The position numbers and the translations under genes were made by a program. From the NCBI GenBank assembly GCA_947378965.1, contig CANCMG010000011.1, positions 1 to 59,009 of the forward strand: a stretch of 59,009 nucleotides of DNA, read 5' to 3'. Shown here piece by piece: positions 1-59,009 of the stretch (position 1 is the stretch's first letter; each line of letters begins with the position of its first letter). The stretch comes from Alcaligenaceae bacterium. Its GTDB lineage: Bacteria > Pseudomonadota > Gammaproteobacteria > Burkholderiales > Burkholderiaceae_B. A model generated the notes under the pieces. That model ran no database searches, had not been told where the DNA came from, and was given only the letters and a program-made list of their open reading frames with translations.

Positions 1-420
1 AGCTTAACGGGTTGGAACAAGCCTACACTTAACATTCAATGCACGGGGCGTGGCAGCTATCAACGTACACGCTTGAACAAATTCGGCTTTCCGCGTGGCT
101 ACCTGATGCGTACAAAGAGCGTAAAAGGGTTTCAAACGGGCGACCTGGTTAAGGCGGTAGTCACGAAGGGTAAGAAAGTTGGTGCTTATGCTGGTCGGGT
201 AGCGATTCGCGCCAGTGGGAGTTTTAATATTCAAACAAGTACAGGTTTAGTTCAAGGTATTAGCTATAAGTGCTGCACAGTCGTGCAACGCGCCGATGGC
301 TATGGTTATCAACAGGTGGCAAAAATGGACGCAACAGGTACGTCACCAAAGCCAGGAACGCTCGCGCGTTCCGCGCTCTATCTCCCCAGCCTGAACGCCG
401 AGGTTTCACGCGCAAAATGA
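1..420 (+). CDS. iscB: IscB-family RNA-guided HNH/RuvC endonuclease, C-terminal part (5' end outside window)
   Basis: The reading frame is open from base 1 to a TGA at 418-420, giving the last 139 residues of a protein whose start lies outside the window. The visible part has the conserved tail of RRXRR/HNH IscB proteins: GRGSYQRTRLNKFGFPRGY near its start, then GFQTGDLVKA, GRVAIRASGSFNIQT and a closing RADGYGY block. In the family this segment follows RuvC-III and contacts the target-adjacent DNA. The RuvC-I/II and HNH catalytic residues, and any omega-RNA gene (usually 5' of iscB), are outside the window. No TnpA transposase or IS200/605 end hairpin is seen just downstream, so it may be a stand-alone copy. 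Family assignment is firm; whether the whole protein is intact cannot be judged. Confidence 0.88.
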   Translation, partial: SLTGWNKPTLNIQCTGRGSYQRTRLNKFGFPRGYLMRTKSVKGFQTGDLVKAVVTKGKKVGAYAGRVAIRASGSFNIQTSTGLVQGISYKCCTVVQRADGYGYQQVAKMDATGTSPKPGTLARSALYLPSLNAEVSRAK

Positions 421-439
421 TGAAAAACGGATTAGTTCA

Positions 440-1408
440 ATGACATGTCGGGCATACCTTGCGGCTTTACTCTGTGGCCTCACGCTGCTCGTGGCGTCGA
501 GTGCCTGGGGGCAAACCAAGTCTGTGTTCGTCTTAGGCACCGAGCGTGGCCCAGGCGCCGAGGCGCTGCGCGACGGCCTACGAGATGCTCTGAAGGCCGT
601 TGGCTTTGTCGAAGGGCGCAACCTCAAAATGGTGTCTGAAACGGTCGTAGACGACGAACAGCGGCTCAATCAGCAAGCCTTGAACTTGGTTTTAGGTCGC
701 CCCGATGTCTTGGTTGCATTGTCAATCCCTGCCGCGCAGGCACTGATCAGGCACACCAAGCAAATGCCAATTGTGTTTGCGGGCGTCACCGACCCCGTGG
801 AGGCCGAGTTGGTGCCTAGCTGGTCAGCGTCAGGCACGAACGTCACCGGCGTGTCGGATTTACTGACCATGGCTCGCCGGGTTCAGTTGATTCGGCAGTT
901 TGTACCGCAGGCTCGGCGCGTGGGTGTGGTGTACAACCCGGCCGACGCGGCTTCGGTTGTTGTCATTCGCGATTTTCAAGAGCAACTCACTAAGTCTGGG
1001 CTGCTGATGGTTGAAGTGGCGGCCCAGCGCGCGGTAGACGTCGCTGCTGCAAGCCGTAGTTTGATCGGAAAGGTCGATGTGCTGCATACGTTTTGGGATT
1101 CGCATACGCAAGCGGCCTACCCGGGCTTAGTGAAAGTTGCCAACGACGCCAAGATGGCCTTACTGGCTGCCGATAGCGCCAGCGTGCAGGCAGGGGCGTT
1201 GGCGGCCTTGGTCGTGTCTGAGCGAGACGTGGGGGCGGCGGCAGGCCGCCAAGTGATCAGGATATTGCGTGGCGCCAAGCCTGGGGCGATTGCCCCAGAG
1301 GTCATTAGCCGGCCCCAGATCCAACTCAACCTGGCGGCCGCAAAAAAGCAAGGGGTTAGCTTGTCTGAAACCTTGCTCAAAAACTCGACTGTGATTGTCA
1401 AACCCTAG
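440..1408 (+). CDS. ABC transporter substrate-binding protein, TrpX/COG2984 type (orphan)
   Basis: A 322-residue exported protein. Residues 1-24 form a signal peptide ending in SSAWG/Q. The mature part follows the ABC_sub_bind family (PF04392): a first lobe with FVLGTERGPGAEALRDGLRD and VEGRNL, then VALSIPAAQAL, PIVFAGVTDPVEAELV, a hinge around RRVGVVYNPADAAS and a second lobe with LLAADSASVQAGALAALVVSERDVG. Relatives bind tryptophan-like or other aromatic ligands and are normally encoded with a permease and an ATPase. Neither is next to it: the upstream neighbour is the iscB tail and pdxJ follows. The ligand is unknown. The 3' end of the gene is duplicated directly downstream (see repeat). 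ATG 440 was chosen because it gives the full signal peptide. Confidence 0.85.
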   Translation: MTCRAYLAALLCGLTLLVASSAWGQTKSVFVLGTERGPGAEALRDGLRDALKAVGFVEGRNLKMVSETVVDDEQRLNQQALNLVLGRPDVLVALSIPAAQALIRHTKQMPIVFAGVTDPVEAELVPSWSASGTNVTGVSDLLTMARRVQLIRQFVPQARRVGVVYNPADAASVVVIRDFQEQLTKSGLLMVEVAAQRAVDVAAASRSLIGKVDVLHTFWDSHTQAAYPGLVKVANDAKMALLAADSASVQAGALAALVVSERDVGAAAGRQVIRILRGAKPGAIAPEVISRPQIQLNLAAAKKQGVSLSETLLKNSTVIVKP

Positions 1409-1481
1409 TCGCCGCAAAAAACAAGGGGACAGCCTGTCTGAGACTGTGCTCAAACACTCGACTGTGATTGTCAAACCGTGA
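1337..1481 (+). repeat. Tandem duplication of the 3' end of the binding-protein gene
   Basis: Bases 1337-1408 encode the last residues (AAKKQGVSLSETLLKNSTVIVKP, split over the repeat edge) and the stop. Bases 1411-1481 repeat the same stretch with a single-base deletion in the A-run and several substitutions. The last codons of the copy still read LKHSTVIVKP plus TGA. The second copy has no start codon and is out of frame at its 5' end, so it is a non-coding relic. The substitutions create a GACAG-C-CTGTC palindrome at 1428-1438. Confidence 0.9.
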
Positions 1482-1512
1482 TTGGCGGCGCTTGAGCTTT
1501 GTAAGCGATAAT
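1482..1512 (+). promoter_or_regulatory. Weak candidate sigma-70 promoter for pdxJ
   Basis: TTGGCG (1482-1487) and GATAAT (1507-1512) are separated by 19 bases, about 70 bases before the pdxJ ATG. The -35 lies exactly at the end of the duplicated gene tail. The -10 is good but the spacing is long, so this is only a suggestion. Confidence 0.25.
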
Positions 1513-1580
1513 GTGACAAATAGGCTAGGATTTCAGGTCCTTGATCGTCTAGCCAACCTACTGAATAAGCCGCTTTCATC

Positions 1581-2345
1581 ATGATCGATCTTGGTATCAA
1601 CATTGACCACGTCGCGACTCTGCGACAACAGCGCCATACGGCCTACCCCGACCCCATTGCCGCTGCGTTGTTAGCAGAAGAGGCCGGGGCTGATCTGATC
1701 ACCCTGCATCTGCGCGAAGATCGTCGCCATATCCAAGATGCTGACGTCTTTGCCCTGCGACCTCAATTGCGCACCCGCATGAATCTTGAGTGCGCGATTA
1801 CTGCCGAAATGTTGCAAATTGCCTGCAAGGTCGTGCCGCAAGATGTGTGCCTTGTCCCTGAAAAACGTGCTGAGTTGACCACTGAGGGCGGCCTCGAGGT
1901 CGCCGGTGCATTCGAAGTGGTGGATGCTGCGGTCAAACAACTGCAAGGCAGTGGCATTCGCGTTTCACTCTTTATTGACCCAGAGGCGGTACAGATTCGT
2001 GCCGCGGCCGATACTGGTGCGACGGTGATCGAACTGCACACGGGTGCTTACGCAGAAGCACCCTCAGAGGCCATTGCTGCGCTCGAACTTCAGCGACTCG
2101 AACAGGCCATTCGTGTGGCAGTGGGCCTCGGGTTACGCGTCAATGCCGGACATGGTCTGCACTTTGGTAATGTGGCTCCGGTTGCGGCGCTCGACGGGAT
2201 TGCAGAACTCAATATTGGTCACGCGATCGTGGCGCAGGCGATTTTTGATGGCTGGCAAAATACCATCCGTAAGATGAAGGCCGCCATGATCACGGCAAGG
2301 CTCAATGCCCAGCGCGGTGTATTGCTAGATTCTCGTAAACATTAA
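1581..2345 (+). CDS. pdxJ: Pyridoxine 5'-phosphate synthase PdxJ
   Basis: PdxJ condenses 1-deoxy-D-xylulose 5-phosphate with 3-amino-2-oxopropyl phosphate to pyridoxine 5'-phosphate, the ring-closing step of de novo vitamin B6 synthesis in the cytoplasm. The 254-residue length is normal for this TIM-barrel family. The N-terminus [18 protein letters not shown] is diagnostic, and so are [11 protein letters not shown], the substrate-loop region MNLECA and the phosphate-binding end [15 protein letters not shown] with [13 protein letters not shown] 1581 matches the family start. It is the first gene of a same-strand run with acpS 14 bases on, as in Bordetella and other beta/gammaproteobacteria. 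Confidence 0.97.
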
Positions 2346-2359
2346 CCGAGCAAGCCACT

Positions 2360-2770
2360 GTGAGCGCGATTGCTGGCATCGGAACTGACCTCGTCAAAAT
2401 GGATCGTATCGACCGGGCGTGGCAGCGCCACCCAGAACGTTTTCCCGAAAAAATATTAGGTGCCGATGAGTTGCGTGTGTTTCGCGCAAGAGCAGCACGC
2501 GACCGCGCTCGGGGTGTGCGCTATCTGGCCACGCGGTTTGCAGCGAAAGAAGCCTTTTCAAAGGCAATAGGGTTGGGTATGCGTATGCCAATGTGGTGGA
2601 CTCGCATGCAGACCTTAAACGCCTCAGGTGGTCGACCGCGCGTCGTACTGTCAGAGCCGTTAGCCCAATGGTATGCCGAGCGTTACGGCGCGGCGCATGT
2701 TTCGCTCACTGACGAGTCTGAGTACGGTGCCGCCTATGTCGTTGTTGAATCTTTACCTACCCCTTTGTGA
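2360..2770 (+). CDS. acpS: Holo-[acyl-carrier-protein] synthase AcpS
   Basis: AcpS moves 4'-phosphopantetheine from CoA to the serine of apo-acyl carrier protein, activating fatty-acid synthesis. The 136-residue protein has the family motifs [12 protein letters not shown] at the N-terminus, whose Asp binds Mg2+, and [15 protein letters not shown], whose Glu and Lys line the active site; the spacing is normal. The start is a GTG at 2360, 14 bases after pdxJ; no in-frame ATG exists before the conserved GIGTD. Trimeric in characterised members. Likely co-transcribed with pdxJ and nagZ. Confidence 0.96.
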
Positions 2771-2791
2771 TCTGAACTAACGAGATATTTT

Positions 2792-3853
2792 GTGAAAGCA
2801 AACAAAAAGATGCCAACGCTCGCACGTGGCCCGTTGATGGTCGATGTCGCTGGCCACACACTCACCGCAAACGAAAAAAAGAGACTTCAACATCCGTTGG
2901 TGGGTGGGGTGATTTTGTTTGCCCGCAATTTTGAAAATCGCGCGCAACTCGTCGAGTTGACGCGCAGTATTCACCGGTTACGTACACCTCAGCTCTTGAT
3001 TGCCGTTGATCACGAAGGCGGTCGCGTGCAGCGGTTTCGCTCTGACGGCTTCACGTCACTGCCGACAATGCGGTGTTTGGGCGAGCGCTGGATGCAAGAC
3101 CCCTTGCAGGCGATGCGCATGGCGACCGAGGTCGGCTACGTGTTGGGCGCCGAGTTGCGAGCGTGCGATGTTGACTTAAGTTTTACGCCAGTCCTTGACC
3201 TTGATTATGGCGTAAGTTCGGTGATCGGCGATCGTTCGTTTCACCGCGATCCGCGCGTGGTCGCGATGTTGGCGCGCGCGCTCGCGCAAGGCTTGAAGCT
3301 GGCCGGAATGGCCGCTTGCGGAAAACACTTTCCGGGTCACGGTGCGGTGAAGGCAGATTCACACCACGCCATCCCTCGCGACCCACGTTCGTTGACGCGC
3401 ATTCTTCAAGAAGACGCTGCACCGTACCAGTGGCTAGGGGATCAGGTGATCGCGTCGGTCATGCCTGCGCATGTGATTTATTCAAAGGTTGATACAAAGC
3501 CAGCGGGTTTTTCGGCTAAGTGGATCCAGGATGTTTTGCGCGGTAAGTTGCGCTATGACGGGGTGGTGTTTTCTGACGATCTCACAATGGAGGCGGCCGC
3601 GGTCGCGGGCGATATTTTGGCGCGTGCGCAGGCCGCACTGCAAGCGGGTTGCGATATGGCGTTGGTCTGTAATCGTCCTGATTTGGCCGATGAATTGTTG
3701 GTACGTTTATCGCACCAGTCTGACTCAGCCTCGCTGGCGCGTATCGACCGTTTAATGCCCGCCGGGCACGCGCCCGATTGGCAAGCGTTGCAGCAACAAC
3801 TAGCCTACCTTAAGGCGCTTGAATCTGTACGTGAACTCAATGAGCGAAGCTGA
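2792..3853 (+). CDS. nagZ: Beta-N-acetylhexosaminidase NagZ
   Basis: A glycoside hydrolase family 3 enzyme that removes N-acetylglucosamine from anhydro-muropeptides in cytoplasmic cell-wall recycling. The 353-residue single-domain form is the usual proteobacterial NagZ. Motifs: [12 protein letters not shown], the catalytic loop [20 protein letters not shown] with the His/Asp dyad that acts as acid/base, and the nucleophile aspartate region [11 protein letters not shown]. The start is a GTG at 2792; an ATG further in would cut the first strand. The 3' end overlaps the likely uvrC start by 14 bases, so the two are probably translationally coupled. Confidence 0.96.
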
Positions 3854-5675
3854 AGCTCCTGATTTTGATATCAAAGAGTTTCTTGCACGCCTACCGCACT
3901 TGCCAGGCGTGTACCGGCATATCGATGTGTCGGGCGAAGTGCTTTACGTGGGTAAAGCGCGCGACTTAAAAAAGCGTGTCTCATCTTATTTTCAAAAAAC
4001 AGCCTCAAGCCCGCGTATTGGGCACATGGTGGCGCGTGTTGTCAAAATCGAAGTGACCGTTACGCGCTCAGAGGCTGAAGCTCTGATCCTTGAAAACAAT
4101 CTGATCAAAAGTCTGCGACCACGCTACAACATCTTATTTCGCGACGATAAGTCTTATCCCTATTTGATGCTGTCGGCGCACGCGGCACCGCGCATCGCGT
4201 ATTACCGCGGGTCGACACAAAAGAAAGGCCAATTTTTTGGGCCATATCCTAGTGCTTGGGCGGTGCGAGACACGCTTCAGATTTTGCAAAAAGTATTTCG
4301 CCTGCGCACCTGCGAAGACTCAGTGTTTTCAAATCGCTCGCGGCCGTGCCTGTTGCATCAAATTGGGCGCTGTTCGGCGCCTTGTGTGAATGAAATCACG
4401 CCCGAGGCTTATCAACAAGATGCCGAGCGTGCCGCACGATTTTTAAACGGCGAAACGCAGCAGATCATGGGTGATATCGAAGCCCGTATGCTGAGTGCCT
4501 CGCAAGCCCTTGAGTTTGAGCAGGCCGCCTTATTGCGAGATCAAATGGGGGCCTTGGCCAAGGTCTTGCATCAGCAAACTATGGAGGACACCGATCAAAG
4601 CGATACCGACATCATTGTCGTGGCGCAAGCGGGCGGGCGAGTGTGTGTGAACTTGGCGATGGTGCGCGGCGGCAGGCATTTAGGCGATCGCGCATTTTTT
4701 CCGACGCACACCGATGGGGATTCTCCCTCGCAGGTGCTTGAGGTTTTTATTGCTCAGCATTATATAGATCACCCTTTACCAGCGGCTGTCGTCGGCTCGC
4801 ACGCTTTGCCCGACCCCGAGTTAATCGATTTGTTAGCTGAGTCGCGCGCCACCAAGTCACGGTTTATCAGTCGACCGCAAGGGGTGCGACGCGCCTGGCT
4901 TGAGCAGGCCACGCGCAACGCCGAGATGGCGTTGGCCAATGCCTTGTCAGAGTCAGGGGCCCGCAGTGCGCGTACGCTCGCGTTGGCCGAGGCGCTTGAG
5001 CTCGACACCGACCCTGTTGTGCTTGAGGCGTTGCACATTGAGTGCTTTGATATCAGTCACACAGCGGGTGAGGCCACCCAGGCTTCGTGCGTAGTATTTG
5101 CCCACCATGCGATGCAACCCTCACTGTATCGTCGCTATAACATTGCGGGGATTACACCTGGTGACGACTACGCGGCGATGCGACAGGTGCTGACGCGCCG
5201 TTTTGGCAAAGTTGCTGATGGCGAGGCAGTCATGCCAGGTTTAGTCTTGATTGATGGTGGCAAGGGTCAGGTCGAGATTGCCAGGCAAGTGTTCGTTGAA
5301 CTGGGCCTGAGTATCGACGTATTAGTGGGCGTTGCTAAAGGCGATCATCGCAAGGTGGGGCTTGAAACGTTGATTTTTGCAGATGGCCGCGCCTCGCAAG
5401 CGCTTGGTCAAGAGTCTGCTGCTCTGATGTTGATTGCTCAGATTCGCGATGAGGCGCATCGCTTTGCCATCACGGGGATGCGAGCCAAACGAGCAAAAGC
5501 GCGTAACGTTTCACGCCTTGAAGATATTGACGGGATTGGCGCTAAACGCCGTCAGCGCTTGTTGGCACGCTTTGGTGGCTTTAGTGGCGTGGCAAACGCC
5601 AGTATTGAAGACCTTGCTTCGGTTGAGGGGATTTCTCCTGAACTGGCCGAGCGACTGTATTTTGCTCTACGGTAA
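3840..5675 (+). CDS. uvrC: Excinuclease ABC subunit C (UvrC)
   Basis: UvrC makes both incisions around the lesion in nucleotide excision repair together with UvrB. Domains in order: GIY-YIG nuclease ([20 protein letters not shown], about residues 20-90) for the 3' cut; a cysteine-rich stretch with [15 protein letters not shown]; a UVR helix pair ([13 protein letters not shown], about residues 220-235) that binds UvrB; the RNase-H-like domain ([30 protein letters not shown]) for the 5' cut; and a C-terminal tandem helix-hairpin-helix ([18 protein letters not shown]). I chose ATG 3840 (MSEAEAPDF) over an upstream TTG at 3819 because an ATG is available and the added residues have no family equivalent. 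Length 611 residues, normal. Confidence 0.96.
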
Positions 5676-5738
5676 AACTTGTTTGTTGTGCCAGCGGTGA
5701 AACATATTTGTCATGAGTAAGTGAGGTAGCATAGCGTC

Positions 5739-6311
5739 ATGCCTTTTAATATTCCTATTTTTCTCACATGGCTGCGAATCGCCATGATTCCGATGGTGAT
5801 CGGGTTGTTTTATCTTCCTGACACCTGGATGACCTTACCCGTGCGCGACGCTTGGGCGGCGGGTGCTTTTATTTTGGCGGCGCTCACCGATTGGTTTGAT
5901 GGATGGCTGGCTCGCCGTTGGAACCAAACCTCTGCCTTTGGCGCATTTTTGGATCCCGTTGCCGACAAACTCATGGTGTCGGCGGCCTTGCTTGCGTTAT
6001 TGAATCTGGATCGCGTTGATGTCATGATCGCTTTAATTATCATCGGCCGCGAAATCACGATTTCAGCACTGCGTGAATGGATGGCGCAATTGGGTGCCAG
6101 TGCCAGCGTCGCTGTGCATTGGTTGGGTAAGTTCAAAACTGCCTCGCAGATGATCGCGATCCCCTGCTTGCTTTATCATGCCGACCTCTTTGGCATCCCC
6201 GTGGCGAGAGTCGGTTCGGTGTTAATCGTGGTCGCTGCTATTTTGACGGTCTGGTCGATGCTGTACTACTTGCGCCGCGCCTGGCCTGTTATTCTCGAAA
6301 AAACAACCTAG
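5739..6311 (+). CDS. pgsA: CDP-diacylglycerol--glycerol-3-phosphate 3-phosphatidyltransferase PgsA
   Basis: An inner-membrane enzyme that makes phosphatidylglycerol phosphate from CDP-diacylglycerol and glycerol 3-phosphate, the committed step to phosphatidylglycerol and cardiolipin. The 190-residue protein has the CDP-alcohol phosphotransferase signature D-G-x2-A-R-x8-G-x3-D-x3-D (in DGWLARRWNQ then GAFLDPVADK, about residues 54-77), with both catalytic aspartates kept. The N-terminus FNIPIFLTWLRIAMIP is typical of PgsA. About five hydrophobic segments follow. It lies 63 bases after uvrC on the same strand, the usual uvrC-pgsA pair. No tRNA genes follow it here; a duplicated hairpin does. 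Confidence 0.95.
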   Translation: MPFNIPIFLTWLRIAMIPMVIGLFYLPDTWMTLPVRDAWAAGAFILAALTDWFDGWLARRWNQTSAFGAFLDPVADKLMVSAALLALLNLDRVDVMIALIIIGREITISALREWMAQLGASASVAVHWLGKFKTASQMIAIPCLLYHADLFGIPVARVGSVLIVVAAILTVWSMLYYLRRAWPVILEKTT

Positions 6312-6387
6312 CTCGAAGCTAAAGGGGCTATCCCTCTATTTCAGTCTGACTCGAAGCTCAAGGGGCTATCCCTTTATTTCAGTCTGA
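6312..6387 (+). repeat. Two tandem 38-bp units, each with a terminator-like hairpin, just after pgsA
   Basis: 6312-6349 and 6350-6387 are near-identical 38-base units starting on the base after the pgsA stop. Each contains a small hairpin (AAGGG-gctat-CCCTT in the second copy) followed by a T-rich TATTT, so they may act as a doubled weak terminator. The rest of the gap up to 6569 shows no gene. Confidence 0.85.
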
Positions 6388-6569
6388 CGATCAGCGGGGC
6401 ATTGCTCTCTGACAAATAACGAGACTAAATCATATCTTTAACGCCTTGGTATCAGACACTCTGTTGTCAGTGAGCTGAGTCGAGCCTCAGATATGCGCAA
6501 GCGTTGCAGGGGAATTTTTTAAAAGGACCTTCGGTGTTGCGCGCAAAGTCCGCGTTGTTTGGTGTGAAT

Positions 6570-6611
6570 TTGATCTAGATCAATACGCCATCGCTTGCTA
6601 GAAATTACGAT
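6570..6611 (+). promoter_or_regulatory. FNR-dependent class II promoter (FNR box plus -10) for the CcoI-like gene
   Basis: 6570-6583 is a perfect FNR box, TTGATctagATCAA. A -10-like TACGAT lies at 6606-6611, with its centre 32 bases from the box centre, exactly the class II arrangement (box at -41.5). The predicted transcription start is about 6618, which is the A of the annotated ATG. Confidence 0.8.
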
Positions 6612-6617
6612 TCAGGC

Positions 6618-7709
6618 ATGAAGCCCAGATCGAGTTCTAGTTCGCAAACAGCCACTCATTCGCAAACAGCCACCCATTCGCAAGCGGCCAACGATTCACA
6701 GACCACGACTCACGCGGTTGGCAGTCAGTCAGTCGCACAGCGCCGCCGAGGCTTAGTACGTTTGGGGTTGGCCTGGCTTGCCATGATGCAAGTGATGATG
6801 TTTGCCTTACCAGGCTACCTTCGGCCTGAGGCGGGCGGCCAAGACAGCCTTGAAGTGCTCGACTGGGCCATCTTCTTAATGAACTGGGCCAGTCTGACGC
6901 TTACGATCCCGGTCATCTTGTATTCGGCCTGGCCGATTTGGCTGGGATGCGCCCGTGCGTGGTCAGCGCGCCAAATCACAATGGACGTACCCGTTGGCAT
7001 CAGTATGCTTGCGGCGTTTATCCCTAGCGTGATGGCGACCTTTAAGGGCGCGGGCGAAGTCTATTTTGACTCAATCACCATGTTTGTTGCGTTTTTGCTG
7101 ACTGCACGTTACATCGAGCAACGCGCCAGCTTGGTTGACTCTGTCGCGTTTAGCCAGACAAGCGTACCGGCTGCCGGCGTCCACTCAGGTCTGCGCGTCT
7201 CAGCCCCCGCGAACTTGGCGAGCTTCAGTCTGCCCTTGATGGCTCAGGCTAATCGTGTGGCGACCTTGTTTGTGCTGATCCAGCTCACGGTGGCGGCTGT
7301 GATAGGTGCCGTTTGGTGGGTGATCGCACCGACACAGGCGTGGTCTGTCTTGGTGTCGTTGCTCGTGATGAGTTGCCCTTGCGCGCTGTCTTTAGCTGCG
7401 CCGGTATCGCTGGCTGCGCTGCAAGTGAATCTGGCGCTTGCTGAGCCTTCGCCTGCAAACCAGCAAGAGGCGTTGCTTGAGCGCACCGTCCGCATGACGC
7501 GCCAAAATCTCTATGGTGCCTTGGCTTGGCACGTCTTGACCATGCCTTTGGCTGCCATGGGTTGGGTCACACCTTGGTTGGCTGCGCTGTCGATGTTGCT
7601 GTCCTCGGTAGCCGTGCTGCTCAATGCCTGGCGGCTATATCGACCCAGACGAGCTGGGCTCAGTCGTGCGGTCGGTGTGTTGACACAAAAACAACACCTT
7701 CAGGCCTAG
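6618..7709 (+). CDS. CcoI/FixI-like P1B-ATPase remnant: membrane helices and CPC motif only, no catalytic domains
   Basis: CcoI-type P1B ATPases supply copper for cbb3 oxidase assembly and normally have about 750-830 residues. This gene gives 363. Residues 1-40 are a Ser/Thr/Gln linker with four SQTATH-like hexads in place of the metal-binding domain. Helix pairs follow at about 45-66 and 80-112, then MDVPVGISMLAAFIPS to FVAFLLTARYIEQRA (122-170). A 40-residue loop stands where the actuator (TGE) domain should be. Next come a helix, the metal-site motif SCPCALSLAAPVS (C253, C255), a 30-residue linker where the DKTGT phosphorylation and nucleotide domains should be, and the last two helices (about 298-340). 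The frame is unbroken, so these are clean in-frame losses rather than a frameshift. It cannot hydrolyse ATP by the known mechanism. It lies first in the cco locus behind an FNR box, so it is probably expressed; a role as a passive copper or assembly factor is inference. Confidence 0.85.
   Translation: MKPRSSSSSQTATHSQTATHSQAANDSQTTTHAVGSQSVAQRRRGLVRLGLAWLAMMQVMMFALPGYLRPEAGGQDSLEVLDWAIFLMNWASLTLTIPVILYSAWPIWLGCARAWSARQITMDVPVGISMLAAFIPSVMATFKGAGEVYFDSITMFVAFLLTARYIEQRASLVDSVAFSQTSVPAAGVHSGLRVSAPANLASFSLPLMAQANRVATLFVLIQLTVAAVIGAVWWVIAPTQAWSVLVSLLVMSCPCALSLAAPVSLAALQVNLALAEPSPANQQEALLERTVRMTRQNLYGALAWHVLTMPLAAMGWVTPWLAALSMLLSSVAVLLNAWRLYRPRRAGLSRAVGVLTQKQHLQA
6642..6713 (+). repeat. Four in-frame 18-bp repeats encoding SQTATH-like hexads
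   Basis: Units at 6642-6659, 6660-6677, 6678-6695 and 6696-6713 encode SQTATH, SQTATH, SQAAND and SQTTTH (residues 9-32 of the CcoI-like protein). The first two differ by one base. Divergence rises along the array, as expected from successive slippage or unequal exchange. Confidence 0.9.
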
Positions 7710-7718
7710 CGCAACCAT

Positions 7719-7871
7719 ATGGAAATTCTCTATCTTCTGTTGCCTTTGTCGTTGGCCATCGTTGCCATGATTGGCGCGGTGTTGTGGTGGGCAGTTTTTT
7801 CAGGGCAATACGACGACGCAGAACAGGCTGGTCTATCTATTTTGCACGACGACGATCACACGGTTAGTTGA
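7719..7871 (+). CDS. ccoS: cbb3-type cytochrome oxidase assembly protein CcoS
   Basis: A 50-residue protein starting MEILYLLLPLSLAIVAM, with one membrane helix (about 4-27), the conserved WWAVFSGQYDD stretch and an acidic ILHDDD end. These are the hallmarks of CcoS/FixS, needed for cofactor insertion into cbb3 oxidase subunits, with Cu or heme maturation proposed in the family. Its length and position between the ccoI-type gene and ccoN are typical. It begins 9 bases after the CcoI-like stop, so it is almost certainly co-transcribed. The end of the gene overlaps an imperfect FNR box for ccoN. Confidence 0.92.
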   Translation: MEILYLLLPLSLAIVAMIGAVLWWAVFSGQYDDAEQAGLSILHDDDHTVS

Positions 7872-7931
7872 TCCTTATCGAAGGTTTAGTTGATCCATAT
7901 CAAAGCTGACTTCTGCTGCGCTTGGCATGAT
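7868..7931 (+). promoter_or_regulatory. Tandem FNR boxes and -10 of the ccoNOQP promoter
   Basis: A perfect box TTGATccatATCAA lies at 7890-7903. A second, imperfect one (TTGATccttATCGA) lies at 7868-7881, 22 bases (two helical turns) upstream and overlapping the ccoS stop. CATGAT at 7926-7931 is the -10, its centre 32 bases from the main box centre. The transcription start should be near 7938. Confidence 0.85.
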
Positions 7932-7968
7932 GTCTGCATCACGATTCATGAGAGACAAGGTGCCAACC

Positions 7969-9435
7969 ATGACAAGCACTTCGGCAGTCAAAACAGAAAT
8001 ATTTAACTATGGTGTGGTCAGGCAATTTGCCGTGATGACGGTTGTTTGGGGTGTCGTGGGGATGTTGGTTGGGGTGGTGTTAGCAGCGCAGCTGATGTGG
8101 CCGCAACTGAACTTCGATATACCGTGGCTCACTTACGGACGCTTGCGCCCCTTACACACCAATGCGGTGATCTTTGCCTTTGGCGGCAGTGCGCTCTTTG
8201 CTGCCTCGTATTACGTGGTGCAACGCACTTGTCAGGCGCGTTTGTTCTGCGCATCGCTCGCAGCCTTTACGTTCTGGGGCTGGCAGTTGGTGATCGTCGC
8301 AGCAGCCGTGACCCTGCCCTTGGGGATCACCACCAGTAAAGAATACGCCGAGCTTGAATGGCCAATCGATATCTTAATTACGCTTGTGTGGGTTGCCTAC
8401 GCAGTGGTGTTTTTTGGCACCATCGTCAAGCGTAAGGTCAAGCATATCTATGTCGCCAATTGGTTTTTTGGTTCATATATTTTGACGATTGCGATTCTGC
8501 ATATCGTCAACAACATCGAAATGCCGGTCTCGCTCTGGAAATCGTATTCTGCTTACGCCGGGGTGCAAGACGCGATGGTGCAGTGGTGGTATGGACATAA
8601 CGCGGTGGGGTTCTTCTTAACCACCAGCTTTCTGGGCATGATGTATTACTTTGTACCCAAGCAGGCTGAGCGGCCCATTTATTCGTATCGCTTGTCGATC
8701 GTGCACTTTTGGGCTCTGGCCTTCACGTATATGTGGGCCGGCCCGCATCACCTTTTGTATACGTCGCTACCCGACTGGACTCAATCCTTAGGCATGGTGT
8801 TTTCGTTGATTCTGTTAGCGCCGTCTTGGGGTGGCATGATTAACGGCATCATGACGCTCTCTGGTGCCTGGTACAAATTGCGCACCGATCCAATCCTGAA
8901 ATTCATGGTGGTCTCGTTGTCGTTTTACGGGATGTCAACCTTTGAAGGATCAATGATGTCGATCCGTACCGTCAACGCGTTGTCGCATTACACCGACTGG
9001 ACAGTCGGACACGTGCATTCAGGCGCACTTGGCTGGGTCGCCATGATCACCTTTGGCATGCTGTATTACCTGATCCCTCGGCTTTGGGGACGCGAAAAAA
9101 TGTATAGCGTCAAGCTCATCGAGGTTCACTTCTGGATCGCAACAATAGGTGTCGTGTTGTACATCGCAGCCATGTGGATTGCCGGCGTGATGCAAGGTTT
9201 GATGTGGCGTGCCACTGAAGTCGATGGCTCGTTGACCTATAGCTTCGTTGAATCAGTCAAATCGACTGCACCGTTTTACTTTATTCGATTATTGGGCGGC
9301 TTGCTTTATCTGAGTGGAATGCTGTTGATGGCCTACAACGTGTTCAAAACGGTCGTCGGACAAACCGCGGTAAATCCGGTGGTGCCAGGCGTCGCCGCTT
9401 CAACCCCTCAATTATCTAGCTTGGCACAGGCCTGA
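7969..9435 (+). CDS. ccoN: cbb3-type cytochrome c oxidase subunit I, CcoN
   Basis: CcoN is the catalytic subunit of the high-affinity proton-pumping oxidase used under low oxygen. It carries heme b and the heme b3-CuB centre. About 12 membrane helices are visible. Ligand regions: [14 protein letters not shown] (low-spin heme), [14 protein letters not shown], the CuB histidine pair in [10 protein letters not shown], the helix VII tyrosine in [14 protein letters not shown] and the heme histidines in [14 protein letters not shown] place the start at ATG 7969 ([10 protein letters not shown]), with AAGG 8 bases upstream, because the FNR promoter predicts transcription from about 7938, downstream of the longer ATG at 7927. 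Length 488 residues, normal. ccoO follows after 10 bases. Confidence 0.97.
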
Positions 9436-9445
9436 GGAGCACATC

Positions 9446-10108
9446 ATGGCACAAGAAAAAACACCTTTCTTCTCGCACGCAACGCTTGAAAAAAATATCG
9501 GTCTGATGATTATCTGCAGTATCTTGGTCGTGCTGTTTGCCGGCTTAGTGCAGATTATCCCGCTGTTTTTTCAGCATTCAACCACTAAACCTTCGGCGGG
9601 TGTCGAACCCTACGATGCCGTGCGTTTGATGGGCCGTGATCTGTACATTCGTGAAGGCTGCGTTGGCTGTCATTCGCAGCAAATTCGGATGTTGCGCGCC
9701 GAAGTGCAGCGTTATGGTCCGTACTCTGTGGCGGGTGAATCCGTTTTTGATCATCCGTTTTTGTGGGGTTCAAAGCGTACCGGTCCTGATTTGGCCCGCA
9801 TCGGCGAGCGCTACTCGGATGACTGGCATCGTATCCATCTGCGCAACCCTCGCGCAGTGGTGCCCGAATCGAACATGCCTGGCTATCCTTGGTTAGCCAC
9901 CAAGCTGGTCCAAAGTGATGATATCGGCGATCGCATGCGTGCCTTGCGCGTGTTGGGCGTGCCGTACACCGCCGCCCAGATTAGCGCCGCACCCGCAGCA
10001 CTCAAAGGCAAAACAGAAGAAGACGCCTTGATCGCCTATCTGCAAGGATTAGGGACTGGGATACGCAAAGCCGCACAGGCACAGTCGCTTAAAACAGGGG
10101 GTCAATGA
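9446..10108 (+). CDS. ccoO: cbb3-type cytochrome c oxidase subunit II, CcoO (monoheme c)
   Basis: CcoO is a membrane-anchored monoheme cytochrome c that passes electrons from CcoP to CcoN. The 220-residue protein has one N-terminal helix (about 18-42), the heme motif CVGCH in [13 protein letters not shown] (about residues 70-78) and the family motif [12 protein letters not shown]. The likely axial methionine lies in [16 protein letters not shown]-like bases precede ATG 9446. Its TGA overlaps the ccoQ start (TGATG), suggesting coupled translation. Confidence 0.97.
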
Positions 10109-10281
10109 TGCTTGCTTATCTCAATGCGTTGTCAACGCTCATGGCGATGCTGACGTTCTTTGCAATTGTCTGGTGGGCGTTTTCACGCGAACGCCAAGTG
10201 GCAAACCACGAAGCGGAAATGTTGCCTTTCGTCTTGCCTGATGAATCGCACCCACATCCACACGGAGGCACACGGCCATGA
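10108..10281 (+). CDS. ccoQ: cbb3-type oxidase subunit IV, CcoQ
   Basis: A 57-residue protein with one membrane helix (LNALSTLMAMLTFFAIVWWAF) followed by a charged, His-rich tail (HPHPHGG), the usual CcoQ/FixQ form. CcoQ stabilises the cbb3 complex against oxygen. The start could be ATG 10105 or 10108; 10108 has the better spacing from the GGGGG ribosome-binding stretch. The ATGA at 10278-10281 is shared with ccoP. Confidence 0.88.
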   Translation: MLAYLNALSTLMAMLTFFAIVWWAFSRERQVANHEAEMLPFVLPDESHPHPHGGTRP

Positions 10282-11222
10282 GCGACTTTGTCAACGGTTT
10301 TTGGGGGTATTACGTTGCCTTCGTAGTGATCGCGGGGATTGTTTGGTGCCTGTGGTTGATATTTTCGCAGCGTAAGTGGCTTAAACCTCAGTCCGGTAAA
10401 GTTCAAGATACCGGTCACGTCTGGGACGGTGATTTGCGCGAGATGAACAACCCAGTGCCACGTTGGTGGACGATCATGTACGTCATGATGTGTCTGTTTG
10501 GCTTGGGCTATCTGGTGCTGTACCCAGGGTTGGGGGCTTTTCAAGGAAGCCTAGCTTACACCTCAGCTCAAGAAGTTAAGCAAGACCAGGCTGCGCTCGA
10601 TGCAACGGTCAAGCCGACCTATGCGCGCTTTGCAACAATGGATATCCCACAGATTGCTGCAGACCCCGAAGCGCATTTGATCGGTGAGCGTTTGTTCTTG
10701 AATAACTGTGCACAATGCCACGGCTCCGATGCAAAAGGCAGCACGAGCTTTCCGAACCTGGTTGAAGGGGATTCGATTTATGGTCGCCAGCCCGAAGTGC
10801 TGTTGGCAACGATTACCCAAGGCCGTAATGGCATGATGCCAGCGTTAGGTGCGGCAATTGATGCAGGCACCGCTGGGGATATCGCTCAGTATGTGCGGTC
10901 ACTGTCTGGCTTGGCGCATGATCAGATTCGTATCGTGCGTGGCAAGCGCGAGTATATGAACGCGTGCGCTGCCTGCCACGGCCCCGAGGGTAAAGGTAAT
11001 AAGGCCTTGGGTGCGCCGAATTTGACCGACGACGTGTGGCTATACGGTAGTTCAGAGGCGACCATCGTGCATGGCATTTTAAACGGACGCAATAATCGTA
11101 TGCCCGCTCAAGAGCAGACCTTAACCGCTGAGCAGATTCGCTTAGTGGCAGCCTGGGTGTGGGGCTTGTCAAAAGGTGTGGATTTAACGTCTGCAACTGT
11201 GAAAAGCGCCCGGGCAAAGTGA
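10278..11222 (+). CDS. ccoP: cbb3-type cytochrome c oxidase subunit III, CcoP (diheme c)
   Basis: CcoP is the diheme cytochrome c subunit that accepts electrons from soluble cytochrome c. The 314-residue protein starts with a membrane helix (about 7-30), then GHVWDGDLREMNNPVPRWW, diagnostic for CcoP/FixP, and a second hydrophobic segment (about 54-80). Two cytochrome c domains follow, with CAQCHG (about residue 145) and CAACHG (about 230). Axial methionines are in GMMPALG and NRMPAQ. The ATGA overlap with ccoQ supports an ordered ccoNOQP operon. Confidence 0.97.
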   Translation: MSDFVNGFWGYYVAFVVIAGIVWCLWLIFSQRKWLKPQSGKVQDTGHVWDGDLREMNNPVPRWWTIMYVMMCLFGLGYLVLYPGLGAFQGSLAYTSAQEVKQDQAALDATVKPTYARFATMDIPQIAADPEAHLIGERLFLNNCAQCHGSDAKGSTSFPNLVEGDSIYGRQPEVLLATITQGRNGMMPALGAAIDAGTAGDIAQYVRSLSGLAHDQIRIVRGKREYMNACAACHGPEGKGNKALGAPNLTDDVWLYGSSEATIVHGILNGRNNRMPAQEQTLTAEQIRLVAAWVWGLSKGVDLTSATVKSARAK

Positions 11223-11231
11223 GTGAATTGA

Positions 11232-12887
11232 ATGTCGCCTGATTCATTCGTGCCTGCAGTGGTATCTGCGAATGCAACTGTAGAGGCATCTCTCCTTGGC
11301 GATCCTGCTTCTGCCTCTGCCTCTGCACCTGCACCTGCTTCAGCACTTGTTTCCGCCGCTGCTGACACCGCTGCTTCTGCCCCCGCTTGGCGCCCGCCAG
11401 GCGCCAAGCCAGCGACAGACGGTTCGCATCCGGTCGAACAGGCAATTCAAGACGTCAGACAAAAAATATACATGCGCTCAGTCACAGGGATATTTGCCCG
11501 CTGGCGGTTGATATTTGTGGGCCTCACCCAGTTGATCTTTTATGCAGTCCCTTGGCTCACCTGGAACGATCGTCAGGCGGTGTTGTTTGATCTTGGTGCG
11601 CGTAAGTTTTATATCTTTGGCATGGTGTTGTGGCCGCAAGACGTCATTTACTTGACACTGCTGTTGCTGATCTCGGCGCTCGGACTATTTTTATTTACTG
11701 CGATTGCTGGTCGTCTGTTTTGTGGCTATGCCTGCCCACAAACCGTCTATACCGAAATTTTTATGTGGATTGAGCGGCACACCGAAGGGGATCGGGTTGC
11801 GCGCATTCGCTTAGATGAAGCGCCTTGGTCGTTGCGCAAACTGCGGATCAAGGCCGGCAAACATGCGCTTTGGCTGGCCGTCGCAGGGCTGACGGGCTTT
11901 ACGTTTATTGGTTACTTTGCGCCTATCCGTGAGCTTGGTCAGGCCTTGATCAGTTTTACCTTTGGGCCGTGGCAGTGGTTTTGGTTTTTGTTTTATAGCT
12001 TTGCAACGTGGGGCAATGCTGGCTTTTTACGCGAGCAGGTCTGTCAGTACATGTGCCCGTATGCGCGCTTTCAAAGTGTGATGGTAGACCCAGACACCTT
12101 GGTCGTAACCTACGATACCTCTCGTGGCGAGCCGCGCGGTGCGCGTTCACGCAAGGTTGATCACTATGCGCAAGGCTTGGGTGATTGTGTCGATTGCAGT
12201 ATTTGCGTACAAGTCTGCCCGACTGGCATCGATATCCGACAGGGTTTGCAATACATGTGTATTGGTTGTGGTGCCTGCGTAGATGCCTGCAACCAAGTGA
12301 TGCAGAAAATCGCGTACCCAGAGGGCTTGATTCGCTATACATCAGAGCGCGGGATGTTAGAAAAGCTCTCTGTACGACAAGTCCGTCAGCATTTGTTGCG
12401 ACCGCGTGTGCTTATTTACAGCACCCTCATGCTGGTGCTAGTGTCGATTTTTGTCATCGCCTTAGCGACTCGCATAACGTTGCGCGTAGACGTGATTCGT
12501 GATCGTGGCATGCTAGGACGCGAAGTGGCTGGTGGGATGATCGAAAACGTGTACCGCTTACAGATGATGAACGCCTCTGAGCATAGCCTGATTTTGTCGG
12601 TGCGAGCCGAAGGTTTACCTAGTTTAAGTGTGAAGTTTGCCGATCCTTCTGTCGCGGTGCTACAAGTCAAACCCGAAGCCATCGATAAAAATGATTCAGT
12701 GCTCGAAGTGCCGCAGGTTGAGATCGCAGCGGCTTCAAACCGGGTCCTGGCGGTGGTGCTGCGAGCCCCTCGAGAGGCAGCCAAGCCCGGGTCTTATCCT
12801 ATTCATTTTGTCACAACCTCAAGTGCACCTGATGGACACGTTTCACTGACTGTAAGAGAGGCGTCAAGTTTTATCATGCCTCAATAA
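11232..12887 (+). CDS. ccoG: Cytochrome c oxidase accessory protein CcoG (RdxA/FixG), polyferredoxin
   Basis: CcoG is a membrane polyferredoxin; Rhodobacter CcoG reduces Cu(II) to Cu(I) for cbb3 assembly. The 551-residue protein has several helices, cluster-type cysteine motifs in CGYACPQTVYTE and CQYMCPYARFQS, and a two-cluster ferredoxin domain with CVDCSICVQVCPTGID and CIGCGACVDACNQV (about residues 318-355). The C-terminal FixG immunoglobulin-like domain starts about residue 430. Residues 18-60 are an Ala/Ser/Pro repeat (hexanucleotide-like GCCTCT/GCACCT) absent from typical homologues. It follows ccoP by 9 bases. With the adjacent CcoI-like protein lacking its ATPase domains, CcoG may be the only catalytic copper factor encoded at this locus. 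Confidence 0.95.
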   Translation: MSPDSFVPAVVSANATVEASLLGDPASASASAPAPASALVSAAADTAASAPAWRPPGAKPATDGSHPVEQAIQDVRQKIYMRSVTGIFARWRLIFVGLTQLIFYAVPWLTWNDRQAVLFDLGARKFYIFGMVLWPQDVIYLTLLLLISALGLFLFTAIAGRLFCGYACPQTVYTEIFMWIERHTEGDRVARIRLDEAPWSLRKLRIKAGKHALWLAVAGLTGFTFIGYFAPIRELGQALISFTFGPWQWFWFLFYSFATWGNAGFLREQVCQYMCPYARFQSVMVDPDTLVVTYDTSRGEPRGARSRKVDHYAQGLGDCVDCSICVQVCPTGIDIRQGLQYMCIGCGACVDACNQVMQKIAYPEGLIRYTSERGMLEKLSVRQVRQHLLRPRVLIYSTLMLVLVSIFVIALATRITLRVDVIRDRGMLGREVAGGMIENVYRLQMMNASEHSLILSVRAEGLPSLSVKFADPSVAVLQVKPEAIDKNDSVLEVPQVEIAAASNRVLAVVLRAPREAAKPGSYPIHFVTTSSAPDGHVSLTVREASSFIMPQ

Positions 12888-12927
12888 CAAGCGTTTTATT
12901 AAAAACACATTAACAGGATTCCAAAAG

Positions 12928-13155
12928 ATGAACGTACAAGAAAAAAACGCTCTGGAAGCAACGTTACCCTGGTGGCGTCAACGTTGGCCTTGGCTGCTCA
13001 TGGCGGGCCCTGCCGTGGCAATCGTGGGCTGTGTCATCACGATTGTGCTGGCGTTTCAAGGCTTTTCTGATCAGCCGATTGTTGATGGCGGTGTCAAACG
13101 CGGTTTAGTCGTCGAAAAAGTCACGACACAGACACCTTTGTCACAACCTCACTGA
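12928..13155 (+). CDS. Short FixH/CcoH-like membrane protein
   Basis: A 75-residue protein with one helix, WPWLLMAGPAVAIVGCVITI, and a following DGGVKRGLVVEK, which resembles the FixH start (PWLL-GP helix, then a conserved VxDxYYKxG-type segment). FixH/CcoH proteins usually have about 150-180 residues and a periplasmic domain involved in cbb3 assembly. Here nearly the whole periplasmic domain is missing. An AGGATT ribosome-binding region precedes ATG 12928. The position after ccoG supports the assignment, but similarity is limited to one helix and its flanks. Confidence 0.65.
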   Translation: MNVQEKNALEATLPWWRQRWPWLLMAGPAVAIVGCVITIVLAFQGFSDQPIVDGGVKRGLVVEKVTTQTPLSQPH

Positions 13156-13168
13156 TACAAGGCGCATC

Positions 13169-13414
13169 ATGAAACGACGCTCGTTGATGTTGATCTTATG
13201 GCCGTCATTTTTGATGGCAGGGGTAGCAAGCGCAGTCGTGTTCGCGTTAATCGACCCGCTTGATGTCGCGATCTTCGGTTACTTTCGACCCGAGCGCGAC
13301 GTGCTTTACGCGGTCGGGTTTTTCTTTTTTTGGTTGATCGCAGGGCTCTCTAGCCTACTGACTCTGTATATCTCACCCAGCCAGCAAGACACACAGTACG
13401 ATATTGGGTTTTAG
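13169..13414 (+). CDS. Small two-helix membrane protein of the cco locus, function unknown
   Basis: An 81-residue protein with two hydrophobic segments (about 6-28 and 46-70), starting MKRRSLMLILWPSFLMAGVAS. A short loop, DPLDVAIFGYFRPERDV, separates the helices, and the polar tail is SPSQQDTQYDIGF. It begins 14 bases after the FixH-like gene and closes the cco gene run. I do not recognise a named family. Topology and context fit an accessory membrane protein of the oxidase. After it a 115-base gap leads to convergent genes, with no clear terminator. Confidence 0.7.
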   Translation: MKRRSLMLILWPSFLMAGVASAVVFALIDPLDVAIFGYFRPERDVLYAVGFFFFWLIAGLSSLLTLYISPSQQDTQYDIGF

Positions 13415-13529
13415 CGAGACTCACTTCGTTGACTGGCGAGCAAGCTGCTTAGCACGGCGTAGAGTTTTTATTAAACTGAATATGTGGCTTGGTGATTCGG
13501 CCACACAACGCAATGACTGATGTTCAAGT

Positions 13530-13991
13530 TTAGTGCCTTTCGCCCGCTAACATGCGCGTCGCGGTGTAGGTCATCACATCAACGCCGTCTTGATTTTTGA
13601 CATCCACGCGCGAGGTCACGACAGCACGGTTGAGCTTAGATGTTGGCTTAATGGCAGTGACTTCAACTTCAGCCCAGACTGTATCGCCTGCCACGACAGG
13701 ATGTAACATTTTTTTGTGCACTTCAAGTAAGGCCAACCCTGTGCCTTGCACCATACCTTGCATGAGCAAGCCCTCGATCAGACCATAGGTCAGCCCACCC
13801 GGTGCTGGTCGCCCTTTCATGGCGCCATGCGCAAAGGTTCGATCGATAAAGATGGTCTCAAGCATGCCCGTGACGCTAATGAAATTAATGATGTCGGTCT
13901 CGGTAATTGTGCGTCGAAACGTTCTGAAGCGCTGTCCAACCGATAATTCTTGCCACGTGTAACCGGCGCCTAGCAATTGAGCATCGCTCAT
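13530..13991 (-). CDS. MaoC-like hot-dog domain dehydratase
   Basis: A 153-residue single hot-dog protein of the MaoC/(R)-specific enoyl-CoA hydratase superfamily. Visible features: LSVGQRFRTFRRTITETDIINFISVTG at the N-terminus, FAHGAMKGRPAPGGLTYGLIEGL (the hot-dog helix with the substrate-facing residues) and a C-terminal strand set (VVAGDTVWAEVEV...AVVTSRVDVKNQDG). The canonical hydratase-2 Asp-x4-His pair is not clear, so it may be a thioesterase-like or a mesaconyl/itaconyl-type hydratase. It diverges from two acyl-CoA dehydrogenase genes, which suggests a shared acyl-CoA breakdown route; the substrate cannot be told. Confidence 0.82.
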   Translation of the reverse strand: MSDAQLLGAGYTWQELSVGQRFRTFRRTITETDIINFISVTGMLETIFIDRTFAHGAMKGRPAPGGLTYGLIEGLLMQGMVQGTGLALLEVHKKMLHPVVAGDTVWAEVEVTAIKPTSKLNRAVVTSRVDVKNQDGVDVMTYTATRMLAGERH

Positions 13992-14151
13992 GACATCTCC
14001 TGTGGGTGTTGTGCGCTCTGAACAAACAAATACAATAAGGGCACACAGTTATTTTTTGTTGTAGCTGGGGTATATTCGAGTAGAAGTATAGGGCATGTCG
14101 CTGTCGTATTGCTTTGCCCCAACCCCATGATTTTCAGGATTATTTCTTATT

Positions 14152-15303
14152 ATGCTGACCGCGCTTGAGTTCAATCAGGTTCCAGCCCAAGAGGCTGCCT
14201 TTCGCAGTGAAATCAGACAGTTTTTAAACGAAGCACTAGTTGGTATGCCTTCGCACGCCAAAGCGCGCTCTTGGATGGGCACTAGCGACGACTTCAGCAA
14301 GAAACTGGCCAAGCAGGGTTGGCTTGGGCTCACGATTCCTAAAGAGTACGGCGGCTCAGGAAAAGGTTTTTTTTCAAGATTTGTGCTGTCTGAAGAATTG
14401 CTGGCTTCGGGTGCGCCTGTTGCTTCGCACTGGATCGCCGATCGCCAAAGCGGGCCCTTGCTGTTGCGCTACGGCACCGAGGCACAACGTCAGTTTTATA
14501 TTCCGCGCATCTGTCGCGGCGAAGCGTTTTTCTGTATCGGTATGAGCGAGCCCAGTTCAGGCTCTGATTTAGCCAGTATCCGTAGCCGAGCGCAGCGCAC
14601 CGAGGCCGGTTGGTTGCTCAATGGCAGCAAAATCTGGACAACCAACGCGCACGGCTGTCATTACATGATCGCCTTGGTTCGCACCTCTGGTGAAACGACT
14701 GATCGTCAAAAAGGGCTCTCTCAAGTCATCATTGATTTGAGTTTGCCCGGGGTCACCGTGCGCCCCATCACCGACATGGCGGGCGATGCGCATTTCTCAG
14801 AGGTGTTTTTTGACAACGTTAAGCTTGGTGCCGATGCCTTAGTCGGCACTGAAGGCCAAGGCTGGGATCAAGTCAATGCTGAACTTGCCTTTGAGCGTAG
14901 CGGCCCCGAGCGCATTTATTCGAGCATCGCACTTTTAGATTGCTGGATCGAGGCTTTACGTGCTCAAGCCATTCTCGACACCGAAACCAGTGCATTAGTG
15001 GGATCTATGGTTGCCGAGATGGCAACCTTACGGGCGTTGTCGCTGGCTGTTACGCAAAAATTAGTCGATGGTGAAAGCCCTGCAATTGATGCCTCAGTGG
15101 TTAAAGATTTTGGCACTGATTTTGAGCAGAAATTGATTAGCAACATTGCGACCTGGTTAGGTGCGCACCCAGAGTTTATCGCGTCGTCAGATCTCTTACA
15201 GACCTTGGGCTACCTCGAGCAAATGGGCGCGACCTTCTCGTTGCGAGGCGGTACGCGTGAGATTTTGCGTGGCATCATCGCGCGCGGTTTAGGATTAAGG
15301 TAA
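14152..15303 (+). CDS. Acyl-CoA dehydrogenase (first of a pair)
   Basis: A 383-residue FAD-dependent dehydrogenase. The three-part fold is visible: an N-terminal helical part with GWLGLTIPKEYGGSGKG, the FAD/substrate motif CIGMSEPSSGSDLASI with KIWTTNAHG (about 125-170), and a C-terminal helical domain ending GATFSLRGGTREILRGIIARGLGLR, where family members bind FAD. SGPERIYSSIALLD lies where the catalytic base region of some members sits. It is followed 5 bases later by a shorter paralogue, an arrangement typical of heterodimeric dehydrogenases acting on bulky or branched acyl-CoAs. The electron acceptor would be electron-transfer flavoprotein. Confidence 0.92.
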   Translation: MLTALEFNQVPAQEAAFRSEIRQFLNEALVGMPSHAKARSWMGTSDDFSKKLAKQGWLGLTIPKEYGGSGKGFFSRFVLSEELLASGAPVASHWIADRQSGPLLLRYGTEAQRQFYIPRICRGEAFFCIGMSEPSSGSDLASIRSRAQRTEAGWLLNGSKIWTTNAHGCHYMIALVRTSGETTDRQKGLSQVIIDLSLPGVTVRPITDMAGDAHFSEVFFDNVKLGADALVGTEGQGWDQVNAELAFERSGPERIYSSIALLDCWIEALRAQAILDTETSALVGSMVAEMATLRALSLAVTQKLVDGESPAIDASVVKDFGTDFEQKLISNIATWLGAHPEFIASSDLLQTLGYLEQMGATFSLRGGTREILRGIIARGLGLR

Positions 15304-15308
15304 CTAGC

Positions 15309-16358
15309 ATGCAAAACGATTTTTATGATTCAGCAGAACGCTTATTTGGCGAAGTCTGCACACCTGCCGTCATCCGACAAATCGAGGGTGGCGCTGCTAC
15401 CGCCGGTTTATGGTCAGAGTTGAGTTCAGTCGGGTTTGCCGACGCGCTGTTGCCAGAAAGTGCTAATGGCGCGGCCTTGTCGCTCACTGAGGTCTGGCCC
15501 ATGCTGTTTTCAATGGGGCGACACGCGTTGCCCTTGCCTTACGCACATACGCTCTTCGCGCGCGCGTGGTTGCAGCAGGCGCAGGCAACGACTTGCGCGC
15601 ATGCCAAAGTGCTTGCTCAAGGTTTGCCCGAAGGCACGATCACCTTTGCACCGTTTCGCGTGGCAGCAGAGGGTGGGGGCGTGCAGGCCGTTGGTGTGAG
15701 TTTTGGTCGCACCGCGACCTGGGTCTTGGCACAAAGCGATCACAAAGTGTGGCTCTTGCCTGCCGCGCAAGCGCAAGGCATACCGTCAGGGGGCTACGGA
15801 TCGCTTGACGCTGATTTAAGTTGGTCTGCTGAGGTGGCAAAGGCTTCGCTCTTAGGCGAGTTTAATCAGCCTCAATTTCGCGAACTGCTGGCCCTGTCGC
15901 TAGCGGTACTGATTGCCGGAGCCGCCGATCGGGTCTTTGAAATGACGCTGGGCTGGGCCAATCAACGCGAGCAATTTGGTAAGCCGATTGGTCGGTTTCA
16001 GGCCTTGCAGCAGCAAATTAGTGAAGTCGCCGAGCAGGTCTTTGGGGCACGTATGGCTGCAGAAATGGCCTGCCGTAGTGCAGCCTGGCAGCCCACGCCA
16101 GCCTTGGTTGCCTTAGCTAAGGCGCAAACCAGCCAGGCTGTGGTGCGCATTGTGGCAGTCGCACATGCGGTGCATGGCGCGATTGGGGTCACGCAAGAGT
16201 TTGACTTGCAGCTGTATACGCGTCGCTTAAACGAATGGGCGCGGGCAGGTGGCGGCGCGGGCTACTGGTCAGGTGTTTTAGGCCAGCAGGTGTTGGGCGC
16301 TAACAGCTCGGCTCTTGATTTTGTACGCACAGAATTGTTTGCCGAGCCTGCCGCGTAA
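15309..16358 (+). CDS. Acyl-CoA dehydrogenase, short paralogue (second of a pair)
   Basis: A 349-residue acyl-CoA dehydrogenase-like protein. The C-terminal half is recognisable: AADRVFEMTLGWANQREQFGKPIGRFQALQQ (about residues 200-235), then HAVHGAIGVTQEFDLQLYTRRLNEW. The N-terminal half is divergent and lacks a clear SEPxxGSD motif, so it may be the partner subunit of the previous gene and not a full enzyme. The two genes are 5 bases apart. It is convergent with fnr, with 7 bases between stops. Confidence 0.88.
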   Translation: MQNDFYDSAERLFGEVCTPAVIRQIEGGAATAGLWSELSSVGFADALLPESANGAALSLTEVWPMLFSMGRHALPLPYAHTLFARAWLQQAQATTCAHAKVLAQGLPEGTITFAPFRVAAEGGGVQAVGVSFGRTATWVLAQSDHKVWLLPAAQAQGIPSGGYGSLDADLSWSAEVAKASLLGEFNQPQFRELLALSLAVLIAGAADRVFEMTLGWANQREQFGKPIGRFQALQQQISEVAEQVFGARMAAEMACRSAAWQPTPALVALAKAQTSQAVVRIVAVAHAVHGAIGVTQEFDLQLYTRRLNEWARAGGGAGYWSGVLGQQVLGANSSALDFVRTELFAEPAA

Positions 16359-16365
16359 AGGGCGA

Positions 16366-17094
16366 TCAGCAGGGTTTGCCGACCAACTCGTTCAGCGCGT
16401 GCATATCCAAGATTTTGACTTCGCGTTGGCTGATTCTAATCACGCCATCGCGGGCAAAGCGTGAAAACAGCCGACTGATCGTTTCTAGCGTCAGCCCAAG
16501 GTAATTGCCGATTTCTTCGCGGCTCATACGCATCACAAAGTCGGTTGGCGAATAGCCCAAAATTGCCAAGCGTTGCGACAGATTACTCAAAAAGGCAGCG
16601 AGCCGTTGCTCAGAGCGCATCGACCCCAAGGCCAATAACACCTGGTGCGAGCGGGCGATCTCTTTGCTCATGAGGCGCCGAATTTGGTGTTGCAGCGACG
16701 GCACGTAGCGGCTGATTTCGTCAATATCCTGCATGCGCACGACGCACACTTCAGAGTCTTCCATGGCGATGGCTGACGAACTGTGCTCACCTTCGATCAT
16801 GCCATCTAAGCCAACGATTTCACCAGGCAAGAAAAAGCCCGTGATTTGCTGATTACCGTTCGCCTCTTCGAGCAAGGTTTTTAACGAGCCGCTACGCAAG
16901 CCAAACAAGGCGTTGAGGTTCTCACCGTGTCGATAGAGTGCCTGACCTTTTTCAACGCGGATCCGCTCTTTTACAAGTGTATCTAGCTGTTCAACCTCGT
17001 GAGCCGGCATGCCGACAGGCAAACAGACATGTCCCATCATGCAGGTCGAGCAATGGGTTGCAGTTGCTGCAACTGGAATTCGTTTTTGCATCAT
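16366..17094 (-). CDS. fnr: FNR-type oxygen-sensing transcriptional regulator
   Basis: A Crp/Fnr family activator that senses oxygen through a [4Fe-4S] cluster. The N-terminal cysteines follow C-x2-C-x5-C (CSTCMMGHVCLPVG), and a fourth cysteine sits in EDSEVCVVRM, matching Cys20/23/29/122 of E. coli FNR. A cyclic-nucleotide-like beta-roll and a long dimer helix follow. The helix-turn-helix EEIGNYLGLTLETISRLFSRF has the E-x2-SR recognition pattern that reads TTGAT. That agrees with the TTGAT-N4-ATCAA boxes before the CcoI-like gene and ccoN. The start could be GTG 17106, ATG 17094 or ATG 17091; a GAGG lies just upstream of the ATGs. Confidence 0.95.
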   Translation of the reverse strand: MMQKRIPVAATATHCSTCMMGHVCLPVGMPAHEVEQLDTLVKERIRVEKGQALYRHGENLNALFGLRSGSLKTLLEEANGNQQITGFFLPGEIVGLDGMIEGEHSSSAIAMEDSEVCVVRMQDIDEISRYVPSLQHQIRRLMSKEIARSHQVLLALGSMRSEQRLAAFLSNLSQRLAILGYSPTDFVMRMSREEIGNYLGLTLETISRLFSRFARDGVIRISQREVKILDMHALNELVGKPC

Positions 17095-17185
17095 GATGCC
17101 TCGCACGCTTGCGGATTTAAAAGTTTAAATCACTGAGTTCATGCATTCTTAGTACTGAGCTTACACCCTGATTGTATTCCTCTTG

Positions 17186-17228
17186 ATTTTAGTTAAGTCT
17201 TAAATGAAGGAATATTGATTTAAATCAC
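17186..17228 (-). promoter_or_regulatory. FNR-like box and -10 upstream of fnr (possible autoregulation)
   Basis: 17215-17228 reads TTGATttaaATCAC, one mismatch from the FNR consensus. On the minus strand, TAAAAT at 17186-17191 is a good -10, its centre about 33 bases from the box centre, close to the class II spacing. This would drive fnr with a leader of about 85 bases. Confidence 0.55.
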
Positions 17229-17273
17229 GTTGCCACCACCCTAGAAAGCCCAGACTCCTCACGAGGGTCGTGG

Positions 17274-17366
17274 CAGCGAGATAGCGAGATAGGGACATAG
17301 CGAGATAGCGAGATAGCGAGATAGGAAGACAGCGAGATAGCGAGATAGCGAGATAGCGCGACATCG
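17274..17366. repeat. Octanucleotide tandem repeat (AGATAGCG units) between fnr and clpB
   Basis: About 10-11 units of AGATAGCG or close variants, interrupted by GGGACATAGCG and GGAAGACAGCG variants that suggest a second, longer period. No gene is credible here. The region lies between the fnr promoter and the clpB heat-shock promoter. The rest of the 418-base gap (17095-17512) holds those two promoters only. Confidence 0.92.
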
Positions 17367-17437
17367 AAACAGCATCTTGATTATGAGTGCGAGTGCCAGC
17401 TTAGAATTCCTGTCCGCTAAGGATTTGTTTACCCGCC

Positions 17438-17466
17438 CTTGAAAAACAGCAACTTGGCCGCACTTA
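17438..17466 (+). promoter_or_regulatory. Sigma-32 (RpoH) heat-shock promoter for clpB
   Basis: CTTGAAA at 17438-17444 matches the sigma-32 -35. After 13 bases, CCGCACTTA at 17458-17466 fits the CCCCATnTA -10 at seven of nine positions. Transcription would begin near 17473, about 40 bases before the clpB ATG. Confidence 0.65.
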
Positions 17467-17512
17467 ACAAACATCCCCAACAGGCCAAAAGCCATTGTTC
17501 CAGGAAACGACT

Positions 17513-20107
17513 ATGCGATTCGATAAATTAACCACCAAGTTTCAGCAGGCACTTGCCGATGCGCAAAGTATGGCTTCGCGCAGCGAGCATCCTTATATTG
17601 AGCCCGTGCATGTTCTCACAGCCCTCTTGGCTGATTCTGAGAGCGGCGCGTCTAGTTTGTTGTCACGCGCTGGTGTGGCCGTCAACCGGCTGCAAACTGC
17701 GCTAGAGGCCGTTCTGAAGGGCTTGCCCAAGGTGAAGGGCGGCGATGACAACATTCAGGCGAGCCGCGACCTGCAGTCCGTATTCGCGCGTACCGACAAA
17801 GAGGCTGCCAAGCGCGGCGATACCTATATCCCGAGTGAATTATTTTTGCTTGCCTTGGCGGATGACAAAGGCGACGTCGGGCGTGTTCTGAAAGAATCAG
17901 GCATGCAACGCAAGCCGCTTGAGGCGGCGATTGACGCCGTGCGAGGTGGCGAGTCGGTCAAAGATCAAGAGGGCGAATCCAATCGCGAGGCCTTATCCAA
18001 GTACACGATGGATCTGACTGAACGTGCGCGCCAAGGCAAACTCGACCCGGTGATTGGTCGCGACGACGAAATTCGCCGTGCGATCCAGATCTTGCAGCGG
18101 CGTACCAAAAATAATCCAGTGCTGATTGGCGAGCCTGGTGTCGGTAAAACTGCAATCGTCGAGGGCTTGGCCCAGCGCATTGTGAATGATGAAGTGCCTG
18201 AATCTTTGCGGGGCAAGCGAGTCTTGTCCCTTGATCTGGCGAGCTTGTTGGCGGGTGCTAAATTTCGTGGCGAATTTGAAGAGCGGTTAAAAGCCGTACT
18301 CAAAGAATTGTCGCAAGATGATGGTAATAATATTGTGTTTATCGATGAGCTTCACACCATGGTGGGGGCGGGTAAGGCCGAGGGCGCAATGGATGCAGGC
18401 AATATGCTCAAGCCCGCGCTGGCGCGTGGCGAGTTGCATTGCATTGGCGCGACCACCCTAGACGAATATCGCAAATACATTGAAAAAGATGCAGCGCTTG
18501 AGCGACGTTTTCAAAAGGTGATTGTCGACGAGCCAAACGTCGAGTCAACCATTGCCATTTTGCGTGGCCTGCAAGAGCGCTATGAACTGCATCACGGCGT
18601 TGATATCACTGACCCAGCCATTGTGGCGGCCGCCGAGCTGTCGAATCGCTACATCACCGATCGTTTCTTGCCCGACAAAGCCATCGACTTGATCGATGAA
18701 GCGGCTGCGCGTATTCGGATGGAAATTGATTCTAAACCCGAGGTCATGGATCGTCTTGATCGCCGCATTATCCAATTAAAAATTGAGCGCGAAGCGGTTA
18801 AAAAAGAAACCGATGAGGGCTCGATTCGACGGTTTCAAATCATTGAAGAAGAGCTTGAAAAGCTGCAGCGCGAATACAACGATTTTGAAGTGATCTGGAA
18901 AAGCGAAAAAGCCGCTGTGCAGGGCACGCAGTCGATTAAAGAAGAGATCGAGCGTGCGCGCGCCGAGATGGCCGAACTACAACGCAAAGGTCAGTTTGAT
19001 AAGTTGGCTGAAATCCAATACGGCAGTTTGCCCGAGCTTGAGTCGCGTTTAAAAGCCGCTGAATTGGCAGGTGCCACGCCTGGTACGACCGAGCGTCCGC
19101 GGCTCTTGCGTACTCAGGTTGGTGCCGAAGAGATTGCCGAGGTCGTATCACGCGCCACCGGTATCCCTGTGTCGAAAATGATGACCGGCGAGCGTGACAA
19201 ACTGCTCAAAATGGAAGAGCGCCTGCATCAACGCGTAGTCGGTCAGGACGAAGCCGTTGGGCTAGTGGCTGATGCGATTCGTCGTTCGCGTGCGGGTCTG
19301 TCAGATCCTGCGCGCCCCTATGGTTCGTTCTTGTTCTTGGGGCCAACCGGCGTTGGTAAAACCGAGTTAACGCGTGCGCTTGCTGACTTTCTGTTCGACT
19401 CTGATGATCACTTGATCCGTATGGATATGAGTGAATTCATGGAGAAGCATTCGGTCGCTCGCCTGATTGGTGCGCCTCCGGGCTATGTTGGCTATGAAGA
19501 GGGTGGCTCGTTAACTGAAGCTGTACGACGCAAACCCTACAGTGTGATTTTGTTTGATGAGGTCGAAAAAGCGCATCCCGATGTGTTTAATGTCTTATTG
19601 CAGGTGTTAGACGATGGTCGCTTAACCGACGGCCAAGGGCGCACTGTTGACTTTAGAAACACTGTCATTGTGATGACGTCAAACTTGGGATCGCATCACA
19701 TTCAAGCAATGGTCGGTAAACCGTATGAGGCGATCAAAGAAGTTGTGTGGGAAGAAGTTAAACAACACTTCCGCCCAGAGTTCTTGAATCGAATTGACGA
19801 GGTCGTGGTGTTTCATGCGTTGCAAAGTCAGCACATCGAGAAGATTGCCGGTATTCAGATCCAGCGTTTAACCGCAAGGCTTGCGCAACAAGACATGGCG
19901 CTTGAGGTGTCTGCTGCGGCCTTAGCAGAGTTGGCTCGAGGCGGCTTTGACCCAGTCTTCGGTGCCAGGCCGCTGAAACGCGCGATTCAGCAGAATCTTG
20001 AAAACCCGATCGCTAAGCTGATCTTGCAAGGTAAGTTTGGGCCTAAAGACGTCGTGCCGGTCGATTGGCGCGACGGCAAGTTTGTCTTTGAGCGCACACT
20101 GCAATAA
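17513..20107 (+). CDS. clpB: ATP-dependent disaggregase ClpB
   Basis: ClpB is a hexameric AAA+ chaperone that pulls proteins out of aggregates together with DnaK. The 864-residue protein has the full domain order: N domain (residues 1-145, two Clp_N repeats), AAA-1 with Walker [14 protein letters not shown] and Walker B region [13 protein letters not shown], a coiled-coil M domain (about 405-525), AAA-2 with Walker [15 protein letters not shown] and the pore loop region GYVGYEEGG, and a C-terminal small domain. ATG 17513 ([12 protein letters not shown]) was chosen over an upstream TTG because AGGAAA lies 5-6 bases before it and it matches the family start. Confidence 0.98.
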
Positions 20108-20121
20108 TGTTTGCAGAAAGA

Positions 20122-20154
20122 CCAAACCTAAAGACAGTGTGTCTTTAGGTTTGG
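20122..20154. terminator. Perfect 15-bp stem hairpin between convergent clpB and the ABC ATPase gene
   Basis: Arms 20122-20136 and 20140-20154 are exactly complementary around a 3-base loop, 15 bases after the clpB stop. No T-run follows on either strand, so it is a strong mRNA 3'-end structure but not a textbook intrinsic terminator. The 113 bases beyond it, up to the next gene, show nothing. Confidence 0.7.
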
Positions 20155-20267
20155 CCGAGCCGCAGTACGCACTTAGGTTGTTCGATGGGTGTTCGAGTAC
20201 ACGGCACCAGCTAAACGCCTTGTGCGAATCTCTGGTGCTGCCGGTGTTCTCGGGTAGGTTGCGTCGA

Positions 20268-21263
20268 TTAGATTGGAACAGCCGTTTGCTCTGTGCGCAA
20301 ACACCGGGCACTGTGGTCGGGTGTCAGCCAAACAAGCTCCGGTACGGTTTGTTTGCACGATTCAACTGCCAGGCTACAGCGCTCGGCAAAGGCGCAGCCA
20401 GGGGGCAGTTTGGTCAGATCCGGGGGCGACCCCGAAATCGTTTCTAAATGCGTCCCTTTTTTGACTGCGCCGTGCGCCAGGCTTTTTAGCAGCGCACGAG
20501 TGTAGGGGTGTCGTGGCGAGCGCATGATCGCACGTGTCGTGCCTTGTTCGACAATACGCCCGGCATACATCACAGCGATGCGATCTGCGACTTCGACAGC
20601 TGCACCCAGATCATGCGTCACGAAAATCACAGATAACCCCAACTCGCGTTGTAGTTCACGTAACAACAGCAAAATTTGAATTTGCACCGTGGCATCAAGT
20701 GCTGTTGTAGGCTCATCGGCTAGTAGCAATTGAGGTTCGCTTGCCAACGCGAGCGAGATCATCGCGCGTTGACGCATGCCGCCTGACATCTCGTGCGGAT
20801 AGGCCTCAAGACGACGCTCGGGGCTGGGGATGCGTACGCGTTCAAAAAGCGAAAGCGCGCGGGCACGTGCTGCCTCGCGGCCGATATTTTCGTGGCGCAA
20901 GATCGCTTCGATGATTTGACTGCCCACCGTGTACACCGGGTCAAGCGCCAATAAGGGCTCTTGAAAAATCATTGAGGCAACTTTGCCCCTAAAGCTGGAT
21001 AAGGCGCTGTTTGACAGTTGCACGACGTCTTGACCGCCAACTAAAATCTGACCCTCAATTTTTGAACGTGCAGAGTTGTGTAAGCGCAAGATCGAGCGCA
21101 AGGTGACGCTCTTGCCTGAACCAGATTCACCGATCAGGGCGACGACCTCACCGCGCTTGACCGCGAGCGTGACGCCATTGACGGCTTTGACGGGGCTTTT
21201 GCCACCGGTAAACGTAACGGTGAGGTCGCGAATATCGACAAAGGGGGTTTCGGTGGTGTTCAT
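20268..21263 (-). CDS. Peptide-type ABC transporter ATP-binding protein, DppD/OppD type
   Basis: A 331-residue ATPase of the oligopeptide/nickel importer family. Walker A is GESGSGKSV, the signature MSGGMRQRAM and Walker B LLLADEPTTALD. The C-terminal oligopeptide_HPY segment has CAFAERC...C (about residues 285-315), which in some members binds a 4Fe-4S cluster. Last gene of a five-gene minus-strand operon; its ATG overlaps the upstream ATPase stop (ATGA). It pairs with the DppF-type ATPase to power the two permeases. Confidence 0.93.
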   Translation of the reverse strand: MNTTETPFVDIRDLTVTFTGGKSPVKAVNGVTLAVKRGEVVALIGESGSGKSVTLRSILRLHNSARSKIEGQILVGGQDVVQLSNSALSSFRGKVASMIFQEPLLALDPVYTVGSQIIEAILRHENIGREAARARALSLFERVRIPSPERRLEAYPHEMSGGMRQRAMISLALASEPQLLLADEPTTALDATVQIQILLLLRELQRELGLSVIFVTHDLGAAVEVADRIAVMYAGRIVEQGTTRAIMRSPRHPYTRALLKSLAHGAVKKGTHLETISGSPPDLTKLPPGCAFAERCSLAVESCKQTVPELVWLTPDHSARCLRTEQTAVPI

Positions 21264-22330
21264 GCTGCCCCTTGGTTATTTGAAACGGCTTGCTGGTTTG
21301 AAATTGCTTGCGAATGGCCGCTGTTTTCGACATGAATCCAGCAGGCAACCCCCTGGCCATCCTTGCTAGACACCAAGGGTGGCATCTTGGTTGAACAGAC
21401 TGGCTGCGCCTGGGCGCAACGGGTGTGAAAACGACAGCCTGAAGGCGGATTGATAGGATTTGGAGGATCACCCGCCAGTGGCGGCGTTTCGGTTCGATGA
21501 TCGGGATCCATCGACGGCACTGAAGAGAGCAGTGCCCGTGTGTAGGGGTGCCGCGGCGAATTAAACAGCGTTTCGCAGTCGCCAATTTCAACGACTTGGC
21601 CAAGATACATCACCATGACTCGATCCGAGATGTAGCGCACGACATTGAGATCGTGGCTAATAAACACGTAGGTGAGTTTGAATTCGTCTTTGAGGTCAAG
21701 TAACAGATTGAGTACCTGCGCCTCAACCGATTTATCCAGAGCAGAGACAGCCTCGTCCAGGATAATCAGGCGTGACTGCAGAGCAAGCGCCCGCGCAATG
21801 TTGACACGCTGTCGCTGCCCACCCGACAATTCGTGTGGATAGCGCTCGGCAAAACGCTTGGGATCCAGACCGACACGTTGCAATAAATCTCGCGCTCGTG
21901 CGATGGCATCATTTTTACTCACGCCGTGTACCTGAGGCGCAAAGGCGATCGAGTCTTCGATCGTTAAACGTGGATTCAGCGAAGCGTAACTATCTTGAAA
22001 CACCATCTGCGCCTGACGTCTGAACTCTTTCAGGCTGAGCTCGCGACTGCCCACTGACTGACCATCAAAAATGATGTCGCCATGGTCGGCGGTGATTAAA
22101 TTCATTAACAGTCTTGCCGTAGTGGATTTACCACAGCCTGATTCGCCGACAACACCAAGGGTTTCGCCCTTGCGCACCATAAAATCAATGCCATCAACAG
22201 CACGAACAACGCCGCCGCCTTTTCCTAAAATATCTTTCTTCAGTGCAAAGTGTTTGATGAGGTTCTTGACCATCAGCAGCGGCTGAGCGGCACCGCCAAC
22301 ATCAACAGTCTCTTGTAGCGGGGTGTTCAT
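21260..22330 (-). CDS. Peptide-type ABC transporter ATP-binding protein, DppF/OppF type
   Basis: A 356-residue ATPase. Walker A is GESGCGKSTTARLL, the signature LSGGQRQRVNIARAL and Walker B RLIILDEAVSALD. The C-terminal oligopeptide_HPY motif is CRFHTRCAQAQPVC. The insert KKDILGKGGGVVRAVDGIDF is typical of the OppF class. It starts at the last base of the permease stop codon (TGATG), so translation is coupled. The last 40 residues beyond the cysteine motif are Ser/Gln/Asn-rich (SQAISNQQAVSNNQG) and look like a small repeat expansion. Confidence 0.93.
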   Translation of the reverse strand: MNTPLQETVDVGGAAQPLLMVKNLIKHFALKKDILGKGGGVVRAVDGIDFMVRKGETLGVVGESGCGKSTTARLLMNLITADHGDIIFDGQSVGSRELSLKEFRRQAQMVFQDSYASLNPRLTIEDSIAFAPQVHGVSKNDAIARARDLLQRVGLDPKRFAERYPHELSGGQRQRVNIARALALQSRLIILDEAVSALDKSVEAQVLNLLLDLKDEFKLTYVFISHDLNVVRYISDRVMVMYLGQVVEIGDCETLFNSPRHPYTRALLSSVPSMDPDHRTETPPLAGDPPNPINPPSGCRFHTRCAQAQPVCSTKMPPLVSSKDGQGVACWIHVENSGHSQAISNQQAVSNNQGAA

Positions 22331-23223
22331 CAGTTTTTGATCTCCATGGCTGAGCGCAACCCATCAGAGAGCAGGTTAAAGGCGATTGAAGTGATAAAAA
22401 TCATGACACCCGGTAAGGCAGCAATCCAAGGTTGTACATAAATGGCGGTGCGCAAGGTGTTGAGCATCAGACCCCACTCAGGCTCGGGTGGTTTCACACC
22501 CAAACCCAAAAAGCTCAGGCCAGAAGCCAAGATCATCGAGACCGCAATCAAGCTGGTTGAGTACACAAAAATGGGGCTCAAGACGTTGCCCAAGACATGA
22601 ACACGCACAATCGTCAGGGCGTTGGCGCCCGATGCACGTGCAGCTTCAACAAAATCACGACTACGAATTTGAGTAGTCACGCTCTCTGCCACCCGGGCGA
22701 TCGGCGGAATGAAAACGATGGTCAGTGAGATCAATGAATTAGTGATCCCAGTACCCAGTACCCCAGACAACGCGATCGCCAACAGCACCGATGGAAACGC
22801 ATAGAACACATCAATCGTACGCATGATCGAGGTGTTCAGCATGCCACCCGCGTAGCCCGCGATGATCCCGATGGTTGAACCGATCATGAACGCCAGTAGT
22901 ACTGGCGTGATTCCCATGAAGAGAGACAGGCGGGCGCCCACCATTAAGCGAGACATCATGTCACGGCCTAACTCGTCGGTACCCAAGGGGTAGCCTTCGA
23001 ACCCAATGGGTTTAAGTCGCTTCATGATCGAAGCCGCGTACGGATCTGCGGGAGTGATCCACGGACCAAACACGGCCATAATTAACAGACACAAAATAAC
23101 AAAGGCTGCGAACATGGCAACCTTGTCACGCACCAAGCGCGAGAAGACGTTTTGCCAGTAGCCAGCCGAGCGTTCTGTGTCGAGCGACGGAATTTTTTTG
23201 GTATCGACGGTAATGTTCAACAT
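22330..23223 (-). CDS. Peptide-type ABC transporter permease, DppC/OppC type
   Basis: A 297-residue inner-membrane permease. The N-terminal cytoplasmic part, first helix (VAMFAAFVILCLLIMAVFG) and the HPLGTDELGRD-like block (YPLGTDELGRDMMSRL) are diagnostic for DppC. The EAA-loop coupling motif appears as EAARASGANALTIVRVHVL. I chose ATG 23223 (MLNITVDTKK), four bases after the dppB-type stop and with GAGG upstream, over an upstream TTG inside the previous gene. The protein pairs with the DppB-type subunit to form the channel. Confidence 0.92.
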   Translation of the reverse strand: MLNITVDTKKIPSLDTERSAGYWQNVFSRLVRDKVAMFAAFVILCLLIMAVFGPWITPADPYAASIMKRLKPIGFEGYPLGTDELGRDMMSRLMVGARLSLFMGITPVLLAFMIGSTIGIIAGYAGGMLNTSIMRTIDVFYAFPSVLLAIALSGVLGTGITNSLISLTIVFIPPIARVAESVTTQIRSRDFVEAARASGANALTIVRVHVLGNVLSPIFVYSTSLIAVSMILASGLSFLGLGVKPPEPEWGLMLNTLRTAIYVQPWIAALPGVMIFITSIAFNLLSDGLRSAMEIKN

Positions 23224-23227
23224 GGGT

Positions 23228-24181
23228 TCAGCCTCGCGCGATACGTGGATCAAGCATGGTCTGAATAATATCGACGATCATGTTGAGGACGACAAAGAAA
23301 GTAGCAAGTACAAGGATGGTCCCTTGCAGTAGCGGCAGATCTCGTTGAAAAATCGCCGAGTTCAGTAAAAAGCCAGTGCCAGGCCACGAGAACACGGTCT
23401 CGATCAAGATTGAGCCGCCGAGTAAGTAGCCAAGCTGCAAGCCCATCACGGCAAGTGCGGTAGGGGCTGCATTTTTGACCACATGCATAAAAATACCGAT
23501 ATTGGTGAGCCCTTTTGCCCGCAAGCCAACAATAAACTCTTGCGACAAAATTTCTGCGACAAGCGCACGCACCGTACGCGAAATAATACCCATTGGGATG
23601 ACGCTCATCGTGATCGCAGGCAAGACCATATGCTTCATGTGCTCCCAGTTCCATTGCCAGTCTGAAGAGCCGCCGGGTCCGGCGCCGTTGGGCGGCAACC
23701 ACATCAAGAGTGAACTGAAAATGATCACAAGCACCATACCAAGCCAGTAGTGCGGCACGCTCACGCCCAAGACTGAGGTCAGTGATGCCGCCTTATCTAC
23801 CCAAGAGTTTTGAAAATAACCGGCCACAAAGCCAAATAAACAGCCAAAAATAAAACCAATCAGCGTTGCCACGACTGCTAGCCTAAACGTGTTGTTGACG
23901 GCGCGCATGACCTCGCTGGTGACAGGCCGGCCACTTGCGATTGAGGTGCCTAAGTCACCTTGCAGCGCGCGCCAACCCCAACGAAAAAATTGTTCGGGAT
24001 AAGACTTGTTAAAACCGTAGATCTCCATCAACTGTTTTTGCAACTCTTGCGAGGCATCAGGTGGCATGATCGACACAAGAGGATCGCCAGGGGCCAAGTG
24101 CACAAGTGCGAAACACACTAGCGCCACGCCAAACATAATGGGCAGTGTGTATAAAACGCGTTGGAAGGTAAAGCTCAGCAT
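23228..24181 (-). CDS. Peptide-type ABC transporter permease, DppB/OppB type
   Basis: A 317-residue permease with the DppB-type start MLSFTFQRVLYTLPIMFGVALVCFALVHLAPGDP and six helices. The EAA loop is GLRAKGLTNIGIFMHVVKNA, and FSWPGTGFLLNSAIFQRDLPLLQG is the conserved C-terminal block. It follows the binding-protein gene across a 101-base gap that contains a strong hairpin, which would set permease expression below that of the binding protein. Confidence 0.93.
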   Translation of the reverse strand: MLSFTFQRVLYTLPIMFGVALVCFALVHLAPGDPLVSIMPPDASQELQKQLMEIYGFNKSYPEQFFRWGWRALQGDLGTSIASGRPVTSEVMRAVNNTFRLAVVATLIGFIFGCLFGFVAGYFQNSWVDKAASLTSVLGVSVPHYWLGMVLVIIFSSLLMWLPPNGAGPGGSSDWQWNWEHMKHMVLPAITMSVIPMGIISRTVRALVAEILSQEFIVGLRAKGLTNIGIFMHVVKNAAPTALAVMGLQLGYLLGGSILIETVFSWPGTGFLLNSAIFQRDLPLLQGTILVLATFFVVLNMIVDIIQTMLDPRIARG

Positions 24182-24225
24182 AAAGACTGCCTTTAAATCG
24201 ATCGTTGACCTTGAACTGAGGCGAT

Positions 24226-24271
24226 CAGAAAAAATAAATGCGGCGGCACCGCAACGCGCGGTGCCGCCGCA
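24226..24271 (-). terminator. Intercistronic hairpin/attenuator between binding protein and permease genes
   Basis: A perfect 14-bp GC-rich stem (24239-24252 with 24258-24271, loop of 5) is followed on the minus strand by a T-rich tract (24238 down to 24226). It begins 11 bases after the binding-protein stop. It should end most transcripts, or protect their 3' end, giving excess binding protein over permease. Confidence 0.9.
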
Positions 24272-24282
24272 GACCTAAACAA

Positions 24283-25959
24283 TTAGTCTTTCGTCATCGT
24301 CGCGATGTCAATAAACCAACTCTTTGGTTGAACTACATTTTTGATTTTTGCACTCATTGCACGCGGGCCAACGTCATGCGCGATCCAGACGAAAGCGGCT
24401 TCGTCAACAATCTTTGCATGCAGTATTGCTAACGCTGCGTCACGGCCTTTTTCGTCAAAGTTTGTGCGAGCATTTTCCACTAACTTGTCAATCTCAGCGC
24501 TGCCGAAGTAGCCCCAGTTGTTTGAAACCGGTGGAAACGCCTTGGTGCTTGAGAAGCGAACCATCGCAAAAAACGGATCCATCGCCGAGAAGCTGACGTT
24601 GGTAGCAGTCGCACCGTTCGCTGCTGGATCTTTGGCACCCAAGCGCCAGCTATTAAACATGGTGTTCCATTCGATCACATCAAATTGCACGTCAAAGAAG
24701 CATTGTTTGAGTGACTGTTGCACAAACTCGTTCATGGGCAAAGGCTGCATTTGCCCCGAACCAGAGGCCGAAATTTGAACTTTCGTCTTCATTGGCTTTG
24801 CAGTTGAATAGCCTGCTTCTGCCATGAGTTTTTTGGCGGCGGCAGGGTCGTACTTGATGTCAAACGTTGGGCTGCCAAACCAAGGGTGTCCGGGTGGGAA
24901 AGTGCCCTTGGGGATGTCCATCATGTCGCCAAGCAGGCTCTTGAGGCCAGCACGGTCAACGCACAAGTTAGCGGCTTGACGCACGCGCTTGTCTAGCCAA
25001 GGCGAGCCCTCAGCGAAAGACAGCTGCCAAGGCCAGACGTGTGGCTGTGCATTGCTATAAATCGTAAAGCCACGTTGTTTAATTTGTGGCATGGCATCCG
25101 GGGCCGGCGCTTCAATCCAGTCAACCTGACCTGACAGCAGTGCGGCAGTACGTGCATTGGCCTCAGGCATTGGAATCATCACGACACGGTCAATTTTTGG
25201 TACGCGCTTGGGATCCCAGTAATCTTTGTTGGCGGCAAGCTCTAAACGCTCACGCGGTACAAAGCGCGTCATCTTGAACGGGCCAGTGCCTGACGCATCG
25301 GCAGCAAAGGCGGTCCAGGCTTGTTTGGCACGCTCGGCGGGGTCGGTCACCGTGGCCGGAACAGCCTTAAGCTTTTGGTCCCACTTGGCCGGCGACGCCA
25401 TAAACAAGTTGGTCAAATTAATCGGTAAAAACGAATCCGGCTCGCTCGTGGTCAGTTCCACGGTCATATCGTCAATTTTTTTGGCGCTGCGCAAAGTGGG
25501 CATACGCGAGGCTGTCACGCCGACTTGGCTGGCGTCAAAATGTGCTGCGGCTTTGTCTAAGACCTTTTGCACGTTCCAGACCACTGCGTCAGCATTGAAC
25601 GTCGAGCCATCATGAAACTTTACGTCAGGGCGTAATTTGAAAACCCACTTGGTTTTGTCATTCGCATCCACTGCCCACGAGAGTGCGACACCCGGAATCA
25701 CGACGCTGGCGGCGTCTGTTTTTGACAGATCCCACTGAGTCAGCGCGTCATACATCGGAATGCCGGTAAACCGGTTGCCCTCAAAGCCCTGGTCGGGTTG
25801 CCCCAGTGTTCTGGGGATATCTGCGGCGGTCATGGCGATGGTCAGCGTTTTATTCTGTGCCAACACGGGTTGTGTAAAGGCAGCAGCCAACACACCGGCC
25901 ATCAGTGTCAGGCGAAGAGGTGTGAGTCCGACTCGAGCGAAAGAAAAAGGTTGTTTCAT
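24283..25959 (-). CDS. Peptide-type ABC transporter substrate-binding protein (SBP_bac_5)
   Basis: A 558-residue periplasmic binding protein of the DppA/OppA cluster. The signal peptide is about residues 1-34 (RLTLMAGVLAAAFTQPVLAQ). Family blocks include PMYDALTQWD, WVFKLRPDVKFHDGSTFNADAVVWNV, the ESGTGPFK-equivalent ASGTGPFKMTRFVPRE and QWDWIEAP-like VDWIEAPAPD. The substrate could be a short peptide, an amino-acid derivative or a hydantoin-like compound; the divergent racemase hints at the last. It is the first gene of the operon, behind a sigma-54 promoter. Confidence 0.93.
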   Translation of the reverse strand: MKQPFSFARVGLTPLRLTLMAGVLAAAFTQPVLAQNKTLTIAMTAADIPRTLGQPDQGFEGNRFTGIPMYDALTQWDLSKTDAASVVIPGVALSWAVDANDKTKWVFKLRPDVKFHDGSTFNADAVVWNVQKVLDKAAAHFDASQVGVTASRMPTLRSAKKIDDMTVELTTSEPDSFLPINLTNLFMASPAKWDQKLKAVPATVTDPAERAKQAWTAFAADASGTGPFKMTRFVPRERLELAANKDYWDPKRVPKIDRVVMIPMPEANARTAALLSGQVDWIEAPAPDAMPQIKQRGFTIYSNAQPHVWPWQLSFAEGSPWLDKRVRQAANLCVDRAGLKSLLGDMMDIPKGTFPPGHPWFGSPTFDIKYDPAAAKKLMAEAGYSTAKPMKTKVQISASGSGQMQPLPMNEFVQQSLKQCFFDVQFDVIEWNTMFNSWRLGAKDPAANGATATNVSFSAMDPFFAMVRFSSTKAFPPVSNNWGYFGSAEIDKLVENARTNFDEKGRDAALAILHAKIVDEAAFVWIAHDVGPRAMSAKIKNVVQPKSWFIDIATMTKD

Positions 25960-26087
25960 GGATTCTCCGGATGTTTAAATAACTGAATCGTGGCAAAGTG
26001 ATCGAATGAAGGTTCTACCCGCGAGGTGCGATCGAGATCGCTTGATGCTAGTTAAAGTCAAATGTAAACACCTCGTTGTATGATCGC

Positions 26088-26104
26088 AAGCAAATAGCGT
26101 GCCA
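26088..26104 (-). promoter_or_regulatory. Sigma-54 (RpoN) -24/-12 promoter of the peptide-type ABC operon
   Basis: On the minus strand the sequence is TGGCACGctatTTGCT, a full match to the sigma-54 consensus with the invariant GG and GC at the right spacing. Transcription should begin near 26078, leaving a leader of about 118 bases before the binding-protein ATG at 25959. Confidence 0.88.
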
Positions 26105-26220
26105 TGCGTGATCAGGCTGCTAGTGGCTTGAATTGATATTAAACAGAGCGCCATCAAGAAATCCTGCAGGTAAGCTTTCGTTAGAACCAAACGCCTGATT
26201 AGGGCATGCCCTTTAACTCA

Positions 26221-26278
26221 TGCAGCATCTTGGTGCATAAAAAATGAATTTTGGGGCATTTTTGTCCAATGTGGTGCA
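26221..26278. promoter_or_regulatory. Two NtrC-like enhancer sites upstream of the sigma-54 promoter
   Basis: 26221-26237 reads TGCAGCAtctTGGTGCA, one base off the NtrC palindrome TGCACCA-N3-TGGTGCA. 26262-26278 ends in a perfect TGGTGCA half with a weaker left half. The centres are 41 bases apart, close to four helical turns. They lie about 120-175 bases upstream of the -24 element, the usual range for an NtrC enhancer. The remaining gap (25960-26322) shows no gene. Confidence 0.72.
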
Positions 26279-26322
26279 ACAGTCTGCTTGCACTTGTAAA
26301 CAAAGTTAACCGACCTTTCAAA

Positions 26323-27060
26323 ATGAAACTACTCCTGATTAACCCGAATACCTCCGATGCCATGACAGCGGCGATCGCCCAAAGCGCTCAGGCGGTTGCC
26401 GCCGCTGGTACGCAAATCATTGCTGTACACCCTAGTTTTGGCCCGCTTTCTATTGAAGGGCATTACGACGAAGCCTTTGCCGCTGCGGGTGTGGCCGAAC
26501 AAGTACGGCTGGCTCAAGCGCAACGTCCAGATGGGATTGTGATTGCCTGCTTTGGCGACCCGGGTTTAGAAGCGGCCCGCGAAGCGACGCATGCACCAGT
26601 ATTGGGCATCGCCGAGGCGGCATTTCATGCTGCCAGCATGCTTGCAACCGGATTTTCAATTGTTACAACCATGACACGCACTTGCATCATCGCTGAGCGT
26701 CTGGTGCAACGGTATGGGTTTGAGCATCAATGCCGTGGGGTGCATGGTACCGACATCGCTGTGTTAGACCTAGAAGATGGTGGTGAGCCCCTGACGCGTC
26801 AAATTGAAGAGGTGGCGCGCGAAGCGTTGGCCCGCGATCGCAGTGGTGCCATTGTGCTGGGCTGTGCTGGCATGTCTGCACTTTGTCACACCCTCACCGA
26901 GCGCCTAGGCGTGCCCGTGATTGATGGCGTCGCGGTTGCCGTCAAATTTGCCGAGTCCTTGGCTGCCTTGGGCTTAGGCACAAGCAAGCGCGGCGATTAC
27001 GCAACGCCACTACGCAAAACCTATACAGGATGGGCTGCACCTCTGGGCTGGCCAGATTGA
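26323..27060 (+). CDS. Asp/Glu/hydantoin racemase family protein
   Basis: A 245-residue cofactor-independent racemase-type protein. The start MKLLLINPNTSDAMT is diagnostic for the hydantoin racemase branch. The two catalytic cysteines expected in the family are in VIACFGDPGLEAAR (about residue 76) and IVLGCAGMSALC (about 185). ATG 26323 was chosen over an upstream ATG at 26251 because the family begins at MKLLLINPNTS. It diverges from the ABC operon, with the NtrC-like sites between. This suggests joint use of hydantoins or related nitrogen compounds, but no hydantoinase or carbamoylase gene is present in the window. EamA follows with a 31-base overlap. Confidence 0.88.
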   Translation: MKLLLINPNTSDAMTAAIAQSAQAVAAAGTQIIAVHPSFGPLSIEGHYDEAFAAAGVAEQVRLAQAQRPDGIVIACFGDPGLEAAREATHAPVLGIAEAAFHAASMLATGFSIVTTMTRTCIIAERLVQRYGFEHQCRGVHGTDIAVLDLEDGGEPLTRQIEEVAREALARDRSGAIVLGCAGMSALCHTLTERLGVPVIDGVAVAVKFAESLAALGLGTSKRGDYATPLRKTYTGWAAPLGWPD

Positions 27061-27920
27061 CCCGAACCCAGTCTTTATTTGCGGTGCACCTGGTGGCGGT
27101 TTTGTTCGGTGCCACTGGTGTGTTGGGCGAGTTGATCACAGCCGAGCCGGCATTCATTACTTGGGGTAGGGCGGCGTTTGCTGTTCTCGCGTTGGCTCTG
27201 TTCGGGCGGCTCTTGCTCGCCCAGCCACGCTTAAGCGTCTTGGGTCACGGGCGCTGGGTGGCGTTGCTGGGCTCTGGCGCGATTCTGGCGTTGCACTGGG
27301 TCACCTTTTTTATTTCGGTCAAAGTGGGTGGCATCGCGATCGCAACGCTGGGTTTTGCCAGTTTCCCTGCCTTTATTACGCTGATTGAGTGGGGCCTGCT
27401 GCGCGAGACAGTCACCCGCGCCGAATGGGTGCGTCTGTGGCTTGTCAGCCTTGGGCTACTGCTCATTACCCCCTCGTTTGAGCTGTCAAATTTAGGCACT
27501 GAGGGCTTGCTGTGGGGCTTGCTGTCAGGGGCAAGTTTTGGTGTGCTGGCGGTTCTCAACCGCCGCTATTTGTCTGAGGTCAACGCCTTTGCTGTGGCGG
27601 GTCTGCAAAATGCCGTGGTTTTTTTGGTGATGTCGCCCTGGGTGCTGGGCTCGCTTGGGCAAATTAGCGCGACCAATTGGCTCTGGGTGGCAGCACTGGG
27701 TGTGCTCTGTACGGGTTTGGCGCATCTGTTGTTTGTGTCGAGTTTGCGTCATTTGCCGGCCCGCAGTGCCGGGCTTGTGGTGGCCCTTGAGCCCATTTAC
27801 GCGATTGCCTTTGCCTGGTGGCTTTTCAGTCAAGAGCCGTCTCTGCGCACGTTAATTGGCGCGGCGGTCATTATTTTGACAATCCTGAGTGCTAGCTTGG
27901 CTCTGCAAAAAGCGCGTTGA
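27030..27920 (+). CDS. EamA/DMT family transporter
   Basis: A 296-residue membrane protein with ten hydrophobic segments in two EamA repeats (about residues 17-145 and 158-290). The first has AVHLVAVLFGATGVLGELI and the second LLWGLLSGASFGVLAVLNRRYL; GLVVALEPIYAIAFAWWLFSQEP is the typical end of the second repeat. Such proteins export amino acids, metabolites or lipid-linked sugars. The annotated ATG overlaps the racemase gene by 31 bases; a TTG at 27057 overlapping its TGA is an alternative. It could work with the racemase upstream, or as a carrier for the glycosyltransferase/deacetylase pair downstream. Confidence 0.9.
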   Translation: MGCTSGLARLTRTQSLFAVHLVAVLFGATGVLGELITAEPAFITWGRAAFAVLALALFGRLLLAQPRLSVLGHGRWVALLGSGAILALHWVTFFISVKVGGIAIATLGFASFPAFITLIEWGLLRETVTRAEWVRLWLVSLGLLLITPSFELSNLGTEGLLWGLLSGASFGVLAVLNRRYLSEVNAFAVAGLQNAVVFLVMSPWVLGSLGQISATNWLWVAALGVLCTGLAHLLFVSSLRHLPARSAGLVVALEPIYAIAFAWWLFSQEPSLRTLIGAAVIILTILSASLALQKAR

Positions 27921-27979
27921 TATCCTTGCCCTGAACGGGGAGGATTTCCGAGCCTTCTGTTAAACGTTATCATTGACGC

Positions 27980-28993
27980 ATGACCTCATCGATTTCATCC
28001 TCTTCTAACACGCCGGCGCCCGAGCCAAGCGCTCACGCGCAGGGGCGCGATATCGCCCGTGCAACGCTGAGTTGTGTGGTGCCGGCGTTCAATGAACACG
28101 ATAATTTGGGCTTGTTATTGCCACGCCTGCAGGCGGTGCTGACTCAAACCGGTGCCAACTGGGAAGTCATCGTTGTCGATGATGGCAGCCGCGATGCCAC
28201 CGCAAGCCTGATGGCTGCGTGGGTGTGTAACCCTGGTTTTCGTTTCGTGCAATTGTCTCGTAACTTTGGCAAAGAGCCCGCCATCACGGCTGGCATCGAG
28301 GCCGCCACGGGCGACGTGGTGATGATTCTGGATGCCGATCTGCAGCATCCGCCAGAGCTGCTGCCTGCGATGCTTGCGCGCTGGCAGGCGGGCGTTGATA
28401 TGGTGTACGCAGTCAGAGGCAATCGCACCGACGAAAGTGCAGGTAAGCGTTGGGGCACGAAATTGTTTTACTCTTTGTTGGCGGGTTCGCGCGGTGTCAA
28501 AGTACCGCCCGATGCCGGTGATTTTCGTTTAATGGATCGTGCCGTCGTCGACGCGCTTTGCCAACTCCCTGAACGCAATCGATTTATGAAGGGTCTTTAC
28601 GCCTGGGTGGGTTTTGAGTCCGAGCCAATCACCTACACGCCCGCCGAGCGCGAACATGGCCAAACACATTACAGTGTTTTCAAGTTGATCGCCCTCGCGC
28701 TTGCAGGGCTCACCTCTTTTACAACCTGGCCCTTACGGGCTGTGAGTCTGTTTGGTTTTCTCGTTTCGATGTGCTCGTTTGTGTATGGGCTTTATATTAT
28801 TTGTGAATATTTTCTGTTTTCTAATCCAGTGAGTGGCTGGCCCACCATCGTGACAATCCTGTTGTTTTTCTCGGGTGTCACCCTGATTTCAATCGGCATT
28901 GTTGGCGAGTACATTGCCAGAATCTTTGAAGAAGTGAAAGGGCGCCCACTCTATATCGTGCGCCGCTCAAGCGGTCGCCGCTTTCGTGAGTAA
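27980..28993 (+). CDS. Family 2 glycosyltransferase, polyprenyl-phosphate type (ArnC/GtrB-like)
   Basis: A 337-residue GT-A enzyme. The catalytic part runs from about residue 30 to 250 with CVVPAFNEHDNLGLLLPRL, VIVVDDGSRDAT, the metal-binding DADLQHPPELLP and RNRFMKGLYAWVGF. Two C-terminal helices (about 255-310) anchor it to the inner membrane. This is the form of ArnC, GtrB and dolichol-phosphate-mannose synthase-like enzymes that load a sugar on undecaprenyl phosphate. Its stop overlaps the GTG start of the deacetylase gene by 8 bases, so the two are very likely coupled. The N-terminal 25 residues are a Ser/Pro-rich extension. Confidence 0.92.
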   Translation: MTSSISSSSNTPAPEPSAHAQGRDIARATLSCVVPAFNEHDNLGLLLPRLQAVLTQTGANWEVIVVDDGSRDATASLMAAWVCNPGFRFVQLSRNFGKEPAITAGIEAATGDVVMILDADLQHPPELLPAMLARWQAGVDMVYAVRGNRTDESAGKRWGTKLFYSLLAGSRGVKVPPDAGDFRLMDRAVVDALCQLPERNRFMKGLYAWVGFESEPITYTPAEREHGQTHYSVFKLIALALAGLTSFTTWPLRAVSLFGFLVSMCSFVYGLYIICEYFLFSNPVSGWPTIVTILLFFSGVTLISIGIVGEYIARIFEEVKGRPLYIVRRSSGRRFRE

Positions 28994-29852
28994 TACGGCG
29001 CAACAGGGCGCGGCCCCAACGCTGATCCCTATCGTTTTTTGTGCCGACGACTTTGGGCTTGAAGCCGGCGTTGATCAGGCGATTGTGGCGCTCGCAGGGC
29101 AAGGGCGGCTCAGTGCGACAGGTTGTCTGGTGCAGGCGCCTAACTTCGAGCAGTCTGCACGGGCGCTCAAGGGGTTGCCAATTGATCTCGGGCTGCACCT
29201 GAATCTGACCGAGCCGCTGGGGCAAACGGGGCTATGCTTGCCGTTAGGTCAGTTATTGTGGCGTACTTATTCGGGTCTGATTTCTAAACAGGCCGTCGCC
29301 GAGCAAATTGAAATTCAGCTTGATTTGTTTGAAAAACACATCGGTCAAGCACCGGATTTTATCGATGGACACTTGCACGTGCATCAGTTTCCGGTGGTTC
29401 GTGACTTATTGCTGCAGGCGATGTATAGACGTTACGCCCACCAGTTGCCCTGGATTCGCGATACGCGCGCGGCCCCGATGTCTGCACAGTTGCCCTTCAT
29501 GCAACGCTTAAAGGCGCAACTAATAGGGGCCTTAGGTGCCGCAAGTCTGATCCGCCAAGCTAAACAGTCGGGCATACAAAGCAATCGAGGTTTTGCAGGG
29601 GCCTATGATTTTGATCGCCCGCATCCCGCTTACGAAACGATGCTCAATGCCTGGCTCGAGCAAGCCGCTTCGCACATGTTATTTATGGTGCATCCAGCCA
29701 CTCAAGCCTCTTCGGCACTGGCTTTCGGTGCTGACCGTATCGAAGAGTATCGCGCGCTGTCGAGCGACGCGTTTGCTGCACGCTTACAGCAACGCGGTTT
29801 GCAGATTACTCGTCTTTCAACGCTTTTAGCTCATCACGCCCATAAAACTTGA
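28986..29852 (+). CDS. ChbG/HpnK (YdjC-like) carbohydrate deacetylase
   Basis: A 288-residue YdjC-family protein. The metal-binding start is [17 protein letters not shown], with [10 protein letters not shown] (His ligand) and [16 protein letters not shown] (His pair), as in characterised N-acetyl-sugar deacetylases. It starts at GTG 28986 inside the glycosyltransferase gene. The pair suggests that a sugar such as GlcNAc is placed on a lipid carrier and then deacetylated; Bordetella uses enzymes of these two kinds to decorate lipid A phosphates with glucosamine. No ArnT-type transferase is in the window. The 3' end overlaps the convergent queH gene by 47 bases. Confidence 0.9.
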
Positions 29853-30480
29853 CGCCTAAGGCAATGCGCTCACGGCCTTGCGAGCGACGGTGCCGATTGG
29901 TGTCGCGCAGCGAATACACGCAGCCACAATATTCTTGCTGATAAAACTCTTCGCGCTTACTGATCTCGATCATGCGAGCCGAGCCACCGTGTTTGCGCCA
30001 GTTATACGTCCAGTACAGTAGCTGTTCGTAACGCGCTGCCGCTCGCTCGCCACTTGCGTTGATCTGATTCATGTCTTTCCAGCGCGAGATCCCTAGCGAG
30101 CTTGTGATGGTGTCGTAGCCATGCTCGTGGGCATACAGGGCGGTGCGCTCAAAGCGCATATCAAAACACTGGGTGCAACGCTCACCGCGTTCGGGCTCGT
30201 TTTCAAGCCCTTTAATGCGTTCAAACCAATTGTCGACATCGTAGTCGGCATCAATCATGCGAATGCCGTGCTTTTCGGCAAACCTGATGTTTTCGTTCTT
30301 GCGAATTTCGTATTCTTTAACGGGGTGAATATTGGGATTATAAAAAAAGATATCGTATTGAATCCCAGCCGCCAGCATGGCTTCCATGACTTCGCCCGAG
30401 CAGGGCGCACAGCAAGAGTGCAGCAGCACCTTGGTTTTGCCTTCGGGTAATGAAAAACTAGGGCGAAGAGCGTCGGGCAC
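29806..30480 (-). CDS. queH: Epoxyqueuosine reductase QueH
   Basis: QueH reduces epoxyqueuosine to queuosine at position 34 of GUN tRNAs and replaces the unrelated QueG in many bacteria. The 224-residue protein has the family cysteines: HSCCAPC near the N-terminus (about residues 21-27), [10 protein letters not shown] (about 100) and [14 protein letters not shown] (about 185-190), which hold the 4Fe-4S cluster and a second iron. [17 protein letters not shown] and [17 protein letters not shown] are also typical. The 3' end overlaps the convergent deacetylase gene by 47 bases. The 139 bases upstream (30481-30619) show nothing. Confidence 0.94.
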
Positions 30481-30619
30481 GATCTAATCCAATATATAAA
30501 AAAGGTATCTAGAGGCGAGAACACCCAAAGTCAGAAGACGTGCTTGGTGGCGACGCACTACTAGTCGTTGAGCGAACAGTTTAACAAGAAGTGCGACGGC
30601 TAAAGTGCCTGCCGGCGAC

Positions 30620-33415
30620 TTACAGTGCCCCAGCTGTCAGAGGTGCTTCACCCAGAACCGCCTGCCACAACTCTTGCACGGCACGGCGCTCTTCAAGCAG
30701 TTCGTGTTGCTCGACACGTGCTTTATCTGCCCCTTGTAAGCGCACTTCGTGCTGACGCCGTCGCAAGTTACGGTAGGCGTTGCTGGCGCGCTGCGCTAAC
30801 TCGACGGGGATGAGGCCGACCTTTCCTGCCAGTTGCAGTAAAGCAATGTTGCCTAGGTTTTTGACCAACTCTGGGTATTGACCTGCATGCACCAAAACTA
30901 AATACTGCGTGACAAACTCTAGATCGACCATGCCGCCGTGATCGTGCTTCAAGTCGAACAGCGCGGTTGTGTTCGGGTGCCCTGCTGTCATCTTGTCGCG
31001 CATCGCGCGCACTTGTTGGGCAAAAGGTGCTGGTGCACGAGACCGTTTTAAAATCTCTTGCCGTATCTGCTCGAAGGTTACGCCGACGCGCAGGTTTCCA
31101 GCGGCAAAGCGCGCGCGCGTGAGTGCCTGGTGCTCCCAGGGCCAGGCGTGATTGTGCTGGTATTGCTTGAAGGACTCGATTGAGGTGGCGAGTAAGCCTG
31201 ACTCGCCATCTGGTCGCAGGCGCAGGTCAATGTCGTAGAGTCGGCCTGAAGACGTCATGGTCGATAGCCACGAGGTCAGTCGTCGGGCAAGTTTTGCATA
31301 CAGTTCAGCGGCATCTTCTCTAGAGTCGTCGTACACATAGACAAGATCCAGATCAGAAGAATAGCCAAGCTCTTTGCCGCCTAAGCGCCCGTAAGCAATG
31401 ATGGCTAACTGGGGTTCGGCTTCACCACCCTCAGCATCCGGCGGACATACCTGCGGCCAAACCCTCGCTAAGGTCTCTTGCAAAAGCATATCAGCCAAGG
31501 CCGATAATTGATCGGCTAACCGTTCAACGGTGAGGACCCCTTCAAGATCTTGCGCTAATAGTTGAAAACTGATCTGCCGCTGAGTATCGCGCATCAAATT
31601 CATTTGCTGCTCGATATCAAACGAGCCGTCAGGCAAGAGGCAGGCGTTAAGGTCTTCGTGCATCGCGGTCGCCACGCGACCGATATCCACGGGCTCCATC
31701 AAGGTAGGCCAGGCAATCAGGCTATCGAGCACCAGCGGGTGTTGAATGACATATTGCGCGGCCCACGGGCTTGCCGTCATTAAGCGTGCAATACGCGCCA
31801 TGGTTTCGGGATATTCGGCAAGTAGCGCTAGATAAGCGCTGCGCTGCGCGACAGTTTCAATTAAATCTAAAAGCCTTAATGCTGCGGTCAAGGGTTGTGA
31901 GGTGTGTTGGGCCGCCTTCAACGCTAGCGGTAGCAACGTGTCAATGCGAGTGCGACTCGTGGTCGATAACGCACGAATCCGGTGACCCTCTAAAAAGCTA
32001 TCCACTCGCGACGCCAGGGCTGCAGTGTCCTCGCCAAAGGCCAATACACTCGTTTCAAGTGATAAGGTCGGTGAAGATTTGTCGCCTAACTCACGTTCGG
32101 CCTCATTAAAGTCATCGCCTAAGCCGGCAATGCGAAACGAGTCGCGAAAGATGTCGGCAACAAAGAGGCGGTGTTTGGCCAGCGTCTGCTCAAATTCGGG
32201 CAGCGATACACCCATTGCGCTCGCAAGTGCGGCGAGTTGTTCGGGTCGAACGGGTAGTTGATGCGTCTGTTCGTCTTCTGCATACTGCAAAGCGTGTTCG
32301 GCGCGACGCATAAACACATAGGCTTGCGCTAACCGCTCGGCGGTCGCACTCGGGATCAGCGCCGCACGGGTTTGTGCTTCGAGCGCGGCCAATAAGCCGC
32401 GCTGTTGCAAAGCGGGCATTCGTCCGCCTTTGATGAGTTGCACCAGTTGCACAACAAACTCAATTTCTCTAATTCCGCCTTCGCCCAGTTTGATGTTCAG
32501 TTGTGTGTCTAAACCCGGTCGACTGAAGGATTTTCGCTGTAAATCCAGGCGGATGCGCTCACGTAAGGTGCGCAGTGCCGCCAAGGTACTAAAGTCAAAG
32601 TATTTTCGGTACACGAAGGGCTGGCGCAGACTTTCAAATTGTTGCACTTGCGTGGTTGAGTCGCTGTCATCAAATGCGCGGGCCGGTATGACTCGCCCTT
32701 TGAGCCACGCATAACGCTCCCACTCACGCCCTTGTGTAAACAGGTACTGTTCAAACGCGTCCAGGCTCCAGGCGAGCGGGCCCGCGTCGCCATCCGGGCG
32801 CAGACGTAAGTCAGTGCGAAAGACTTGCCCGTTGGCGTCAAGCTCTGAGAGCACAGGCATCATGCGGCGCGTCAGACGACCATAAAACTCGTGATAGCTC
32901 AGCGGCCTGGGGCCCTCGGTTTCGCCTTCTTCGTCATAGAGCATCACCAAGTCAATGTCGGATGAGACGTTGAGCTCACCCCCACCAAGTTTTCCCATGC
33001 CAATGATCAACATCTCTTGTGGGCGGCCCGTCAGTGCGTCTTTGGGTTGGCCGTGCTGGGCAACCATGTCCTGCATGATCGTACGATAGGCCTGTTCGAT
33101 ACAACGATCGGCCAAGGTTGTCATGGTGCCCACCACTTCATCAAGCGTGGCGAGCCCCGCAAGATCACGCACCATCAGCAAAAAAAAGGTTCGCTTGCGC
33201 AAGGTCCGTAGCACTTGTCGACACGTGGCGAGTTCAAGGATGGCGCTACCAATTGGCGCTCCGGCCAGCTCGGCAAACCACTCATGTAAACGTGCAGTGG
33301 TCAGAGGTTGCGAGCGTTCTTGTTCTAGCCAGTTCGCAAACGCTGGATCGCTTTGGGTCAGGCGACGTAACGCCCCAGACCAAGCTATCGAGGAGGAAAA
33401 ATCGGATTCAGTCAT
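30620..33415 (-). CDS. glnE: Bifunctional glutamine synthetase adenylyltransferase/adenylyl-removing enzyme GlnE
   Basis: GlnE attaches and removes AMP on glutamine synthetase in response to PII and glutamine, setting nitrogen assimilation. The 931-residue protein has two nucleotidyltransferase domains: the N-terminal adenylyl-removing one with [21 protein letters not shown], and the C-terminal adenylating one with [22 protein letters not shown]. Each is followed by a GlnD-type PII-uridylyltransferase-like helical domain. I used ATG 33415 (MTESDFSSS); the 21 upstream codons from 33478 are Arg/Ser-rich and unlike the family. It diverges from yhdP with a 78-base gap. Confidence 0.95.
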
Positions 33416-33493
33416 GCTTTGATGCCTAGAACGTGGCCGTGTCACGAAGCTAGGGCGGCTTGAGCGACAAGCTTGCACAATACCCTATAGAAT

Positions 33494-36400
33494 GTGACTT
33501 CACAAAATCTTTTTAATTTGCCCGTTTTGCAACCAGTCAAATATCTACTGCGTCTTGCGCTTTTGAGCCTGCTGCTGCTTTATTTTGTAGCAGTTGCAAC
33601 GATGCTGACGGTGCGGTATTGGGCGTTGCCGCGTATTAATGAATGGCGGCCTCTGATCGAACAGCATGTCTCGACTGCGGTGGGCGCCAAGGTGTCGATC
33701 GCAAATATTTCAGCAGACTGGTCTGGGCTCAGCCCAACGCTTGCGGTCCACGATCTTGCTGTCAACGACGTCAATGGTGATGTGTTGTTGCAGGTGCCCG
33801 CAGCTTCTGCTGTGGTCTCGTGGCGTAGCCTGCTCGATCTTGAACTGCGACTGAGTCGCTTAGAGATTACTGGCATTGATCTGGCGGCGACGCGTCATGA
33901 CGATGGCACCGTGTCGATCGCAGGCCATCGTATTGAGCCCCATTCAAACGAGCAACTCAAGTTAGATCGTGACACGCTAGCCGTACGTTGGCTCTTGGAT
34001 CAGGGCGAGATCGTGATTCGTCAGGCGAGTTTTCGCTGGCATGATCAGTTGCGCCAGGCTTCGGTATTAAAGGTATCTCAGATCGACGTGAATCTGAGTA
34101 ATAGCTTGTTTCGTCACGAACTCCGTTTGGTAGGGTCGTTGCCCGAGTCTGTCGGTAAGCGCCTTGAGTTCGTGATGCGCACAGAGAACATCCTGAATCA
34201 AATCGCTCCTGGCTCGACGCGCGAAGCTGAAATTTTCATCGAAATTCAAGATGTCCATCTTGCCGGCTTAGCGCCCTGGGTCGATGTGCCGGCGGTCGCC
34301 GGAAACATCGCCGCGCGTGCCTGGATTGATGTGCACAATGGGCTGTTGGGTCAAACCACACTCGAGGTCTCGGCAAAAAAAATCGCCTTGCCTCTAGCCA
34401 CGGATGGTAAGAGCGTAGCCTCTGCTCAAACGGCTCAGCTCAGACTGACGGGCTGGCTTGCCGACTTGTTACCTGAGGGATATTGGCCAGTATTAGCCCG
34501 AAGTGCAGGTCGGCAGGGCCTTGCCCTGAGCGCAACCACTACCGATCTGAAGGTCGATAGCCCATTGTTTGAGCCGTCATTGCTTGAGCTGGGCGAGGTC
34601 ACGGCGCGTGCAAAGGTATTGAAAAATGCGGCGGGTGTGCTGGCGATTGATTCGGCGCAGCTTGACCTGAAATCGACCGAACTCGCCGCTCAGTTGCAGG
34701 GATCGTGGGCGTCTGGAGGGGCGACTGGCGCTGGGTTGGTGGATCTGACGGGATTGATCGCTAAAGGGCCTGCCAATAAGCTTCATCAGTTCGTGACCAC
34801 GCTTGCACCCATTGAGGCGCGTCAATTTTTGCGTTCAGCAATCACCCAAGGCCAGCTTAACCAAGCGTCGGTGGCGCTCAAGGGCGACCTTGAACGCTTT
34901 CCCTTCAATGAACCCGGTGTGTCGGGCGTGTTCCGGATCGAGGGTCAGTTCAGCGGACTGAGCGTCGACTACGATCCGAGCCGTCCGGGGCTGCCGCATT
35001 GGCCTGCGGTGACCCAAGCCCAGGGCAAGCTAGCGTTCGACAAGTTGTCTCTTAGTCTAGACGCCTCAAGTGCTGTACTACTTGATACAAACGGGGCCAG
35101 GGTCAATGTGAGTCGGCTCGCACTCAAGGTACCAGACTTTGCGTTGCGCCCTGAACTCTCGCTTGACGCGGTGCTCAATGGTCAAGCCAAAGACTACCTC
35201 TCCGTGTTGAGACAGGCACCGTTGCCCAGTGCGTTCAAACCAACGCTTGAGCGCCTCGAAGCAGATGGTCTCTTGACCGTGCCGCTGTCGCTCAACCTCA
35301 GGCTTGACACGGGTCAGGCACCGCTGGTCAAAGGTCAGGTCAACTTTGCCGGAAGCACAATCAGCCTTGGGCCTGATCTTCCTACCCTTGAAAATGTTCG
35401 TGGGATCCTTGAGTTTTCAGAGCAGTCCTTGCGTGCCGATAATTTGAGCGCTCAGTTTTTAGGCGGCCAGTCGCTGCTGCGTGGCACTTGGGGCGAAGCG
35501 ACCCAGAGTCTGCAAGCCGAGGGTGCGATTACGGTGGCGGCGCTTAAGGGTTTGGCAGGGGCTCAGGCGTTATTGCCGTTTGCTGGGCAGGTGCGCTATC
35601 AGGCCAAACTCGCCTCCACAAAAGACCGTGGCTATGAGGCAGTCGTGAGCTCCACGCTTGAAGGCCTGACGGTTAATTTGCCCGCGCCCCTTGGTAAAAC
35701 TCCTCAAAGCCGCACGCCCCTCACAGTACGCTGGGTCGCAACGCCGGTCAAAAACGATTTTCGCGAAACTCTGTCTGTGAGTGTACCCAACCTGATCAAT
35801 GCTCGCTTCGAGCGGCCCGCTGGTGCTCGGCCGTCACCATATTTTTCACGTGCTGCGGTTTCGATGGGCGAGACCTTGCCACTGCCCACCAATGGCTTGG
35901 CACTCGATATCAAGCTCGGACGGGTTGATTTTGACGATTGGAGCGCGCTGTTTGAGCAAGTGACTCAAGAGCCTAAACGAACGTCCAAAGTTGAGTTCAG
36001 AGTGTTCCCGAGCTTAACGACGGCGCGACTACGTTCGCCGCATTTCATTTTGTCTGATCTAACGTTCACAGATCTTGATCTCACGGCAACACAAGACGCA
36101 TCTAATCAGTGGTCAGCCCGAATTGCCTCAAAAGAAACGGCCGGAAGCGCTACCTGGAAGGCTGCGGCGGGGGCGCTCGACGGACGCATTCAGGCCAGAT
36201 TTTCAAAGTTGACCCTAGGGGCTGCAGATGATGGGCAAACTGAAGCATTGAAGATCGACGCCATTGATGCTCAACACTGGTCTGATATTCCTGCAATTGA
36301 TCTCACCATTGACGACTTCACGTTGTTCGGAAGCCAATTGGGTACGTTGCGGCTAGTGGGCTCGAATCAAAAGCGTACTGAACTCTGGAACATCGAAAAG

Positions 36401-37150
36401 CTCGATATTCAAAGTGTGGCTGCCACGACGACCGCCACGGGGCAGTGGCGTCTGAAGGGCCCAACACGTGGCGTGCGGCTCAATGCGGATGTTGTCATTC
36501 ATGACCTCGGTCGTTTTTCAACTCAGATGGGGCATCCAGGGCGCGTGAAAGGCGGTAGTGGCACCATTCAGGCGCAAGTGGATTGGATCAACTTTCCCTG
36601 GGCGTATAGTTATCAGGGATTAAATGGTTCTGCCAAGGTCGACCTTAAAAATGGCGTGTTTGAGCACGTGAACTCTCGCAGCGCACGACTCTTAGAGCTC
36701 TTGTCGCTTCAGTCCTTGCAAAGGATTTTGAGCTTTAACTTTAGTCCTGGCAACGAATTTAAAGACGGTTTTCCCTGGAGTGCACTCACGGGCAGCTTTG
36801 CATTTACCAAGGGTGTGGTGCACACAAACGACCTGACGATCAATAGCCCGATTGCTAGCATTTTGCTAAAGGGCAATTCGGATCTAGATAAAAAACTTTG
36901 GGATATGGAGGCCGATGTCCGGCCGCAGTTTGATATGAGCGGTGCGGCGCTTGCAACCGCCTTTGTGGTCAACCCGATTGCGGGTTTAAGTGCCTTGGCC
37001 ACGCAATTTTTGCTGCGTAATCCCATTGAAAAGGCGATGACCGTTAAATATGCTGTGACTGGCCCTTGGGATGATCCCAAGCTTGAGCCGCGCGAAGCAC
37101 CCGCGCCCGCTACAGCGCCCAATCGCACTTCTCCCGGCCCTGCAAACTAG
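33494..37150 (+). CDS. yhdP: YhdP family AsmA-like inter-membrane lipid transport protein
   Basis: A 1218-residue protein of the AsmA-like superfamily (DUF3971 plus AsmA_2). YhdP bridges inner and outer membranes and helps move phospholipids outward; long repeats of beta strands form a hydrophobic groove. One N-terminal helix (LLRLALLSLLLLYFVAVATML, about 18-40) anchors it. The following repeats have alternating hydrophobic strands throughout. The C-terminal block NSPIASILLKGNSDLDKKLWDMEADVRPQF and FVVNPIAGLSALATQFLLRNPIEKAM is highly typical of YhdP. The GTG start at 33494 has no clear ribosome-binding site. The last 20 residues are Pro/Ala-rich. Confidence 0.92.
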   Translation: MTSQNLFNLPVLQPVKYLLRLALLSLLLLYFVAVATMLTVRYWALPRINEWRPLIEQHVSTAVGAKVSIANISADWSGLSPTLAVHDLAVNDVNGDVLLQVPAASAVVSWRSLLDLELRLSRLEITGIDLAATRHDDGTVSIAGHRIEPHSNEQLKLDRDTLAVRWLLDQGEIVIRQASFRWHDQLRQASVLKVSQIDVNLSNSLFRHELRLVGSLPESVGKRLEFVMRTENILNQIAPGSTREAEIFIEIQDVHLAGLAPWVDVPAVAGNIAARAWIDVHNGLLGQTTLEVSAKKIALPLATDGKSVASAQTAQLRLTGWLADLLPEGYWPVLARSAGRQGLALSATTTDLKVDSPLFEPSLLELGEVTARAKVLKNAAGVLAIDSAQLDLKSTELAAQLQGSWASGGATGAGLVDLTGLIAKGPANKLHQFVTTLAPIEARQFLRSAITQGQLNQASVALKGDLERFPFNEPGVSGVFRIEGQFSGLSVDYDPSRPGLPHWPAVTQAQGKLAFDKLSLSLDASSAVLLDTNGARVNVSRLALKVPDFALRPELSLDAVLNGQAKDYLSVLRQAPLPSAFKPTLERLEADGLLTVPLSLNLRLDTGQAPLVKGQVNFAGSTISLGPDLPTLENVRGILEFSEQSLRADNLSAQFLGGQSLLRGTWGEATQSLQAEGAITVAALKGLAGAQALLPFAGQVRYQAKLASTKDRGYEAVVSSTLEGLTVNLPAPLGKTPQSRTPLTVRWVATPVKNDFRETLSVSVPNLINARFERPAGARPSPYFSRAAVSMGETLPLPTNGLALDIKLGRVDFDDWSALFEQVTQEPKRTSKVEFRVFPSLTTARLRSPHFILSDLTFTDLDLTATQDASNQWSARIASKETAGSATWKAAAGALDGRIQARFSKLTLGAADDGQTEALKIDAIDAQHWSDIPAIDLTIDDFTLFGSQLGTLRLVGSNQKRTELWNIEKLDIQSVAATTTATGQWRLKGPTRGVRLNADVVIHDLGRFSTQMGHPGRVKGGSGTIQAQVDWINFPWAYSYQGLNGSAKVDLKNGVFEHVNSRSARLLELLSLQSLQRILSFNFSPGNEFKDGFPWSALTGSFAFTKGVVHTNDLTINSPIASILLKGNSDLDKKLWDMEADVRPQFDMSGAALATAFVVNPIAGLSALATQFLLRNPIEKAMTVKYAVTGPWDDPKLEPREAPAPATAPNRTSPGPAN

Positions 37151-37221
37151 CAACTCTGAGAGCGCGTTTGTCGGCAGCAACGCCTCATCGCGAGTCTGGC
37201 GCTGCGACAAGTCAGAGGTGC

Positions 37222-38478
37222 TTAGCGCTTCATCAAATCAAAAAACTCATTGTTGTTCTTGGTTGAACGCATCTTATCCAAGATGAATTCCATCGACTCG
37301 ACGTCATCCATGTCATGAATAAATTTGCGCAGCACCCAGACTTTTTGCAACAGATCAGGCTTGATCAACAACTCTTCGCGGCGGGTGCCTGACTTGTTTA
37401 AATTAATGGCTGGATAGACACGCTTTTCAGCTAAGCGACGCTCAAGATGAATCTCAGAGTTGCCCGTACCTTTGAATTCTTCGTAAATCACTTCGTCCAT
37501 GCGGCTGCCAGTTTCAATCAAGGCTGTACCGATGATGGTGAGTGACCCACCTTCTTCAAGATTACGTGCAGCGCCAAAAAACCGCTTAGGTCGCTGCAGT
37601 GCATTGGCATCAACGCCGCCAGTCAGCACCTTGCCCGAGGCCGGCACTACCGTGTTGTAAGCGCGTGCCAGACGAGTAATCGAGTCCAATAAGATCACGA
37701 CGTCTTTTTTCATTTCAACCAAACGCTTAGCCCGCTCGATGACCATCTCAGCGACTTGAACGTGACGGGTCGCGGGTTCGTCAAAGGTTGACGCTACGAC
37801 TTCGCCGCGTACGGTGCGCTGCATCTCTGTCACTTCTTCTGGACGCTCGTCAATCAGCATCACGATCATGACTGCGTCAGGGAAGTTATCAGTGATTGCA
37901 TGCGCAATATGCTGCATCATCACCGTTTTGCCCGACTTCGGACTTGCAACGATCAGTCCGCGCTGTCCTTTACCAATCGGAGCAAAAATATCAAGGATGC
38001 GACCCGTCAGGTTTTCTTCGCTTTTGATGTCACGCTCAAGCGGCATGACTTTATCTGGGTGCAGTGGGGTCAAGTTTTCGAACATGATGCGATGTTTGAT
38101 CGCCTCAGGAGCATAGCCATTGACCTTGTCGACTTTCACCAAGGCAAAATAGCGCTCGCCATCTTTGGGGGTGCGCACCTCGCCCTCAATCGAATCGCCA
38201 GTGTACAAATTAAAGCGACGAATTTGTGAGGGCGAAATATAAATATCGTCGGTACTGGCCAGATACGAGGTATCGGGCGAGCGCAAAAAACCAAACCCGT
38301 CGGGTAAGACCTCTAAAACGCCATCACCAAAAATTTGTTCGCCTTGCTTAGCCCGCTTTTTCATGATGGCAAACATCAGCTCTTGTTTGCGTAAGCGACT
38401 AGCGTTTTCGATTTCGAGGCCAGCGGCCATTTCGAGCAGCTGCGAAACGTGCTGCGCCTTCAGTTCGTTCAGGTGCAT
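37222..38478 (-). CDS. rho: Transcription termination factor Rho
   Basis: Rho is a hexameric RNA helicase that ends transcription at C-rich sites. The 418-residue protein has the N-terminal Rho_N helix bundle ([19 protein letters not shown]), the CSD primary RNA-binding domain ([20 protein letters not shown], about 55-120), Walker [14 protein letters not shown] (about 178), Walker [17 protein letters not shown], the Q-loop region and the R-loop [13 protein letters not shown]. Length and motifs are normal. It lies 126 bases downstream of trxA on the same strand; the trxA-rho pair is conserved in proteobacteria. No Shine-Dalgarno is evident before the ATG. Confidence 0.98.
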
Positions 38479-38506
38479 TGATGTCAGTGTAAAAAATTAC
38501 TTCAAA

Positions 38507-38530
38507 TTAGAAGAGGAAGAGGAAAGAACA
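38507..38530 (-). promoter_or_regulatory. Pyrimidine-rich leader of rho mRNA, possible Rho-binding site
   Basis: On the minus strand this is an almost purine-free C/U stretch (TTCTTTCCTCTTCCTCTTCT) about 30-52 bases before the rho start. Such C-rich, G-poor RNA is what Rho binds, and rho is known to autoregulate by leader attenuation. The proposal is inference from composition. Confidence 0.35.
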
Positions 38531-38604
38531 GTGTTTACAAACGAACAGCCCGCGTTAAGCGAAGCCAGTGGCGAGCCACGAAGGGGCTCGCGCGTGACGG
38601 CATC

Positions 38605-38931
38605 TTAGATCGCGCTGTCTAACCATGCGGTTAATTGTGCTTTGGACAAGGCGCCGACTTTGGTGTCAGCCACTTTGCCATCTTTAAATAACATTAAGGT
38701 TGGGATACCACGAATACCAAAGTTACCGGCCGTCGCTTGATTTTCATCAACATTCAGTTTGGCAACAGTCATTTTGCCAGCATACTGAGCCGCAACTTCT
38801 TCGAGCATCGGGGCGATTTGTTTGCAAGGGCCGCACCAGGCTGCCCAGTAATCAACCAGCACAGGTTGTGAAGATTTGATGACGTCCGCGTCAAAGCTGG
38901 CGTCGCTCACGTTTTTGATGTGTTCGCTCAT
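38605..38931 (-). CDS. trxA: Thioredoxin TrxA
   Basis: A 108-residue cytoplasmic thioredoxin with the active site [13 protein letters not shown] (about residues 30-42), the buried Asp in [10 protein letters not shown] and the cis-proline loop [11 protein letters not shown]. It reduces protein disulfides using NADPH via thioredoxin reductase. Length and motifs are standard. A 7-bp stem (38571-38577 with 38585-38591) lies just downstream of its stop, without a T-tract. Confidence 0.97.
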
Positions 38932-39291
38932 GGTTTTTCTCTGAGAGTGATCGGTCTGGCAAATTTGGAATATTTTTTGCTTTTACATTCGGCAATGCCG
39001 TTCAGCAAAGTTGGCTGAAACTGCATGGGATCACTTTTTTGGGATCCTTGGTGACTGCGTCGCCACCTGTCTTAACTGCATTAAAGCATAACATCATCTG
39101 ATTTTGTTAGCTTTGAGGTGTTTGGCGCCCAAACGACCGTGCAGAATAACAACTCTAGGTCAGCGATCGGCTTGTCGGCTCAGTCGGTTGTGCGGTGCCA
39201 GAGCACCGCTCGGCCCTCGTTTTGCCTTTGAAACTGCCTGCTGCTGCATTTTCCGTAAAATGGCGCATCTTGTCTTGCAATTGGGGATCTC
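38932..39291. other. 360-base divergent intergenic region between trxA and parE
   Basis: It must hold the divergent trxA and parE promoters, but I find no -35/-10 pair with good spacing. One small GC hairpin is present (GCGGTGC 39192-39198 with GCACCGC 39203-39209), and a direct GGGATC repeat around 39029-39052. The short frame at 39104-39295 has no family resemblance and is not called. Confidence 0.4.
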
Positions 39292-41253
39292 TTGAGTACT
39301 AAGTCTTACAACGAGTCATCGATTCGGGTGCTGAAAGGCCTTGAACCTGTGCGCCAGCGGCCTGGCATGTACACCCGCACTGAGCATCCGCTTCATATTA
39401 TTCAAGAAGTTCTCGATAACGCGGCCGATGAGGCCTTAGCCGGCTTTGGTAAGCATATTCAAGTCACGTTGCACGCAGACGGCAGCGTCACAGTCGAAGA
39501 CGATGGGCGCGGCATCCCGGTGGGATTGCACCCCGAAGAAAAAGCCCCTGTGGTCGAACTCGTATTTACTCGCCTCCATGCGGGCGGAAAATTCGACAAA
39601 AAGGGCGGCGGTGCCTACGCCTTCTCGGGCGGTTTGCACGGGGTCGGTGTCTCGGTCACGAACGCGCTGTCAAAACGCCTTGAATTGGTGGTGTGGCGCG
39701 AGGCGGCTGCGCATCGTATGGTGTTTGCCAATGGCGACGTTCTTGAGCCGCTGGCAGTGGTTCCCGAACTGAATCGCAAAAAATCAGGCACGCGGGTCCG
39801 TGTGTGGCCCGACAACAGTTTTTTTGATTCGGGCGTCATCCCTCTTAACGAGTTGATGCACTTGCTACGCAGTAAAGCCGTGTTGATGGCAGGGGTCAAA
39901 GTCACCCTTGTCAACGAAAAAACTGGCGATACCCGCAACTGGCAATATGAAGACGGCTTAGCGGGCTATTTATCCGGGGCGCTTGAAGGGCTTGAATTGC
40001 GTGTGCCAATGTTTCAGGGCGAGCAATTCGCGCTGGCCGACCACGAAACCTTTGCGCAAGGTGAGGGGGCTCAGTGGGTGGTGGTTTGGGCCGATGAGGG
40101 CAATGTGGTTCGCGAGTCGTACGTCAACCTGATCCCCACCCCCGCGGGTGGTACCCATGAAGCGGGCCTGCGCGAAGGTTTATTCAGCGCCGTCAAAGGG
40201 TTTGCCGAGTTGCATAGCTTGCTGCCCAAAGGCGTCAAACTGTTGCCTGAAGATGTATTTGCCCGAGCAAGCTTCGTTTTGTCTGCCAAAGTGCTTGACC
40301 CGCAGTTTCAAGGCCAGATCAAAGAGCGTCTCAATAGTCGCGACGCCGTGCGTTTAGTGGGTGGTTTTGTGCGCACTTCACTCGATCTTTGGTTAAACAG
40401 TAATGTCGAGTACGGTAAAAAATTGGCAGAACTCGCCATTCGGCAAGCCCAGGCGCGCGCTAAGTCTGCGCAAAAAGTTGAAAAACGTAAAAGTTCGGGT
40501 GTGGCGGTGCTGCCCGGAAAGCTCACTGATTGTGAATCGTCTGATTCATCGCGCACTGAAGTGTTTTTGGTTGAGGGTGATTCGGCAGGTGGCTCGGCCA
40601 AAATGGGTCGGGATAAAGAATTTCAGGCGGTCTTGCCCTTGCGCGGTAAGGTCCTAAACTCCTGGGAAGTCGATCGCGATCGCCTCTTTGCTAATAATGA
40701 AATTCACGATATTGCGGTTGCCATTGGTGTCGATCCACATGGCCCTAAAGACACGCCTGATTTGTCGGGGCTGCGCTACGGCCGCATTTGCATCCTGTCA
40801 GACGCTGACGTCGATGGTTCCCATATCCAGGTGCTGCTACTGACTTTGTTCTATAAACATTTTCCACGACTCGTTGAGTTGGGTCACGTGTACGTGGCGC
40901 GTCCTCCTTTGTTTCGTGTCGACGTCCCTGCGTTGGGTAAACGCCCAGCTCGCAAAATATACTGCCTCGACGCTGGCGAGCTTGAGGTGGTCCAAGACAA
41001 GTTGCGTAAAGAGGGGGTTCGAGAGGGCTCGTGGGATATCAGCCGCTTTAAAGGCTTAGGCGAAATGAGCCCAGTGCAACTCTGGGAAACAACCATGAAT
41101 CCCGACACCCGTCGCATGTTGCCGGTCGGCTACGGTGCGTTAGCACCGGCAGACACCACAGCGATGTTTGACATGTTGATGGGTAAAAGCGAATCGGGTG
41201 CGCGACGCACTTGGCTCGAAGACAAAGGTAATCTTGCAGAGGTTGATATTTAA
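39292..41253 (+). CDS. parE: DNA topoisomerase IV subunit B, ParE
   Basis: ParE is the ATPase subunit of topoisomerase IV, which unlinks daughter chromosomes with ParC. The 653-residue protein has the GHKL ATPase (EVLDNAADEALAGF with the catalytic Glu and Mg-binding Asn region, VEDDGRGIPVG, GGLHGVGVSVTNALS), the transducer domain and the TOPRIM metal site EVFLVEGDSAGGSAK with LSDADVDGSHI, then the PLRGKVLNSWEVD block. The start is a TTG at 39292 (STKSYNESSIRVL...), with GGGGA about 6 bases upstream; the first ATG lies well inside the ATPase domain. parC follows on the next base. Confidence 0.97.
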   Translation: MSTKSYNESSIRVLKGLEPVRQRPGMYTRTEHPLHIIQEVLDNAADEALAGFGKHIQVTLHADGSVTVEDDGRGIPVGLHPEEKAPVVELVFTRLHAGGKFDKKGGGAYAFSGGLHGVGVSVTNALSKRLELVVWREAAAHRMVFANGDVLEPLAVVPELNRKKSGTRVRVWPDNSFFDSGVIPLNELMHLLRSKAVLMAGVKVTLVNEKTGDTRNWQYEDGLAGYLSGALEGLELRVPMFQGEQFALADHETFAQGEGAQWVVVWADEGNVVRESYVNLIPTPAGGTHEAGLREGLFSAVKGFAELHSLLPKGVKLLPEDVFARASFVLSAKVLDPQFQGQIKERLNSRDAVRLVGGFVRTSLDLWLNSNVEYGKKLAELAIRQAQARAKSAQKVEKRKSSGVAVLPGKLTDCESSDSSRTEVFLVEGDSAGGSAKMGRDKEFQAVLPLRGKVLNSWEVDRDRLFANNEIHDIAVAIGVDPHGPKDTPDLSGLRYGRICILSDADVDGSHIQVLLLTLFYKHFPRLVELGHVYVARPPLFRVDVPALGKRPARKIYCLDAGELEVVQDKLRKEGVREGSWDISRFKGLGEMSPVQLWETTMNPDTRRMLPVGYGALAPADTTAMFDMLMGKSESGARRTWLEDKGNLAEVDI

Positions 41254-43563
41254 ATGACTGACGGTACTCAACCTGGTTTGTTTGATCAAAAAGAGGATGG
41301 TGAATCCCTGACGCTGGGCCTGTATGCCGAGCAGGCGTATTTGGATTATGCGGTCTCAGTGGTGCGCGGACGCGCCTTACCCGATGTGGGTGATGGCCAA
41401 AAACCCGTGCAACGTCGTATTTTGTACGCGATGCAGGCGATGGGCCTGCAGTCGGGCGCCAAACCCGTCAAATCTGCACGTGTGGTGGGTGATGTGCTCG
41501 GTAAGTATCACCCACATGGTGATCAGGCCGCGTACGACGCCTTGGTGCGGATGGCGCAACAGTTCACGTTGCGTTACCCCCTGATTGATGGTCAGGGTAA
41601 TTTTGGTTCACGCGATGGCGATAACGCTGCGGCGATGCGTTACACCGAGGCGCGACTGACGCCGTTTGCTCGTCTGCTGCTCGACGAGCTCGACGAGGGC
41701 ACGGTCGATTTCGTGCCGAACTACGACGGTAGCCACCAAGAGCCCGACATGTTGCCCGCACGTCTGCCCGTCATGTTACTTAACGGCGCCTCAGGCATTG
41801 CGGTCGGCATGGCCACAGAAATCCCCTCGCATAATTTGCGCGAGATCGGGCAGGCTTGTGTTGCGCTGCTCAAGCAACCTAACTTGTCTGATGCCGCTTT
41901 GTTTGAAATGGTGCCCGGGCCTGACTTTGCGGGTGGCGGGCAAATCATTACAGCTGCAACAGACATTGCACAAATTTATCAAACTGGCCGCGGCTCGATT
42001 AAGGCGCGCGCACGTTGGCAGTTTGAAGAGATGGCACGAGGTCAGTGGCAATTGGTCGTTCATGAGTTACCCCCGGGCGCCTCATGTCAAAAAGTCCTCG
42101 AAGAGATCGAAGATCTCACCAATCCAAAGGTAAAAACCGGTAAAAAAGCGCTGACACCCGAGCAGCAGCAGACCAAGGCTCAAATGCTAGGTCTGCTCGA
42201 TGCGGTGCGTGACGAGTCGGGTAAAGATGCCGCGGTACGTCTGGTATTTGAACCAAAGACATCGCGGATTGATCGCGACGAGTTGGTCAACACCTTGCTG
42301 GCGCAAACCAGTATGGAAACCAGCGTCTCGATGAATTTGGTATGCATTGGCACAGATAAGCGTCCCCGCCAGAAAGGCTTGCGTCAGGCGTTGCTCGAGT
42401 GGATTGATTTTCGCACCAGTACTGTCTTGCGTCGCACCCAGTACCGCTATGACAAGGTGACAGATCGCATCCACGTGCTCGAAGGCCGCATGCTGGTCTA
42501 TCTCAACGTCGATGAAGTGATCAAAACGATTCGAGAGTCTGACGAGCCGCGCCCTGCGCTGATGCAACGTTTTGCATTGACCGAACGTCAGGCCGACGAC
42601 ATCCTTGATATGCGTTTACGTCAGTTGGCCCGTCTCGAGGGTTTTAAAATTGAGCAAGAGCTCGCTGATAAGCGTGCCGAGCAAGGCAAACTCAAAGAGC
42701 TCATCGAGCAGCCAACAGCACTTAAACGCACGGTCGTGCGAGAGATCGAAGCCGATATCAAGACCTATGGTGATGAGCGTCGCACACTGATCAAGACAGC
42801 CGAGCGCGCGGTGCTTGAGGTCAAGATCATCGACGAACCTGTGACGGTGATTGTGTCGCAAAAAGGTTGGCTACGCGCCCGACAAGGGCACGGGCACGAC
42901 GCAGCTCAGTTTTCCTTTAAAGCCGGTGACGCTTGTTACGGTATTTTTGAGTGTCGCAGTACTGATACGTTGATTGCGTTCGGTGACAACGGACGCGTGT
43001 ATTCGGTGGCGGTCTCGGCGTTGCCTTCAGCGCGTGGTGATGGCGCGCCGGTGACGTCGATGATTGACCTTGAGGTCGGTTCGCGCGTCGAGCACATGGT
43101 GGCAGCACAAGCAGATTCAGCCTGGTTGTTAGCCACACAACAAGGTTTTGGTTTTGTCGCCAAAATTTCAGACATGACAAGCCGCCAGCGCGCGGGCAAA
43201 CAGTTCGTCACTCTTGAGCCTAAAGACGGTTTGCTGCGCCCAGTGCCGATGTTTGCGCAAGCCGTGCGAGTGGTGTTCTTGTCGTCTCGCGGCCGCATGC
43301 TGTTGATCGAAGCCTCTGAGATCAAGTCTCTAGCCTCAGGCGGGCGCGGTACTATTTTGATGGGGCTTGATGCGCCAGATGTCTTGGCCCAGACGGTTCC
43401 GGTGTCAAAGGCCGGCCTGCGTGTGACTGGAACCTACCGCAATAAACAAGTTGAAGACGTCTTGTCGGGTGCTGAACTTGCCTCTTATTTATCAAAACGT
43501 GCCCGCAAAGGAAAATTATTATCCGTTCGCAGTAAAGAGCCCGTACTTTCGCCGGTTCTTTGA
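41254..43563 (+). CDS. parC: DNA topoisomerase IV subunit A, ParC
   Basis: ParC cuts and religates DNA. The 769-residue protein has the winged-helix/tower breakage domain with [17 protein letters not shown], the quinolone-region motif [19 protein letters not shown] and the catalytic tyrosine in [10 protein letters not shown] (about residue 128). A coiled-coil gate (about 410-510) follows, and then a C-terminal DNA-wrapping beta-pinwheel, shorter than in GyrA. The quinolone-determining residues appear wild-type-like (Asp in HGDQAAYDA with Gln rather than Ser before it). The ATG directly follows the parE stop, so the two are expressed as one unit. Confidence 0.97.
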
Positions 43564-43572
43564 AAGTAGAAT

Positions 43573-43728
43573 CCTGCAGTAGCGTTTTGCAGTGGTATTA
43601 CCTTTGTCGATGCTGTCATACAACAGTAGAGTTTTACAGCGGTAATGCCTACATGGGTGCCGTGATACAGCAGCAACGTTTTACAGCGGTAATGCCCATA
43701 TGGGTGCCGTCATACCGCAGCACCGTGG
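43573..43728. repeat. 47-bp tandem repeats downstream of parC
   Basis: Two full units, 43615-43661 and 43662-43708, share about 85 percent of bases by eye. A partial third starts at 43709, and a diverged unit precedes them (about 43573-43614). The core is GTTTTACAGCGGTAATGCC followed by ATGGGTGCC. A short frame runs through it but has no start context. The array fills most of the 211-base gap between parC and the reductase gene. Confidence 0.9.
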
Positions 43729-43774
43729 TTGAGCAGTACCGCCTTTCTTGACTCATTTTTAGGTTAAAGCGATT

Positions 43775-44818
43775 ATGTCGTTTCAAATTACGATTCAGCC
43801 CAGTCAACACCAATTTGCCGCCGAGGCCGATAAAAGCGTGCTGGATGCTGCCCTGGCAGCCGGTATCGTCTTGCCCTACAGCTGCCGCAGCGGGGCCTGC
43901 TCAACGTGTAAGGCCAAGGTCTTATCGGGCTCGGTCGAGGCGGGCTCAAGTCCTGCCCAAATTCTCAGTGCCGATGAAATTGAAGCCGGCTTCACCTTGC
44001 TTTGCCAGGCTCGTGCAACCTCTGACCTTGTGATTGAGTCGCGTGAATTGCGCTTGGCCTCTGACATTCAGATCCGTAAGATCCCTTCGCGTGTGACAAC
44101 GATTCAGCGTCCAACAGCAGATGTGGCGTTGCTGACTTTGCAATTACCCGCAACTGAAACGTTTCGTTTTCATGCTGGGCAATATATCGAAGTCATCCTT
44201 AAAGATGGCAAACGGCGCAGCTATTCAATGGCGAATGCGCCGCATTCAGCTAGCGCACTTGAGCTGCATATTCGTCACCTGAGCGGTGGTTTGTTCACCG
44301 ACCACGTGTTTGGGGCAGGTGCAACGGCCATGAAAGAGCGCGAAATTCTGCGACTCGAAGGGCCCTTTGGCTCATTCTTCTTGCGTGAAGATAGCCAATT
44401 ACCGATTGTGATGCTCGCCAGCGGCACCGGCTTTGCTCCGATCAAGTCGATTGTCGAGCACATGGTGCAGCAAAATATTCATCGCCCCATTACTCTGTAT
44501 TGGGGTGGTCGGCGGCCCAGTGATTTGTACATGAACGAGCTGGTCGAGCAGTGGTCCAAGACTATCCCCGATTTTACCTATGTACCCGTGATCTCAGACG
44601 CGTTACCTGAAGATGGATGGACCGGCCGCACCGGCTTTGTACACCGCGCGGTGATGCAAGACTTTCCAGATCTGAGTGGTTATCAAGTCTACGCGTGCGG
44701 CGCCCCGATCGTGGTCGACTCAGCGCGTCGCGAATTTGTGGTCACTTGCCATTTGGCCGAAGAGGCTTTCTTTGCCGATTCCTTTACCTCAGAAGCAGAC
44801 CTTGCCGCGGTAAAATAA
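43775..44818 (+). CDS. Ferredoxin-type NAD(P)H oxidoreductase (CDP-6-deoxy-delta-3,4-glucoseen reductase-like)
   Basis: A 347-residue soluble electron-transfer protein. It has an N-terminal plant-type [2Fe-2S] domain with CRSGACSTC and LLCQA (about residues 36-82), an FAD-binding domain with RSYSMANAP (about 150), and a NAD-binding domain with MLASGTGFAPIKSIVE and YACGAPIVVDSARREF. The same order is found in phenol hydroxylase-type reductases and AscD, the name often given to Bordetella homologues. No oxygenase or deoxysugar genes are nearby, so the partner is unknown. It is transcribed alone, after the repeat array. Confidence 0.9.
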   Translation: MSFQITIQPSQHQFAAEADKSVLDAALAAGIVLPYSCRSGACSTCKAKVLSGSVEAGSSPAQILSADEIEAGFTLLCQARATSDLVIESRELRLASDIQIRKIPSRVTTIQRPTADVALLTLQLPATETFRFHAGQYIEVILKDGKRRSYSMANAPHSASALELHIRHLSGGLFTDHVFGAGATAMKEREILRLEGPFGSFFLREDSQLPIVMLASGTGFAPIKSIVEHMVQQNIHRPITLYWGGRRPSDLYMNELVEQWSKTIPDFTYVPVISDALPEDGWTGRTGFVHRAVMQDFPDLSGYQVYACGAPIVVDSARREFVVTCHLAEEAFFADSFTSEADLAAVK

Positions 44819-44899
44819 ATTTGAGTGTCAAGAGTGCGCAGTACAAAAGTAATTTAAGCTATTCAACCTTAGTGTTCGACTTTTAACGGAACTGAAAGC

Positions 44900-46246
44900 G
44901 TGATTTTCTTAACTCGACTCGCAGTGATTTTAGGCGCTAGCTGTTTGCTCACCGGGCTGGCTCATGCTGACCCGATTGAGGTGCAGGTTTGGCATACTTT
45001 AACTTCAGTCAATAAATCTGAATTCGAAAAGATTGCTAAGCAATTTAATAACGAGCAATCTGACGTTAAGGTTGTTCTCAAGGGGTTTGATCACCAAGCC
45101 GCCTTGCGGGCACAAGCGACGGCTGCGATGACTTCGCCGGGCGCGGGCAAACCTAATCTTGTGCAGATTGAAGACAACCGTTCGCCCGAACTAATTGCGC
45201 AGCACAAAAATATCGTTCCTCTCTACGATTTGTTAAAGCGTCATCCGATTGCAGATTTAAATTGGTTCTTGTCCCAAACAACAGGCTTCATGCGCGACGC
45301 TCAGGGCCGGTTGATGGCCTTTCCGTTTATGGCCGAAATTCCTGTGATGTTTTACAACTTGGATGGCTATCAAAAGGCCGGGCTTGATGCTGCCAAGCCC
45401 GCTAGCACCTGGCCCGAACTGCAAAATCATTTGCTGGCGTTGCGTGACAAGGCGAACTACGACTGTCCGCTTGGCATCAGCCAACAGGTGAATACTCATC
45501 TTGAAAATCTAGCCCCTATCAACAACGCGGTCTATGTCACGCCTGGCAACGGGCTAGATAATAAAGCGAAGCAACAGCCCGAACTCAATTTGGCCGACCC
45601 TGTGTTTATGCGCCACATGTCAATCATGGTGAGTTGGAAGCGTTCAGAATTGCTCACGCAATATAGCAACGGCACCGAAGCCGATGCGCTATTTGCTAAA
45701 AACACATGCGCAGTCATCACGACCACGTCTGGTGCTTTAGGTCAGATGCTTGATACCCGAGGTTTAAAATTTGGTATGGCGCCCTTGCCCTTCTATGATC
45801 AGGTAAGCCCAAAGGCGGGCGCACCTTTCGTGAGTGGTGGCGCTTTATGGGCCGTAGCGGGTCACACCAAAGAGGCTGACAAAGCAACGGTTGCTTTCTT
45901 AGCGTATCTTTCTAAACCAGTGATTGCCGCTAACTGGCATCAACGCACCGGCTATTTGCCATTAACCGATGCAGCCTTTCGCGCTGCAAACGTGTCGCTT
46001 TACGATAAGGTGCCTGGCATTCGCTTGCTGGTTGATTCAATGCGTACCGTCAAAGATCAAAATAGTCGCGGTTTTCGTGCACGTAACTATCACAGTATCG
46101 AGCCAATTTTGAGTCGTCAGTTTGATGCGGCCTTATCGGGCAACACGCCACCTGTAGCGGCGCTAACGATGGCGCTCGACGAGTCGCGTCCGTTGATGCA
46201 AGATCCCGCGTTGGCCAAGGCAGCACCCGCAACGCGAAAAAAATAA
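44900..46246 (+). CDS. UgpB-like extracellular solute-binding protein (orphan)
   Basis: A 448-residue periplasmic binding protein with a signal peptide (about 1-23, SCLLTGLAHA). IEVQVWHTLTSVNKSEFEKIAKQFN is the start of family 1 sugar/glycerol-3-phosphate binding proteins. The blocks AFPFMAEIPVMFYNLDGYQKAGLD, STWPELQNHLLAL and AGAPFVSGGALWAVAGHTKEADKATVAFLAYLSKP are characteristic of UgpB. UgpA, UgpE and UgpC are not adjacent. The GTG start at 44900 gives a complete signal peptide. The gene ends directly before a 32-bp repeat array. Confidence 0.88.
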   Translation: MIFLTRLAVILGASCLLTGLAHADPIEVQVWHTLTSVNKSEFEKIAKQFNNEQSDVKVVLKGFDHQAALRAQATAAMTSPGAGKPNLVQIEDNRSPELIAQHKNIVPLYDLLKRHPIADLNWFLSQTTGFMRDAQGRLMAFPFMAEIPVMFYNLDGYQKAGLDAAKPASTWPELQNHLLALRDKANYDCPLGISQQVNTHLENLAPINNAVYVTPGNGLDNKAKQQPELNLADPVFMRHMSIMVSWKRSELLTQYSNGTEADALFAKNTCAVITTTSGALGQMLDTRGLKFGMAPLPFYDQVSPKAGAPFVSGGALWAVAGHTKEADKATVAFLAYLSKPVIAANWHQRTGYLPLTDAAFRAANVSLYDKVPGIRLLVDSMRTVKDQNSRGFRARNYHSIEPILSRQFDAALSGNTPPVAALTMALDESRPLMQDPALAKAAPATRKK

Positions 46247-46248
46247 TG

Positions 46249-46361
46249 AAAGTCTATGAGGCGTAAAGTCCGCAATAGGTAAAGTCTATGAGGCGTAAAG
46301 TCAGCAATAGGTAAAGTCTATGAGGCGTAATGTCAGCAATAGGTAAAGTCGCTGATAAGTC
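46249..46361. repeat. 32-bp tandem repeats, three units and a partial, downstream of the UgpB-like gene
   Basis: Units at 46249-46280, 46281-46312 and 46313-46344 begin AAAGTCTATGAGGCGTAA and differ at one or two positions. A partial fourth starts at 46345. The array begins two bases after the stop codon. No spacers are present, so it is not a CRISPR. Confidence 0.93.
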
Positions 46362-46397
46362 AATTCGGTAATACTCAAAAAAGAGTTGTCAGTGATT

Positions 46398-46427
46398 AAA
46401 ACGAGGCCTTTAGGTCTCGTTTTTTTT
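46398..46427 (+). terminator. Intrinsic terminator before the pilus operon
   Basis: A stem of about nine pairs (46401-46409 with 46412-46420, one G-T wobble) is followed by eight Ts (46420-46427). Preceding As would also pair, allowing a reverse-strand role. It separates the UgpB-like gene and its repeats from the pilus operon. Confidence 0.85.
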
Positions 46428-46448
46428 GCGCGCTTTTTTCGTCTATGC

Positions 46449-46471
46449 GTGAGTCACACAATTGTGCTCAC
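46449..46471. promoter_or_regulatory. Palindromic operator-like site upstream of the pilus operon
   Basis: A perfect 10-bp palindrome CACAATTGTG (46457-46466) lies between the inverted arms GTGAG (46449-46453) and CTCAC (46467-46471), about 60 bases before the first pilus gene. It resembles a dimeric regulator site. The regulator is unknown and no -35/-10 pair is clear. Confidence 0.4.
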
Positions 46472-46524
46472 CGCTGACACCGATCAAGATCACTCCTTGT
46501 TAAATATTTACGGGCGAGTGAGTC

Positions 46525-47379
46525 ATGACGATACGTGGCACTTGGTTGATGTTTTGTTTTTTGTTGCTCTCTGGGTGTATGGGTCCTGCCGGGCGGCCTT
46601 GGCCGAGTGAGCAGCCCGGTGGCACCAATATCCCCTCTGGTAAGCTTGATTTTGGCTGGAGGCTGTCGGGCGATCGTGCAGTCGCACCGCTGCAAGTTTT
46701 TTCAGACACCTCTCGCACCTGGTTGCAATGGCTGCCCGGGCAGATGCTGCCGATTATCTTGGGCGCAAGCGAACAAGGCGAGCAGGTTTTAACCTATCTG
46801 CGTCAAGGTCCTTACACCATTATTGAAGGGCACTGGCCCACCTTGATGTTTCGCTCTGCACGTCAACAGGCGCGGGCTCGGCGTGTCGGGGCGTCTGTTG
46901 CATCGTCTGGCACCGCGCAGCATACTGATTCGCAATACCGGATGGCCGTGCCACACCCTTCGGGCTCACACCAGCAGTCGAGTGCGCAGCAGCAATTAAG
47001 TTCTCAACAGCATTCGAGTGCACAGCACCAGCTTGGTTTGCATCAACAGTCGAATTCGTCACAGCCGTCGACTCATTCGCAGCGGCCATTTTTTTCGGTC
47101 AGTCACACTGACCTTCATCTCAGGCAAGCCTTGATTCGGTGGGCCGGCTTAAGTGGTTGGCGCTTTGAGCCTGAACATTGGGCGGTCGATGTCGATATTC
47201 CCTTGTCGGCCTCAGCAATTTTTTCAGATGATTTCATTTTGTCGGTGCAAGCGCTGCTCGCCTCGACTGAGTTGTCGGATCGCCCCTTGCAACCGTGCTT
47301 TTATTCCAATCAGGTGTTACGAATCGTGCCCGTCGCTGAGCCCTGCGACCGTACTCTTGGCGACGGCACCTCGACATGA
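46525..47379 (+). CDS. TcpQ/PilL-like type IVb pilus lipoprotein
   Basis: A 284-residue lipoprotein with signal and lipobox LLLSGC (Cys18). The C-terminal domain (about residues 192-275; LRQALIRWAGLSGWRFEPEHW, FSDDFILSVQALLA, LQPCFYSNQVLRIV) fits the TcpQ/PilL C-terminal family, which helps the secretin reach the outer membrane. The middle (about 148-186) is an unusual Gln/Ser/His-rich linker (SAQQQLSSQQHSSAQHQ). Its stop overlaps the secretin ATG (ATGA). It is the first gene of the pilus operon. PilL homologues are often longer with an extra N-terminal domain, absent here. Confidence 0.82.
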   Translation: MTIRGTWLMFCFLLLSGCMGPAGRPWPSEQPGGTNIPSGKLDFGWRLSGDRAVAPLQVFSDTSRTWLQWLPGQMLPIILGASEQGEQVLTYLRQGPYTIIEGHWPTLMFRSARQQARARRVGASVASSGTAQHTDSQYRMAVPHPSGSHQQSSAQQQLSSQQHSSAQHQLGLHQQSNSSQPSTHSQRPFFSVSHTDLHLRQALIRWAGLSGWRFEPEHWAVDVDIPLSASAIFSDDFILSVQALLASTELSDRPLQPCFYSNQVLRIVPVAEPCDRTLGDGTST

Positions 47380-48986
47380 CTAAGACCTTCCTCTCTACTG
47401 CTTTGCCCGTCATCCTGGCCACCGCCACACTTAGTGGCTGCGCTCTTCCTCAGCGCCTCAAGCAGCTCGATACAGAGGTTGGACAGACGCGCCAGACGAT
47501 TGCACGTGCGCAAACTGACTTTGAGGCTCGTACCAATAACCGAGCCCAAAAGCTCAAGGCGCAGCAAGTCGAAAAGCCTTGGCTCGCGAGTCGCGCCGTT
47601 CCACTCGCGCGCGAAGTCACCTTGCCGGCGGCGCTGCGCGCCAAGGTCAACACCACCATGCTGTATCGCGGCGGTAAAAGTGATCTTGTGTTGTTGGCTG
47701 AGCGAATCACTCAGGCAACGGGCGTGCCGGTACAGATTCAGCCTGAAGCCCTGCTGCCGGCCGAAAGCTTTTTGCCTCGACTCAGCCTTGGTGCGATGAC
47801 ACCTGTGGTGGTGATGCCGCATCAAGTTTTAATCGACATGGGCCCGCAACCGCTTCCCAAGATTCTCGATCAAATTTCAAAACGCTTAAACCTTAACTGG
47901 CGTTTCTACCAGGGCGCGATCGAGTTCTATCGAACGCAGACCCAAGTCTTTGATGTCAGGTCGTTGACGCTTTCTGCTCAAGCTGACGCTCGTTTAGGTA
48001 GAGGCGCTAACGCCAAGGCAGGGGGGTTTGACAGTACGTCGAGCACTTCGCTTAAGAGCACCGAGCAACACGCGCTTGAGGCGATCAAATTACGCCTTGA
48101 GCCGCTCTTAACTCGAGCGGGTGTCGTGGCCGGACAGCCTGGTGCCTTGAGCTCTTTGATTGTGACCGATACGCCCGAGGCACTGCAGGCGGTTAGCCGC
48201 TTTATCGAGCGCGAAAATCGGACGTTGACGCGCCGAGTCCGTTTAATCTTTGAAGAGATCTCTCTGCAAACTCACGAAGATTTAGAGTTTGGTCTTGATT
48301 GGGATGCGTTATTTACGCAAGGCAATTTTGCTGCGGCCTTGTCTGCCCCCGTTGCAGGCGCCGGTGTGGGTGTGGCTCGGGTCGCACTTGACGCCGCGCA
48401 TGGCCCGATGCAGTCCTCTAAGTTTATTGTGAGTGCGTTGGCCAAGTACGGCACCGTCGTGCGCCATGTTTCGATGCCGGTGCTCACGCTAAATAAGCGT
48501 CCAGTGACTCACGCCATTCGAACAACCTTTTCGTATGTCGATCAAGTGAAAGCGTCTGGCAGTGGTGCTTCGGGCGTACCGGGGGCGGGTAGTGGACTGC
48601 CCTCAATGTCGGTCAGTCAGAAAGAAGAAACCGTAGGTTCTTTTCTGACCCTTGTGCCAGATGCCCAAGATGACGGACAGATCCTGCTGTCGGTTGCCTT
48701 TGACAACACGGTTGCGCAACCACTTAAAACGCTCACGATTGGCGAGCACAGTAGTCGCATGCAGATTCAGCAAATCACCATCGATGGTAACGGCACCGTA
48801 CAACAAGTTGCACTGCGACCTGGGCAGCCCATGTTGGTGTCTGGTTTTGAGCAACGGCAGGGTGAGGCAGATCGGGCACGCTTAAGTGCGGATGCGCCGA
48901 TCGCCTTCGGTGGAAGCGACCGGGTGAAACACAACAAGACGATTACGCTGATTGTGATTACCGCTCAAGTTGAAGAGGGCTTTTAA
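47376..48986 (+). CDS. pilN: Type IVb pilus outer-membrane secretin lipoprotein PilN
   Basis: A 536-residue secretin lipoprotein with lipobox LSGC (Cys22). The N-terminal part (about 60-190) has STN-like and N domains, including KILDQISKRLNLNWRFYQGAIEFYRT. The C-terminal secretin domain includes SLIVTDTPEALQAVSRFIERENRTLTRRVRLIFEEIS, GTVVRHVSMPVLTLNKRPVTHAI and TITLIVITAQVEEGF. Such proteins form the 12-14-mer outer-membrane gate for the pilus. R64 PilN and BfpB are the nearest types. Gene order (TcpQ-like, PilN, PilO, PilP, ATPase) supports the name. Confidence 0.92.
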   Translation: MTKTFLSTALPVILATATLSGCALPQRLKQLDTEVGQTRQTIARAQTDFEARTNNRAQKLKAQQVEKPWLASRAVPLAREVTLPAALRAKVNTTMLYRGGKSDLVLLAERITQATGVPVQIQPEALLPAESFLPRLSLGAMTPVVVMPHQVLIDMGPQPLPKILDQISKRLNLNWRFYQGAIEFYRTQTQVFDVRSLTLSAQADARLGRGANAKAGGFDSTSSTSLKSTEQHALEAIKLRLEPLLTRAGVVAGQPGALSSLIVTDTPEALQAVSRFIERENRTLTRRVRLIFEEISLQTHEDLEFGLDWDALFTQGNFAAALSAPVAGAGVGVARVALDAAHGPMQSSKFIVSALAKYGTVVRHVSMPVLTLNKRPVTHAIRTTFSYVDQVKASGSGASGVPGAGSGLPSMSVSQKEETVGSFLTLVPDAQDDGQILLSVAFDNTVAQPLKTLTIGEHSSRMQIQQITIDGNGTVQQVALRPGQPMLVSGFEQRQGEADRARLSADAPIAFGGSDRVKHNKTITLIVITAQVEEGF

Positions 48987-48987
48987 A

Positions 48988-50310
48988 GTGGAGGCCCAGC
49001 TTGAGCGCTCGTCAACGTCGCGAGTCAGTCCGCCTGTAAAAACTGTGGTGGTGCGCAACGCCCTTGGTCAACCGGTGATCTTTGGTATGGATTGGACTGC
49101 CGTGGTGGGCGGCCAACCCCTGAAGCTAGCCAGAAAGCGTGCACGCCTGGCACGTGCCACACACTATTTGCTGATCGGTGCCCCTGCAACGACAGTTGGG
49201 TGTGTGCAGCTCGAACGGCAATATTTCGCACAGTCTTGCGGAATCTATTCGGCAGCCGCACTATTTGCTATTGCTTACCCCAGCGCAGCAGTGGCATGTC
49301 TTGTGCGTTTTGAAGAGGGCGGCTGCTGGATGGTGGCATCGCATTCGGGTTCGATCATCTCTGCAACAGACCGTTGGTTTGTAGATGCTCAAGCCGCCCT
49401 TGACGCGCTCAATGCTATTCGCCTTCGCTTTCCGAATCTGGTGGTGTATGAAGAGCTTGTCGCAAGTTCGACTCAGCTACCAGGCTGGCTGAATGACAAG
49501 TGCGCAGAGCAAGCGCGAGTGTCTGCGCAGCAGACTACCCGGATCGGAGGCAAGTCTCGTGCCACGGTATTGGCGCTAGTGATCGCGATGGGTCTTTGGA
49601 TCAACTGGATTGAGAAAAGCTCTGAGGATGGTTCAGCCATACCGCAGGCTCATCCTGGTCAAAGATGGCTCGACACGATGGGACAGTACGCCCAGCAACA
49701 TCCGGTGCACGCCTTTGCGGATCTGATGCAAGTGATGGCAGCTTGGCGTCGCGTACCGTTTGATCCTGCCGGCTGGCAATTGTTACGAGTGCAGTGCGAG
49801 CCCGTCTTAATTGATTGGTCGTGCGCGGCTCATTATCGTCGTCAGCATCGATTTGCATTAAATCAACATCTTGAGGCCGTCAAGCCAGGTGAGTGGGAGT
49901 TTCACGCCGTAGCGCTTGATCGTGCCATGCTGACCTGGAATCTGGTACACGCTGCGCGGCCTTTGGACTTTTCTCAAGAGCCATTGCGCGTTGACTGGAT
50001 GACGAGCTTGCAGCGCTTGAGCCCATTGTTTGAGCATATACAACTTGGACTTGCCGCTAAGTTACCCATGAATGCACCGGTTGATTCGCAAGGTCGCGTA
50101 CTTGAACGACCTGTGAGTTTGCCAAATTGGCACCAGCGCTCGCTAGCCTTAAAAGGCCCGCTGCGCGCGATGACTGCGCTGCAAGAGCTCACCGCTCCGG
50201 TGCGCTGGCGTAGTGCGACGCTTGAGGTCGGGAATATTTCTGGGCAAGAACTGACACGTAGTGCCTTGGTCGTACAACTTATCGGAGACCTGTTTGAACA
50301 CATTCCATAA
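48988..50310 (+). CDS. pilO2: Type IVb pilus biogenesis protein PilO (PilO2 family)
   Basis: A 440-residue inner-membrane protein of the R64 PilO type. The N-terminal half is a cytoplasmic ribonuclease-H-like/actin-like platform domain (FGMDWTAVVGGQPLKLARKRARLARATHYLLIG; FAQSCGIYSAAALFAIAYP), followed by one helix (VLALVIAMGLWINWI, about residues 190-205) and a periplasmic part with AWRRVPFDPAGWQL and CEPVLIDWSC, where two cysteines may form a disulfide. GTG 48988 has AGAGGG upstream; a TTG at 48970 inside the secretin gene is less likely. PilP follows after 7 bases. Confidence 0.85.
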   Translation: MEAQLERSSTSRVSPPVKTVVVRNALGQPVIFGMDWTAVVGGQPLKLARKRARLARATHYLLIGAPATTVGCVQLERQYFAQSCGIYSAAALFAIAYPSAAVACLVRFEEGGCWMVASHSGSIISATDRWFVDAQAALDALNAIRLRFPNLVVYEELVASSTQLPGWLNDKCAEQARVSAQQTTRIGGKSRATVLALVIAMGLWINWIEKSSEDGSAIPQAHPGQRWLDTMGQYAQQHPVHAFADLMQVMAAWRRVPFDPAGWQLLRVQCEPVLIDWSCAAHYRRQHRFALNQHLEAVKPGEWEFHAVALDRAMLTWNLVHAARPLDFSQEPLRVDWMTSLQRLSPLFEHIQLGLAAKLPMNAPVDSQGRVLERPVSLPNWHQRSLALKGPLRAMTALQELTAPVRWRSATLEVGNISGQELTRSALVVQLIGDLFEHIP

Positions 50311-50317
50311 TCATTCG

Positions 50318-50743
50318 GTGAGACATCCTAAGCGGCTGTTGTGTTTTACCGCCATCGCATTATTCGTCAACGTCTCCGTAGCTTTGGCACGCGAAAGTGT
50401 CACGCAACAAGCGACGATTGACGAGTTGTTGCAACTTGACTCGCAAGCCGCTTTGTTGGCAGCTAGAAAAAATATTTTTGGAGTGACGCAGCAGCCTCAA
50501 GCAGGCTCTGGAACAGACGTTGGTCGCCCCGATGGCAATCAGGTTTTAGCCATCTATGGCATTGGCAAAATTTTGACTGCCGAGGTGCTCTTAGAGTCTG
50601 AGCCGCACGTATTTAAACATTCGCGCGCGCAGCCAATTTTAGGGCCCTCTTTGCAATACCGACTAGAGCGAATTTTGCCGCCTTGCGTGTATTTAAAAAA
50701 AGCAGGCCAAACGCATGTCATCTGTTTGCGTCAAAACCCTTAG
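50318..50743 (+). CDS. pilP: Type IVb pilus biogenesis protein PilP
   Basis: A 141-residue periplasmic protein of the R64 PilP kind. The GTG start at 50318 gives a clean signal peptide (RLLCFTAIALFVNVSVALA). The mature part has IDELLQLDSQAALLAARKNIF, then VLAIYGIGKILTAEVLLE and YRLERILPPCVYLKK, matching the short beta-domain that links the inner-membrane platform with the secretin. Upstream TTG/GTG codons lie inside pilO and would lengthen the leader. Weak conservation makes the family call somewhat less certain than its neighbours. Confidence 0.82.
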   Translation: MRHPKRLLCFTAIALFVNVSVALARESVTQQATIDELLQLDSQAALLAARKNIFGVTQQPQAGSGTDVGRPDGNQVLAIYGIGKILTAEVLLESEPHVFKHSRAQPILGPSLQYRLERILPPCVYLKKAGQTHVICLRQNP

Positions 50744-50788
50744 AAGAATGTACCTGCCGTGTTTACGCGATTGCAAGAGGATTTATTC

Positions 50789-52531
50789 ATGCTGCTCACT
50801 CGATTAGTCAACCGTATTCAAACTGAAAGCGCCACTCACGCGCCGGCGTATGTCGCGATCCCCACGCACGACGCTCTCATGCAGTTATCTCCTGCTTTTG
50901 TACGATCACTGGCACATGAGCTTGCCGTGCTCGGCTTAAAAGGTCGAGTGTGTCCGGTTTCTTTTTCGGATGGTAGTGCCGGCGTGTTTACCTTGCTTGA
51001 GTACTGCTACGACGATCAGACTCGCGCGGTGCTCGAGTTACTCAGACGGCGGGGGGTGCGTTTGAACGAACCGCATCTCTTCGTGTTGCCCCCAGCGCTC
51101 TTGCTCGCGATTGATAAGTCCGCAGATGAACAAATTTCGGCATCCTCTAGTGCTTACACAGACCGACAAACTAAGCAGGGTGCGCTGTCCGTGGCGTTTG
51201 ATGCCGTATTGCGCTGGGGGGTTGTGCGTCAGGCAAGCGATATACACTTTAACGTCAATCGCAATCGCTATTCATCACCCGTTTTCTTTACGCTAGCGGG
51301 CCGCTATGTGTCGCCGCCCGAGTTCTCTAATCTACCCACCTCAACCGTGCTCGATATGCTTGCAGTGGCGTGGATGGATATTGAAGGTGGTAACGGGGCT
51401 GTCTTTGATCCGATGATTGAGCAACAAGGGCGCTTGAACCGCACTGTCGATGGCCAAAGGCTATTGCTTCGATGGGCTTCGCTCGCGACTGATGTGGGCC
51501 CCTCGGTATGCCTGCGACTGTTAGTGATGGACGAGTCTAAGTTGACTCCAGATCTTCAGGCGTTGGGCTACCTGCCCGAGCAGATTGCGCTATTTGAGCG
51601 GCTTGAGTCAACCGATGGTGGAGCTGTTGTTTTAGCTGGTACTGTGGGTTGCGGAAAATCCACCACGATTGCAACGCTGATGCGCGCGATTGCTGCTGAG
51701 CGTAAGGTCATTACCCTTGAGGATCCCGCCGAGTATTTAATCCCTAATGCGCTTCAAAACACAGTCTGCCGAAGTTTTTCAGAGCAAGACGACTACGCCT
51801 TTGATGCCAAGCTCAAAGCGATCAAGCGTTCGGCCATGAACGATTTGCTGATCGGCGAAATTAGGGATCACACGACGGGCCGCGCTTTTATGGATTTGGC
51901 TGCGTGCGGCGTCAATCTTTACACGACGGTGCACGCGGGGTCGGCGCTGTTGATACCCGATCGGTTAGCGTCAAGCTTTATTGGTGTCGCCCGAGATTTG
52001 TTAGCCACACCCGGCGTTCTCAAACTGTTGGTGTTTCAGGCGTTGATGGTCAAGCTGTGCCCCAGTTGCTCGCTGACGATCGATCAAGCGCGGCATCAGC
52101 CACAGTGGCAAGGCCTTGCGGCCCAGGCTGGCAGTCAAGAGCGGCTAGAAGGTTGGGTCACTCGCATTGAGGCCAATATTGGAGTGTCGCGCGACGCTCT
52201 TAGATTTCGCAATGAGCAGGCCTGCTCAGCGTGCGATCATTCAGTTTCGATCTTGCGCGGTACGGCAGGACGTACGGTTATCGCCGAAATGATAGAGCCG
52301 CTGTGCGAGCCAGAGTTCCTTGAAGGCGTTAAGAACCAAGACGGTGTCGGGCTGTATCGCTGGTTTACCCAAAGAAGTCAGCAGGCGCTGCTGACGGCCG
52401 AACCACAACGTCAGTCCGCTGGGCAAATTGCGATTTATAAAATGGCGCAGGGCCTTCTGGACCCCCGCGATGTGCAGGCACGCTTTGGTGCCTTTGCTGC
52501 AGTGGCCTCTGTGCGGGGGACTCGTGCGTAA
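50789..52531 (+). CDS. pilQ: Type IVb pilus assembly ATPase PilQ (GspE/PilB family)
   Basis: A 580-residue secretion ATPase. Walker A is GTVGCGKSTT (about residue 284), the Asp box VITLEDPAEYLIP, Walker B MNDLLIGEIRDHTTGRA and the His box TTVHAGSA. A zinc-binding tetracysteine (CPSC...CSAC) lies in the C-terminal part, as in GspE/PilB. ATG 50789 was chosen because AAGAGGA lies 8 bases before it. It supplies energy for pilin addition; no retraction ATPase is in the cluster. This is the R64-type PilQ ATPase and not the PilQ secretin of type IVa pili. Confidence 0.92.
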   Translation: MLLTRLVNRIQTESATHAPAYVAIPTHDALMQLSPAFVRSLAHELAVLGLKGRVCPVSFSDGSAGVFTLLEYCYDDQTRAVLELLRRRGVRLNEPHLFVLPPALLLAIDKSADEQISASSSAYTDRQTKQGALSVAFDAVLRWGVVRQASDIHFNVNRNRYSSPVFFTLAGRYVSPPEFSNLPTSTVLDMLAVAWMDIEGGNGAVFDPMIEQQGRLNRTVDGQRLLLRWASLATDVGPSVCLRLLVMDESKLTPDLQALGYLPEQIALFERLESTDGGAVVLAGTVGCGKSTTIATLMRAIAAERKVITLEDPAEYLIPNALQNTVCRSFSEQDDYAFDAKLKAIKRSAMNDLLIGEIRDHTTGRAFMDLAACGVNLYTTVHAGSALLIPDRLASSFIGVARDLLATPGVLKLLVFQALMVKLCPSCSLTIDQARHQPQWQGLAAQAGSQERLEGWVTRIEANIGVSRDALRFRNEQACSACDHSVSILRGTAGRTVIAEMIEPLCEPEFLEGVKNQDGVGLYRWFTQRSQQALLTAEPQRQSAGQIAIYKMAQGLLDPRDVQARFGAFAAVASVRGTRA

Positions 52532-53663
52532 GATGCTATCTAGCTTGATGGACTCTTGCCGGGCAAGGCGGCTCCCAGACTGGCGCCTGCGTGTAGCGGC
52601 TTATCGGTTTCGTTCGTTACGCGCTGATTATTATGATTACCTCGCAGAGATGATTGCGATGACCTCAGGGGCCAAAACGCTGCTGAGTATGTTTGAAGAT
52701 GACGCTCTGCGCTATCGCGGCCTGGGCGCACGGGGCATTCTGTCACGTTATTGGGCCCAACAGTTTCCCAAGAGTGGGGGCGATCTGTTTACGACCTGGT
52801 TTGGTTCGCTGCCAACAGAAGATCTGGTGGCCGTGCAGGCCGCTCAATATGCAGGGTCGGGAGCCTTGGCCCAGACGTTACGGCAGTTGGCGACGGTCGT
52901 GCGCACCACTGACGCGGCGAGTCAGGCGTTTATGCAAACAGTATGCGTTGGTTTGGTTGGTGTAGTGGTGGCAATTTGCGCTGTGTTTTCGATTCCAGTT
53001 TTAACTGCAGATCATCTTGCGCGCGTATTTTCTGAAGTGCCACCCGAGCTCTATGAACCCTGGTCGCGTGCACTGTTCGCGACCTCTGAGCAGTTAAAAA
53101 ACCTGTGGCCCGTGTTGTTGTGTTTGACGGCAGGGGTTACCACGACGGCTATTTGGTCGTTGTCGCAATGGTACGGTGCTGCTCGCAGCTTCGCTGATCA
53201 ATGGGGGATTTGGCGACTATACCGAGTGGTCCAAGCGGTCAGATTTTTGTCCCTGTTGGCGATCTTGCTAAAGCCCCGCGGCAATACCAGCGCGCGCTTG
53301 CGCGAAGCGCTCTTGATTCAGCAGCGCGGCGCCTTGCCCTGGCTCAATCATCATCTCGAAAAGATGCTGATGCGTATTGACGCCGGTTCCTTGGCGATTG
53401 AGGCGCTAAACACCGGCTTAATCGATCGTGAAACGTGGTGGTACTTCACCGATATGGTGCATACGCTGGGGCTCGATGAAGGCTTGCAACGAACCAAACA
53501 TCGGTTGGCGGTGCACACCGTCCAGCGCTTGCAAAGGCAGGCAATGACCTTGCGGTGGTTGTTGCTGCTCACGGCGGTTGCGGTGGTGTTCGCGATCGCG
53601 TTTTGGCATTTTCGTGTGTTCGACGAACTCAGACAGTCGTTGAGCTTGCATTACGCACGTTGA
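52524..53663 (+). CDS. pilR: Type IVb pilus inner-membrane platform protein PilR (GspF/PilC family)
   Basis: A 379-residue protein with two T2SSF cytoplasmic domains and four membrane-spanning segments: VCVGLVGVVVAICAVFSIPVL (about 137-160), then WPVLLCLTAGVTTTAIWSL, a helix pair, and LRWLLLLTAVAVVFAIAFWHF at the end. RLREALLIQQRGALPWLNHHLEKMLMRIDAG fits the second domain. It couples the ATPase to pilin polymerisation. GTG 52524 overlaps the ATPase gene by 8 bases, with GGGGGA upstream; longer starts inside pilQ would add unrelated sequence. Confidence 0.88.
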   Translation: MRKMLSSLMDSCRARRLPDWRLRVAAYRFRSLRADYYDYLAEMIAMTSGAKTLLSMFEDDALRYRGLGARGILSRYWAQQFPKSGGDLFTTWFGSLPTEDLVAVQAAQYAGSGALAQTLRQLATVVRTTDAASQAFMQTVCVGLVGVVVAICAVFSIPVLTADHLARVFSEVPPELYEPWSRALFATSEQLKNLWPVLLCLTAGVTTTAIWSLSQWYGAARSFADQWGIWRLYRVVQAVRFLSLLAILLKPRGNTSARLREALLIQQRGALPWLNHHLEKMLMRIDAGSLAIEALNTGLIDRETWWYFTDMVHTLGLDEGLQRTKHRLAVHTVQRLQRQAMTLRWLLLLTAVAVVFAIAFWHFRVFDELRQSLSLHYAR

Positions 53664-53709
53664 TAATTTTTTTGACCTATTCAATCTATTTAATTTCGGA
53701 GCTCCTGCG

Positions 53710-54402
53710 ATGAATAAACCTCTTTTGATGCACGCTGACGCTGTAGTCGCCAGTTTGATGCGAGTCAGTTTGATACCACCACCTTTGTCTTTGTCAGGGC
53801 AGCGCGCGCGACGCTTGGCTGCGCAACGAGGGTTTTCGTTGATCGAGATTTCGATCGTGACGACCTTAATGATGTTGATCGCAATCATCGGAATTCCGGC
53901 GATTCAAGGTTATGTGATTGAAAATAAAGTGCCTCGTGTTGCTGAAGAGATACAGCGTTTTGTTGCCCGAATGAAAGCCAATACCAACGGTTTTGGGGCA
54001 AGCCCATATCTGGGGCTGGATAGCGGCGCTTTGGCTAACGCGTTGCGCACCTCAAGTGTGGTGTCGGTGACGGGCTTTGGGCCTCGCGCGAGCGTGGCAC
54101 ATGGTTTGGGTGGCACGGGGCATTCTGGGCGCGGGGTGATTTCTGTCGAGCCGCAAGCCGTAGCGGGTGGGTCTAGTGGTTCGGCTTTTTCTTTGACGTT
54201 GAATGATGTCAATCAGGCGGCTTGCCCGGCACTCGCCTCGATTTTGCAACGCTTGGCCGAGGTGGTAACAATCGCTGGTGCCAGCGGCCCGATGATGGTG
54301 AAGAACACCTTGACCGAACCCAATATGGCCTATAACCCGGTGCTCGCTGACGCGCAGTGTGTGAGCGGCGATCGCAACACCTTTGTCTTCACTATTCGCT
54401 AG
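53710..54402 (+). CDS. pilS: Type IVb major prepilin PilS
   Basis: A 230-residue prepilin. Cleavage is expected after Gly41 in QRG/FSLIEISIVTTLMMLIA, with Glu at +5 and a hydrophobic assembly helix. The leader is very long (41 residues; class b leaders are usually about 15-30). The mature part has two cysteines (AACPAL and DAQCVSG) likely forming the C-terminal disulfide loop, and a Gly/Ser-rich middle. The start ATG 53710 has GGAG 8 bases before it. It lies between pilR and pilV. No prepilin peptidase is nearby, so a housekeeping enzyme would have to process it. Confidence 0.9.
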   Translation: MNKPLLMHADAVVASLMRVSLIPPPLSLSGQRARRLAAQRGFSLIEISIVTTLMMLIAIIGIPAIQGYVIENKVPRVAEEIQRFVARMKANTNGFGASPYLGLDSGALANALRTSSVVSVTGFGPRASVAHGLGGTGHSGRGVISVEPQAVAGGSSGSAFSLTLNDVNQAACPALASILQRLAEVVTIAGASGPMMVKNTLTEPNMAYNPVLADAQCVSGDRNTFVFTIR

Positions 54403-54404
54403 CC

Positions 54405-55505
54405 ATGGGTGAGCTCAAACGTGAAGGCGGTTTTGCTTTACTCGAGCTGATCATCGCGATGGCACTGGCCTCGTTACTGGCGCTTTGGGGTGGATCATTT
54501 TGGATGCAACAAGCCGAGGATGCGGCGGCTCAGTCCACCGGAATTTGGCTGCTGACACTTAAAAAAGCCGTGGATCAGATGCTCGTACGTCAGGCCGATC
54601 TACTGGTGGGGATTGTTCAGCCCGAGCCAAGGGGATCAGGCTATCGCGATGTCTGGCGCCCCACGATTGCAGAGCTGATCGCTGAAGGGCACTTGCCAAA
54701 AGGCTTTCCGAGCAGACCTGCCTTAGGGTACGAGGCGCGTGTCCGTGTGTTTACGCCTCAGGGGGCATGCCTGACAAGAGGGTGCAAAATTGAAGCCTTG
54801 GTCTGGGCGCAGCCCGTCGCAGGGCAATTGAGTCGGGCGAATGACACCAACCGGCTCGGAAAACTACTGATGGCTCTCGAAGGTCAGGGAGCCTCTGTTC
54901 ATCCCTTTTTGCCGCAGCGTATCAAGGGCTCGATCGTTGACCGCCCGAACCCGCCAAGCGCTGAACTTGCGCCCTTACCAATCGGTACGATTGCGGCTCT
55001 TAGCTTGTATGACTCGACGCAGTATGCCCATTTCGTTCGGCAGAACGACCTTCGCGATACCGCATTGAAGGGCAAGCTTGAGGTGGCGCAGGGGATCAGT
55101 ACGCCGACAGATATCGTGGCGGGTGCTTCGCTGCGAGCCGGTGCTCGGGTCTCGGCCGGCGAGTATCTACAGGTCGGTGCGCAGGCAGTTGAGGGCGGCG
55201 TGTGTGAGGCACAGGGGTTGATTGGTCGGGGTGTGGATGGCAATCTCTTGTCATGCCATCAGGGACGCTGGCAGGTCTCTGGTGCCAGTTTTGGAGGTGT
55301 ATATCTGACACATAGTTGGCGTTCTTGCCATGGCAATAAGCACCTTGCAGAGTTTTTGTTGTGGAATCAGAATGAGGTCAGCATGGTGAATCCCAAAACA
55401 GGCCAATGCAATTGCCCAGCTGGGTTTTTGCCGATGTTGCTAGCGGCCTGGCACCTCCAAGAGCCACAAGCCGGTGAATATCGCAGCTTTCTGTGTCTGC
55501 GGTAG
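54405..55505 (+). CDS. pilV: Type IVb minor pilin / tip adhesin PilV, fixed (no shufflon)
   Basis: A 366-residue PilV-like minor pilin. The leader is short (9 residues, REGG/FALLELIIAMALASL), with Glu at +5. The central part is Gly/Ala-rich with IPLGAIAAL-like PIGTIAALS. The end has LLSCHQGRWQVSG, which in R64 marks the start of the exchangeable shufflon segment. Then comes an about 75-residue cysteine-rich tip (SCHG, CNCPAG, FLCLR). No inverted sfx repeats or Rci recombinase are visible, so the tip is fixed. It starts 2 bases after the pilS stop and ends the operon. Confidence 0.87.
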   Translation: MGELKREGGFALLELIIAMALASLLALWGGSFWMQQAEDAAAQSTGIWLLTLKKAVDQMLVRQADLLVGIVQPEPRGSGYRDVWRPTIAELIAEGHLPKGFPSRPALGYEARVRVFTPQGACLTRGCKIEALVWAQPVAGQLSRANDTNRLGKLLMALEGQGASVHPFLPQRIKGSIVDRPNPPSAELAPLPIGTIAALSLYDSTQYAHFVRQNDLRDTALKGKLEVAQGISTPTDIVAGASLRAGARVSAGEYLQVGAQAVEGGVCEAQGLIGRGVDGNLLSCHQGRWQVSGASFGGVYLTHSWRSCHGNKHLAEFLLWNQNEVSMVNPKTGQCNCPAGFLPMLLAAWHLQEPQAGEYRSFLCLR

Positions 55506-55533
55506 TTCTTGGGGCGGGTTCGAGCGTAGCCTT

Positions 55534-55539
55534 TATACT
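55534..55539 (+). promoter_or_regulatory. Candidate -10 for alaS
   Basis: TATACT is a strong -10. The best -35 (TTGGGG at 55509) is spaced 19 bases away, so only the -10 is convincing. The start would be about 55546. Confidence 0.4.
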
Positions 55540-55611
55540 AGGGCTTAAATTACAAGGGTTGCATCGTTTTGACGGTGTGATGGTCTGCTTACTTTATCTC
55601 AGTGCTGCGCG

Positions 55612-58260
55612 ATGAAAACGTCCGAAATCCGTCAAAAATTTTTGCAATATTTTCAGTCTCAGGGGCACACCGCCGTAGCCTCTTCGTCTTTGGTACCTGG
55701 TAACGACCCAACCCTGTTGTTTACCAACTCGGGCATGGTGCAGTTCAAAGACGTTTTTACCGGTAAAGATTCGCGTCCGTATACGCGTGCCACGTCTTCG
55801 CAGCGTAGTGTGCGCGCGGGCGGTAAGCACAACGACCTTGAAAACGTTGGCTATACGGCGCGCCATCACACCTTTTTTGAGATGTTGGGCAACTTCAGTT
55901 TCGGCGATTATTTCAAGCACGATGCCATCAAGTTTGCTTGGGCGATGTTGACACAGGTGTACGCCTTGCCTAAAGAAAAGCTTTGGGTCACCGTCTATCA
56001 AGACGACGACGAGGCCTACGCGATCTGGCAAAACGAGATTGGGGTCCCACCCGAGCGCATCATTCGTATTGGCGACAACAAGGGCGCGCGTTACGCGTCA
56101 GACAATTTTTGGCAAATGGCGGATACGGGTCCTTGTGGCCCCTGCACCGAAATCTTTTACGATCATGGCCCTGAAATTTGGGGCGGCCCGCCGGGTTCGC
56201 CCGAACAAGATGGTGATCGTTACATCGAGATCTGGAACCTAGTATTTATGCAGTTCGAGCGCGATGCCGCTGGTACGCTGACGCCGCTGCCTAAGCCTTG
56301 TGTCGATACCGGGATGGGGCTTGAGCGCTTGGCGGCAGTGTTGCAGCACGTGCACTCAAATTATGAGATCGATTTGTTTGTGGCGCTGATTGCCGCCGCG
56401 TCACGTGAAACGGGTTGCAAAGACTTAGCGCACAACTCGCTCAGGGTGATCGCTGACCATATTCGTGCCTGCAGCTTTTTGATCGTCGATGGCGTGATCC
56501 CAAGTAACGAAGGGCGAGGGTATGTGTTGCGGCGTATCGTGCGCCGTGCCTTGCGTCATGGCTACAAACTGGGTCAAACCAAGCCGTTCTTTTATTTGTT
56601 GGTCAAAGATCTCGTCAAAGAGATGGGCGAGGCTTACCCCGAGCTCGCAAAAACGGCGACCCGCGTTGAACAAGTGCTGCGCCAAGAAGAAGAGCGTTTT
56701 GGCGAAACGCTTGAGCACGGTATGAAAATTCTAGATGTCGCACTCGCAGCCTTGCCTGCGGTCAAACCGGATAGCCAAACCTTGCCAACGCTTGATGGCA
56801 ATACTGTGTTTACGCTGTATGACACCTACGGGTTTCCTTTCGATCTGACGGCTGATATTTGCCGCGAGCGCAATGTCGAGGTCGATGAAGCCGGGTTTGA
56901 CAAGGCGATGGATCGTCAGCGCGACCAAGCGCGTGCTGCCGGTAAATTCAAAATGGCCGAGGGCTTGGTCTACCAAGGTGCATTGACGCAGTTTGAAGGG
57001 TATGAACACCTGCAAACTGAGGCAAAGGTGTTGGCGCTGTATGTGGGAGGGGCACCGGTCGAGCAAATTTTGGCGGGCCAAGACGCGATTGTGGTGCTTG
57101 ACACCACGCCGTTTTACGCCGAGTCGGGTGGGCAGGTTGGTGATACGGGTCAGTTACTCGGTGCGAACAGTACGGCCACTTTTGCCGTGCTCGATACACA
57201 AAAAATTCAACCTAACGTGTTTGGCCATCACGGCAAACTCAGCGCTGGCGCACTCAAGCTTGGGCAAGTCGTGAGTGCTCAGGTGAATACCGAATATCGC
57301 GCTCGCACAGTGCGTAATCACTCGGCCACACACCTGATGCATAAAGCTTTGCGTGAAGTGTTGGGCAGCCATGTCCAGCAGCGCGGGTCTTTAGTTGATG
57401 CTGACAAAACCCGCTTTGACTTTGCGCACGATGCGCCAATCTCTGATGCAGACATTGCCAAAGTCGAAGTGCTGGTCAATGCTGAGGTGTTGGCAAACAA
57501 TGCCGCGCAGGCCCAAGTGATGTCGTATGACGACGCTGTGAAGGGTGGCGCAATGGCCTTGTTTGGCGAAAAATACGGCGATACTGTGCGCGTGCTGGAT
57601 ATTGGTTTTTCACGCGAATTATGCGGGGGCACCCACGTTGCGCGTACCGGCGACATTGGTTTGTTTAAAGTGGTCTCTGAAGGTGGTGTGGCCGCCGGTG
57701 TGCGGCGCATTGAAGCCGTTACGGGCGGCAATGCGCTAGCCTGGGTACAAAACCTGAATACGACAGCACAGCGCGCTGCCGCGGCACTCAAAACACAGCC
57801 AGCCGAGCTGCCCGAGCGTATTGCCCTGCTTCAAGAGCAACTCAAAGCTGTTGAAAAAGAACTCGAGCAGGCGCGTGCCAAACTCGCTTCAAGCGCGGGT
57901 AATGCGTTGACGGATCAAGCACTCACACTTGCCGCAGGGTTCAAGTTGTTGGTCACCGAAGTGCAGGGCGTTGATCCCAAAGATTTACGCTCGATGGTTG
58001 ATCAACTCAAAGATCGCCTTAAATCTGCCGTGGTGTTGCTGGCCGCACGTTCAGCCGATGGCAAAATTAGTTTGGTGGGCGGTGTCACTGCTGATTTATC
58101 AGGCAAGATCAAAGCTGGCGATTTGGTTGGTTTTGTGGCGACTCAGGTTGGTGGCAAAGGCGGCGGGCGCCCTGATATGGCGATGGGCGGTGGCACTGAT
58201 TTAGCGGCACTATCGGGCGCTTTGGCCAGCGTGAAAGCGTGGGCAGAGTCGCGTGCTTAA
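55612..58260 (+). CDS. alaS: Alanyl-tRNA synthetase AlaS
   Basis: AlaS charges tRNA-Ala and removes serine or glycine mischarged on it. The 882-residue length is complete. Class II catalytic motifs are near the N-terminus ([32 protein letters not shown]), the editing domain has [12 protein letters not shown] and CGGTHV zinc ligands, and a C-terminal coiled coil ([22 protein letters not shown]) precedes the C-Ala domain ending [15 protein letters not shown] 55612 is the family start ([14 protein letters not shown]). Confidence 0.98.
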
Positions 58261-58395
58261 AGTGATGCCTACGACGTTACTGCAGGTCGTTCGCTATCTG
58301 AAGGCTAAGCCTGATCCGATAATGACAATTGGCTGCGAGTTAAAGGCTAAATGTGGCCGTTTCAAGACCGCTTGGTCACGAATGTAAGGTGAATC

Positions 58396-58674
58396 ATGAC
58401 TGACCCTTCTGCAGGTAGCACCCCCGAGTTTCAGCACACCGTAGATGCGGTGGGGCTGGCTTGCCCGTTGCCGATTTTGCGGGCAAAAAAAGCGCTGGCC
58501 ACAATCTTGCCGGGTGAGGTCTTACGTGTGATCACGACTGATCGCGGCGCAGTTCGCGATTTCCAGGCCTTTTGCCGACAAACGGGTAACGAGCTGTTGA
58601 CTCAGGTCGATGAGGTTGAGCGGGTCACGCATTACCTAAAACGTCGCCTGAAGCCGGTGGCGACAACTGCTTAG
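58396..58674 (+). CDS. TusA-family sulfur carrier protein
   Basis: A 92-residue protein with the TusA/SirA signature CPxP in DAVGLACPLPILRAKKAL, whose cysteine carries a persulfide. Family members hand sulfur to tRNA thiolation, molybdenum-cofactor or selenium pathways. An AAGGTG ribosome-binding site lies 5 bases before the ATG. The gene stands alone between alaS and rpsP. Which pathway it serves cannot be told. Confidence 0.92.
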   Translation: MTDPSAGSTPEFQHTVDAVGLACPLPILRAKKALATILPGEVLRVITTDRGAVRDFQAFCRQTGNELLTQVDEVERVTHYLKRRLKPVATTA

Positions 58675-58682
58675 TCCTTTCG

Positions 58683-58822
58683 ATCAAAGCCGCAGGCCAT
58701 AACTCCCCTAGTCTTGCGGTAACAGCAGCAAGTCACAATCCTCTTGTTATTCGGTAAAAGCAGCAAGCCACAATCCTCTTGTTATTTGGTAAAAGCCGCA
58801 GGCAATACCCCCCTAGTCTGTT
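58683..58822. repeat. Four 35-bp tandem repeats between the TusA-family gene and rpsP
   Basis: Units at 58683-58717, 58718-58752, 58753-58787 and 58788-58822 share GGTAAAAGCAGCAAGCCACA-type cores. Units 2 and 3 are nearly identical. Units 1 and 4 share a CCCCTAGTCT ending that differs from that of 2 and 3, so two subtypes are nested. No gene is present. Confidence 0.92.
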
Positions 58823-58867
58823 GCCAAAAGTTGTCGGCGCTGCGGCCCTAGTTTTTTGAGAAAAGGG

Positions 58868-58876
58868 TGCTATACT
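58868..58876 (+). promoter_or_regulatory. Extended -10 promoter of rpsP
   Basis: TGCTATACT fits the extended -10 TGnTATAAT. Transcription would begin near 58883, about 29 bases before the rpsP ATG. No good -35 is seen, as is common with extended -10 promoters. Confidence 0.55.
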
Positions 58877-58911
58877 GCTAGACTTTCCTGAACATTTTCA
58901 AGGTATTACCT

Positions 58912-59009
58912 ATGGTCGTGATTCGCCTGGCCCGTGGCGGCTCCAAGAAGCGTCCTTTTTACAACCTCGTAGCGACCGATTCTCGTGATCGCCGTGATGG
59001 TCGTTTCAT
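58912..59009 (+). CDS. rpsP: 30S ribosomal protein S16, N-terminal part (3' end outside window)
   Basis: The first 32 codons read [20 protein letters not shown] then [12 protein letters not shown], the highly conserved start of bS16, which stabilises the 30S body. AAGG precedes the ATG by 9 bases. The gene is cut by the window end; rimM, trmD and rplS usually follow. Confidence 0.97.

Follow-up and report, generated by a model that had tools for sequence, protein, structure and literature searches.

The copper ATPase CcoI, also known as FixI or CopA2, is the P1B-type pump of cbb3 oxidase assembly, and PMC8475189 presents it as the ATP-driven hub of that process. According to the same paper, ATP-driven Cu(I) transport by CcoI of R. 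capsulatus has been measured, mutation of the cysteines of its CPC motif abolishes cbb3, and extra CopA fails to rescue the loss of CcoI. The second membrane copper site of published CcoI is described there as an Asn together with Met and Ser of TM8 (PMC8475189).

Here we describe a CcoI relative from which all of the cytoplasmic domains are missing. Its gene, short ccoI (6618..7709, + strand), lies in a 59,009-nucleotide stretch of Alcaligenaceae DNA, hereafter the window, and encodes a 363-residue, CcoI-derived eight-helix core. A search of the open-access literature, covering titles and abstract openings of the top-ranked papers and therefore weak as a negative, returned no description of a short CcoI.

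The membrane core of CcoI is kept without its cytoplasmic domains

The frame at 6618–7709 (+) is open over all 363 residues, and, as the first-pass annotation had claimed, short stretches stand where three domains are expected. We used L126, a full-length CcoI of the window's own family (Alcaligenaceae), as the reference for region lengths. In the alignment, the N-terminal part up to Arg43 comprises 42 residues in the short CcoI and 206 in L126; a linker of 37 residues (aa 173–209; 7134..7244, +) takes the place of the 127-residue actuator region; and a linker of 20 residues (aa 273–292; 7434..7493, +) takes the place of the 268-residue P/N region with its DKTGT motif. Neither DKTGT nor a Hydrolase domain (Pfam) is found in the 363-residue protein, the TGE of the actuator domain does not occur in its sequence, and a nucleotide-binding domain is not present, the 20 residues being all that stands in that position. 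Pfam likewise matches neither of the N-terminal metal-binding domains (ATPase-cat_bd and HMA); both are detected in the full-length proteins L118 and L126, and neither in L122, which is one of three divergent full-length CcoI proteins (L122, L123 and L124) of genus g49. What Pfam does report is a single partial match to the end of the E1-E2_ATPase domain (aa 205–272), and the copper-ATPase models of NCBIfam match far under their cut-offs.

The same loss is seen in the relatives. In an alignment of 67 rows (A2), Pfam finds nothing in any row except E1-E2_ATPase and scattered DUF hits that look like chance; 66 of the rows hold the matched stretch only. Among named genomes, in which 163 stretches encode relatives and 80 were kept, DKTGT is present in none of the 80 short-form frames.

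An AlphaFold2 model computed from the 67 rows has a mean pLDDT of 76 and a pTM of 0.70. In Foldseek, every one of its ten best PDB matches is a P1B copper ATPase; three reach E <= 0.001, the best being 4bbj (E 3.7e-5; TM-score by query, 0.47), and a profile search finds CopA 3j08 at 1.5e-25. By the model and its Foldseek matches, the eight-helix P1B membrane core is present in the short CcoI, in agreement with the eight CcoI helices that had been aligned by eye at first pass. Judged by its sequence, the 363-residue protein is CcoI by descent and not a P-type ATPase by function, and the short form so read cannot use ATP.

Two parts of the protein vary among close relatives: the N-terminal ATHSQ-like repeats (6645–6698), which differ in copy number, and the loop of aa 174–205.

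Membrane copper sites

The CPC motif of membrane copper site 1 (aa 253–255; 7374..7382, +), whose presence had been noted at first pass, is kept, and so are Met326, Ser329 and Ser330 of TM8 (M326..S329-S330; 7593..7607, +). All of these residues are invariant in the 58 short and 31 full-length proteins compared. The TM7 pair at aa 304–305, missed by the earlier reader, is Trp304-His305 (7527..7532, +), in place of the Tyr-Asn of full-length CcoI. Full-length proteins have Tyr in 30/31 and Asn in 31/31, whereas the short form has Trp (53 proteins) or Phe (5 proteins), followed by His in 58/58. His305 is also invariant across the 67 rows of A2, and a pattern scan recovers W-H or F-H in 75 of the 80 named loci; of the other five, L100 is cut off, three carry His305 in A2, and L103 is known from the pattern scan only. 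Because Asn gives way to His in every short protein and the Met and Ser are kept, the second site, as defined in PMC8475189, would now be His-Met-Ser where it was Asn-Met-Ser.

Further short-specific residues include W53, N89, P136, T162 and Q222. Under one rule, with 11 full-length rows for comparison, 14 of the 299 columns of the CcoI core are short-specific. The same rule applied to the partner proteins yields 5/472 columns in CcoN, 2/195 in CcoO, 0/299 in CcoP, 4/461 in CcoG, 0/29 in CcoS and 1/50 in CcoH; by these counts, any co-change of the partners with the short form is small.

The cco operon

Short ccoI stands first in an operon of the order ccoI-S-N-O-P-G-H, behind a perfect FNR-type box (TTGATCTAGATCAA, 6570..6583), which is the arrangement first read from this DNA. 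A box of the form TTGA[CT]N4[AG]TCAA lies at most 250 bases upstream in 28 of 29 short-form loci. Downstream follow ccoS (7719..7871, +; 50 aa, matched across loci) and ccoN for the catalytic subunit of the cbb3 oxidase (7927..9435, +; TIGR00780, E 2.2e-235), and then three genes which, from sequence and synteny, we take to be ccoO (9446..10108, +), ccoP (10278..11222, +) and ccoG (11232..12887, +). The last frame, of 75 aa (12928..13155, +), is presumably ccoH-like by its position and sequence. The cco synteny is identical in the operons inspected, and the short form occupies the operon position of full-length CcoI.

FixH/CcoH proteins are about twice as long as the 75 residues of the CcoH-like protein here. 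A shortened CcoH as part of the same stripping was considered and rejected, given the equally short CcoH-like frames beside full-length CcoI in L125 and L126. Past ccoH, a conserved protein of 81 aa is encoded at 13169–13414; it is not tied to the short form, being seen beside full-length CcoI as well. A 38-base unit stands twice in tandem (6313–6388) in the stretch that separates pgsA from the cco promoter region.

Distribution, selection and descent

In the window's family, Alcaligenaceae, 208 of 268 genomes match at E <= 1e-10. Short-type matches, defined by a best E <= 1e-40 (frame lengths are known for the best of the listed matches), occur in 184 of the 268 genomes and in 31 of the 43 genera of the family, so that the short form is conserved in related genomes. 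It is found in Zwartia, Sheuella, Achromobacter, Pusillimonas, Pollutimonas, Paenalcaligenes, Candidimonas, Parapusillimonas and Corticimicrobacter, among other named genera. Another 24 genomes match more weakly than 1e-40, and the 13 of these that were inspected all encode full-length proteins with DKTGT and CPC. About six of the 184 genomes, with two separate pieces or a fragment, were inspected individually; G109, G170, G171 and G229 have short frames of 331–339 aa, and ccoI is cut or broken in G029 (a fragment), G124 and G142. The lengths of four listed frames (486–828 aa) run from stop to stop: G064 and G068, the two that were inspected, have the whole core in their last 290 residues, and DKTGT is absent from named loci of the same lengths.

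The short ccoI of G142 (contig 1, 2212646–2214570) is in two pieces about 1.1 kb apart and accompanied by a weaker CcoN match, and the cco operon of this genome seems to be decaying as a whole.

Wider samples were drawn from the order (399 genomes, E <= 1e-40) and from the phylum (398 genomes, E <= 1e-35). In both, near-complete cores among the matches listed occur only in the window's family, namely in 9 of its genomes, the window's own included. The remaining listed matches are confined to a single part of the core and almost always sit in frames of more than 600 aa; three fragmented assemblies give shorter frames, of 404, 428 and 476 aa. A separate origin of the short form outside the family was set aside, as neither sample holds a near-complete core from elsewhere among the matches listed.

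Seventeen pairs of relatives were chosen for dN/dS, three of which have saturated dS and are not measurable. In the other 14, dN/dS is 0.03–0.26 over the whole gene and 0.016–0.23 in the TM core, which indicates purifying selection. Together with the occurrence in 31 of 43 genera, these low values support what the first-pass annotation had proposed, selection for a non-catalytic membrane protein.

In a tree built on 299 core columns, with 58 short proteins and 31 full-length ones (support values are those printed once the tree had been rerooted), the short forms make up one clade (bootstrap 71, stem 0.67), nested within a clade (printed support 100) that also holds two full-length CcoI proteins from a different genus of Alcaligenaceae. 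Two rows truncated at contig ends, L027 and L031, are not among the 58; the 80 named loci contribute 21 members to the 58-protein set and 66 to A2. In a second tree, seven short forms lie inside CcoI, apart from the CopA-like pumps. The sequences thus compared place the descent of the short form within the CcoI branch, and from the bootstrap of 71 we infer a single origin.

A full-length ccoI at this position in related strains had been named beforehand as a sign of recent deletion or assembly error. One genome placed in the window's genus (G014) does carry a full-length CcoI at the same operon place (L118, contig 9). However, the CcoN of G014 is 79% identical to that of the window, against 86% for genus g4, a short-form genus, and because its CcoN is more distant than that of another genus, its operon was likely replaced. 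The full-length neighbour is real, but with a probable replacement in G014 and a short form that is family-wide, the conclusion attached to it does not follow.

cbb3 as the only oxygen reductase found

CcoN is matched at E <= 1e-130 in 180 of the 184 short-type genomes. The four without a strong match are G029, G079, G106 and G124, at least two of which have ccoI at a contig end or in pieces. Conversely, four of the 60 genomes with no CcoI match at 1e-10 (G155, G188, G224 and G226) have a strong CcoN, which in G155 and G188 lies at a contig start.

COX1 and CydA were searched in 25 genomes. In G273 and G274, CcoN is the sole COX1 match and CydA has no match; in G136, G276 and G279, CydA is again without a match and CcoN is joined by a single further COX1 match, whose frame of about 750 aa is taken, by its size, for a nitric oxide reductase. 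By these results cbb3 is the only oxygen reductase found in the five genomes, and all five carry the short form. Published Taylorella genomes are described in PMC3250509 as having one terminal oxidase, of the cbb3 type. Two of the five genomes, G274 and G136, both single contigs, were searched for pumps, and each has one match to the CcoI catalytic domain, a pump of 718–719 aa in the CopA-like group; that of G274 is without the ATPase-cat_bd domain, which the full CcoI proteins L118 and L126 have. Since an organism that reduces O2 only via cbb3 must assemble cbb3, a CopA-like pump together with the short CcoI seems sufficient. In these five genomes cbb3 is probably built without a CcoI ATPase, and the gene content suggests that bacteria of the family load copper into cbb3 without a CcoI pump.

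No full ccoI was found elsewhere in the window's genome (assembly 96% complete), the sole other match being a 787-aa pump from the CopA-like group. All 11 genomes searched for pumps have a CopA-like one, and SCO1/SenC is present in 12/12. In G000 (contig 115) the CopA-like pump adjoins an SCO1/SenC gene (L219:867-3993). The SCO-CopA pair was rejected as a partner of the short form, because it occurs in G000 and G005 and also in G014, which has a full-length CcoI, and is thus not specific.

Possible roles of the short CcoI

In the reading that we favour, an Alcaligenaceae ancestor would have lost all cytoplasmic domains of CcoI in place and retained the eight-helix core as a non-catalytic assembly factor. 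A CopA-like pump would supply copper to the periplasm, where SCO/SenC carriers operate; the short CcoI would hold Cu(I) at CPC and at the second site, rebuilt from N-M-S to H-M-S, and pass it on to CuB of CcoN, with CcoS, CcoG or CcoN as possible docking partners. That the short CcoI serves CuB in this way, as a non-catalytic Cu(I) relay or insertase in the membrane, we hold to be slightly better than an even proposition, in which we infer the copper binding, the direction of transfer, the partners and the insertase role.

The relay is favoured by the domain loss, the conservation, the purifying selection, the Asn-to-His switch and the shared synteny, by the finding that genomes whose sole identified oxygen reductase is cbb3 carry the short form, and by the need for the CPC cysteines of CcoI in R. 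capsulatus, as given in PMC8475189. Against it count the pumping with ATP by R. capsulatus CcoI and the inability of extra CopA to replace it (PMC8475189), the four short-type genomes without a strong CcoN match, and the little short-specific change in partner proteins. A cbb3-only strain of B. bronchiseptica was not obtainable, though cco is highly transcribed, according to PMC11257404; this also counts against the relay, with a bearing that hinges on the form of CcoI in that species. For B. pertussis, PMC13038864 reports CcoN to be a pseudogene. The broadest form of the proposal would be a family-wide pseudo-P-type ATPase that shed its engine once and serves as an ATP-independent Cu(I) insertase for cbb3, with a new His in its metal site and with CuB matured without a CcoI ATPase even in cbb3-only bacteria; we give it an even chance.

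The retained eight-helix core and membrane copper sites would also suit a passive Cu(I) channel, in which the ungated helices offer a downhill path from cytosolic Cu(I) to the periplasmic side and CcoN acts as the sink. The operon has likewise retained ccoG, whose product is called a cytosolic cupric reductase in R. capsulatus by PMC13038864. Such a path, permanently open to Cu(I), would however be costly, and the His of site 2 may hold copper tighter than Asn does. It is the cytosolic domains of a P-type ATPase that switch its helices from state to state, and without them the bare core may be locked. We regard a channel as unlikely.

Slightly less likely still is a scaffold or docking factor that binds no copper and brings CcoS, CcoG and CcoN together, with the copper of CuB arriving only via CopA and SCO/SenC. 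The operon partners are indeed retained, and the SCO and CopA-like proteins were found in every genome searched for them (12/12 and 11/11). However, the invariant CPC, Met326, Ser329 and Ser330, and the equally invariant change from Asn to His, are hard to explain without a metal, and a metal site that appears both kept and reshaped speaks against this role.

The CopA-like pump in 11/11 genomes could also be thought to lend its cytosolic domains to the core in trans, as could a split-off catalytic gene, although the presence of the pump is not direct support. The leftover linkers have just 37 and 20 residues, and in the 11 genomes searched with the CcoI catalytic domain no convincing split-off catalytic gene was found: the matches are in frames of 630–1161 aa, apart from two weak ones in short frames (G000 contig 16, 303 aa, E 0.0046; G152, 213 aa, E 3.9e-5). 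Function in trans is accordingly very improbable. A decaying gene, recent deletion or assembly error, for which the full-length CcoI at this place in G014 and the interrupted copy beside a weaker CcoN match in G142 might be cited, is ruled out for practical purposes by the family-wide short-type matches, the low dN/dS and the many independent named assemblies.

Comparison with known systems

A family that has only the membrane core, and in some members of which cbb3 is the sole oxygen reductase identified, lets one ask directly by experiment whether inserting CuB takes pumping by CcoI or just a membrane copper site. The short CcoI further offers a naturally reduced membrane domain of a P-type ATPase, in which copper binding could be studied apart from ATP coupling.

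With CcoI/FixI/CopA2, the P1B copper ATPase of cbb3 assembly (PMC8475189), the short form has in common its descent, operon position, eight-helix core, CPC motif and the M..SS of TM8. Unlike that pump, it is without the N-terminal metal domains and the actuator, P and N domains, and it has W/F-H in TM7 where full CcoI has YN. The membrane-core fold is also that of CopA (CopA1), the P1B copper export ATPase, and the top PDB matches come from CopA and from its homologues in plants and human; the short form nevertheless groups with CcoI instead and has no catalytic domains. Membrane copper chaperones such as Cox11/CtaG and the multi-pass CtaG of Bacillus belong to other protein families and serve other oxidase types, and the likeness to them is in the proposed role only, that of bringing Cu(I) to CuB with no ATPase involved.
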